Below, piece after piece: positions 1-34,227 of a stretch of DNA of 34,227 nucleotides; position 1 is the first letter of the stretch, and each line of letters starts with the position of its first letter. Origin of the DNA: a virus. The notes under the pieces were generated by a model, which saw only the letters and a list, made by a program, of their open reading frames with translations, searched no databases and was not told the origin of the DNA. A program made the translations under genes and the position numbers. The stretch is from the IMG/VR virus record IMGVR_UViG_3300030380_005378, positions 1 through 34,227 of that record; one strand, written 5' to 3'.

Positions 1-1157
1 TTGTCTGGGTCAAAGATGCCGCAATAGAATATGTCTGTGTAAAAATCTCGTATGACGATGGGTCGTCTCGCTTGCCCTGTCTCAGCGATCTGCTCATCAA
101 ACATCTCAAAGATACTTAGATAAAAGTCTGGATCAGCTTTCTCTATCTCAAAGATTGGTTCGTCCTTGAAGTTATACATGTACGTTGGAGCTTCAAGATT
201 GAAGTAGTACGCATTACTGTCTCCGCCGTTGATGTTGCAGCGGATAAAGGGCGCGGAACTATCGTCTGAAACAGCGATGGACACTTTGTCAGGGTTTGTC
301 AGTATCTCTTCGTTGCGGTACCCGACTTGTGCGACCTGTATCTTTTCGCGTTTACGGGCCATACCCGCGTCTTTACGCAGCTCATCTTTCTTGCGTCGTG
401 ATATTTCAAAGCAAACTTCTCTACTGATGCCGCTCATCATGGCAGCAAGGTCTAAAGTCTCTTGCTCCTTATTTACAACGACGATTCGGTCGTCGTTATT
501 AGAGAATGGGTTGTGCACACCGTCTGCAAAAATTGGTGGTGCAATGAATATGAGTTTGCTGTTGTCGGCCACGCTCGTATCAAGTGGGTACTTTAGCGAC
601 AGGCCGTTTACTGATAACTGGATCTGCGGTTCAAACAGATCGCAGGTGTGGTTTGTGTGCTGTAGCCAAAGCTTGATGCTTTTAGGTGGCATCGGTACAG
701 ACAGCATAAAAAATAGGTGTAAAGAATAGGTCGGTTTCATGCCGAAGGAAGCAGATGCTTGGGCAATGTAACTCACGTTGTGCAACTGTTCTGGTAACTC
801 GCCGACGATAATGTTGGCAATGTGTTCTAGGTGCATTGCTGTTAAGTGAGTATTACCCGAGTGCATTTGCGGCAAAGTTAAGCCGTCGATATCGAGTACC
901 AATAGGTCACTGTACGCATTTCGATCTGACTTACCTTTACGCGACTCTTCTTGTAAGGGCTTCTTGAGTGGGCCTTTGATTAAGCAATGGCCGAGATCAG
1001 CCTGTGTCCTTATGGACTGTGCCAGTTCTGAAACTGTGCTGACGGTGAACTGGTGGCTATCGACATTGGTAACGAGAGGGTAGGGTTTCGACTGGGTAGC
1101 TAAAAAAGTTTTTGCTAACGGCAATCCGTTGCATGCAGACAAGTAGCACAACTGCAT
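1..1157 (-). CDS. Archaeo-eukaryotic-type primase (PrimPol-like), C-terminus beyond window
   Basis: Probably makes primers for phage DNA replication. The reading frame is open from an ATG at 1157 to the window edge (385 codons), so the protein is truncated here. The start follows a strong AGGAGG. The N-terminal half carries what look like the three motifs of the archaeo-eukaryotic primase fold: hDhD as VLDIDG (D89, D91), an sxH motif as YSLHLFF (H147), and a third acidic motif as YPLDTSVADNSKLIF (D193). I read the motifs directly; the family assignment is by pattern and not by alignment. Such proteins are often fused to a D5-type helicase, which could lie beyond the edge. It is the last gene of the cluster polymerase-csrA-primase and has its own promoter. 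It could also be a catalytically similar DUF family without helicase. Confidence 0.7.
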   Translation of the reverse strand, partial: MQLCYLSACNGLPLAKTFLATQSKPYPLVTNVDSHQFTVSTVSELAQSIRTQADLGHCLIKGPLKKPLQEESRKGKSDRNAYSDLLVLDIDGLTLPQMHSGNTHLTAMHLEHIANIIVGELPEQLHNVSYIAQASASFGMKPTYSLHLFFMLSVPMPPKSIKLWLQHTNHTCDLFEPQIQLSVNGLSLKYPLDTSVADNSKLIFIAPPIFADGVHNPFSNNDDRIVVVNKEQETLDLAAMMSGISREVCFEISRRKKDELRKDAGMARKREKIQVAQVGYRNEEILTNPDKVSIAVSDDSSAPFIRCNINGGDSNAYYFNLEAPTYMYNFKDEPIFEIEKADPDFYLSIFEMFDEQIAETGQARRPIVIRDFYTDIFYCGIFDPD

Positions 1158-1184
1158 TTATTCCTCCTGTAATGCGCAGTCAAA

Positions 1185-1214
1185 AATATTAGCGACAGTA
1201 CTATTGAGGGTCAA
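1185..1214 (-). promoter_or_regulatory. Sigma70-like promoter for the primase gene with embedded 21-bp dyad
   Basis: On the minus strand a -35 box TTGACC (1214-1209), a 17-base spacer and a -10 box TAATAT (1191-1186) point towards the primase start at 1157. The 21-bp dyad (1185-1205: AATATTAGC, GACA, GTACTATT) fills most of the spacer and the -10 box. A protein bound there would be expected to block or alter initiation. The promoter overlaps the last codons and the stop of csrA. Boxes were read by eye; no start site is known. Confidence 0.55.
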
Positions 1215-1380
1215 TTTTTTTTCTGTCTGGCCTCTCTATTTTTATTTTTTCCGGGGCATCAAACAGTAAACGCACTTGGTTTCGATCAATGCGTTTAACA
1301 GTAACAAGTACAGAAGTCCCTTCCCCAAAAAGAAGTTCTACTTGCTCGCCAATTTTTCTCGTTAGAACTAGCGCGGTCAT
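1201..1380 (-). CDS. csrA: CsrA/RsmA-family RNA-binding translational regulator
   Basis: A 59-residue protein that matches carbon storage regulator CsrA from end to end. It opens with ALVLTRKIGEQV (E. coli LILTRRVGET) and has RNQVRLLFDAPEKIKIER (E. coli GNQVRIGVNAPKEVSVHR). The RNA-contacting arginines R6 and R44 of E. coli CsrA correspond to R8 and R50 here; R7 is lysine. The stretch between strands 1 and 2 is about four residues longer than in E. coli. CsrA dimers bind GGA in hairpin loops, usually over ribosome binding sites, and repress or activate translation. The ATG overlaps the polymerase stop as ATGA, so translation is probably coupled. Several phage ribosome binding sites look like CsrA targets. 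Identity is very likely; the phage targets are inferred. Confidence 0.92.
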   Translation of the reverse strand: MTALVLTRKIGEQVELLFGEGTSVLVTVKRIDRNQVRLLFDAPEKIKIERPDRKKIDPQ

Positions 1381-3176
1381 TTGCTATAGCAATAATCCCA
1401 TCCACCTTCAGCATCTAAAGGTAGATTCGGCGCCCACTGCGGGGCGGTGCGCATGATATCAAGCATCTGATTCATACGTTCTTCAGGGTTAGTATCATCG
1501 CTAATAGCAATAATTTCATCATGTACTGTTAAAACAACTTCAAAGTCTGGCAGTGCCTGGATTGCTAACATCTGCTCGCAGATGACAATCCTAGCGAGTG
1601 CCTGGACTATGTTCTCTGTTATTTTCCCACCGTACGTGAATTCTTGTTTGGCACCTGATTGATATCTCATCTTGCCACTGTTCAGTAGTTTCAAGTCCTG
1701 ATATCGCAAGGCCATGTCATTCGGTAACAGAATCGCAGAAGGCGCTGCTGTTAAACATTTGTATTGATAAGTAAATCGTTCGCCGCACTTTAAGCTGATT
1801 GTTTGACGTAAGATTCTTTCTGCTTGTTCCCAAAGGGCTTGTATGCCGGGGTAGGTGGTGCGGTAGGTATTTACAGCGTCTAAGCATTCCTCAAAATCTA
1901 AGTCTATATTTGAAGACTTAAGTGTTGCCTTGAACTTTTGTGCGCCCATGCCGTAACCCAAGCCCAAAATAGCTGTCTTTCCTACAAACCTTTCGACTTC
2001 ATCCGCCTTAGTGATTGATCTGCCATACAGCGTTGAAGCAAAAGCTGAGTAAACGTCAGCGCCATAGAAGTACATCTCCAGAAGATTGTCTTGATCTGCC
2101 AGCCATGCAAGCACACGAGACTCAATATTCGATAGGTCTGCAACGTACATGAGCTTGCCGTCTGGCGCTTCTAAGACCTTACGTAGCTGACTTTTCCTCG
2201 GCAGGTTCTGTAGGTTTATCTTTTCAGTGCCACCAAAACGTCCTGTATGGGCGGCGTAATACCGTAAAGGGGCTGGGATGCAACCTTCTGCATTGATAGC
2301 ATCTAAGAATCGCTGTGCTCTTGTCTCATTTAGGCGACTCTTAACTGCTTCTCGGCCTGCAAATACGTGTTCATAGTTAGGGTTTTTAACACGCCATTGC
2401 CTGAAGGCTGCATCGTTCTTGCCGAAAGCAGGGATCTGCTTACCAGTGGAGGGACTGGTTTTTGTGGGGACTTTCAGTCCCTGTTGTTCGGCCCAGCTCG
2501 CAAACTTTTGATTACTTGCCAACGTTGCACGATCTAATCCTGATCGTTCGATGGCTGACTCACTTTCTTGTCTTGCGTTATCCAGAAACGCTTGAGTCTT
2601 TGTTTGGTTAACAACTATTTTTGGTTCACAAAACATACGAGTTGTGAGGTCTATTAGTTGCATCTCTTGGTCTGGATACGAAGTTCGTAATTGATCGAAT
2701 ATGTGCTTCGTTAGCTCAACGTCTTGGATACAGTACCCAGCCAAGGCGTCCTCGATGTCGGGAGGCAGGTCATAAATACCTTTTGCGTTGACTAATTCTT
2801 CGCCCTTACGCATCGCTTCGTCATCAGGAAAGCATCGTACAGCTACGTCTTTTAACTTTGCAGACTGCCCTGGCCACTGTCCGCGAGCCATCGCTGCTGT
2901 GTCTGCGTAGTACTTAGGCTTGCATGCATACAGTTGGGTAAGTAGATAGCCGTCAAACGGTGTGTTGTGGCACAGCAGTGTAGCGGTGTCCCATTCGATG
3001 TCGTCGATAGCGCCTTCAACATCGTCTTCACCAAACCATTCAGTCGGCTCGTCATCTATCTTGATACCGACGCCCCATACTTTAAACATGGGGTGCTTGA
3101 TGTACTCCATTACAGACATTTTAGTGAGCGAGACTTTGGGGTCGTAATACGTCTCAAAGTCTAGTGTTACTAACAT
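1377..3176 (-). CDS. polA: Family A DNA polymerase with 3'-5' exonuclease
   Basis: Replicative DNA polymerase of 599 residues. The exonuclease domain shows motif I LDFET (D6, E8), motif II HNTPFD (N71, D75) and motif III YCIQD (Y148, D152). The polymerase domain shows motif A ADLSNIESR (D347, E352), motif B RFVGKTAILGLGYG (R396, K400, Y408) and motif C VHDE (H552, D553, E554). The residue equivalent to E. coli Phe762 is Leu404, a variant used in viral ecology as a marker of polymerase type. I chose the internal ATG at 3176 because the sequence becomes polymerase-like only from MLVTLDFET; an upstream ATG at 3299 would overlap the previous gene and read through it. The ribosome binding site is weak (GAAAGA). 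No thioredoxin-binding insertion is evident. Confidence 0.95.
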   Translation of the reverse strand: MLVTLDFETYYDPKVSLTKMSVMEYIKHPMFKVWGVGIKIDDEPTEWFGEDDVEGAIDDIEWDTATLLCHNTPFDGYLLTQLYACKPKYYADTAAMARGQWPGQSAKLKDVAVRCFPDDEAMRKGEELVNAKGIYDLPPDIEDALAGYCIQDVELTKHIFDQLRTSYPDQEMQLIDLTTRMFCEPKIVVNQTKTQAFLDNARQESESAIERSGLDRATLASNQKFASWAEQQGLKVPTKTSPSTGKQIPAFGKNDAAFRQWRVKNPNYEHVFAGREAVKSRLNETRAQRFLDAINAEGCIPAPLRYYAAHTGRFGGTEKINLQNLPRKSQLRKVLEAPDGKLMYVADLSNIESRVLAWLADQDNLLEMYFYGADVYSAFASTLYGRSITKADEVERFVGKTAILGLGYGMGAQKFKATLKSSNIDLDFEECLDAVNTYRTTYPGIQALWEQAERILRQTISLKCGERFTYQYKCLTAAPSAILLPNDMALRYQDLKLLNSGKMRYQSGAKQEFTYGGKITENIVQALARIVICEQMLAIQALPDFEVVLTVHDEIIAISDDTNPEERMNQMLDIMRTAPQWAPNLPLDAEGGWDYCYSK

Positions 3177-3184
3177 CGAGTCTT

Positions 3185-3394
3185 TCAAAATGAATCCTTG
3201 GCATCCTGCTCTTGTCTGTGCGCATAGATTGCTGCTTCCATTTGCTGGAAATTGCGCACAAGTTCTTTGTGTAGTTCTGGCTTCCTGCTCTTTAGCCACA
3301 CATGTGTGAACTGCAACAACTCTGAAGAGTTGATGTCACGGTCAAGGTGCGGCTGTATCTGTTCGCTGAGTTCTAAATATTCGTTCTTATCCAA
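3185..3394 (-). CDS. Small unknown protein, TTG start under a hairpin RBS
   Basis: A 69-residue charged, mostly helical protein; I do not recognise it. The TTG at 3394 is chosen because GGAGG sits seven bases upstream. A TTG at 3424 in the same frame has no such site and overlaps the previous stop. The GGAGG is in the loop of a perfect AGTAC/GTACT hairpin. The protein ends nine bases before the polymerase start, so the two are likely cotranslated. It has no cysteines, membrane segment or evident catalytic motif. Confidence 0.7.
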   Translation of the reverse strand: MDKNEYLELSEQIQPHLDRDINSSELLQFTHVWLKSRKPELHKELVRNFQQMEAAIYAHRQEQDAKDSF

Positions 3395-3397
3395 GAT

Positions 3398-3412
3398 AGT
3401 ACCTCCAGTACT
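3398..3412 (-). promoter_or_regulatory. RBS hairpin, candidate CsrA site
   Basis: On the minus strand AGTAC-TGGAG-GTACT forms a 5-bp stem with a 5-base loop holding the GGAG of the ribosome binding site for the TTG at 3394. It is almost the same as the hairpin before the gene starting at 10264. GGA in a hairpin loop over a start site is the known CsrA/RsmA target architecture. Confidence 0.55.
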
Positions 3413-3420
3413 TAAGTTAC

Positions 3421-3612
3421 TCAAAGCAAAATGTAATTAGTCGGCAGGTCTACGTCGTAATCGCAGCAGTTACTGAAGACCTCATAGACTGGTTCGTAGG
3501 TGATACCGCCCCAGTACTCAACCTTTTCGTCGTACTTAACGATTATTGGCTCGCACTCTCGATGGCATTGTGCGCATGTGGGGTATTCAAGCAGGGAGGT
3601 GTTAGTACTCAT
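3421..3612 (-). CDS. Small cysteine-rich protein
   Basis: A 63-residue protein with CAQCHREC near residues 13-20 and a CC pair near residue 49, suggesting bound metal. The ATG at 3612 lies inside the last codons of the upstream gene (stop at 3602-3604) with GGAG nine bases before it. An upstream ATG at 3666 would lie wholly inside the previous gene and is less likely. Function unknown. It belongs to the run of small, tightly packed genes between the E2-like gene and the polymerase. Confidence 0.65.
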   Translation of the reverse strand: MSTNTSLLEYPTCAQCHRECEPIIVKYDEKVEYWGGITYEPVYEVFSNCCDYDVDLPTNYILL

Positions 3613-4096
3613 CAAGTATTTCTCCACACGACACTCCATAGATTCGGAAGTCGTCGCCCGCTTCATCGTAACTATCTACGGTTAACCCAACAGGGTGAGT
3701 CCAAGTGTTGCCATCACGAAACTGGAAACGTAAATGTTCCCCTTCCGTAGCGTTATAACCGCGGCGCCATGTATCAACGTCTTCCCACTCGTAACCATTT
3801 GGTAGGTGAAAACTGGCGTAGTCCATCCAGCCGGTGATGCTCTGTGAAAGGTATATCTGCTCCCCTTGGTTATTCATGTCCATTGGTGGTGGCTCATCTG
3901 CCTCGGCTACACGCAGAGCCGCATGGCGTTCTACGACTATATTGCCGTGGCCGCACTCTGGGCATTCCGCAAGTTGATGTCCGTCATCATTGGTATAGCG
4001 AGATAGGGCATCTATATAGTTTTCACCAAGATCCCAGCTGCATTCTTCACACGGGGTGCGCAAGTAGTTATGAGCTGCTAGTTTTGATCTATCCAC
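3602..4096 (-). CDS. Unknown protein with two CxxC pairs
   Basis: About 164 residues. The N-terminal half has TPCEEC and CPECGHG, a spacing typical of a zinc ribbon; the C-terminal half is rich in aromatic and acidic residues (for example WEDVDTWRRGY) and resembles a small beta domain. No enzyme family is recognised. Two starts are possible: ATG at 4102 touches the AGGAG directly, which leaves no spacing, while GTG at 4096 has a normal six-base gap and is preferred. The start overlaps the end of the membrane protein gene by about 19 bases. The ribosome binding site lies in a small hairpin. Confidence 0.7.
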   Translation of the reverse strand: MDRSKLAAHNYLRTPCEECSWDLGENYIDALSRYTNDDGHQLAECPECGHGNIVVERHAALRVAEADEPPPMDMNNQGEQIYLSQSITGWMDYASFHLPNGYEWEDVDTWRRGYNATEGEHLRFQFRDGNTWTHPVGLTVDSYDEAGDDFRIYGVSCGEILDEY

Positions 4097-4365
4097 ATCC
4101 ATCTCCTGTATGGGAACTTCTTAGTTTTTACTAGGCACAATTTTTCGTGACGCATGGTTCGTTTCATGACGAACAGTACGACGGATACAATTAGGCCCCC
4201 CAAAAGAGCGGCCATCATCCCGCTGAAAGTGCCAGCAAGAATGATCATTAGGAAGAAAGTAATGACGACATCGAAGAAGATGTCGTAGGTGATTACTTTG
4301 CGCACACCAAATTTGAAGAGCAGAAATAACAAACCTGCGGCAGCGATTAGCCCAGCTAACATCAT
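4078..4365 (-). CDS. Small membrane protein
   Basis: A 95-residue protein with a hydrophobic N-terminus (LAGLIAAAGLLFLLFKFGV) and one or two further membrane segments between residues 27 and 67, followed by a basic tail ending in RRWMWIDQN. The ATG overlaps the stop of the previous gene as ATGA, with AAGGAC as ribosome binding site. It could be a holin-like or superinfection-exclusion protein, but it lies far from the lysis genes and nothing specific supports either role. Confidence 0.75.
   Translation of the reverse strand: MMLAGLIAAAGLLFLLFKFGVRKVITYDIFFDVVITFFLMIILAGTFSGMMAALLGGLIVSVVLFVMKRTMRHEKLCLVKTKKFPYRRWMWIDQN
4099..4113 (-). promoter_or_regulatory. RBS hairpin, candidate CsrA site
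   Basis: Minus strand CCAT-ACAGGAG-ATGG: a 4-bp stem with a 7-base loop containing ACAGGAG, the ribosome binding site for the GTG at 4096. The ACAGGA core resembles the ACARGGA of the CsrA SELEX consensus, one base shorter. The stem is short, so support is weaker than for the 5-6 bp cases. Confidence 0.4.
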
Positions 4366-4577
4366 TGGTCTTTGTCCTTAACTAAAGTAGTCATGTTAAT
4401 AATGCAGTTGATGTACCACTCTGGGTGCTCTTCGTTGTCTAACTCTGCATAGAATTTTTTGATTTCAGCAGTTGCTAATTTGTGAAGATCTACATAATGG
4501 GCGTGTCTGTCGGCTGCTAAGACAAAATAATCACTGTTATCAAAAGCTTCTTGCCAGACAACAATGTATTTATTCAT
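4362..4577 (-). CDS. Small unknown protein
   Basis: A 71-residue protein (starts MNKYIVVWQEAFDNSDYFVL, ends LVKDKDQ) with a soluble alpha/beta look and no recognised family. The start ATG at 4577 overlaps the upstream stop by four bases and is preceded by AAGGACAAAGACCAAT. This 16-base string recurs at the 3' end of this same gene, where it encodes KDKDQ and serves the next start. Part of a chain of overlapping genes. Confidence 0.7.
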   Translation of the reverse strand: MNKYIVVWQEAFDNSDYFVLAADRHAHYVDLHKLATAEIKKFYAELDNEEHPEWYINCIINMTTLVKDKDQ

Positions 4578-4774
4578 GATTGGTCTTTGTCCTTGTAAGG
4601 TTGAGGTGGGTTGTACACATCAGGTGTTTGTTGGCGGCGTCTTTCAAACGCACGCTCGACTGCGTCGTCTATTACTTCTGTGAACCAGTCACTGGCGCAA
4701 AGCACATCTATTTCGTGTTCGACGAGGCGCCTTATAGCTTTCGTTAGGTCGTATGTGATAGTGTTTTCTGTCAC
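4574..4774 (-). CDS. Small unknown protein, GTG start
   Basis: A 66-residue helical protein (DLTKAIRRLVEHEIDVL near residues 9-25) with a polar tail ending YKDKDQS. The GTG start at 4774 follows GAGGAGGAC and overlaps the stop of the short ORF at 4771-4905 as GTGA. I see no domain. The end of the gene doubles as the ribosome binding region of the next one. Confidence 0.65.
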   Translation of the reverse strand: MTENTITYDLTKAIRRLVEHEIDVLCASDWFTEVIDDAVERAFERRRQQTPDVYNPPQPYKDKDQS

Positions 4775-4905
4775 TCGTCCTCCTCATCTTTGTCAGGCTG
4801 TTGGTCGGCTAGGGTCTTCAGGTGGTTCTGGATCGCTAGGGCTATCTCCATGAATGTGTCCAGCTCTTCGCCCTCTAGTGTCAGTTTCAGTTCCAGCTGC
4901 TGCAT
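4771..4905 (-). CDS. Very short acidic protein (44 aa)
   Basis: Starts MQQLELKLTLEGEELDTFME and ends in an acidic DKDEEDE tail. The amphipathic heptad-like pattern is protein-like. A GAGG lies six bases before the ATG at 4905, and its stop overlaps the next GTG, which fits translational coupling. It overlaps, in another frame, the ORF at 4793-4975; at least one of the two is probably real, and this one has the better ribosome site and the better junction. Confidence 0.5.
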   Translation of the reverse strand: MQQLELKLTLEGEELDTFMEIALAIQNHLKTLADQQPDKDEEDE

Positions 4906-4975
4906 CTTCGGCCTCTTTGAAAAATTGTCGGATTGTTAGGAAGGTCAGTACAAACTGAAGTGCTTTTTGAATCAT
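4793..4975 (-). CDS. Possible small protein overlapping the previous ORF
   Basis: A 60-residue frame whose ATG overlaps the stop of the E2-like gene as ATGA, the junction type used throughout this arm. The first 20 residues (MIQKALQFVLTFLTIRQFF) are hydrophobic and helical; the rest (rich in P, E, D, R) overlaps the 4771-4905 ORF and looks like out-of-frame sequence. It may be a short peptide with a non-conserved tail. Low certainty. Confidence 0.35.
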   Translation of the reverse strand: MIQKALQFVLTFLTIRQFFKEAEDAAAGTETDTRGRRAGHIHGDSPSDPEPPEDPSRPTA

Positions 4976-5889
4976 GCTGCTATGTCCGTCGGCTCTGGGT
5001 ACTTATCGAACTTGTAGTAATGCCTACCGGCTCCGTCATCGGGGTCGAAGCGTTGCAAGAACATAAGCATTACCGACGCTGCTGTGGGTATGTCCATGTT
5101 CTCTAGCGCCTCTTGTATAGGGGCTGCATAGTCACCAAGGCATGGCTGGGTTGGCGCAGTCATATGTGGATGTAGCACGCGCTGGTCATCGAATCCAAGA
5201 ACCCGGAAAGACTCGTTGGGTACGGCACGGATACTGGTGCTGAAAGTGTTGTGTCGGAAGTTCATGTGAAAATCGACAGTCACAGGGTAGATAACTATTG
5301 ATGGTCGAGCTTCCCAATCTTCATCGTCGGCATGTATGTCCACTGCCCGAGTGCTGTTGAAAACAACCGTTGCTATTGCGCGGCGTGAGTCAAACTGATG
5401 TGTCTTGAATTTCAATGAGCCAGCTCGGTAGTAACAATTGTCTCTAGCGAGTTGCTGTTCGACATCTTTTACTGATATGACATTAGGGCCTTGGTTTTCA
5501 TCAGATAGTTGACTTGCTAGCTGAAGTTTCAACCGTTGTAAGTGGCCGAGGCTATCGTCGTACTCGGCAAGCTTGTCTCTCAATCTCTCTTCGTGGCGCA
5601 ATATTTCGTGGTCCATCCTTCTCAACTCGTCTCCTAGCTCAAGTTCAATGTGGCGAGCTAAACGTTTGTTCCCGCCTGCAAGTTTTAAGTAAGGCCAGCT
5701 TCTATCTGAAATTGTGTCGGGATGTGGGCGCGTTTTTCTCAAACGACCAAGCTTAAGTTTCATATTTAGACATGCATCACGAAGTCTTTGGCAGGCTCGT
5801 TCTTCGTACCAAATATCGCTCCGCAGCTTTTCCGTCTGCGTGGCATGTTTGTCCACGGAAATTTCTTTTGTATAAGACCATGTGCGCAT
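4972..5889 (-). CDS. E2-like (UBC-fold) ubiquitin-type conjugating protein with N-terminal coiled coil
   Basis: A 305-residue protein. Residues 15-130 are long charged helices (coiled coil). Residues 150-285 look like an E2/RWD-type alpha+beta domain: beta strands around PSIVIYPVTVDFHMN, then VLHPHMTAPTQPCLGDY. The HPH at 240-242 and PCLG with C250 correspond to the HPN...CL active-site region of E2 enzymes and to the HPH...CLG form in prokaryotic E2-like families. A closing helix and a DDGAGRHYYKFDKYPE tail follow. E2 enzymes take the activated modifier from E1 onto this cysteine. It starts five bases after the JAMM gene stop with AAGGAG, in one operon with E1. The E2 call rests on motif and context and needs structural confirmation. 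Confidence 0.72.
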   Translation of the reverse strand: MRTWSYTKEISVDKHATQTEKLRSDIWYEERACQRLRDACLNMKLKLGRLRKTRPHPDTISDRSWPYLKLAGGNKRLARHIELELGDELRRMDHEILRHEERLRDKLAEYDDSLGHLQRLKLQLASQLSDENQGPNVISVKDVEQQLARDNCYYRAGSLKFKTHQFDSRRAIATVVFNSTRAVDIHADDEDWEARPSIVIYPVTVDFHMNFRHNTFSTSIRAVPNESFRVLGFDDQRVLHPHMTAPTQPCLGDYAAPIQEALENMDIPTAASVMLMFLQRFDPDDGAGRHYYKFDKYPEPTDIAA

Positions 5890-5891
5890 GG

Positions 5892-6716
5892 TTACTCCTT
5901 GAACCCAAATGGGTTGTTGATAATGTCTCGGTCGTGGTAGTCGTCGTAGTACTCATCGTAATAATCGTCGACGCCCATCAGTCCGCCCCATCCTGGGTTG
6001 TTTCGGACAGACTGCATGCCATGTGGCTTGGCTACGTAGTCGTTGTTCGTAAACGGAACGTTAGGGTTGTAGTAGCTGCCACCAACGTTTGGTAATCGAG
6101 ATAGGTTTTTTACTATTGGTTTTTTGATTTTGTCTTTGATGATTTTGTCGAGGCTTTTCTTGAGTGCTTTGGGCATTGGCGTCGGACGCAAACCGTTATC
6201 AACACACTGATGTATGCAGTTGTTGTTTACGTCATACACATCTACTTTGCTTGCGCCCTGCTTGTTGTAGATGCCGCGTATGAAGATGTTGCAGCCGTTG
6301 TCTAGGAACTGCTCGATCTGAATCTCGTCCTGACCTGATGGGCCAACGTCCATCGTGACGTGCGAGTGACCCCAGTACAGGAGCTTCTCTGACTCTTTAC
6401 CTGCGTTCTCGATCTCCATCGCTAGCTCGCATAACGTCTCTGCATCGATGTCGGTCTCGGTGCCGGTGACTGTTTGCTCTGGCACATAGATGTCAGTGAC
6501 TAGGTAGTTGCCGTCGTCCAGTGTGTCTACAAGCCCCAGCCACCCGACCTCTGTAGAGATGGTATCCACGAGGTATCGGATGGCGGCGTAAACGTCTTCC
6601 GTATAGAAGACGCTGGGTGCGTCAGGGAAGTCCCAGTCATACAACTGAGTTGTAGATTTTGTACGCGAGGTGCTCGTGAACGAGCAGCTGGGCGTTTTGT
6701 ATGTTTGTGTTTTCAT
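5892..6716 (-). CDS. JAMM/MPN+ (JAB) metalloprotease, deubiquitinase-like
   Basis: A 274-residue protein with a complete JAMM zinc site: E56 in TEVGWLG, then GHSHVTMDVGPSGQD giving H117, H119, S127 and D130 (HxH-x7-S-x2-D). Family members cleave isopeptide bonds after ubiquitin-like modifiers or trim modifier C-termini. After the domain there is a basic stretch (KKSLDKIIKDKIKK) and a tyrosine/aspartate-rich tail (YYDEYYDDYHDRD). The ATG at 6716 overlaps the E1 stop as ATGA with AAGGGA upstream; an upstream ATG at 6779 would lie inside the E1 gene. The tight packing between E1-like and E2-like genes argues for removal or maturation of the modifier. Confidence 0.9.
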   Translation of the reverse strand: MKTQTYKTPSCSFTSTSRTKSTTQLYDWDFPDAPSVFYTEDVYAAIRYLVDTISTEVGWLGLVDTLDDGNYLVTDIYVPEQTVTGTETDIDAETLCELAMEIENAGKESEKLLYWGHSHVTMDVGPSGQDEIQIEQFLDNGCNIFIRGIYNKQGASKVDVYDVNNNCIHQCVDNGLRPTPMPKALKKSLDKIIKDKIKKPIVKNLSRLPNVGGSYYNPNVPFTNNDYVAKPHGMQSVRNNPGWGGLMGVDDYYDEYYDDYHDRDIINNPFGFKE

Positions 6717-7402
6717 ATCTTGTCCCTTGTTGTGAACATCATGGGTTTGAAAAAGACATCGAGCTGCGGGGTCGAACACCCGTCATCGAGTAGGAAGTTC
6801 ATGAACTCCCAGACAACAAGGTTGGCAATCAAGGACGCAGTGGCACCGACGGAGATACTTGTGCCACAGGGCGATTGCTCTGCTTTGTCATCATCGATAA
6901 GCGTGTCGAACCACGCAGCGCGTTGTGCAGTATTGAGTGGTGAAAAGTGAAAGACGTTGCCGTGGGTAGAGGCCATGCGTGTCTCAAAGATATGTAGCAA
7001 CAGGCTGTCAGCGCCTGTGCTTTGCGCCTCAACAATCTGTCGTCTTGACGCCATGCTGTCAGTTAGCAGGAACAAGAAGCCGTTGAACTGACGTTGGTCA
7101 ACCCGCTCGTTGATGAAGCGCATGTCTTTGATTAGATCAGCAGGCATGCCTAGCTTCTTTTGTGTCAGGTCTTTGAGAGCGTTCACCTTGTGCAAGCCAA
7201 TGTGCTCGTGCAGGTACGCTTGGTTAGCTAGGTTGTGTGGCTCAACGATGTCGTAGTCATACACACTGATGTTGGTAAGACCCAACTCGATGAGTGACAT
7301 GAACACACGGGAGCCTGTAGCACCGGCACCTACGATGTGGATTGGGAAGTCCTTGTAGTCGTAAGCACGGAAGATCGAATCGTGTCTGATGGTCGATAAC
7401 AT
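6713..7402 (-). CDS. E1-like ThiF/MoeB/HesA-family adenylating enzyme
   Basis: A 229-residue E1-like Rossmann enzyme that activates the C-terminus of a ubiquitin-like protein with ATP. Visible: the nucleotide loop IHIVGAGATGS (G25-S31), YDYDIVEPHNLANQ with D51 and N57, a lysine in LHKVNALKD (K72), LLTDSMASR with D115, and SPCGTSISVGAT with C179, the likely thiol. It is a minimal single-domain E1 with no extra catalytic domain and no CxxC zinc pairs, unlike MoeB. The ATG has GAGGAC upstream and follows the 7405-7671 gene directly. Thiamin or molybdopterin synthesis is unlikely because none of those pathway genes is present, while E2-like and JAMM genes are. Confidence 0.9.
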   Translation of the reverse strand: MLSTIRHDSIFRAYDYKDFPIHIVGAGATGSRVFMSLIELGLTNISVYDYDIVEPHNLANQAYLHEHIGLHKVNALKDLTQKKLGMPADLIKDMRFINERVDQRQFNGFLFLLTDSMASRRQIVEAQSTGADSLLLHIFETRMASTHGNVFHFSPLNTAQRAAWFDTLIDDDKAEQSPCGTSISVGATASLIANLVVWEFMNFLLDDGCSTPQLDVFFKPMMFTTRDKI

Positions 7403-7404
7403 AG

Positions 7405-7671
7405 TTAGTCCTCTACTGATGCTGAGAAGTCGTCTGAGTAGTCTTCAGCGGCGGAATCGAAGTCTGCCTCTGTGGGGTAGTCCCAGTTCCAAGACCCATA
7501 ACCGTCTTCTTTCATTTGACCTGCATCGACGTTGCCGCTCCTGACAAATCTATCGAGGTCATCTTCATCTGCGTCGATAGGGACATTTATGTACATCTCG
7601 TAATCTGATTCTGATGTGGCGGTAATACGCATGGTTTTGTGGGTTTTTTGTGTGATGTATTTGCCTGGCAT
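7405..7671 (-). CDS. Small acidic protein of the conjugation cassette
   Basis: An 88-residue protein lying between the modifier and the E1 gene. It has a basic start (MPGKYITQKTHKTMRITATS) and a strongly acidic second half (DADEDDLDRF, then a D/E/S-rich end). No family is recognised. It could be an adaptor or a substrate of the modifier, which is only inferred from position. A GGAG lies about eight bases before the ATG at 7671; an internal ATG (residue 14, MRITATSES) is an alternative start. The ribosome site lies in the loop of an imperfect hairpin. Confidence 0.65.
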   Translation of the reverse strand: MPGKYITQKTHKTMRITATSESDYEMYINVPIDADEDDLDRFVRSGNVDAGQMKEDGYGSWNWDYPTEADFDSAAEDYSDDFSASVED

Positions 7672-7672
7672 A

Positions 7673-7695
7673 GTTGTTCTCCGTTTTTGAATAAC
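7673..7695 (-). promoter_or_regulatory. Imperfect RBS hairpin, possible CsrA site
   Basis: Minus strand GTTATTC/GAACAAC pair with one mismatch and enclose a 9-base loop AAAAACGGA, placing ACGGA (the ANGGA form bound by CsrA/RsmA) at the ribosome binding site of the gene starting at 7671. Weak alone; listed because of the pattern at other starts. Confidence 0.3.
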
Positions 7696-7808
7696 CCGCC
7701 TTCGACCACACGGACGGGAACGTGCTTAGCTGACCTCTACCTGCAAGACTTAAGCAAAAAGGTATTGGCCTCGGTCTTATTAGTCCCACCTTCGACCACA
7801 CGGGTGGG
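7695..7808 (-). repeat. Two copies of a hairpin element (core CCTTCGACCACAC)
   Basis: Copy 1 at 7695-7718 and copy 2 at 7785-7808 share the core and differ mainly by compensating changes in the stem (CCCGCC with GGACGGG; CCCACC with GGTGGG). A looser third element at 8872-8897 (GCCCC...GACCACAGGTGGGGC) lies before the gene starting at 8835. Conserved loop with covarying stem suggests a functional RNA or a protein-binding DNA site. Confidence 0.5.
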
Positions 7809-8025
7809 GCGTGTTGCAAGGGCTGGGTATTGCGCCCCGGTCTGATTGGTGGGGGCAAAGCGGAGATCGACCAGATTGGCTGCTCTAACCAAGGGGGACA
7901 GCACGTCATCTGACCCATTCTTTTTGACCTTGTGACCAACTGAATATCACAAGGGGAGATAAAGGTCGGATGTCTCCGCTCACCCGACCCAAGATGCCCC
8001 CTAATTTGTGGGTCAGGGCAACTGA

Positions 8026-8241
8026 TTAGTTACCCTTAGCACCTTGTGAGACCACAACGCGGTCTCCATCAGTCAGCGCATAGTCACGCGACTGAGGCGA
8101 ACCACTAACAGCGATAGCTTCGCTGCCGTTTGGCTCGATGGATGCTGCTGCCAGCGCGTCAGCAACCGTTGCACCTTCGTTCAGGGCAACCTCGGTTACG
8201 GCGCCAGGAACTCGGATGACTTTCACGAATAACTCGGACAT
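8026..8241 (-). CDS. Ubiquitin-like beta-grasp modifier protein
   Basis: A 71-residue protein with the beta-grasp layout of ThiS/MoaD/ubiquitin: two N-terminal strands (ELFVKVIRVPGAVTEVALN), a helix (TVADALAAAS), a short strand region (SEAIAVSG) and a closing strand ALTDGDRVVVSQGAKGN. TDGD before the last strand is the usual turn of small sulfur-carrier and modifier proteins. The C-terminus is GAKGN and not GG; trimming of one residue by the JAMM protease would leave a terminal glycine. Genome context (E1-, JAMM- and E2-like genes downstream) favours a protein modifier over a sulfur carrier. Its ribosome site is in the loop of a perfect GATAC/GTATC hairpin, so translation is likely controlled. 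Confidence 0.82.
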   Translation of the reverse strand: MSELFVKVIRVPGAVTEVALNEGATVADALAAASIEPNGSEAIAVSGSPQSRDYALTDGDRVVVSQGAKGN

Positions 8242-8244
8242 GGT

Positions 8245-8259
8245 GATACCTCCTGTATC
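8245..8259 (-). promoter_or_regulatory. RBS hairpin of the modifier gene, candidate CsrA site
   Basis: Minus strand GATAC-AGGAG-GTATC: 5-bp perfect stem, loop AGGAG, three bases before the ATG at 8241. Same geometry as the hairpins at 3398-3412 and 10265-10281, but with a different stem sequence. Keeping pairing while the bases change suggests the structure matters. Confidence 0.55.
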
Positions 8260-8281
8260 TACGTGGCGATTAAGGGAGTCA

Positions 8282-8308
8282 GGAACTTAGTGCCACGGAC
8301 TAAGCTCC
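8282..8308 (-). other. Intergenic hairpin between 8317-8835 gene and modifier gene
   Basis: GGAACTTAGT (8282-8291) pairs with ACTAAGCTCC (8299-8308), ten pairs with one mismatch that becomes G-U in minus-strand RNA; loop of seven bases. There is no T-run after it, so it is probably not a classical terminator; it may stabilise or be cleaved from the downstream modifier mRNA. Confidence 0.5.
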
Positions 8309-8316
8309 AGTAATTT

Positions 8317-8835
8317 CTAAGTCAGACGCATGACTGCGTAGAAGATGACCAGTGCCATTGACGTACCGATAAGAGAGCCAAGGTACTGGTGCACAAAATC
8401 TGATCGCTTCTGTTTCAACGCAGTCAAAGGCTCAAGGGTCTTGTACTCACTTACAGCTGCGCGCAGGTTCTCTGTCAGTTCCGACTGTGCGTCTGCCACA
8501 CTGGATGTACGACGCAAGCGATAGGCATCTGCCTTTTTGGTGTTGTGAACTTTGATCTTTTTGTATTCGGCAAGCGTGGAGATGCGATACTTGTCGTCGC
8601 CAATGCGAGTCCAGTACCCTTTGCTCAAGCAACTTGAGCTGACCCACGCACGCAGCTCGACACGGTTCTTCGGCTGCTTCATGTCAACCGCTGGGATCAT
8701 CCTGTGTACCTGAGCCAGAGTCGCTTCGCCGCCTAATGCATCCATGATCTGATAGAGCTGGTGCGCCCGACCTGATACTCGTGGTGGCACTGGGGCCAAC
8801 TCCTGACTGTGTCTTTTAATTTGGGTTACACCCAT
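8317..8835 (-). CDS. Winged-helix-like protein with C-terminal membrane anchor
   Basis: A 172-residue protein immediately upstream of the modifier gene. Residues 20-95 look like a winged helix domain (LYQIMDALGGEATLAQVHRMIP, then a helix and a YWTRIGDDKYRIS wing). Residues 100-145 are polar helices, and the last 25 residues (SLIGTSMALVIFYAVMRLT) form one membrane segment at the extreme C-terminus, as in tail-anchored proteins. It could place a nucleic-acid- or protein-binding domain at the membrane, possibly in connection with the conjugation cassette. The ribosome site AGGAG lies in a UUUC/GAAA hairpin. Function unknown. Confidence 0.7.
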   Translation of the reverse strand: MGVTQIKRHSQELAPVPPRVSGRAHQLYQIMDALGGEATLAQVHRMIPAVDMKQPKNRVELRAWVSSSCLSKGYWTRIGDDKYRISTLAEYKKIKVHNTKKADAYRLRRTSSVADAQSELTENLRAAVSEYKTLEPLTALKQKRSDFVHQYLGSLIGTSMALVIFYAVMRLT

Positions 8836-9037
8836 GACTGGTTTCTCCTGAAAGTTTTTGTGTGAGTGAGTGCCCCGTTGGTGACCACAGGTGGGGCAAA
8901 CCTGCAGAACGACTGACTAAGTCGTCCTCTGTTTGATTGAGGAGAAGTATTTGGGTCAGCACTTTCGTCCAATACCTTCTCGCCCAATCACTCAGGTCTT
9001 TCCGATACAAAATTCTGTTAACAGCTTCGATGCTCAT
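8816..9037 (-). CDS. Small unknown protein
   Basis: A 73-residue protein. Residues 1-45 (MSIEAVNRILYRKDLSDWAR onward, with many Leu and Trp) are clearly protein-like; the last 28 residues read through the hairpin element at 8872-8897 and look unstructured. The ATG at 9037 overlaps the upstream stop as ATGA and has GGAG six bases before it. Its end overlaps the start of the next gene by 20 bases. Function unknown. Confidence 0.6.
   Translation of the reverse strand: MSIEAVNRILYRKDLSDWARRYWTKVLTQILLLNQTEDDLVSRSAGLPHLWSPTGHSLTQKLSGETSHGCNPN
8842..8853 (-). promoter_or_regulatory. RBS mini-hairpin, possible CsrA site
   Basis: Minus strand TTTC-AGGA-GAAA: a 4-bp stem closing an AGGA tetraloop at the ribosome binding site of the gene starting at 8835. 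Weakly stable by itself but matches the pattern at other left-arm starts. Confidence 0.35.
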
Positions 9038-9243
9038 ACGGTTCTCCAGACCCAAAGCACGCCGTCTATTTTTCTTTGGCTACCTCTACGGTCTAAGCGC
9101 TCCAGTGCACGCTTAACACCTACAGTGGTCTTCACGTTCTCTGTCTTTACGCCTTCGTGTAGTTCCAAGGTCTCAGCTATCTCTGCGTATCTCTTCTCGC
9201 GTAAGGGCAAACCTCTGGGAGGTATTGGGTCCGTGGTAAACAT
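9034..9243 (-). CDS. Small helix-turn-helix-like protein
   Basis: A 69-residue basic protein. REKRYAEIAETLELHEGVKT and VGVKRALERLDRRG have the spacing of a small winged-helix domain, so DNA binding is plausible. The ATG at 9243 follows TGGAG and lies three bases after the upstream stop; a longer frame from 9336 would overlap the previous gene and has no ribosome site. It is a candidate regulator of the left arm; no target is known. Confidence 0.6.
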   Translation of the reverse strand: MFTTDPIPPRGLPLREKRYAEIAETLELHEGVKTENVKTTVGVKRALERLDRRGSQRKIDGVLWVWRTV

Positions 9244-9245
9244 GG

Positions 9246-9608
9246 TCACGCTCCATAAAAATGTAGATCGAATGAGTAATACGGCTCGGTGTGACCCCAA
9301 GGCCCACGAACCTCCATAGATGTACCGATAGCCCACTCATGTGGGCCTGCTTCAAACATCACGCACCACGCGTCGCTTCCTGTTACCTGCTTTGTTTGCT
9401 CTGGTGACATCAAAGAAATCTCGATGTCTGTGTTGTAGTGACGGAACTCAGGGCACTCGCGTACTGCTTTAACTAGTGCGACGTGGAAACCTTTAGCTGC
9501 ATCCTCAGTGGTGGTGTAAGCGCTGCCGTCGTAGTCGATGTCGAATACGTCTTGTATCTCGTCTAGGGCCTTGTCTCTGCTCCAAACTAGCTGTTGAACT
9601 GTGATCAT
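9246..9608 (-). CDS. Unknown protein, first gene after the terminator
   Basis: A 120-residue soluble protein (MITVQQLVWSRDKALDEIQD start, WAIGTSMEVRGPWG near the end). No family recognised. The ATG at 9608 follows AGGAGGACAA; an upstream frame start at 9647 overlaps the terminator hairpin and is rejected. It is the first gene after the terminator at 9649-9676, so it may be expressed by read-through or from an unseen promoter. Confidence 0.7.
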   Translation of the reverse strand: MITVQQLVWSRDKALDEIQDVFDIDYDGSAYTTTEDAAKGFHVALVKAVRECPEFRHYNTDIEISLMSPEQTKQVTGSDAWCVMFEAGPHEWAIGTSMEVRGPWGHTEPYYSFDLHFYGA

Positions 9609-9642
9609 TTGTCCTCCTGGCACATCGCGTTCCCGGCGGGGA

Positions 9643-9676
9643 AACAAAAAAGGGGATGACCGAAGCCATCCCCTTT
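9643..9676 (-). terminator. Intrinsic terminator, minus strand
   Basis: Minus-strand RNA folds as GGGGAUGGC-UUCG-GUCAUCCCC, a nine-pair stem with a C(UUCG)G loop, followed by UUUUUUGUUU. It ends transcription after the gene at 9683-10264 and splits the left arm into two units. Confidence 0.85.
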
Positions 9677-9682
9677 GGTTAG

Positions 9683-10264
9683 TTACGCTGCTGCGCGTTC
9701 ACGCATAGCTTTGAGTGCTGCCTTGGGATCAGGGCGCGATAGCTTCTCTGCAATCTCGTCCATCTCCACCTCAGCATCGGCATAGCTCGTACACTTGCGC
9801 TCGTTTACCCACTCGTCGTCGATAAGCTCGGACGGGTTGAAGTAATACAAGTCGAAGTCCAAGCCCTCGACGCACTGCAGCATGTTGGCAACCACCACGT
9901 ACAGCTGGTTGAAGTCAGCGTCGACAACGTCTCGTACATGCTCAAGCTCACAAGACACACCCACCAACTCGCGGGTGTACTCGGTCGGATCGCAGCCATA
10001 TACCTCGTCGGGCAGGTTGATGCTGTTGTGCAACTTACGTGCGTTCCAGCAGACCTTGTCCATCAAGTCCTGAACGAAGCTCAGGATCTGGATAGGGATG
10101 TAGCTGCTGTCTTCGTCAAGGGATTCGGCGAAGGCTTGGAACAACTTGTCGTCAAGGTTGCCGGCAAAGTTGTCAATGTGTCGGGCGACTTCTGCTTTCT
10201 TACCCTTGCGGTCGCACAAGGCGTCGATGGCTGAAGGGATAAAGGTGTGATTGTCTGTGGTCAT
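9683..10264 (-). CDS. Unknown helical protein, directly before the terminator
   Basis: A 193-residue acidic, helical protein with a few scattered cysteines; it begins MTTDNHTFIPSAIDALCDRK and ends KAALKAMRERAAA. No recognised family. Its ribosome binding site AGGAGG is inside a perfect TAGTAC/GTACTA hairpin, and two copies of the 21-bp dyad lie about 95-130 bases upstream. With the terminator just after it, this may be a separately controlled, strongly expressed early gene. Confidence 0.75.
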   Translation of the reverse strand: MTTDNHTFIPSAIDALCDRKGKKAEVARHIDNFAGNLDDKLFQAFAESLDEDSSYIPIQILSFVQDLMDKVCWNARKLHNSINLPDEVYGCDPTEYTRELVGVSCELEHVRDVVDADFNQLYVVVANMLQCVEGLDFDLYYFNPSELIDDEWVNERKCTSYADAEVEMDEIAEKLSRPDPKAALKAMRERAAA

Positions 10265-10281
10265 TAGTACCTCCTGTACTA
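10265..10281 (-). promoter_or_regulatory. RBS hairpin, strongest candidate CsrA site
   Basis: Minus strand TAGTAC-AGGAG-GTACTA: six perfect pairs and a five-base loop that is the ribosome binding site of the ATG at 10264. The GUACAGGA string resembles the CsrA consensus RUACARGGAUGU, one base shorter. In the folded form the ribosome site would be both structured and open to CsrA. Confidence 0.6.
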
Positions 10282-10334
10282 CCTGTGAATGTTGAGAGCG
10301 TCATGCTCAAAGAGTTAACCGACTGCTGCCCGAT

Positions 10335-10514
10335 CTAGAGGGCAGCTTGCTCATCGCAAATAGTACTGTCGGTATTAGTACCATTGCTAATATCAGAAAG
10401 CAAACAAGATATGGACAGATCGTCGTCATGTAACTCCAGTGGGGTGTACTCTGTGACAAGCGGCCAATGCTCTTGGTGCAAATCTAGTGGCTGGTATACG
10501 TAGTCTATGGTCAT
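10335..10514 (-). CDS. Short unknown protein (59 aa)
   Basis: Begins MTIDYVYQPLDLHQEHWPLV and is acidic. It has a good ribosome site (AAGGAG, eight bases before the ATG at 10514) and follows the small membrane protein gene by 17 bases. The last third is encoded by the two overlapping 21-bp dyads (10359-10394), so this DNA is either both coding and regulatory or the frame is fortuitous. Function unknown. Confidence 0.5.
   Translation of the reverse strand: MTIDYVYQPLDLHQEHWPLVTEYTPLELHDDDLSISCLLSDISNGTNTDSTICDEQAAL
10359..10394 (-). promoter_or_regulatory. Two overlapping copies of the 21-bp dyad
   Basis: 10359-10379 and 10374-10394, read on the minus strand, match AATAKTAGC-n4-GTACTATT with two to four changes each. 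They share six bases. They lie upstream of the 9683-10264 gene but inside the preceding short ORF. A paired operator of this kind suggests cooperative binding. Confidence 0.5.
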
Positions 10515-10531
10515 AGGTCAGTCTCCTTGGT

Positions 10532-10684
10532 CTAAGGTTTGCGGCACTTTATCCACAGGACAAAGCTGCCAATTAAGAAAATAAAGATCGCGAGATAGAA
10601 CGTCGCTTGTATCAGGCCAATTGCAATGGGCAGCATTAACAAGGTCAGTACTACAGCGATCAGGAATATGAAGAACTGTTTCAT
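10532..10684 (-). CDS. Small two-helix membrane protein (50 aa)
   Basis: Begins MKQFFIFLIAVVLTLLMLPI, has a second hydrophobic helix (FYLAIFIFLIGSFVLWI) and a basic end KCRKP. TAAGG lies seven bases before the ATG at 10684 and the gene starts ten bases after the upstream stop. It resembles small phage inner-membrane proteins used against superinfection or as holin-like peptides, but the role is not known. Confidence 0.7.
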   Translation of the reverse strand: MKQFFIFLIAVVLTLLMLPIAIGLIQATFYLAIFIFLIGSFVLWIKCRKP

Positions 10685-10693
10685 ATTTAGGCC

Positions 10694-10951
10694 TTACATT
10701 TTGTTGCGCATTTCGTTTTGCATGTGCTGGTAAAATTGCTCTTCGCGAAACATGTACCAATAGAGAGCAGCGACAGTTTGAGGGTGGACGGTCTGAGCTT
10801 TAGTGCCACGAGCTTCGGCTCTACGGTCGAGTTGCCACTGCGTCATTGCTTGTGGTACGAGGAACGACCAGCACCATTCGATGTCCTCGATGGTGGTTTT
10901 TGTTAGCTCTTCTTCGACGCACTCAATTCGATGTGTATATACAAGTTCCAT
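10694..10951 (-). CDS. Small unknown protein
   Basis: An 85-residue helical protein rich in Glu, Gln and Trp (IEDIEWCWSFLVPQAMTQWQ). The ATG at 10951 shares one base with the upstream stop and follows GGAGG by seven bases. No family recognised. Confidence 0.7.
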   Translation of the reverse strand: MELVYTHRIECVEEELTKTTIEDIEWCWSFLVPQAMTQWQLDRRAEARGTKAQTVHPQTVAALYWYMFREEQFYQHMQNEMRNKM

Positions 10952-11190
10952 TACGCAGCCTCCGTCAGGTCAAAGGTTAGTTGTTCGGGCACATTAGGAC
11001 TACGAACTAAGGTCCAGCCTCTAGTGTCTATGTACCCTCGCATCTCAAGAGCTGCAGCTGCGAACAATGCTTCGGGTGTAGTCAGCCTTTTATTTAGGCG
11101 ATAGACAGCTCCGTCTGTAGCTAAGGCCCATAAACTACGGTCCTTGGTCCTTTGTCTACCGAGTCGGCATGAAGTGATGGAAATGGTCAT
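10951..11190 (-). CDS. Small unknown protein next to the repeat region
   Basis: A 79-residue protein beginning MTISITSCRLGRQRTKDRSL, with an alpha/beta pattern. The ATG at 11190 follows GGAG (within GGAGCTTTCC, a small dyad). It is the first gene downstream of the iteron-like region on the minus strand, the place where origin-binding proteins are often encoded, but it shows no DNA-binding motif I recognise. Confidence 0.7.
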   Translation of the reverse strand: MTISITSCRLGRQRTKDRSLWALATDGAVYRLNKRLTTPEALFAAAALEMRGYIDTRGWTLVRSPNVPEQLTFDLTEAA

Positions 11191-11254
11191 GGAAAGCTCC
11201 GTTTTTGTAGTGAAAACATCAACGAAACCGACTGAGGCGAGCCTGCGAGCCGCA

Positions 11255-11615
11255 ATGTGTGCCAGATTTTGGGCTTGTGTGTCAGGTTTTTGGCAATGTG
11301 TGCCAGATTTTGGGGGTAATGTGTGCCAGATTTTGAGCTGTAAGTTATTGATTAGATTGAACTTAGTAAATGTGTGCCAGATTTTAGGGGGTTTTCAAAT
11401 TTAATTTGCATTTTAGTATGTTGTTTTTCTGAGATACGTCTTTGTAGAAAACAAAGTCGGAAAAAGGTGGCACACATGGCACACATGTGGGGAAATTGAG
11501 AGTAAATGTATAGGAATCAATGACTTAAGTGTGTGTCAGATTTTGAGATTTACGTGGCACACAGTTGGCACACATGGCTCTGAAGTGGCACACACTGGCA
11601 CACACTGGCACGCGC
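11255..11615. repeat. Iteron-like region: many GTGTGCCA / TGGCACAC repeats, possible origin
   Basis: A non-coding region (11191-11663). The left part has direct repeats of GTGTGCCAGATTTTGGG at 11257, 11298, 11321 and 11372, with a variant at 11277 (GTGTGTCAGG). The right part has the complement TGGCACAC at 11468, 11477, 11555, 11566, 11586 and 11596, a variant TGGCACGC at 11606, and one more left-type copy at 11531. The centre (11390-11460) is AT-rich. Opposed iteron arrays around an AT-rich core are typical of replication origins; an alternative is a repressor-binding array. Confidence 0.65.
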
Positions 11616-11663
11616 TGGTGGCGCACGTCAATTTACGGTGGGCAAAGGGCCGTAGCCCCTGAG

Positions 11664-11912
11664 CTAAGCTCGGTAGTTTATGTATTCGTCTGCGTCGACG
11701 AAGGCCGATACACCAGTTGACTCTTCGATAGCATCGATTGAGTCGTCCATGTCCATCACCATTAGGGTAATGATGCCGACCATGATGTCGGACGGGTTGT
11801 CCTTGGCGTATTGCACAGCTTTGGTGCCTAGTTCTTTAGCCTTGGCTATGTTGTCTTCGGTTACGTACTTGGTCTTTAGTGCCATTGCTTGGGTCTTTAG
11901 TTTACTGATCAT
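11664..11912 (-). CDS. Small unknown acidic protein with hydrophobic centre
   Basis: An 82-residue protein: an amphipathic helical N-terminus (MISKLKTQAMALKTKYVTED), a hydrophobic stretch SDIMVGIITLMVMDM and an acidic end. It could associate with membrane but lacks a clear full-length membrane span. Its start overlaps the upstream membrane gene by 11 bases with GAGG about nine bases before the ATG. Confidence 0.7.
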   Translation of the reverse strand: MISKLKTQAMALKTKYVTEDNIAKAKELGTKAVQYAKDNPSDIMVGIITLMVMDMDDSIDAIEESTGVSAFVDADEYINYRA

Positions 11913-12096
11913 TGTGAAGGTCCTCTTGGATTGAATAAGAAATGGTGATGCCAGCGCATGTGAGTAAGCCGATGGCGATGCCTGCGATTAGCGAGTTGAC
12001 TGAGAAGTATGGCTCGTAGCCTGCCCACTCAAGTCCGCCGATAAGTAGAGCGTTGATCAAGAAACCAACAAAGATAAGTGCTATGGATCGAATCAT
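11902..12096 (-). CDS. Small membrane protein, first gene of the left arm
   Basis: A 64-residue protein with two membrane helices (SIALIFVGFLINALLIGGL and SLIAGIAIGLLTCAGITISY) and a short polar tail. TAGGAG precedes the ATG at 12096. As the first gene after the divergent region it is probably expressed first. Early phage membrane proteins often act in superinfection exclusion, which is only a guess here. Confidence 0.75.
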   Translation of the reverse strand: MIRSIALIFVGFLINALLIGGLEWAGYEPYFSVNSLIAGIAIGLLTCAGITISYSIQEDLHNDQ

Positions 12097-12330
12097 GTCT
12101 ATCTCCTATGTAAAGACAAAGATCTATCCGACTACCGAGGAGCCTGCGACGAGGGGGTAACTACGGACAAGGTTCCAAGGGTCAAATAGCAAACAAGGTT
12201 CCATAATGCGAAACCGGGGACAGGGGGCGGGGAAATGGCGATGGGGGAGATAGTGCCTCAGCGATTTAGAACCTTAATTCCAAAAAAATTTTTCTAAAAA
12301 TTTTCCTGGGCACTTAGTCCCTTGTTTCTA
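12097..12330. promoter_or_regulatory. Divergent non-coding region between left and right arms
   Basis: About 260 bases separate the two arms. It has two direct copies of ACAAGGTTCCA (12167 and 12193, 26 bases apart), a G-rich stretch (12210-12250) and an A/T tract with runs of A and T at 12281-12304 that may act as an UP element or bend. No protein-like frame is seen. It must supply the promoters of the left arm; I could not pick a convincing one (a minus-strand TTGACC near 12184 is the best -35 seen). Confidence 0.45.
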
Positions 12331-12351
12331 AATAGTAGCAACAGTACTATT
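12322..12351 (+). promoter_or_regulatory. Right-arm promoter with embedded 21-bp dyad
   Basis: A -35-like TTGTTT (12322-12327), 17 bases, and a -10-like TACTAT (12345-12350). The dyad 12331-12351 (AATAGTAGC, AACA, GTACTATT) covers spacer and -10 box and begins three bases after the -35, the same geometry as at the primase promoter. Initiation would fall near 12357, on the ATG of the next gene. Confidence 0.5.
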
Positions 12352-12356
12352 GCGCG

Positions 12357-12605
12357 ATGACCTATATCAAAATGTTGTCGATAGAGGGCCTTGAATTCGC
12401 GATTTTGGGCACTGGCTCTCGCGGCGGCGGGGAAGAGGTACTGGTTTATGACGGCTATGCAGCGGAAAAAGTTGCAGATCTGTCTCGTTACGTTGAAGAG
12501 CTTGAAGACGCGGGGATGTTACACCTTGCGCCTATTTTCGTTTACCTAGACGAGGAAGTACGTGCAGAAATCTGCAGAACCGACCGTTGGAGAAGAGTCC
12601 ACTGA
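12357..12605 (+). CDS. Small unknown protein, first gene of the right arm
   Basis: An 82-residue acidic protein (MTYIKMLSIEGLEFAILGTG start, LSRYVEELEDAGMLHLAP in the middle). No ribosome binding site precedes the ATG at 12357, and the promoter geometry suggests a leaderless mRNA. An ATG at 12372 is an alternative. The last 44 bases overlap the terminase small subunit gene. It may be a regulator or a packaging accessory; no family is recognised. Confidence 0.55.
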   Translation: MTYIKMLSIEGLEFAILGTGSRGGGEEVLVYDGYAAEKVADLSRYVEELEDAGMLHLAPIFVYLDEEVRAEICRTDRWRRVH

Positions 12606-13077
12606 CGTAGTTGGGTTTCAGTCGCACATGCCTTATATGGGCTTGAGCCTTGGCGACCTGACTGTTCAGCAAGAAAAACTGGTGATGCTTGTGCTGAGTG
12701 GCATGAGTATAGCGGCGGCTGGCCGTGGCGCCGGTTACGCAAGCGCTGCCACTGTGTACGACGCAATCAAGCGGCCAAAAGTAGCGCATGCACTAGAGTA
12801 CTTTCGGGAGCAGATGCGCGAAGACGTTAAGTTCACTCGTGCTAACGCTCACGTTATGTACATGGATGCTTATCAGGCGTCTGCCACAGCAACGGAGATG
12901 AAGAACACAGTCGATAGCCTTGTGAAGCTGCACGGGTTGACCGCGCCAGAGAACGCTACGCAGGTAAACATCAACATAGACGCTACACCTAAACAGTTGG
13001 AAAGGATGTCCGACGAGGAGCTTCTCAAAATAGCAGGCAAGGACGCTTCCTATTTAGAGCCTATGTCGGATGACTGA
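12562..13077 (+). CDS. terS: Terminase small subunit
   Basis: A 171-residue protein that recognises the packaging site and recruits the large subunit. Residues 45-75 contain a helix-turn-helix (LSGMSIAAAGRGAGYASAAT), followed by helices for oligomerisation and an acidic C-terminus. The GTG start at 12562 follows GAGGAAG by three bases. It overlaps the large subunit gene by eight bases. Identity is supported by motif, size and position. Confidence 0.85.
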   Translation: MQKSAEPTVGEESTDVVGFQSHMPYMGLSLGDLTVQQEKLVMLVLSGMSIAAAGRGAGYASAATVYDAIKRPKVAHALEYFREQMREDVKFTRANAHVMYMDAYQASATATEMKNTVDSLVKLHGLTAPENATQVNINIDATPKQLERMSDEELLKIAGKDASYLEPMSDD

Positions 13078-14716
13078 CGTACCACTGCAGCAGTGCAAGA
13101 GGTGCAAGAACCTTCACCCTGAGACTTTGTACTCAGGTCGCGACGGTTTTTGCGTGTACTGCAAGGCCGATGAAGCAGAGTCAATACCGCCGCCGTCTCC
13201 TGCGGAGCTTGCGGAGGAAGAACAGCGCCAAACAGTTGAGGAACGGGCGCGCGCTGAGCTAGCGATGAGGTTCCTAACTCGGAAGAGGTTGTTACCGTTT
13301 GTTGAGCGGTTCAACGCGGATTATCAGGCAGGGTGGGTGCACAAGGATGTATGCAGAAGGCTTGAAGACTTTTCTAAGAAGGTGGTGGCTAAAGAGTCAC
13401 CACGACTTATGTTGTTCTTACCCCCGCGTCATGGAAAGAGCACTCTGGCTTCGATTGCGTTTCCAGCTTGGCACCTTGGCCGTAACCCAAACCATGAGTT
13501 CATCTCGTGCTCGTATTCGGGGTCATTGGCGATGGGTTTTAGTCGAAAGGTACGCGGACTACTTAGGGAGCCTACTTATAAGACTGCATTTGAGACTAGG
13601 CTCGATCCTGAGTCGCAATCAGCGGAGGCTTGGCTTACTACTTCAGGTGGCGGTTTTGTTGCTGCTGGTGTGGGCGGTGGTATCACTGGTAAGGGTGCTC
13701 ATGTCCTTGTTATTGACGATCCTGTAAAGAACCGTGAAGACGCCGAAAGTCAAAACAACAGAGACGCAAACTGGGACTGGTACACATCGACGGCGTATAC
13801 CCGCTTGGCTCCTGGCGGTGGTGTTCTCGTTATTCTTACTCGCTGGCATGACGATGATCTCGCAGGCCGTTTATTAAAGGCTTCGACAGAAGGTGGGGAT
13901 GACTGGGAGGTTGTACGGTACCCCGCGATAGCTGAGGAAGACGAAGCGTTCCGCATCACGGGTGAGGCCTTACACCCAGAGCGTTACAACGTAGTGTCCC
14001 TAGACCGTATACGAAAGGCGGTTGGCCCTAGAGATTGGTCGGCGTTATATCAGCAGAACCCTGTGGCTGATGACGGTGAGTATTTTACTCGCGACATGAT
14101 TCAGTACTACGAGCCAGAAGACGTAGACCTAGATGCGATGCGTTACTACTGCGCGTGGGACTTGGCCATCGGTAAGAACGACCGTAACGATTATTCGGTA
14201 GGCATGGTTATTGGTGTCAACGAGTACGACGAGTTGTTCGTAGTTGACGTAGTGCGTGGTCGTTTTGACGGCTTTGAGATCGTCGAGCGCATATTAGATT
14301 TATATGAAGAGTGGCGTCCTTCGATGATTGGTATCGAGAAGGGCCACATTGAGATGGCCCTAGGGCCGTTCTTAGAAAAGCGTATTCGTGAGCGTGGTCT
14401 CTACGAAGCGTATATCAAAGACCTTAAGACTGGGCGACGAGATAAGGAGGCGCGCGCTCGCGCGATCCAAGGTCGTATGCAGCAGGGCATGGTCTATCTC
14501 CCCAAAGATGCAGTGTTCACCGGCCCATTGGTCGCTGAGTTATTGCGGTTCCCCGGCGGTGTGCACGATGACCAAGTAGATGCGTTGGCATGGCTTGGTT
14601 TGATGATGACGGAGTTCGCAAGTTACCAAGCCCCTGTGGTTAGAGAGCCTTCGTGGCGCGACCGTCTTGATTACCTCACAGCGACGCCTAGAAACAAATC
14701 AGCGATGAGCGCGTAA
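13070..14716 (+). CDS. terL: Terminase large subunit with N-terminal zinc finger
   Basis: A 548-residue packaging motor. ATPase: Walker A PPRHGKST (118-125) and Walker B VLVIDDP (212-218). Nuclease: WDLAIGKND with D364, IGIEKGH with E423, and HDDQVDALAW (D500/D501, D504). The first 35 residues add a C9-x2-C12-x15-C28-x2-C31 zinc finger, which most large terminases lack; it could aid DNA or small-subunit contact. Translation probably couples to terS through the eight-base overlap, since no clear ribosome site is visible. Confidence 0.95.
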   Translation: MTDVPLQQCKRCKNLHPETLYSGRDGFCVYCKADEAESIPPPSPAELAEEEQRQTVEERARAELAMRFLTRKRLLPFVERFNADYQAGWVHKDVCRRLEDFSKKVVAKESPRLMLFLPPRHGKSTLASIAFPAWHLGRNPNHEFISCSYSGSLAMGFSRKVRGLLREPTYKTAFETRLDPESQSAEAWLTTSGGGFVAAGVGGGITGKGAHVLVIDDPVKNREDAESQNNRDANWDWYTSTAYTRLAPGGGVLVILTRWHDDDLAGRLLKASTEGGDDWEVVRYPAIAEEDEAFRITGEALHPERYNVVSLDRIRKAVGPRDWSALYQQNPVADDGEYFTRDMIQYYEPEDVDLDAMRYYCAWDLAIGKNDRNDYSVGMVIGVNEYDELFVVDVVRGRFDGFEIVERILDLYEEWRPSMIGIEKGHIEMALGPFLEKRIRERGLYEAYIKDLKTGRRDKEARARAIQGRMQQGMVYLPKDAVFTGPLVAELLRFPGGVHDDQVDALAWLGLMMTEFASYQAPVVREPSWRDRLDYLTATPRNKSAMSA

Positions 14717-14718
14717 AT

Positions 14719-16833
14719 ATGTCTTACCACGATAAGAAAAAGAGGGCGATTTCTCCAGAGGAAGAGTCTCAGATAGCGAGTAACCAGTACGACCGCTATG
14801 AACGCGCTCGTGACAACGGTCACCTTGAATACATTCAGATGGCGAAAAAGTGTGACGCCTATTATCAGGGTGACCAGTGGGAGCTGGATGATGTGGCCAT
14901 GTTGGATGCCGAAGGGCGCCCAGCTCTGACGGTTAACACTATTTTGCCGACGATAAACACGGTGCTTGGGGAGCAGTCTACACGTCGCGCGGACATACAG
15001 TTTAAGCCTAGGCGCGGCGGTGATGCGGAAGTCGCGCAGACTTTGAACAAGTTGTACATGCAGATTGCGGACAACAACAAGCTGGATTGGGTTGAGCAGC
15101 AGGTGTTCAGTGACGGTTTGATCATGGACGGTCGCGGTTACTTTGATGTGCGCATGGACTTCAGTGACCACGTTGAGGGTGAGATTCGTATCACGGCTAA
15201 AGACCCTTTGGACATACTTATTGATCCTGATGCTAAGGAGTACGACCCGAAAGCTTGGAACGAGATCTTTGAAACAAAGTGGATGACCCTTGATGAGATC
15301 GAGGAGATGTATGGCCAGAAGTATGCTGATGACCTGCGATTTATTGCGGAGAACGGTAACTCGTTCGGTCGCGACTCGATTGAGTATGAAGAGACTCGTT
15401 ACGGTGACACAGAGTCTACGGACGACTATCTAGGTTCGGCCTACGACTCGGAGGAGTACAAGAACATCCGTTCGTTGCGGGTGATTGAGCGGCAGCACCG
15501 TAAGGTCACACGTATCCAGTGCTTTGTTGACCCAGAGACGGGTGACGCACGACCGGCGCCAGAAGCTTGGAACGACCGAAAGATTAAGAAGTTTGCAAAA
15601 GAGTACGGCTTATCGGTCATAAGCAAGATGCAGAAGAAGGTCAGGTGGACGGTTACTTGTGACAGGGTGGTCTTACACGATGACTGGTCGCCGTATAACG
15701 ACTTCACGATAGTCCCTTACTTTGCGTATTTCCGCCGTGGCCGACCGTTTGGAATGGTCCGAAACCTGCTGTCGCCGCAAGAGCAGTTAAACAAGATCAG
15801 TAGCCAAGAGCTTCATATTGTAAACACCACCGCTAACAGTGGCTGGATGGTTGAGTCGGGATCGTTGGTGGGTATGACCTCTGACGATTTAGAGGAGCAC
15901 GGTGCCGAGACGGGATTAGTTCTTGAGTACCAGCGGGGGACGACACCACCGCAGAAGATTAGCCCTAACACCATACCGACGGGTTTAGATCGTATTGCGC
16001 AGAAGGCTGCGGCAAACATTCAGGCGATCAGTGGCATCAACGAATCTATGTTGGGTACTGACGGCGCTGAAGTGTCGGGCATCGCGATACAAGCCAAGCA
16101 GAACCGTGGCGCGATCATGATTCAGGTGCCTTTGGACAATTTGCGCAAAACCCGTCACTACCTAGCAGAAAGAATCCTAAATCTGATTCAGACGTTCTAT
16201 ACCGAAGAGCGCGTTATTCAAGTGACTAATGAGTCAGACCCCATGAAACCGCGCGAAGCGATGGTGATCAACCAGATGACGCCAGAGGGGCGGATCATCA
16301 ACGATCTAGCGTTGGGAGAGTACGACGTTGTTGTGTCTACGGCCCCTGCGCGTGACTCCTTTGATGAGGTGCAGTTTGCAGAGGCGCTTAACTTGCGCCA
16401 GGTCGGTGTTGCGATTCCTGACGACGCGATCATTGAGTACTCACATCTCGCTAAGAAGGGTGAGTTGGCTAAGCGCATCAGGATGTTGACGGGTGTTGAG
16501 CAGACACCGGAACAAGCGGAAGCGGCTGCGATGGTGCAGCAGATGCAGATTGCGGAGGCTCAGTTGGAACTAGAAAAGATGCAGGCCGAAGTGCAGCGGA
16601 TCAACTCAGAGGCAGCGGTAAATGTTGCGAAAGCTCAGAGCACGGCTGCTGGACCGGACATTCAGATTGCAGAACTGCAAGGCAAGATCGAAATGAAGAT
16701 GCAAGAACTTGCGCTTCGTCGAGAGCTGGCGGATTTGACCAATCAGGTCAGAACTAATCAGCAACAAACCCAAGCTGCTGCCCGAATCGCTGCTACAGCG
16801 ATGCAAACAGGCGCAAGAAACCCCACAACTTAA
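14719..16833 (+). CDS. P22-like portal protein
   Basis: A 704-residue protein close in length to P22 gp1 (725). Typical portal features: an acidic N-terminus, LTVNTILPTINTVLGEQSTR near residue 75, PYFAYFRRGRPFGMVRNL, QEQLNKISSQELH, and a long C-terminal helical region (residues 590-700) rich in Gln and Ala that would form the barrel. It makes the twelve-fold portal through which DNA enters and leaves. There is no ribosome site at the ATG, which lies two bases after the terL stop, so reinitiation is likely. The P22-type portal is the main evidence for a podovirus. Confidence 0.92.
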   Translation: MSYHDKKKRAISPEEESQIASNQYDRYERARDNGHLEYIQMAKKCDAYYQGDQWELDDVAMLDAEGRPALTVNTILPTINTVLGEQSTRRADIQFKPRRGGDAEVAQTLNKLYMQIADNNKLDWVEQQVFSDGLIMDGRGYFDVRMDFSDHVEGEIRITAKDPLDILIDPDAKEYDPKAWNEIFETKWMTLDEIEEMYGQKYADDLRFIAENGNSFGRDSIEYEETRYGDTESTDDYLGSAYDSEEYKNIRSLRVIERQHRKVTRIQCFVDPETGDARPAPEAWNDRKIKKFAKEYGLSVISKMQKKVRWTVTCDRVVLHDDWSPYNDFTIVPYFAYFRRGRPFGMVRNLLSPQEQLNKISSQELHIVNTTANSGWMVESGSLVGMTSDDLEEHGAETGLVLEYQRGTTPPQKISPNTIPTGLDRIAQKAAANIQAISGINESMLGTDGAEVSGIAIQAKQNRGAIMIQVPLDNLRKTRHYLAERILNLIQTFYTEERVIQVTNESDPMKPREAMVINQMTPEGRIINDLALGEYDVVVSTAPARDSFDEVQFAEALNLRQVGVAIPDDAIIEYSHLAKKGELAKRIRMLTGVEQTPEQAEAAAMVQQMQIAEAQLELEKMQAEVQRINSEAAVNVAKAQSTAAGPDIQIAELQGKIEMKMQELALRRELADLTNQVRTNQQQTQAAARIAATAMQTGARNPTT

Positions 16834-16844
16834 TAGGAATTTTC

Positions 16845-17858
16845 ATGTCGGAAGAAACACAAGACGTACAAACGGAAGTAATGCCGGGGGCAGATGCTGC
16901 TGAGCCAGTGCAAGAGACTTTAGACCTTAACTTTGGCTTAGGTGAGGAGCTTGAAGAGGAGGCAGAACCCGCTGAAGAGGTAGAAGAGGACGTTGTTGAA
17001 GAGCCAGAAGTAGAAGAGGCAGAAGAAGAGGCGCCTGTAGAAGAGGAAGAGCCGGTCGAGCCTGTTGAGGACGAAGAAACTACGGCTGAAGTAGAAGAAA
17101 CAGCACCTGAACCCGTAGAAGAGGCGCCGAAAAAGCCGATGGTGCCGAAATCTAGGCTTGATGAGGTGCTTGCGAAGCAAAAAGCACTGCAGAAGCAGCT
17201 CGATGACCTTAAAGCAGCGCAAGAAATCGCTGAAAACGCCCCTGAAGAGTACGACTTTGCTGCAAAAGAAGTGGAATATCAGGCTTTAGTGCTTGATGGC
17301 GAGGCAGAAAAGGCCGCAGCACTGCGTCAAGACATGCGCAGAGCAGAACGTGAGCAGATTGCTTACGAAATGCGCCAAGAAATGACGCAAACAGTGAACC
17401 AAAGTCAGCAAGCAACCGCCTTGCAGGCTGCAGCGAACGAGCTTGAGGCTAATTTCCCTGTATTTGACCAGAATTCTGACGTTTACAACGCCGAATACAC
17501 CCAAGAAGTGATCGATCTTCGTGATGCATTCATTACTCAGGGTGTTGGCGCGGTCGAAGCGCTCAGTAAAGCGGCTAACTTTGTAGTTAAAAACTACGAT
17601 TTAGTCGAAACCGTAGCCGACGATGGCCCTACTTTGACTGGACAGAAGGCTCCAGTACCACAACAGGATGAGGTGGCAAAAAAACGCGCTGAGGTGAGTA
17701 AGAAGCTTAAGGCAGCGGAGGCCCAGCCCCCAGAACTGCCCGGAGAAAGCTCTGCTAATCGAGGCGAAAAGGCTTTAGACATCTCGACGATGTCTGAAGA
17801 GGAGTTTAACGCACTACCCCCGGCCACACTGAAACGGCTACGGGGTGACATCTTGTAA
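16845..17858 (+). CDS. Scaffold-like protein
   Basis: A 337-residue, extremely acidic protein. Residues 25-110 are Glu/Val/Pro repeats, residues 115-210 a coiled coil, and the end (MSEEEFNALPPATLKRLRGD) is a basic helix that may bind the capsid protein. This is the layout of podovirus scaffolding proteins, and its place between portal and capsid genes fits. TAGGAA precedes the ATG. Confidence 0.8.
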   Translation: MSEETQDVQTEVMPGADAAEPVQETLDLNFGLGEELEEEAEPAEEVEEDVVEEPEVEEAEEEAPVEEEEPVEPVEDEETTAEVEETAPEPVEEAPKKPMVPKSRLDEVLAKQKALQKQLDDLKAAQEIAENAPEEYDFAAKEVEYQALVLDGEAEKAAALRQDMRRAEREQIAYEMRQEMTQTVNQSQQATALQAAANELEANFPVFDQNSDVYNAEYTQEVIDLRDAFITQGVGAVEALSKAANFVVKNYDLVETVADDGPTLTGQKAPVPQQDEVAKKRAEVSKKLKAAEAQPPELPGESSANRGEKALDISTMSEEEFNALPPATLKRLRGDIL

Positions 17859-17867
17859 GGAAATAAC

Positions 17868-18167
17868 ATGTCCGAAACCAGCATCAAAGTCCCGACATGG
17901 GCATTGCCGCTGTTGATTGGCGGGGTAACCGTCGCAGTTAGCTGGGGAGTTCTACAAGCGAATACCGCTCATGCAAGCGAAGAGCGCGCGAGAATCGCCC
18001 AGATAGCAGAGCAAGCTGCGGCAAAGGCTCAGGCCAACGGGCAAGCACAGGCAGTGACGGAGCAGAAGGTCGAAGCAATCGTCAACTCGTTGGCTCGTCA
18101 GGAGAAGATTCAGGAGAAGACCAACGAACAGATACAAGCTTTAGTTCAAGCTCTCTTGGCGAAATAG
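17868..18167 (+). CDS. Single-span membrane protein with coiled coil
   Basis: A 99-residue protein with one membrane helix (WALPLLIGGVTVAVSWGVL, residues 11-29) and a long Ala/Gln coiled coil. TAAGGA precedes the ATG. It may be a small virion or lysis-related protein. The frame one base back continues as convincing protein beyond its stop, so a -1 frameshift product is possible. Confidence 0.75.
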   Translation: MSETSIKVPTWALPLLIGGVTVAVSWGVLQANTAHASEERARIAQIAEQAAAKAQANGQAQAVTEQKVEAIVNSLARQEKIQEKTNEQIQALVQALLAK

Positions 18168-18217
18168 GGTACGACCCAGCTAATCCGAAGCTGTTCTGCG
18201 ACCTCAGAGAATGGCGG

Positions 18218-18442
18218 ATGCTGGAGTTGGTCAACCCCCCGTCGAAAAGACACGCGATAGCCAAGGACTGGCTGCGCTTCAACCACAGGCAGTGCGGGTA
18301 CGGTGCTCAGGTTTACATCCAGAACACCTTGCCTCGCGTCTTAGGTACGGCGCTGCAGGTGGATGTAGAGATGTTGACGTGGGATTTGGTCAAGCCCCGG
18401 TCGGTTAGAACGCAAGCTGTTAAGAAGAAGAAACGCATATGA
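18218..18442 (+). CDS. Unknown protein, true start unresolved
   Basis: From the ATG at 18218 it has 74 residues (MLELVNPPSKRHAIAKDWLR start, basic KKKKRI end). Protein-like sequence clearly extends upstream in the same frame (GYDPANPKLFCDLREWR) to about 18164, where no ATG, GTG or TTG exists; the nearest candidate is ATA overlapping the previous stop. Either the preceding gene shifts frame by -1 into this one, or a rare start is used, or there is a sequence error. No family recognised. Confidence 0.6.
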   Translation: MLELVNPPSKRHAIAKDWLRFNHRQCGYGAQVYIQNTLPRVLGTALQVDVEMLTWDLVKPRSVRTQAVKKKKRI

Positions 18443-18678
18443 CGATGATGATTTTTGTCTTGATCGTTGTGGTGGGAGGCAGGCCTACGGGCGAGGAGTT
18501 CTATTTCCAAGAGCTTACGTCCTGTCTTCGATTTTCAGACAGTTTGAATAACCAATCAGTGACGCTAGTTGCTGGGGGCCGCAACCGCTTCTTTGAGACT
18601 TATTGCCGTGTCAGGGAGATACCGACTAGTGACGCGGGTACGAAGATCCTTTTTAGGGACATCAAAGATGACGAGTAG
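18439..18678 (+). CDS. Small exported or membrane-anchored protein
   Basis: A 79-residue protein with a hydrophobic start (MTMMIFVLIVVVGG) and a polar domain with two cysteines (SCLRF, TYCRVREI) that could form a disulfide outside the cytoplasm. The ATG overlaps the upstream stop as ATGA. A role at the envelope is plausible but not shown. Confidence 0.65.
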   Translation: MTMMIFVLIVVVGGRPTGEEFYFQELTSCLRFSDSLNNQSVTLVAGGRNRFFETYCRVREIPTSDAGTKILFRDIKDDE

Positions 18679-18932
18679 TGAATTCCGCAAATGTTGACCC
18701 ACCCCCTAATACGAGTGCGGCTGCGGTACGGCATTACGAAGATATCGCTAGCAAGCTCAACAAGGTACAGGACACGCGCCGTGTTACCCAAGTTATGCAC
18801 TCGTACTCGCTTCGATGGGAGCAGTACAAGGTCACGGTTTTTGAAGACCTGTACTACAGCTATGCAGATGGGACTGTCTCGGTGAAGCACTTGAAGGGGG
18901 AAGAGACAGAAATTGTGAACATAAAGGTCTAG
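18678..18932 (+). CDS. Small unknown protein, GTG start
   Basis: An 84-residue protein (MNSANVDPPPNTSAAAVRHY start). The GTG shares a base with the upstream stop (TAGTG). The body is alpha/beta with many aromatic residues (WEQYKVTVFEDLYYSYADG). No family recognised. Confidence 0.65.
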   Translation: MNSANVDPPPNTSAAAVRHYEDIASKLNKVQDTRRVTQVMHSYSLRWEQYKVTVFEDLYYSYADGTVSVKHLKGEETEIVNIKV

Positions 18933-18934
18933 TT

Positions 18935-19057
18935 ATGGACAGACCTATGCTCACCTGCTCGAAGTGCAAGAAGAAAAGACCTTTAGACGCCATGTGTCAT
19001 TTGTGGGCGCTAACCCTTTGCCCACGCTGCGCAAGCAGAAGGTTGATGAGTTTATGA
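18935..19057 (+). CDS. Tiny zinc-ribbon protein (40 aa)
   Basis: Begins MDRPMLTCSKCKKKRPLDAM and contains LCPRCAS: two CxxC pairs about 20 residues apart, the pattern of a zinc ribbon. The ATG lies two bases after the previous stop (18932). Too short for usual gene-calling cut-offs. It may bind DNA or a virion partner. Confidence 0.6.
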   Translation: MDRPMLTCSKCKKKRPLDAMCHLWALTLCPRCASRRLMSL

Positions 19058-19091
19058 GGGGGAACGTTGGAAACAAAAAAAGAGGTGGTGG

Positions 19092-19376
19092 ATGAGTAAA
19101 AAAGACCCGAGGTTAGCGAGAGCGGGGGTGTCGGGGTACAACAAGCCTAAGCGCACCCCTAAACACCCGACAAAGTCACATGTCGTCGTGGCTAAAGACG
19201 GAGACAAAATTAAAACTATTAGGTTTGGTCAGCAGGGCGTTCGTGGCGCGGGTAAAAATCCCAAGTCTGCGAAAGATAAAGCACGTAAGCGGAGTTATTA
19301 CGCCAGGCACAATGCGCAAGACTCTAATCCGTCGAAACTCAGCGCTCGATACTGGTCGCATCGCGTTAAGTGGTAG
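19092..19376 (+). CDS. Small very basic protein conserved in marine phages
   Basis: A 94-residue protein with GVSGYNKPKRTPKHPTKSHV near residue 13, IRFGQQGVRGAG near residue 43 and a basic end ARYWSHRVKW. I recall this pattern from uncharacterised proteins of marine podophages, but cannot check it here. AGAGGTGG precedes the ATG. Charge suggests DNA or RNA binding, perhaps packaged with the genome. Confidence 0.75.
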   Translation: MSKKDPRLARAGVSGYNKPKRTPKHPTKSHVVVAKDGDKIKTIRFGQQGVRGAGKNPKSAKDKARKRSYYARHNAQDSNPSKLSARYWSHRVKW

Positions 19377-19393
19377 AAAAAAATCCGTTGCAG

Positions 19394-19414
19394 AATAGTA
19401 GCATAGGTACTATT
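19394..19414 (+). promoter_or_regulatory. 21-bp dyad upstream of the capsid gene
   Basis: AATAGTAGC, ATAG, GTACTATT: a nearly exact copy of the motif found at 1185 and 12331. It holds a TACTAT that could be a -10 box; a TTGCAG lies 14 bases before it, closer than ideal. A capsid-gene promoter here would start transcription of the structured leader. Confidence 0.55.
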
Positions 19415-19612
19415 CTCCGCCCATCGTCCAGTCACACGACAGTGACTCGTGCCGTACACGTTAAAACCGTATATCGCCTGTAAAGGCGTTAAACCTTCCG
19501 AGGTCGCGCCTCGTAAATAAGCGCTAGTTCGTCGCCTCACGACACGAGGAAACGGATTAGCCGCTCCAAAAGTCGGCTATGAACGGGCTTGTGCCCAACA
19601 TAAATATATACG
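19415..19612 (+). other. Structured leader of the capsid gene
   Basis: Non-coding, with successive hairpins: GCCTGTAAAGGC (near 19478), CGAGG/CCTCG (near 19500), TAGCCG/CGGCTA (19558-19579) and GGGC/GCCC (near 19585). An ATG at 19579 in frame with the capsid gene would sit in this structure without a ribosome site. The leader probably stabilises the abundant capsid mRNA. Confidence 0.5.
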
Positions 19613-19613
19613 C

Positions 19614-19625
19614 ATGGGAGGCCAT
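19614..19625 (+). promoter_or_regulatory. RBS mini-hairpin before the capsid start
   Basis: ATGG-GAGG-CCAT: a 4-bp stem closing a GAGG tetraloop, directly before the ATG at 19627. Similar in layout to the left-arm hairpins, but GGA is not fully inside the loop, so a CsrA role is less likely. Confidence 0.35.
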
Positions 19626-19626
19626 C

Positions 19627-20784
19627 ATGGCTCTTACTAACTTTGCGTCGCTGACTTCAAACCAACTTACCGCTTGGAGTCGCGACTTTTGGCAGGTTGC
19701 TCGCAACATGTCTTTCATTAACCAGTTCGCAGGGGCTGGACAGAACGCTATGGTTCAACGCATCACTGAGTTGACCAAGAGCGAAAAAGGCACCAAGGCA
19801 GTTATTACTCTGTTAGCAGATATGACTGGTGACGGTGTGACGGGTGATAACACTCTGGAAGGTAATGAAGAAGCGCTACGCGCCTACGACATCACCATTG
19901 AGCTGGATCAGCTGCGCTTTGCAAACCGCATCGCCGGTCGATTGGCCGACCAGAAGTCAGTAGTTAACTTCCGTGAGCAGTCTCGTGACGCACTTGCTTA
20001 TGCAATGGCGGATCGTATGGACCAGCTTGCGTTCTTGACGCTGTCTGGAATCGCTTATACCAACAAGACGAATGGCGCTTTGCGTACTACGTCCAGTACC
20101 ACTGGGTTGGAATTGGTTGATCTTGAGTTCGCGTCAGACGTATCTGCGCCTACTTCTGCTCGTCACTTACGAGTCGATGTATCGGGCGGTACTTCTACGT
20201 TGGCGGCTGGTGATACCACTGCGGTTGCATCAACCGACATCATCTCTTACCGCGACATCGTAAACCTAAAGGCGTTTGCCAAGGATAACTACATCCGTGG
20301 TCTGCGCGGTGCAGGTAACGACGAAGTGTTCCACATGTTCGTAACGCCTAAGCAAATGGCTGACTTGAAGCTTGATAGTGACTTCTTGGCGAACGTGCGT
20401 AACGCAGGTGTGCGCGGTCCGCAGAATGGTTTGTTTGCTGGCACAAGCAGCTTGATGGTAGACGGCGTGATGATTCACGAGTTCCGTCACGTCTTCAGCA
20501 ACGAAGGCGCCACTGCGGGTAGCTCTTCTAATGCTGGCGACGCTGGCTACAAGTGGGGTGCTAATGCAGACGTAGAAGGTGCACGCGCACTGTTCTGCGG
20601 TGCTCAAGCCTTGGCTATGGCCGACATCGGCAACCCTGAGATTGTTGAAGATACCTTCGACTACTCAAACCAAGCCGGTATCTCTATTGGCAAGATCTTT
20701 GGCCTTCGTAAGCCGAAGTACAACAGTGACTACAGCGGTAGCGTCCAAGACTTTGGCGTTATCTGTTTAGACACTGCTCAGTAG
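19627..20784 (+). CDS. Major capsid protein, DUF4043/N4 gp56 family
   Basis: A 385-residue HK97-fold capsid protein of the N4 gp56-like family. Characteristic pieces: MALTNFASLTSNQLTAWSRD at the start, ELTKSEKGTKAVITLLADM, DQLRFANRIAGRLADQKSVV, MFVTPKQMADLK and a C-terminal GISIGKIFGLRKPKYN. The internal ATG at 19627 is chosen: it follows GGGAGG and opens the conserved sequence, while the ATG at 19579 adds 16 residues of leader-like sequence. Own promoter region, structured leader and terminator fit very high expression. Confidence 0.92.
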   Translation: MALTNFASLTSNQLTAWSRDFWQVARNMSFINQFAGAGQNAMVQRITELTKSEKGTKAVITLLADMTGDGVTGDNTLEGNEEALRAYDITIELDQLRFANRIAGRLADQKSVVNFREQSRDALAYAMADRMDQLAFLTLSGIAYTNKTNGALRTTSSTTGLELVDLEFASDVSAPTSARHLRVDVSGGTSTLAAGDTTAVASTDIISYRDIVNLKAFAKDNYIRGLRGAGNDEVFHMFVTPKQMADLKLDSDFLANVRNAGVRGPQNGLFAGTSSLMVDGVMIHEFRHVFSNEGATAGSSSNAGDAGYKWGANADVEGARALFCGAQALAMADIGNPEIVEDTFDYSNQAGISIGKIFGLRKPKYNSDYSGSVQDFGVICLDTAQ

Positions 20785-20794
20785 AGCGACTTTT

Positions 20795-20822
20795 GGCCCC
20801 CTCTTCGGAGGGGGTCTTTTTT
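20795..20822 (+). terminator. Intrinsic terminator after the capsid gene
   Basis: GGCCCCCTC-TTCG-GAGGGGGTC followed by six T: nine pairs, UUCG loop. It lies 10 bases after the capsid stop and separates it from the head-tail and ejection genes, which would need read-through or another promoter. Confidence 0.92.
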
Positions 20823-20833
20823 GGAGGAAAGAT

Positions 20834-20923
20834 ATGTACGGGAAGCGACCAAAGAAAAAGCCAATGGCTAAAAAGATGCCAATGAAAAAGAAGGCCCCTA
20901 AGCGCCGGTCGAAGCTTTATTAG
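20834..20923 (+). CDS. Lysine-rich 29-residue peptide
   Basis: Begins MYGKRPKKKPMAKKMPMKKK and is nearly all Lys, Arg, Met and Pro. It has an ideal GGAGG six bases before the ATG, directly after the terminator. Protein-like sequence continues in the +1 frame (20886-20999), so a longer shifted product is possible. It may condense DNA or fill the head. Confidence 0.6.
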   Translation: MYGKRPKKKPMAKKMPMKKKAPKRRSKLY

Positions 20924-20999
20924 AACGACGATAGCCAGAAAAGCAGGCAAGAAGACGTTTACATGGAACGGTAAGCGTTACACCACAAAGATGAAGTAG
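20886..20999 (+). other. Protein-like segment in +1 frame, candidate frameshift extension
   Basis: Open frame without ATG, GTG or TTG that ends ARKAGKKTFTWNGKRYTTKM-K and stop. KAGKKTFTWNGKRY is a recurring ending of small basic marine-phage proteins as I recall. It would make a sensible C-terminus for the peptide at 20834. Possible causes: +1 frameshift near the CTT-TAT-TAG stop, a real split, or a sequence error. Confidence 0.45.
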
Positions 21000-21010
21000 A
21001 GGACTAGACC

Positions 21011-21421
21011 ATGAAGGTTGTATCAGACAAGGAATTGCGTGTAACGACGTTGTCGGGGACTGCAGTGTTGTTTATGCCAAATGAACCGCGAGAGGTTTCA
21101 GAGACGATTGGGCTTATAGCGTTGCAAATGGGCGCGAAAGAAGCCAATGACCCCCAGCCAGAGCCGGTAGAAGAACGGGCTAATTGGTTTGGTGAAGCAG
21201 AAGATACAAGTGAAGAGGAAGAGGTCCCTGCAGAGGACATTCCACCTGCAGAACCATCCGAAGAGCTAGTCGGGGTTATGGAGCAGATTATCAATGATGG
21301 TAATCCTGACGATTTTAAGTCTGACGGGAAGCCTAAAGCTTCCGTCGTAAACAAAGCCGCTGGTCGAACAGTAAGCACCACAGAGCGCGAAGCTGCTTGG
21401 CAAGAGGCATTAAACACCTAG
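21011..21421 (+). CDS. Small acidic head-associated protein
   Basis: A 136-residue protein. Residues 1-50 form a small beta domain (MKVVSDKELRVTTLSGTAVL), the middle is a Glu/Pro linker (residues 50-85), and the end is helical. Such proteins follow capsid genes in many podophages and may be decoration or completion proteins. GAGGAC precedes the ATG. Confidence 0.7.
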   Translation: MKVVSDKELRVTTLSGTAVLFMPNEPREVSETIGLIALQMGAKEANDPQPEPVEERANWFGEAEDTSEEEEVPAEDIPPAEPSEELVGVMEQIINDGNPDDFKSDGKPKASVVNKAAGRTVSTTEREAAWQEALNT

Positions 21422-21430
21422 AGGTAGGTT

Positions 21431-22138
21431 ATGACTGTTACAGTTCAAAGTGTTATTGATCGAGTGCAAGCCATCTTGCAAGACACTACCGGCATTCGCT
21501 GGCCTGTGACGAGTGAGCTTGTTCTGTTTGTAAATGATGCACAGCGCGAGATTGCATTACTGAAGCCTGATGCAAGTGCTTCTAACACCACCGTGACGCT
21601 TTCTACTGGCACCAAGCAGTCTATTCCTGCCGACGGCAATCGACTTCTACGCGTAGTGCGAAATATGTCTGCGTCATCCGGTGGCACTGGTAAGCGATCT
21701 ATTCGGTTGGTCTCGCGAGAGATACTAGATTCGCAGACACCTGATTGGCATGACCCCACGGTCACTGGTGATGCTGCTCATACGAACATCGTAAAACATT
21801 ACATATACGATGAGTCTAACCCTCGTAACTTCTACGTTTACCCCGGCGTGTCAGGTAGTGCTTACGCAGAGATTGTTTATTCAGCTAATCCTGCAACGGT
21901 TAATCAGAACGGTAACTTGTCGATACCAGACATTTTTGCGAACGCGGTTACTGACTATGTGTTGTTTAGGGCTTACACCAAAGACGCGGAATACGCGGGT
22001 AACACCCAAAGAGCCAGCACCCATTACAACCTGTTTATTAACTCGGTTACCGGCAAGGCCCAGATCGACGTGATTACTTCCCCTAATACTAATTTAGGCC
22101 AGCAGAACGTAACACTGCCGTCGCAGATGCAGGGGTAG
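21431..22138 (+). CDS. Head-tail adaptor-like protein (DUF6682-like)
   Basis: A 235-residue protein: a helical N-terminus (VIDRVQAILQDTTGIRWPVT), ELVLFVNDAQREIALLKPDA, beta strands with NFYVYPGVSGSAYAEIVYSA, and the helix AVTDYVLFRAYTKDAEYAGN. This alpha-beta-alpha layout is typical of adaptors that bind under the portal (P22 gp4 or T7 gp11-like role). TAGAGG precedes the ATG. Confidence 0.75.
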   Translation: MTVTVQSVIDRVQAILQDTTGIRWPVTSELVLFVNDAQREIALLKPDASASNTTVTLSTGTKQSIPADGNRLLRVVRNMSASSGGTGKRSIRLVSREILDSQTPDWHDPTVTGDAAHTNIVKHYIYDESNPRNFYVYPGVSGSAYAEIVYSANPATVNQNGNLSIPDIFANAVTDYVLFRAYTKDAEYAGNTQRASTHYNLFINSVTGKAQIDVITSPNTNLGQQNVTLPSQMQG

Positions 22139-22141
22139 TAA

Positions 22142-22822
22142 ATGGCCGCTTATGAGTCGCTGTTACCAGAGATAATACCTATGGCACCAAGCTGCCCGGA
22201 TACGCTGATAGAGCAGAGTATTCGTGCGGCTGTTATAGAGATGTGTGAGAAGGCAAAGGTCTATCAAGCTGAGTTAGACCCCATCACCACCGTAGCCAAT
22301 CTTTTTGAGTACGACCTTGAGCCACCCTCTGGCACGGTCGTTCACGAGATTCTGTGGGTTACTTTTGATGGCGAGGATCTAGAGCCAGCTACTACTGCTT
22401 TGATAGAGCAGCGTAAGCCAAAGTGGCGAGAGCCAAACAACGCGGGGACGCCAGAGTTCTTTGTGAAGCAGTCGCCATCTTTGTTTTATCTGGTACCAGT
22501 TCCAAATGAAACCAAAGCAGGCAGCGTCATTCTTAGGGCGATCCTGAAGCCTACTCATACGTCGAACTCATGTAATGACGACGTAATGAACGACTACCGC
22601 GACACCATCGTCAACGGCGCGTTGTATCGCCTTTTGCGAATACCAAATCGCGAGTGGACAGATTATCCCGGTGCTCAGGTTTATGGCTCCCTGTTTCTTG
22701 AGGGTTTAGCAGCAGCCGAGGCCAGGGCCTTACAGAAAGAAGCAAGAGTAGCTAGGAAGGTTAGATATGGCGGTGCAGGAGGCATCTATAGGCTCACACG
22801 AAATAAGTATTCAAGAGGATGA
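22142..22822 (+). CDS. Tail/adaptor protein
   Basis: A 226-residue protein (MAAYESLLPEIIPMAPSCPD start). Beta strands with SPSLFYLVPVPNE and KAGSVILRAILKP, then VNGALYRLLRIPNREWTDYP and an Ala-rich helix. Together with the previous gene it probably forms the connector-tail of the virion. Its last 56 bases overlap the next gene. Confidence 0.7.
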   Translation: MAAYESLLPEIIPMAPSCPDTLIEQSIRAAVIEMCEKAKVYQAELDPITTVANLFEYDLEPPSGTVVHEILWVTFDGEDLEPATTALIEQRKPKWREPNNAGTPEFFVKQSPSLFYLVPVPNETKAGSVILRAILKPTHTSNSCNDDVMNDYRDTIVNGALYRLLRIPNREWTDYPGAQVYGSLFLEGLAAAEARALQKEARVARKVRYGGAGGIYRLTRNKYSRG

Positions 22823-23219
22823 ACCAGTTGTTGGTGACATTCGTCAAGACTGGGATCGCGTGCGTCCTTGTATTGAGTGGATTTTACAGGATCAGCCGCA
22901 GCTATCTTTTAGAGCTGAAGACGTATACGCAGAAGTGGTTTCAGGAAACGCTGTTTATTGGACGGCGCCTGAAGGATTTGTTGTCACAACTATTGAAGTG
23001 GATGGATTCACATCCAAGAAGACCCTCCTTTGCTGGCTGGCTTGGTCGGAAGAGCGGGGTAAGAAAACAGTGTTAAAGCACTTTCCGTTTTTCAAGCGGG
23101 TTGCGGCTGAACACGGGATGGAGGCGTTAGAAGTTAGAACGCCCCATTCGGGTATGGAGCAGGTGTTACTAGACGCTGGGTGGCGGTTGGACACCGTTGT
23201 TTATCGACTTGAGGTGTAG
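22767..23219 (+). CDS. GNAT-like virion protein (T7 gp13-like role)
   Basis: A 150-residue protein with an alpha/beta pattern like a small acyltransferase: strands around GNAVYWTAPEGFVVTTIEVD and LLCWLAWSEERGKK, a helix FFKRVAAEHGMEALEVRTP and the ending AGWRLDTVVYRLEV. Small proteins of this type precede the ejection proteins in T7-like phages. No clear acetyl-CoA loop is seen, so it may be inactive. AGGAAGG precedes the ATG inside the previous gene. Confidence 0.6.
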   Translation: MAVQEASIGSHEISIQEDEPVVGDIRQDWDRVRPCIEWILQDQPQLSFRAEDVYAEVVSGNAVYWTAPEGFVVTTIEVDGFTSKKTLLCWLAWSEERGKKTVLKHFPFFKRVAAEHGMEALEVRTPHSGMEQVLLDAGWRLDTVVYRLEV

Positions 23220-23221
23220 CA

Positions 23222-23791
23222 ATGGGAAGTAAGCCCAAGAAACAAGACTTTAAGGCTTCAGATGCAGAGAAGGCATCAGCAAGTGTTGCTAAGGCTAATT
23301 ATGAGTTCTTTAAGAAAAACTATGACCCGTTGCTAAGGGACATGAGAGACCAGTCGCAGTCCGACGACAACCGCCGTGCGCTGCGTGGCCGTGCTAATGC
23401 GGACACCATGCAGGCGTTAACGGCGCAGCCATCTTTTGCCAGAACACAAAATGTTACGGGCGCTGGGGATCTATCACAGGCGCTTGGCGGTCAACTTGGT
23501 GTAGCGGACGCATCAGCCAAACAAATTCAAAATAAGGCCACCACCAATGTACTTGGTATCGCTCGTGGCCAAGCTGCTGATGCCCAGTCAGGTATGTCTC
23601 AAGCGTCTCGTTTAGCAACTAGCGAAGCTCTTAATCGAGCAAGAGCTAATCAGCAGGTGCGAGACGCACGTAACAACGCGATTGCGCAGACAGCTGGAGC
23701 GGCATTCGATGTTTATTCTCAAAAGAAAGATGGTGGGGATGGCTTTGGCGCTCGCTTCTTGGATGAGATCAAAATGCAGCGCGGGGGTTAA
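23222..23791 (+). CDS. Internal virion (ejection) protein 1
   Basis: A 189-residue helical, Ala/Gln/Asp-rich protein (ANYEFFKKNYDPLLRDMRDQ near residue 25). The composition and place match small ejection proteins such as T7 gp14 or P22 gp7, which leave the head first and enter the cell envelope. No enzyme motif. Confidence 0.75.
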   Translation: MGSKPKKQDFKASDAEKASASVAKANYEFFKKNYDPLLRDMRDQSQSDDNRRALRGRANADTMQALTAQPSFARTQNVTGAGDLSQALGGQLGVADASAKQIQNKATTNVLGIARGQAADAQSGMSQASRLATSEALNRARANQQVRDARNNAIAQTAGAAFDVYSQKKDGGDGFGARFLDEIKMQRGG

Positions 23792-23793
23792 AG

Positions 23794-24384
23794 ATGGAAA
23801 GCCAGTTAGGTTTCTATAGCCAACGAAACAACCCTTTCATGCAAGACGACGACGAGGTTTCTCGTCTGCCGGGAGTTTCTGACCCAGAGCAAACTTTTGC
23901 AGAGATCACTCGCGGTGAGTTTAACGACTATGTCCGCGACTTTGAGCAGTTTGAACTGGACGCTATTGAGCGAGCGCAGAATGACACCTCGTTGATTGAT
24001 GCAGCCAGAGAAGACTCTACGCAGGCCGGTCAGATTGCAGGTCAAGTAGCGCAACGAAATCTCAGTCGTTACGGTGGTCAACTTACGCCTGCTCAACAAC
24101 AGCAACAGAGCGCCAGTCTGCAACGCTCCACGGCTCTGGGATCAATTCAAGCGCTCTCTGATGCACGGATTGCGCAACGCGAAGCCAATCAAGCACTTTT
24201 GGCAGATTTAATTGACATAGGTCAGGGCGTGAATCGAGCCTCGCAGAGGCAACTAGGCAGCGCGGCTGCAGATGCTAACGCACGATCACAAGCCTACAGA
24301 AACGCAAAAGCGCAGTCCCAAGCACAGACGTATCAAACGGTTGGCTCGTTGGCCTCTGCGGCGATTCTTGCAGCATTCGTATAG
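23794..24384 (+). CDS. Internal virion (ejection) protein 2
   Basis: A 196-residue protein, mostly helices rich in Gln, Ala and Arg, with a polyglutamine patch (AQQQQQSASLQ) and a hydrophobic end TVGSLASAAILAAFV that may insert into membrane on ejection. It lies in the ejection cluster two bases after the previous gene. Confidence 0.72.
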   Translation: MESQLGFYSQRNNPFMQDDDEVSRLPGVSDPEQTFAEITRGEFNDYVRDFEQFELDAIERAQNDTSLIDAAREDSTQAGQIAGQVAQRNLSRYGGQLTPAQQQQQSASLQRSTALGSIQALSDARIAQREANQALLADLIDIGQGVNRASQRQLGSAAADANARSQAYRNAKAQSQAQTYQTVGSLASAAILAAFV

Positions 24385-24393
24385 GTAAATGAT

Positions 24394-26256
24394 ATGGCGA
24401 CAATTTTAGACAGCTTTCGTAGAGGGGCGCAGCAATCACAACGTTACTTCGATCAGCAGACAAATCGACGCATAGCGTCGGAACAAGCTGCACGCGAGCA
24501 ATCAAATTTTGAAACCGTAGAACGGGCACGCGATTACACCAATGTTTTTGTTCGCTTGCGCGATCAAGGCCTTTTAACAGTTGACACCGATTCCAATAAT
24601 CCAAGGCTACGGTTGTCCAGCGCTTTTAATAAGCGTTTGTCAGAGGGCGATCCAGTTGCCCAGCAGGCGGCGATAGATATCGCAAATCGCGGCAGTAAGG
24701 GCAAAGTACCGGATGGCTTTACGATTGATCGCATCGTGAGCGTCAAAGATGCAGAGGGCGGCACAAAATTTGTGGTGGGCGGTGTCAACGCGGACGGTAG
24801 CCGTGGCAGTTTGACAGAGGATGGCAGCTCAGAAGACTCGGCTTTGGCAAAACAATTTGACGGCGACGAGTTGTTTAAGTTCACGAAGTTTGCTTTTCAA
24901 GACAGAGACGGGGTTTTGTACGGCCAGCGCGCGGTCGACTTAAACTCGCTTGCTAATAGTTATGATTTGATTCTTGCGAACTCGCAACGTGAAGCTTTAG
25001 ACCGGCTAGATGGCAACCCTGCTATCCAGCGTCAAGCCGCCGCAACGATTGCGAGCACACAATCTCCCCAAGAGGAAGTGGAGTTAACGAATAGCATAAG
25101 GCAAGACGTGGGGCTTCCGCCTGTGGAGATTCCAGATGAACCTATCCCTGAACCTGAAGCTGACCCCGCACCCAAGGACAATTCGACAAGAATCGCCCAG
25201 TTAGAGGACGAACTGGCGACTATTGAAAATCGCAAAACTGGAAGCCGTCGGGCCAATGTTCGCGCTGCACAGAAGAAGCGTGCCGAGATAAATCGTTTGA
25301 AAGAGGAACAAGAGCCAGAGGAACAGGGTTTCTTATCGCGGATTTTAACTACTCCTGTACAAGAGCCAGGAGCAGCTGTGCTGCCGACAATTGTCGAAGA
25401 AAGAGTAGCGCCTGTTGTGGCGAACAAAACCGTGGCCGAAATAGATGAGGCCATAGAAAAAGGCGAAGTGCCTACTGATCCAGAGACGGTCGCCGCAGCA
25501 GCTCAAGATCTTCAGGAGCAGGGAGTAGAGACCGTACAGGATATTGCCAAGCTAGACCCACGGCGGCAGGCGTTTGCATACGCGATGATTGTTGCGTCTA
25601 CGCCGAATGACGGAAACCGCGTAGCTGTTCGTAATCAGCTGATAAATGTTTTAGAGACTGGAGCGGCAGACCGAGGGGCTTCATCTGTTGCACAGCAGAA
25701 AGCTGATACTGCTAGCGGAAGACTTTCTTTAGATATAGCTAATCGTGCTGACGCGCTTGCGAAAGAAGGCACGGAGGCTGCGGTACAAGCTAACAGAGAT
25801 CTTGTTGATGCCATCTTCAAAGACCCCGAGGGCAACGCAACTTTTGCTCAGCTTACGATGCAGAAGGCGAATGAAGTTGCGAACACTCTGTTTCCAACAG
25901 CCTTTACCCAATATGAAGGTTTCTTACGGCGAGGTAATACAAGGGCCGCAGATGCTTTAAGGCCGCAGTTGAATGCCGCAATCAGTTTTGTAGTTCAAAG
26001 CGTTGCTAATGACGGAGACAGAGGGGTGCTTGATTCTTTCTTAGAGTTCTTCAACCCAGACGTACAAGGCCAGTTTAATGGTGACCTCTCCAATATCTTT
26101 GTAGAAGGCGATGACCTCGTTTACACACAAGCAGGGCGCGAGGCGGGTAATCGCATCAGTATTGGTGCCTTACGGTCAATAAACGACAACCTTGCGGAGA
26201 TCGTGGTGAGGGCTGCAAGAGTCAACACGGCTAAAAGATCAAGCTCGGATGACTGA
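24394..26256 (+). CDS. Internal virion (ejection) protein 3
   Basis: A 620-residue helical protein. The N-terminus is amphipathic (ILDSFRRGAQQSQRYFDQQT), residues 250-330 form a charged Pro/Glu and coiled-coil region, and residues 340-600 are Ala/Asp-rich helices. It fills the T7 gp15-like position before the giant protein. Its stop overlaps the next start by one base. Confidence 0.75.
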   Translation: MATILDSFRRGAQQSQRYFDQQTNRRIASEQAAREQSNFETVERARDYTNVFVRLRDQGLLTVDTDSNNPRLRLSSAFNKRLSEGDPVAQQAAIDIANRGSKGKVPDGFTIDRIVSVKDAEGGTKFVVGGVNADGSRGSLTEDGSSEDSALAKQFDGDELFKFTKFAFQDRDGVLYGQRAVDLNSLANSYDLILANSQREALDRLDGNPAIQRQAAATIASTQSPQEEVELTNSIRQDVGLPPVEIPDEPIPEPEADPAPKDNSTRIAQLEDELATIENRKTGSRRANVRAAQKKRAEINRLKEEQEPEEQGFLSRILTTPVQEPGAAVLPTIVEERVAPVVANKTVAEIDEAIEKGEVPTDPETVAAAAQDLQEQGVETVQDIAKLDPRRQAFAYAMIVASTPNDGNRVAVRNQLINVLETGAADRGASSVAQQKADTASGRLSLDIANRADALAKEGTEAAVQANRDLVDAIFKDPEGNATFAQLTMQKANEVANTLFPTAFTQYEGFLRRGNTRAADALRPQLNAAISFVVQSVANDGDRGVLDSFLEFFNPDVQGQFNGDLSNIFVEGDDLVYTQAGREAGNRISIGALRSINDNLAEIVVRAARVNTAKRSSSDD

Positions 26257-29200
26257 TGGCCGGTTTTGAAGAAACTATATCCGGTCTTGCTTCGGCAAAT
26301 GAATCTGCGCCTGGGCCGTCCAAGTTTGAAAGACAGGTAGCGCTCGACAAAAGCCGCGATTACGGGCTGGGAGAGACCTTTGGAAGAGGCGCACAAGCTG
26401 GCGCTCAGGGCCTTCGGTCAGATTTAAATTACTTTGCTGCTCTCGGTAACAGTTTAATTGGCGACAAAAAAGGCGTCGTTGATCGAGTTCAACAGGCGCG
26501 AGTCAGCGAAAGCTTAGCGGGAGACACGCTTGGTAACTTGGAGTCTTTTTCTGAGTTCATAGACGAACCTACGTTTAGCGGTTTTATGTCTCAGGTTGCC
26601 AAAGGCACAGGTCAGCTGGCGCCTTTTGCGATTACTTCTGTGCTGAGTGCCGGTTTTGGTGCAGCAGCGGGGGTAGGTACAAAGTTAGCGGCAGAAGGCA
26701 CCAAGCTTGCTGCTAAGCGAATTGTCAAAGACTCATTGCAGAAAACTGCTAAGGGCATAGCGACCCCAGAAGAAAAAGACATTGCTGATGCAACTTGGAA
26801 CTTGGCGAAGCGAGCGCGTATCGGCGCGTACACTGGTGCAGGTGCCTCAGAGTTTGCTCCTTTGTCTGGGTCTAATCTTTCGGAAGCCATTGAAGCTGGC
26901 CGCGACCCCAACGATCCGCTAGTTGCATTTAGGGCTGCGGCATTAGGTGCACCGCAAGCGGCTATCGGCGTTGGTGGAGAGGTCGCGCTTCTTAAATTGA
27001 TTGGCAGCAGAGCGAATAAATTAGCTGCTGGCGATGCAAATTCTGTCATGGGGCGCTTGGCTAAAGATTTAGGCACTGGTTTTGTGCGCGGTGGTGCTAT
27101 TGAGGCGAGTACAGAAACTGTGCAGGAAGGGCTGGCGGTTCTTAATCGTGCGCAAATGGACGATACCTTTACTTCACAAGACGCCAAGTTGCGGCTGGGC
27201 GAAGCGGCTTTCGCGGCGTTCTTTGGGGGAGGCGCGTTTGGGTCTGCAGGTTCGGCGGCAGCTGGTGGCGTTCGTGAGATTACAAATGTACCAGAGGGCG
27301 TAAAAACTAAGACTCGCGAGCTTATGCAGACGGGTAAGCAAGCTATCGCTGACAACGTGATAAACAACGAGTTGTTTCGCGGCAAAAACTTTCAGTACAC
27401 CAGCCCCGAAGCAACCAGTGACATCAATGCGCAAATAGACGCGATGTTCGATGACGAGAACCAAAAACAGGTTGTGTGGGTAGAAGGCGAAAACCCTGCT
27501 TTCGGCGCTGCTACTGACGGTCGATTGGCCCGTAAACAGATAAATGGTAAGGACGCTTTCGTGGCTTTTGTGCCGGGGCGAGGCACTATCATTTCGCCCT
27601 TCGCCGACATCGCTCAAGAAGTGGTAGACGGTCAGGCGACGGACACGGTGCTCGCTGCGGCTTTGGGTTACAGCAGCCCCAAGCCGGTAGATTCAGATCG
27701 TGTAGTGCAAGTACTCGATGGCAGGGGTCGAGTAGTTTCGGAGGAAGTAACCAACGAAGCTGGCGAGGCTGCAGCAAAAGCAGCAGCTGGACCGCTCACT
27801 CCTAAAGGCGGCTCTGTAAGAACTGTAGCGGTTGACGACGCCGTCCGCGAACGCGACGAAAAAGTAGCAGCGGAAGCAGAACCTGTCGTGCGAAGCATGG
27901 AGGCTTCGTCGGCGATGGACATAGCTGAAGCCGTGCTGGCATCAGACTCTTATAAAAACGCTTCAGATGCACAAAAGCGGAGAATAGAAGCACAGCTAGA
28001 GCAATTGCGTCGGGAAGCGAGCACTCCTGAGCTAGAAGCGGAAATGGAAGGCGCCGTTGCAGATCCTGAATCTGGCGTTGGTGAACAGAGCTTACAGCTC
28101 ACTGGCGAAACGTCTTATAAACCAGCTCCGCTAAATGAAGATGGGGTTATACGGGAGTATGACGGCTTGCAAGAAGCTCGTCAGAACTTTACCGAAGCGT
28201 TTGACGGCGTGTATTCACCTGACTTCACAGACGGCAGTTACTGGAGCCGTATGACACCGTTTATGCTCAACGGTTTGGTTCGTCAGCGACGGGCAGGTAA
28301 AGAAGTAGAGATAGAGCCACCGGAGCGCCGTGCGAACGACAGTTACGGGGTGAAGATATTTTCATCTGAGGTAGATCTGTTTAGGCATCAGCCGCGCAAT
28401 AAGAGCGCCCCTGAACAGTTGCTTGAATTAGGCGAGTTCTTAGAGAAAGAAGTTGGGCTTGCCGCAGGTAGCCAATTTGCTAGAGGAAGCGGCGTTAGTA
28501 TCGTTACTCCTGATGGCTCACAGCGTGCCGTAAATCTTGTGGACCTCACGAATGCTGGTCGCCGCTTGCTTGCTACTAGGCTCAACCAAGATTTTACGGC
28601 TGCTTCGGATGCAGAAGCTTTGTTAGAAGCGCTCAATGAACTGATTACGAATGACTACCGGGTTTTAGTCAAAGCTACAGGACGCGACCGCCAACGCCGT
28701 AATGTAAGCAGAGATGTAGACATAACAGCAGCATCCTCAGCGGGGCAATCAATTCTTGGCGCCCTGGCTTCGTATCAGCAAAGAGTTACGCGGTGGTTCC
28801 TAGATAATTCAACCGTAGATGCTAATGATCCGACGCAGCGAGTGCTGAACGATAACGCACCTGATAGACCGGCAGCGCCTGCGTTTTTGCAAGCAATACT
28901 CAACACTCCGGTGCGAGTTGAGAAAGGTAACAAAACAACCTTGCGCCAAGTTTTGGGGCGCAACCTATCACGAACGCGGGGCGAGGAAGCGGCAAGTGCG
29001 GAACAAGCAAGATCAGAACAGCTAGAGGAAAGAGCGAGGCGTCAGCAAAACGTAGTAGTAGAAGAAGATGTTGCTGAAGCAGTCGAGCGTCAGGAAGCCG
29101 CCGAGGAAGGGTTAGTAGACCGCCCGGACTTTATCGGCGACGAAAGCGTTGACCGCCCCAATCAATTTACGTTGCCAGAAGATCCGCCCTACGCGTATTA

Positions 29201-31970
29201 CGATGTGACGACACCGTCAAACAAACAACGCGCTTATGGCAATCCGATTACGTTTCCTTTTGGCGACCCAATCGAACTAATCGCGCAACCGATCCGCAGA
29301 GCCGCAAGCCGATTGAATCTAAAACTGCCGATTGGTCTTGTCACTATTAGCCAATTGAATCAACTCACTGAAGGGCAAATCCGAGAGCGATTTGGTGACC
29401 CTAGGGTAGCCGCCGCTTTTATAAGGGAGGCCAGAGACCTTAGAGCTAAGCAGGACACGCTGGGGCGTTCGTTAACTTTTAAGAATGCGCACTTCATTCT
29501 GGTAGACGATACAAAAGTTGTTAACGATTACGAGGCCACATTAGTTGCCGCCCATGAGCTGGGCCACGCGGTTTTCCAAGAAGAGCTTGATGGGCTTGTG
29601 GGTAAGCCGATATTTAATCGCATGTGGCAGTCCTTTAAAAACAGAGATCGCTCAGAGAAAGCGTATTCAGGCCCCCACGGATTTGAAGAATGGTTCGCAG
29701 ACAACGTGGCCAAATGGGTAGACATACAGACTCGAAAAGATGTGAGCCAACGTCCCGCAAACATGGAAGAGTCTGTATTCAAGCGCATAGCTGGTAAGTT
29801 GATTGAGCTTTACAACACTATGCGCGTTGAGATGCGTCGAAGGTACAGGGGCGAAGTAGATGTCGCCGTTGATAGCTTTATTCAGTCTGTTATCCGGTCT
29901 AATGCGAACAATAATATTTCTATGTCGCAGGATGCCGCCGCTGTTGCTGGGTCACCACCCTTTGAAAAGAAAGCCATCGTCAGGTCTATACAAGTTCAGG
30001 TTGAGCAGACTCCGGGTGCAAAAGGATTTGCAACAGCTTTAGCTAGAAAAATTACGACTGGCGCTAGAGATGCAGTCGAGGCAGCAAAACCCCTTCGGCA
30101 TGTATTCTTTACTGCCAACAAGAACCTACGTTTTATCAGCAGCCGCATTGCAGACATGTTTTACGTTGAGGCTGGCGCCAGCGGTAAAGGCTCCCGTATG
30201 GGATTCCTGCAGGAAGCCGACGTTCAAAACCGCGAGTTTGAAGTTAAGTTTGAGAGGGAAATCGGTGACTTAAACTCGCCCGAAGTTGTAGCTGCGATGG
30301 AAGAAGCCGCAACGAGTACGCCTACAGGTGACTTGCAGAATGAGTTAGCTAGAAAGATTCGGGGTTTCTTGGAAGCTATGCATAGGGACTATATAGAACC
30401 CATGCAGGCGGGTTACGAGAGTAGTGACAAAATCCAATTCCAGGCTGACTACTTCCCTGTCGTTTTAAATCTACAACAGGTAGCCAACCAGTCGGATGCA
30501 TTTATCCAGCTGATATTAGAGCAACGTAATCAGACCGAAGACTTGGGCGCTAAAGACGCTGTAGCTAAAGCCGTCGCTCGGATTGTTAAGTATCAAGACG
30601 TGGTCACGAACTCGGACTTGGCGGTCGATGAAGATTTAGACCCTGCGGCTGGCCGAGAGGAACAGCGCCAACTGACTGCAGGCGTTGATCGACAGGCTTT
30701 GGCGGATTTTCTTGTGCCGCCTACAGAGGCTTTTAGGACATACAAGAAACAGCTTGTTAAGCGCGTTGAGTGGAACAGGTCGACAAAAAGTATCGACGGT
30801 AGAGACAGGCTGGGGCCGCTGTTAGACCAGCTAGAAGGCCCGGATAAAAGTTATGCGCAAGACATTATCAACAGCTATCTCGGCTACGGGTACGAGCCAA
30901 TGTCAGAGGGGCGCCGTAAATGGCAGAGCAGGTTGTTGGCTGCGCAGTACACATTGTTACTGCCGTTTGCTGCTATTGGCTCACTGCCTGAATTGGCTGG
31001 GCCAATAATATTTTCTAAAGAGTTCGGTGGCTTTGAGATGGCCTTCCGTCAGATAAAGCAGGGCATATCACAGAAAGAGGCTCGCTTGCTGGCAGAGGAC
31101 ATAGGCTTGGTTCAAGACGGCGCGGTATCAAATGCGTGGATGAGCGTGACAGAGCGCGAGTTTATGGACGAAGCATCGCGTAACTGGACAGACGGATTTT
31201 TCAAATACACAGGCCTAGAGTGGTTTACAAACTTTTCGCGGAGTTTTGCTACAGGTATGGGCGTGCAGTTTTTGTTACGCCACGCCAGAAACGAAACTGG
31301 CAACCCGCGTTCAGCCAGATACCTGCAAGACTTAGGCGTCACGGCAGAGCAAATTCTTGCTTGGGAACAGGGCGGTCGAGATATAAATACTACCGAAGGT
31401 AGGGCGGTCAAGTTCGCATTACAGAAGTTCGTCGAGAGTTCAATACTTCGCCCGAATGCAGCAGAGCGTCCCGTTTGGGCTTCAGACCCTAGGTGGGCTT
31501 TGGTCTGGCAGCTGAAGTCTTACTTCTATGCTTTTTACACAAAGATCATCGGGGGCATTCGGCGGGAAACCATGACTCGTTTGGATGAGGGCGAAGGTGC
31601 AGAGCGGATTGTTGCCGCATCCGCTGTTCTCGCTTTGTCTGCTGCAGCTCTACTACCGTTAGCTATGGCGGGGATGGAGTTGCGCGAGTATGCCAAGACA
31701 GGGGCTGCGTTCTTCACGTCGTTCGGCCAGAGCGACAAAAACTATTTCCGCACAGATGACATGACATGGGGCACTTATCTGGGTGAAGTGTTTGACAAGA
31801 CAGGTGTGTATGGACCGCTGTCTATTGTTTCGATGGCATATCGCAGTGGGCAGTGGAACGGTCCCGCAGCAGGCGTTGCAACTTTGCTTGGCCCGTCGTT
31901 TGAAACAGTAGAAGCGTTGATAGGGCGTGGCGAGTTTGATCGCATAGTCCCAGCAGCAGCTATTTTGTAG
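26256..31970 (+). CDS. Giant internal virion protein with metallopeptidase motif
   Basis: A 1904-residue protein in the T7 gp16-like slot. Residues 100-160 include hydrophobic helices (QLAPFAITSVLSAGFGAAAG). Around residue 1100 is a gluzincin-type zinc site: AAHELGHAVF (H1100, E1101, H1104) and about 40 residues later GFEEWFADN (E1144/E1145, D1149). A membrane segment near residue 1790 (AASAVLALSAAALLPLAMAG) is close to the C-terminus. It is probably ejected to build the envelope channel; the protease could cut envelope proteins or process the ejection complex. No lytic transglycosylase motif is seen, unlike T7 gp16. Confidence 0.82.
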   Translation: MAGFEETISGLASANESAPGPSKFERQVALDKSRDYGLGETFGRGAQAGAQGLRSDLNYFAALGNSLIGDKKGVVDRVQQARVSESLAGDTLGNLESFSEFIDEPTFSGFMSQVAKGTGQLAPFAITSVLSAGFGAAAGVGTKLAAEGTKLAAKRIVKDSLQKTAKGIATPEEKDIADATWNLAKRARIGAYTGAGASEFAPLSGSNLSEAIEAGRDPNDPLVAFRAAALGAPQAAIGVGGEVALLKLIGSRANKLAAGDANSVMGRLAKDLGTGFVRGGAIEASTETVQEGLAVLNRAQMDDTFTSQDAKLRLGEAAFAAFFGGGAFGSAGSAAAGGVREITNVPEGVKTKTRELMQTGKQAIADNVINNELFRGKNFQYTSPEATSDINAQIDAMFDDENQKQVVWVEGENPAFGAATDGRLARKQINGKDAFVAFVPGRGTIISPFADIAQEVVDGQATDTVLAAALGYSSPKPVDSDRVVQVLDGRGRVVSEEVTNEAGEAAAKAAAGPLTPKGGSVRTVAVDDAVRERDEKVAAEAEPVVRSMEASSAMDIAEAVLASDSYKNASDAQKRRIEAQLEQLRREASTPELEAEMEGAVADPESGVGEQSLQLTGETSYKPAPLNEDGVIREYDGLQEARQNFTEAFDGVYSPDFTDGSYWSRMTPFMLNGLVRQRRAGKEVEIEPPERRANDSYGVKIFSSEVDLFRHQPRNKSAPEQLLELGEFLEKEVGLAAGSQFARGSGVSIVTPDGSQRAVNLVDLTNAGRRLLATRLNQDFTAASDAEALLEALNELITNDYRVLVKATGRDRQRRNVSRDVDITAASSAGQSILGALASYQQRVTRWFLDNSTVDANDPTQRVLNDNAPDRPAAPAFLQAILNTPVRVEKGNKTTLRQVLGRNLSRTRGEEAASAEQARSEQLEERARRQQNVVVEEDVAEAVERQEAAEEGLVDRPDFIGDESVDRPNQFTLPEDPPYAYYDVTTPSNKQRAYGNPITFPFGDPIELIAQPIRRAASRLNLKLPIGLVTISQLNQLTEGQIRERFGDPRVAAAFIREARDLRAKQDTLGRSLTFKNAHFILVDDTKVVNDYEATLVAAHELGHAVFQEELDGLVGKPIFNRMWQSFKNRDRSEKAYSGPHGFEEWFADNVAKWVDIQTRKDVSQRPANMEESVFKRIAGKLIELYNTMRVEMRRRYRGEVDVAVDSFIQSVIRSNANNNISMSQDAAAVAGSPPFEKKAIVRSIQVQVEQTPGAKGFATALARKITTGARDAVEAAKPLRHVFFTANKNLRFISSRIADMFYVEAGASGKGSRMGFLQEADVQNREFEVKFEREIGDLNSPEVVAAMEEAATSTPTGDLQNELARKIRGFLEAMHRDYIEPMQAGYESSDKIQFQADYFPVVLNLQQVANQSDAFIQLILEQRNQTEDLGAKDAVAKAVARIVKYQDVVTNSDLAVDEDLDPAAGREEQRQLTAGVDRQALADFLVPPTEAFRTYKKQLVKRVEWNRSTKSIDGRDRLGPLLDQLEGPDKSYAQDIINSYLGYGYEPMSEGRRKWQSRLLAAQYTLLLPFAAIGSLPELAGPIIFSKEFGGFEMAFRQIKQGISQKEARLLAEDIGLVQDGAVSNAWMSVTEREFMDEASRNWTDGFFKYTGLEWFTNFSRSFATGMGVQFLLRHARNETGNPRSARYLQDLGVTAEQILAWEQGGRDINTTEGRAVKFALQKFVESSILRPNAAERPVWASDPRWALVWQLKSYFYAFYTKIIGGIRRETMTRLDEGEGAERIVAASAVLALSAAALLPLAMAGMELREYAKTGAAFFTSFGQSDKNYFRTDDMTWGTYLGEVFDKTGVYGPLSIVSMAYRSGQWNGPAAGVATLLGPSFETVEALIGRGEFDRIVPAAAIL

Positions 31971-31978
31971 AGGTTGAT

Positions 31979-32362
31979 ATGGATATTGTTGGGCAGCTAA
32001 TCGGCCCTGTGACGGGCCTTCTGGGTAAAGCGATCAAAGACAAAGATAAGGCGGCAAAGCTCGCTCACGAGATCGCAACCATGTCCGAAAAACATGCCCA
32101 AGAGGCGCTACGAGGGCAGCTTGAGATAAACAAGGTAGAGGCTGCTCACCATAGTGTCTTTGTATCTGGGTGGCGACCGGCGATCGGCTGGGTCTGTGCG
32201 ATGGGTCTTTTTTACAACGTCATATTGGCGAACATTATTGGCATTTGGGTGGATGTGCCAGAGGTGGACACTACGTTGTTGGTACCTGTGATGATGGGGC
32301 TTTTAGGAATTGGGGCGATGAGAAGCTACGAAAAGGTCAAAGGTGTAAGCAGAGAAAGATGA
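31979..32362 (+). CDS. Holin, GTA_holin_3TM-like
   Basis: A 127-residue protein. A helical N-terminus with AHEIATMSEKHAQ and QLEINKVEAAHHSVFVSGWR precedes two membrane helices (AIGWVCAMGLFYNVILANII and TLLVPVMMGLLGIGAMR) and the ending RSYEKVKGV, which is the signature of this holin family. It would form lesions in the inner membrane at lysis. It is followed directly by the endolysin (ATGA overlap). Confidence 0.88.
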   Translation: MDIVGQLIGPVTGLLGKAIKDKDKAAKLAHEIATMSEKHAQEALRGQLEINKVEAAHHSVFVSGWRPAIGWVCAMGLFYNVILANIIGIWVDVPEVDTTLLVPVMMGLLGIGAMRSYEKVKGVSRER

Positions 32363-32709
32363 GCGAGTTTAAATATTTCAAATTAGAAGATTTTGCCTGC
32401 CAAGAAACAGGCGAGAACGAGATAGACCCAGAGTTTGTGCGGATGCTGGATGAGCTTCGTGAAGCCTGCGGGTTTCCGTTTATTGTGAATTCAGGTTACA
32501 GGTCGCCGCGTCATAGCATTGAGGCGGCAAAGGAAAGGCCAGGTCGTCATGCCAGCGGTCGAGCGGCGGACATTAGAGTGAATGGCGGTGCCCAACGCCG
32601 AGATATTACTAAGAAAGCTTTGATGATGGGCTTTGAAGGTGTAGGCGTTGCAAAAGACTTTGTGCATGTGGACTTAAGAGATACCACGCCTGTTCTGTGG
32701 GTATACTAA
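32359..32709 (+). CDS. Endolysin, M15-family peptidase
   Basis: A 116-residue zinc peptidase that cuts peptidoglycan cross-links or stems. Motifs: FIVNSGYRSPRHS, then GRHASGRAADIRV (H and D ligands) and DFVHVDLRD (final HxD), the standard M15_3 pattern. The ATG at 32359 overlaps the holin stop; longer frames start inside the holin and are rejected. No signal sequence, so it depends on the holin. Confidence 0.92.
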   Translation: MSEFKYFKLEDFACQETGENEIDPEFVRMLDELREACGFPFIVNSGYRSPRHSIEAAKERPGRHASGRAADIRVNGGAQRRDITKKALMMGFEGVGVAKDFVHVDLRDTTPVLWVY

Positions 32710-32728
32710 TAGTACTAGCACTAATATA
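32708..32728 (+). promoter_or_regulatory. 21-bp dyad upstream of the fibre-region genes
   Basis: On the minus strand TATATTAGT, GCTA, GTACTATT: 15 of the 17 defined motif positions. It lies 25 bases before the ATG at 32754 and just after the endolysin stop. A TAATAT inside (32722-32727) could be a -10 box, but no good -35 is seen. Confidence 0.45.
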
Positions 32729-32753
32729 CTGCTAGAGCAAATAGGGTGATCAG

Positions 32754-33128
32754 ATGGCTTATTCAGATACTTTGAATTTCGTGGTGGGGGACACGCTGCC
32801 TGCGTTAAATCTCACTCTGAAAGATAAGAACACTGCTGCAAGTGGTTCTACTCTGGACCCAGAGAACAGTGCTACTTGGGCGCCTGTAGACATAACGGGC
32901 GCGACAGTTCGGCTACGTTTACGGGAGCTGGGCGGTACTACGCTGGCGGACACTCGGGTTTGTTCGGTCGTTGACGGCTCTGCTGGTACGTGCACGACAA
33001 ACTTTGCTACGACCACCTTTAGTACTTCTGGTACTTATGAGGGCGAGATAGAAATCACCCATGCTAACGGGTCAATCCAGACGGTATATGACCTAGTGAA
33101 GTTTAAGGTCAGGGATGATTTTGACTAA
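32754..33128 (+). CDS. BppU-N-like fibre-associated protein
   Basis: A 124-residue beta-sandwich protein: MAYSDTLNFVVGDTLPALNL, ITGATVRLRLRELGG, then SGTYEGEIEITHANG. This is the pattern of the N-terminal domain of phage baseplate upper proteins (DUF2479-like), often used to attach fibres. It is followed by a large fibre gene with a one-base overlap. GGGTGATCAG precedes the ATG. Confidence 0.65.
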   Translation: MAYSDTLNFVVGDTLPALNLTLKDKNTAASGSTLDPENSATWAPVDITGATVRLRLRELGGTTLADTRVCSVVDGSAGTCTTNFATTTFSTSGTYEGEIEITHANGSIQTVYDLVKFKVRDDFD

Positions 33129-34227
33129 TGTCTTCCAAGCTCATAATTACTACGAGTGATCTGCGCGCGCAGACAGCGGTTACAGACTTACGTGCTGTGC
33201 TCGCGAGCACGTTGTTGTCGGCTGAGTACGTTCTAGATCCAGACACGATCAATCAATGGCTAAGCCATGAGTTTTCTCTGATTGAAAACGCGGCTCTAGG
33301 TTTTACAAAAACTGCCGATACAGACCTTTTTGCTTTCACCGATACGCCATCCACCACCGTCGCCCTTGGTAAGTCTGATAGCTTTGGTTTTGCAGATACT
33401 CCTGTATTTGCGATGACATTTTTCCGAGACTTCTCGGACGCTTTTTCTTTGGATGATTTCACTGCGGTAGACGCTGTGATCAAAGACATGGCAAACACTA
33501 AGACCAATGTTTTTAGTTTTGCCGATGATCAAGCGTTTGGAGTAGGCAAAGGGTTATCCGACAGCTTTGGTTTTGCAGATGCCTTTGACTCTGTCGCAAT
33601 AGGAAAGGGTCTTGTTGACACCCAGTCAATGACAGAGTCTTTATCTCGCACAGTGCAATATGTCCGCACCTTCACTGACGCTTTTGTGCTGGACGACGCC
33701 GCTACGGTAGACGCCGTACAAAAAGCGACCAGCTCATTGAAGCAAAACATTTTTGCGATGGGCGACGTATTCGGTCGGGTGGTTTCTTACAACAGGGGCT
33801 TCAGCGATAACATCGCCCCTGTAGAACAACATGTGCTTACTTTCTCAAAGGAAGCTAGCGCAGATAGTTTCAATGTTGTTGAAGTTTTCAGCAGGTCAGT
33901 CTCTTACAACAGGCCGTTTGCCGACTCACAGGGTTTCGGCGACGCAGTTGATAGCCAAGACCTTGGTAAAGGGCTAGCCGATACACAGGCACTGACTGAG
34001 GCGCACGTTTCCAGCGTCAGTTTAGGCAAGATAGATGCTGTAACGCTTTCTGAATCTCCAGCGTCAGATGTAGGCAAGGGCCTTACTGACTCTGTATCTA
34101 TGTCTGAATCCCTCGCTAGAACTGTTGCTTACGCTAGATCGTTCGCTGATGCGTTCAGCATGGACGATGCAGCAACAATTGATGCTCTAGTAAAAGACAG
34201 CTCTACCGCCAAGTCGAATGTCTTTGG
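33128..34227 (+). CDS. Tail fibre with internal repeats, C-terminus beyond window
   Basis: Open to the window edge (366 codons). Residues 70 onward consist of short repeats: GKGLSDSFGFAD, GKGLVDTQSMTE, GKGLADTQALTE and GKGLTDSVSMSE, and three copies of a longer unit DAFxxDDxxTxDAxxK. Ser/Asp-rich beta repeats of this kind form fibrous shafts; host-binding domains usually lie at the missing C-terminus. Repeats may recombine and change fibre length. Confidence 0.75.
   Translation, partial: MSSKLIITTSDLRAQTAVTDLRAVLASTLLSAEYVLDPDTINQWLSHEFSLIENAALGFTKTADTDLFAFTDTPSTTVALGKSDSFGFADTPVFAMTFFRDFSDAFSLDDFTAVDAVIKDMANTKTNVFSFADDQAFGVGKGLSDSFGFADAFDSVAIGKGLVDTQSMTESLSRTVQYVRTFTDAFVLDDAATVDAVQKATSSLKQNIFAMGDVFGRVVSYNRGFSDNIAPVEQHVLTFSKEASADSFNVVEVFSRSVSYNRPFADSQGFGDAVDSQDLGKGLADTQALTEAHVSSVSLGKIDAVTLSESPASDVGKGLTDSVSMSESLARTVAYARSFADAFSMDDAATIDALVKDSSTAKSNVF

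Follow-up and report, generated by a model that had tools for sequence, protein, structure and literature searches.

A conserved opposed-repeat array as a probable replication origin in a group of tailed phages

Introduction

The closest counterparts of the locus reported here are the origins of PICI elements, such as those of E. coli, in which two sets of iterons flank an AT-rich region (PMC6092414). In PICI/SaPI elements (SaPI5 PriRep1, PDB 7pds/7ola/7om0) the ori lies directly 3′ of the rep gene, each element encodes one SF3-type primase-helicase, and the iterons, which are recognized by the C-terminal domain of SaPI Rep (PMC7581432), differ between elements. A PICI is, moreover, a small satellite without a structural gene set. 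The NrS-1 primase-polymerase (PDB 6k9c; PMC7102993, PMC8718748) consists of an AEP primase and, after it, a hexameric SF3 helicase, and has one recognition site per strand near the genome centre; its 8-nt template site, TTTGGTTA, occurs twice, and no iteron array has been described. For the ICP1 origin-directed nuclease and the PLE RepA-ori, the replicon has been found to remain functional when its origin motif and the DNA-binding domain of its initiator are exchanged jointly (PMC8263062). The PLE initiator is of the RepA_N type, and its iterons are semi-palindromes of ~30 bp. More distant parallels are provided by phage SPP1, which has two origins, oriL and oriR, and the initiator gp38, and by HSV-1 oriS, where boxes for the initiator UL9 face each other across an AT core.

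Results

The window analysed here is an IMG/VR contig of 34,227 nt from a marine tailed phage, in which the TerL, portal and capsid genes run rightward and a family A DNA polymerase gene leftward. As its relatives measure 50–61 kb, the window is a genome fragment, and the gene order in those relatives places the expected primase-helicase gene beyond its left end. Phages bearing the array described below are tailed phages of 50–64 kb, and one of them, G002 (56.3 kb), is almost closed, since its two termini lie in genes that are neighbours on the map of the window. The cultured relatives found were Pseudomonas phages KPP25, phiR18 and their kin, and Aeromonas phage phiA008. One scan of genome contigs for integrated prophages returned three MAG-binned contigs that were free-phage-like, none of them visibly integrated.

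A first-pass annotation of the window had drawn attention to about thirteen copies or variants of one 8-mer in a non-coding stretch, in one orientation to the left of an AT-rich core and mostly in the opposite one to its right, and this description was borne out. Ten exact GTGTGCCA sites are present in the whole window, all of them within 11257–11603: four on the + strand on the left side (11257, 11298, 11321 and 11372) and six on the − strand on the right (11468, 11477, 11555, 11566, 11586 and 11596). The opposed-repeat array is real and far beyond chance, with 1.5 exact copies expected window-wide and none of 100 dinucleotide shuffles reaching 10. About five variant copies accompany the exact ones, including GTGTGTCA on the + strand (11277 and 11531), and GCGTGCCA (11606) and GTGCGCCA (11619) on the − strand, and the copies of the array point inward around the core. 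A fitted 10-base matrix gave 15 sites in 11200–11680 and no site at or above 72 % of the maximum score in the rest of the window. The 17-base unit that had been proposed for the left copies, GTGTGCCAGATTTT(G/A)GG, is present at four of them, with a near copy at 11531; the latter is also the lone + copy inside the mostly − right half, an exception that is conserved in relatives. The array is intergenic, between ORFs 10951–11190 and 11664–11912, and its core (11391–11459) is 72 % AT, compared with 50 % for the window. An Rfam search of the window returned no match, and comparison of the array DNA with named phages revealed chance-level similarity only. The features of the locus and its landmarks are as follows.

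1377..3299, − strand: family A DNA polymerase gene; followed by the primase-helicase gene in relatives
11256..11265, + strand: outer left iteron TGTGTGCCAG, extending to GTGTGCCAGATTTTGGG
11276..11285, + strand: outer left iteron, variant TGTGTGTCAG
11297..11306, + strand: outer left iteron TGTGTGCCAG
11320..11329, + strand: outer left iteron TGTGTGCCAG
11341..11353, − strand: IHF-consensus site of the left arm, AATCAATAACTTA (a perfect WATCAANNNNTTR); at −30 relative to the inner iteron, the position also seen in relatives; also listed as inverted-repeat pair I14
11371..11380, + strand: inner left iteron; single here, a 9-bp-spaced dimer in most relatives
11391..11459, no strand: AT-rich core (72 % AT), candidate DNA unwinding element
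11467..11485, − strand: dimer of inner right iterons, a pair of TGGCACAC copies spaced by 9 bp that faces the inner copy on the left
11515..11527, + strand: IHF-consensus site of the right arm, AATCAATGACTTA, a perfect match; at +144 relative to the inner iteron (~+141 in relatives)
11530..11539, + strand: lone reversed copy TGTGTGTCAG in the right arm; position conserved
11554..11604, − strand: outer right iterons, exact copies at 11555, 11566, 11586 and 11596
11605..11628, − strand: two degenerate outer right copies, GCGTGCCA and GTGCGCCA
12562..13077, + strand: terminase small subunit-like gene; syntenic landmark, considered as encoding an alternative binder

In relatives, an opposed array was found 1.5–3 kb upstream of the terminase genes at each of the 30 TerL loci for which 3.3 kb or more of preceding sequence is available (24 satisfied a strict 7-mer criterion and six were identified by reading), as well as in 8 of 8 further contigs; the array score threshold of 5 was reached by 0 of 300 shuffles. 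In most genomes the array is the only strong opposed-repeat cluster, and most carry 0–2 strong motif sites elsewhere. No array was found in phiA008, although the helicase gene is present. In many relatives the repeat word itself differs, and we observed TGTGTACCA, TGTGTGCAG, TGTGACA, TGTAGCAGG, TGTTACGAA, TGTGTGCCA, TGTGTGTCA, TGTGTTCCA, TGTGTGACGG, TGTTGCAGG, TGTAACAGG, TGTGCACC, TGTGCGC and TGAGACA, among others. KPP25 uses TGT(T/C)ACGAA, and a phage contig more distant than these shows an arrangement of GGTTCC/GGAACC copies that, read by eye, is comparable.

Whilst the motif differs, the geometry of the array is constant to a few bp among relatives. The order is outer copies, an IHF-consensus site, a 9-bp inner dimer, an AT-rich core of ~70 bp (65–83 % AT among arrays), a facing dimer, a second IHF-consensus site, one reversed copy and again outer copies. 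Taking the first inner + copy as 0, the inner + copies lie at 0/+9 and the facing − copies at +91/+100, with the reversed copy at +152 to +159 and the outer copies at about −96 to −42 and +175 to +201. IHF-consensus sites occupy −30 (− strand) and +141 (+ strand; +126 in one clade), and perfect matches number ~1 per array vs ~0.03 per 400 b genome-wide, both sites in the window being perfect. With ≤ 1 mismatch allowed, some arrays have one site or none, L307 has none, and KPP25 has none at these positions. That the geometry is frozen whilst the recognition word changes rapidly is the least expected feature of the locus.

KPP25 contains a second opposed array (L216; 58256–58534), built from the word used in the first and with a similar AT-rich core whose sequence matches (TTTATTCCACTACAG...). 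The two arrays, the first of which lies at 26.4–26.8 kb, are ~31.8 kb apart on the 64.1-kb circle. In the part of the literature that was searched, no such array is described for these phages and no origin for the KPP25 group, and the words origin and iteron are absent from a CRPAP1904 paper. A separate run of 17 CAGCCCA copies, nearly all in one orientation, spans ~260 b of annotated coding sequence in KPP25 (29863–30121). Among the contigs, the two ends of G004 (55.4 kb; L205, L206) share a 199-b overlap that lies in the array and contains one mismatch, and several others start in or near the array, at either an assembly break or a physical end.

An AEP-primase/SF3-helicase of the NrS-1-like kind is encoded in 24 of the 26 array genomes, and the two without it, one of them the window, are truncated contigs. 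The protein, 833 aa long in the relative G002, matches DUF5906 and has NrS-1 primase as its closest solved homologue (E 2e-28 in the PDB). The AlphaFold2 model of the helicase (mean pLDDT 81.5, pTM 0.45) was comparable in structure to the NrS-1 C-terminal region (Z 25.7) and to SaPI5 primase-helicase 7om0 (Z 15.1 over residues 370–800, with a large whole-chain rmsd), and its modelled secondary structure predicts a winged-helix order of elements at residues 727–804. On account of the similarity to NrS-1 and SaPI5, the predicted winged helix, the SaPI Rep precedent and the PICI origin layout, we assign the helicase as the putative initiator, which would bind the array via its C-terminal winged helix; in KPP25 the candidate is gp57 (38774–41179). 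The helicase gene is situated 8–10 kb from the array in G002, L285 and relatives. The 79-aa protein encoded next to the array (10951–11190), suggested as a binder by the first-pass annotation, matches five loci only (44 % over 41 aa) and is therefore not general to the array-bearing phages.

Attempts to link individual residues or proteins to the motif did not single out a binder. In a column scan for co-variation of helicase and motif the top column was R800, located in the predicted wing; for R800 and windows 791–810 (column scan, partial Mantel), however, the RecB-type exonuclease and the DNA polymerase gave signals as strong, and because control proteins show equal associations, the R800 signal adds nothing to the assignment. 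A 'code' relating helicase residue 774 to the motif, derived from the first ~23 taxa, was refuted on adding L380, L371 and L412. In the trio L285, L307 and L312, where the motif switches between close relatives, no protein stands out as the binder.

The cumulative GC skew proposed earlier as a check on an origin gave an equivocal picture. The circular skew minimum lies at the array in G002 and within ~1.5 kb of it in G006 and G033, and the skew averaged over 25 relatives steps up at the array. In G003, G004, G035, G039 and G043, by contrast, there is no inflection and the skew is positive almost all round, and in KPP25 the inflection is 2.6 kb from the array, at the gene-direction switch. With five near-complete genomes lacking an inflection, whole-genome GC skew is not discriminating as an origin locator, and we give it no weight in either direction. 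In those five genomes the skew is positive in the terminase orientation, leftward genes included, and such near-uniform skew may reflect one-directional replication.

Discussion

Based on synteny, the fixed geometry, the AT-rich core, the paired IHF-consensus sites and the SF3 primase-helicase, the best reading of the array is that it is the replication origin of the phage, to which we assign a probability of about 0.72. The origin proposed in the first-pass annotation thus remains the favoured interpretation after comparison, albeit an inferential one, whilst the partition and repressor alternatives offered with it are not supported (see below). Origin function, helicase binding, IHF occupancy and bidirectional replication are all putative in the following scheme. 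Helicase hexamers would load on the two inward-facing iteron sets through their C-terminal winged helix, and host IHF would bend the DNA at the two flanking sites such that the outer copies fold back on the inner. Between the inner copies, the AT-rich core of ~70 bp would then melt and two helicases would load in opposite orientation, with primers made by the primase domain being extended by the family A polymerase of the phage.

The array probably works like a PICI/SaPI origin, with which it shares two iteron sets flanking an AT-rich region, a single SF3-type primase-helicase that is structurally similar in its helicase part, and iterons that differ between elements. We do not claim membership of that family, because the array is 8–10 kb from the helicase gene rather than linked to rep. 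It also differs from PICI/SaPI origins in its paired IHF-consensus sites, its greater length, its fixed inner 9-bp dimers and its one conserved reversed copy, and the phages that carry it have terminase, portal, capsid and other structural genes. Unlike NrS-1, they additionally encode a separate family A DNA polymerase. The facing boxes of HSV-1 oriS recall the array and SPP1 oriL/oriR recall the two KPP25 arrays about half a genome apart, by analogy only, as the UL9 and gp38 initiators are unrelated to the phage helicase; two origins, as in SPP1, would nonetheless explain the second KPP25 array.

Among the alternatives, a pac/cos packaging site bound by the small terminase subunit and IHF is harder to exclude than the others, although we consider it improbable. 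A conserved terS gene lies 1–3 kb downstream of the array, IHF sites are also part of lambda cosB, and several contigs begin in or near the array, including G004 with its overlapping ends. Most contigs nevertheless read through the array, and the nearly opposite positions of the two KPP25 arrays on the circle argue against a unique pac site. Packaging would have no need of a long AT-rich core between facing dimers, and the TerS proteins of G035 and G041 are 90 % identical whilst their motifs are different.

The array might alternatively be an attP, with arm-type sites for a tyrosine integrase, IHF-bent arms and the AT-rich core as the crossover region. An arrangement of opposed arm repeats with IHF sites does resemble lambda attP, and several relatives carry a tyrosine integrase, that of L285 having an N-terminus that resembles an arm-binding domain. 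This is unlikely, however, because the array is retained in near-complete genomes that have no tyrosine integrase and because, where an integrase was placed, it lies ~17–19 kb from the array (G004, G006). No tyrosine integrase match was found in G002 (nearly closed), KPP25 (complete), G033, G055 or G058, nor in G043 at E ≤ 0.1, and the array is well kept in integrase-less genomes where read. Furthermore, no tRNA genes or tRNA-like core were noted, and KPP25 has two arrays. Tyrosine integrases are encoded at 19088–20146 in L285, 17196–18194 in L307 and 19932–21002 in L312; those with an arm-binding-like N-terminus occur in some relatives and are absent from others, and the array is common to temperate and apparently integrase-less members.

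There is similarly little likelihood that the array is a transcriptional control region to which a repressor or activator of the phage binds, with IHF in an architectural role. It does lie within the block of leftward early genes, at 0.7 kb from the gene-direction switch, and several operators can be arranged along one face of the helix. Yet a sigma-70 model, which does not cover phage-specific promoters, detected 0 sigma-70-like promoters in 10900–12700, and operators would not usually take the form of symmetric facing dimers around an AT-rich core of conserved length. The motif is also not tracked by the HTH_3 protein encoded close to the integrase (L285 18126–18698): L285 and L307 share the motif, whereas the protein shows its greater similarity between L285 and L312. 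Finally, although P1 parS-type sites do contain iteron arrays with IHF, a partition centromere is most improbable, because no ParA was found (PF13614 matched in 0 of 17 genomes or records), and virulent KPP25-like phages keep the array.

For the replication origin, a tentative and rather doubtful extension is that a widespread and mostly uncultured phage lineage carries a satellite-type origin of frozen geometry in which the recognition sequence and the initiator DNA-binding domain turn over together, selected by rivals that parasitize or cut the origin. PLE and ICP1 could be a precedent for what drives the change of word, with the difference that no nuclease selecting for motif change, or other driver, has been identified in the present phages. 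If such co-turnover were true, origin identity would amount to a compatibility or immunity type among these phages. On the origin reading, the layout of two iteron sets and an AT core would extend from satellites to full-size phages, including the cultured P. aeruginosa phages KPP25 and phiR18, origin/initiator specificity and its turnover would become directly testable, and a KPP25 gene annotated only as hypothetical would gain a likely role.

Elsewhere in the window, a ThiF-family (E1-like) protein (6713–7402) is encoded beside two proteins of ~300 aa (4972–5889 and 5892–6779), the first of which diverges much faster between relatives than its neighbours.
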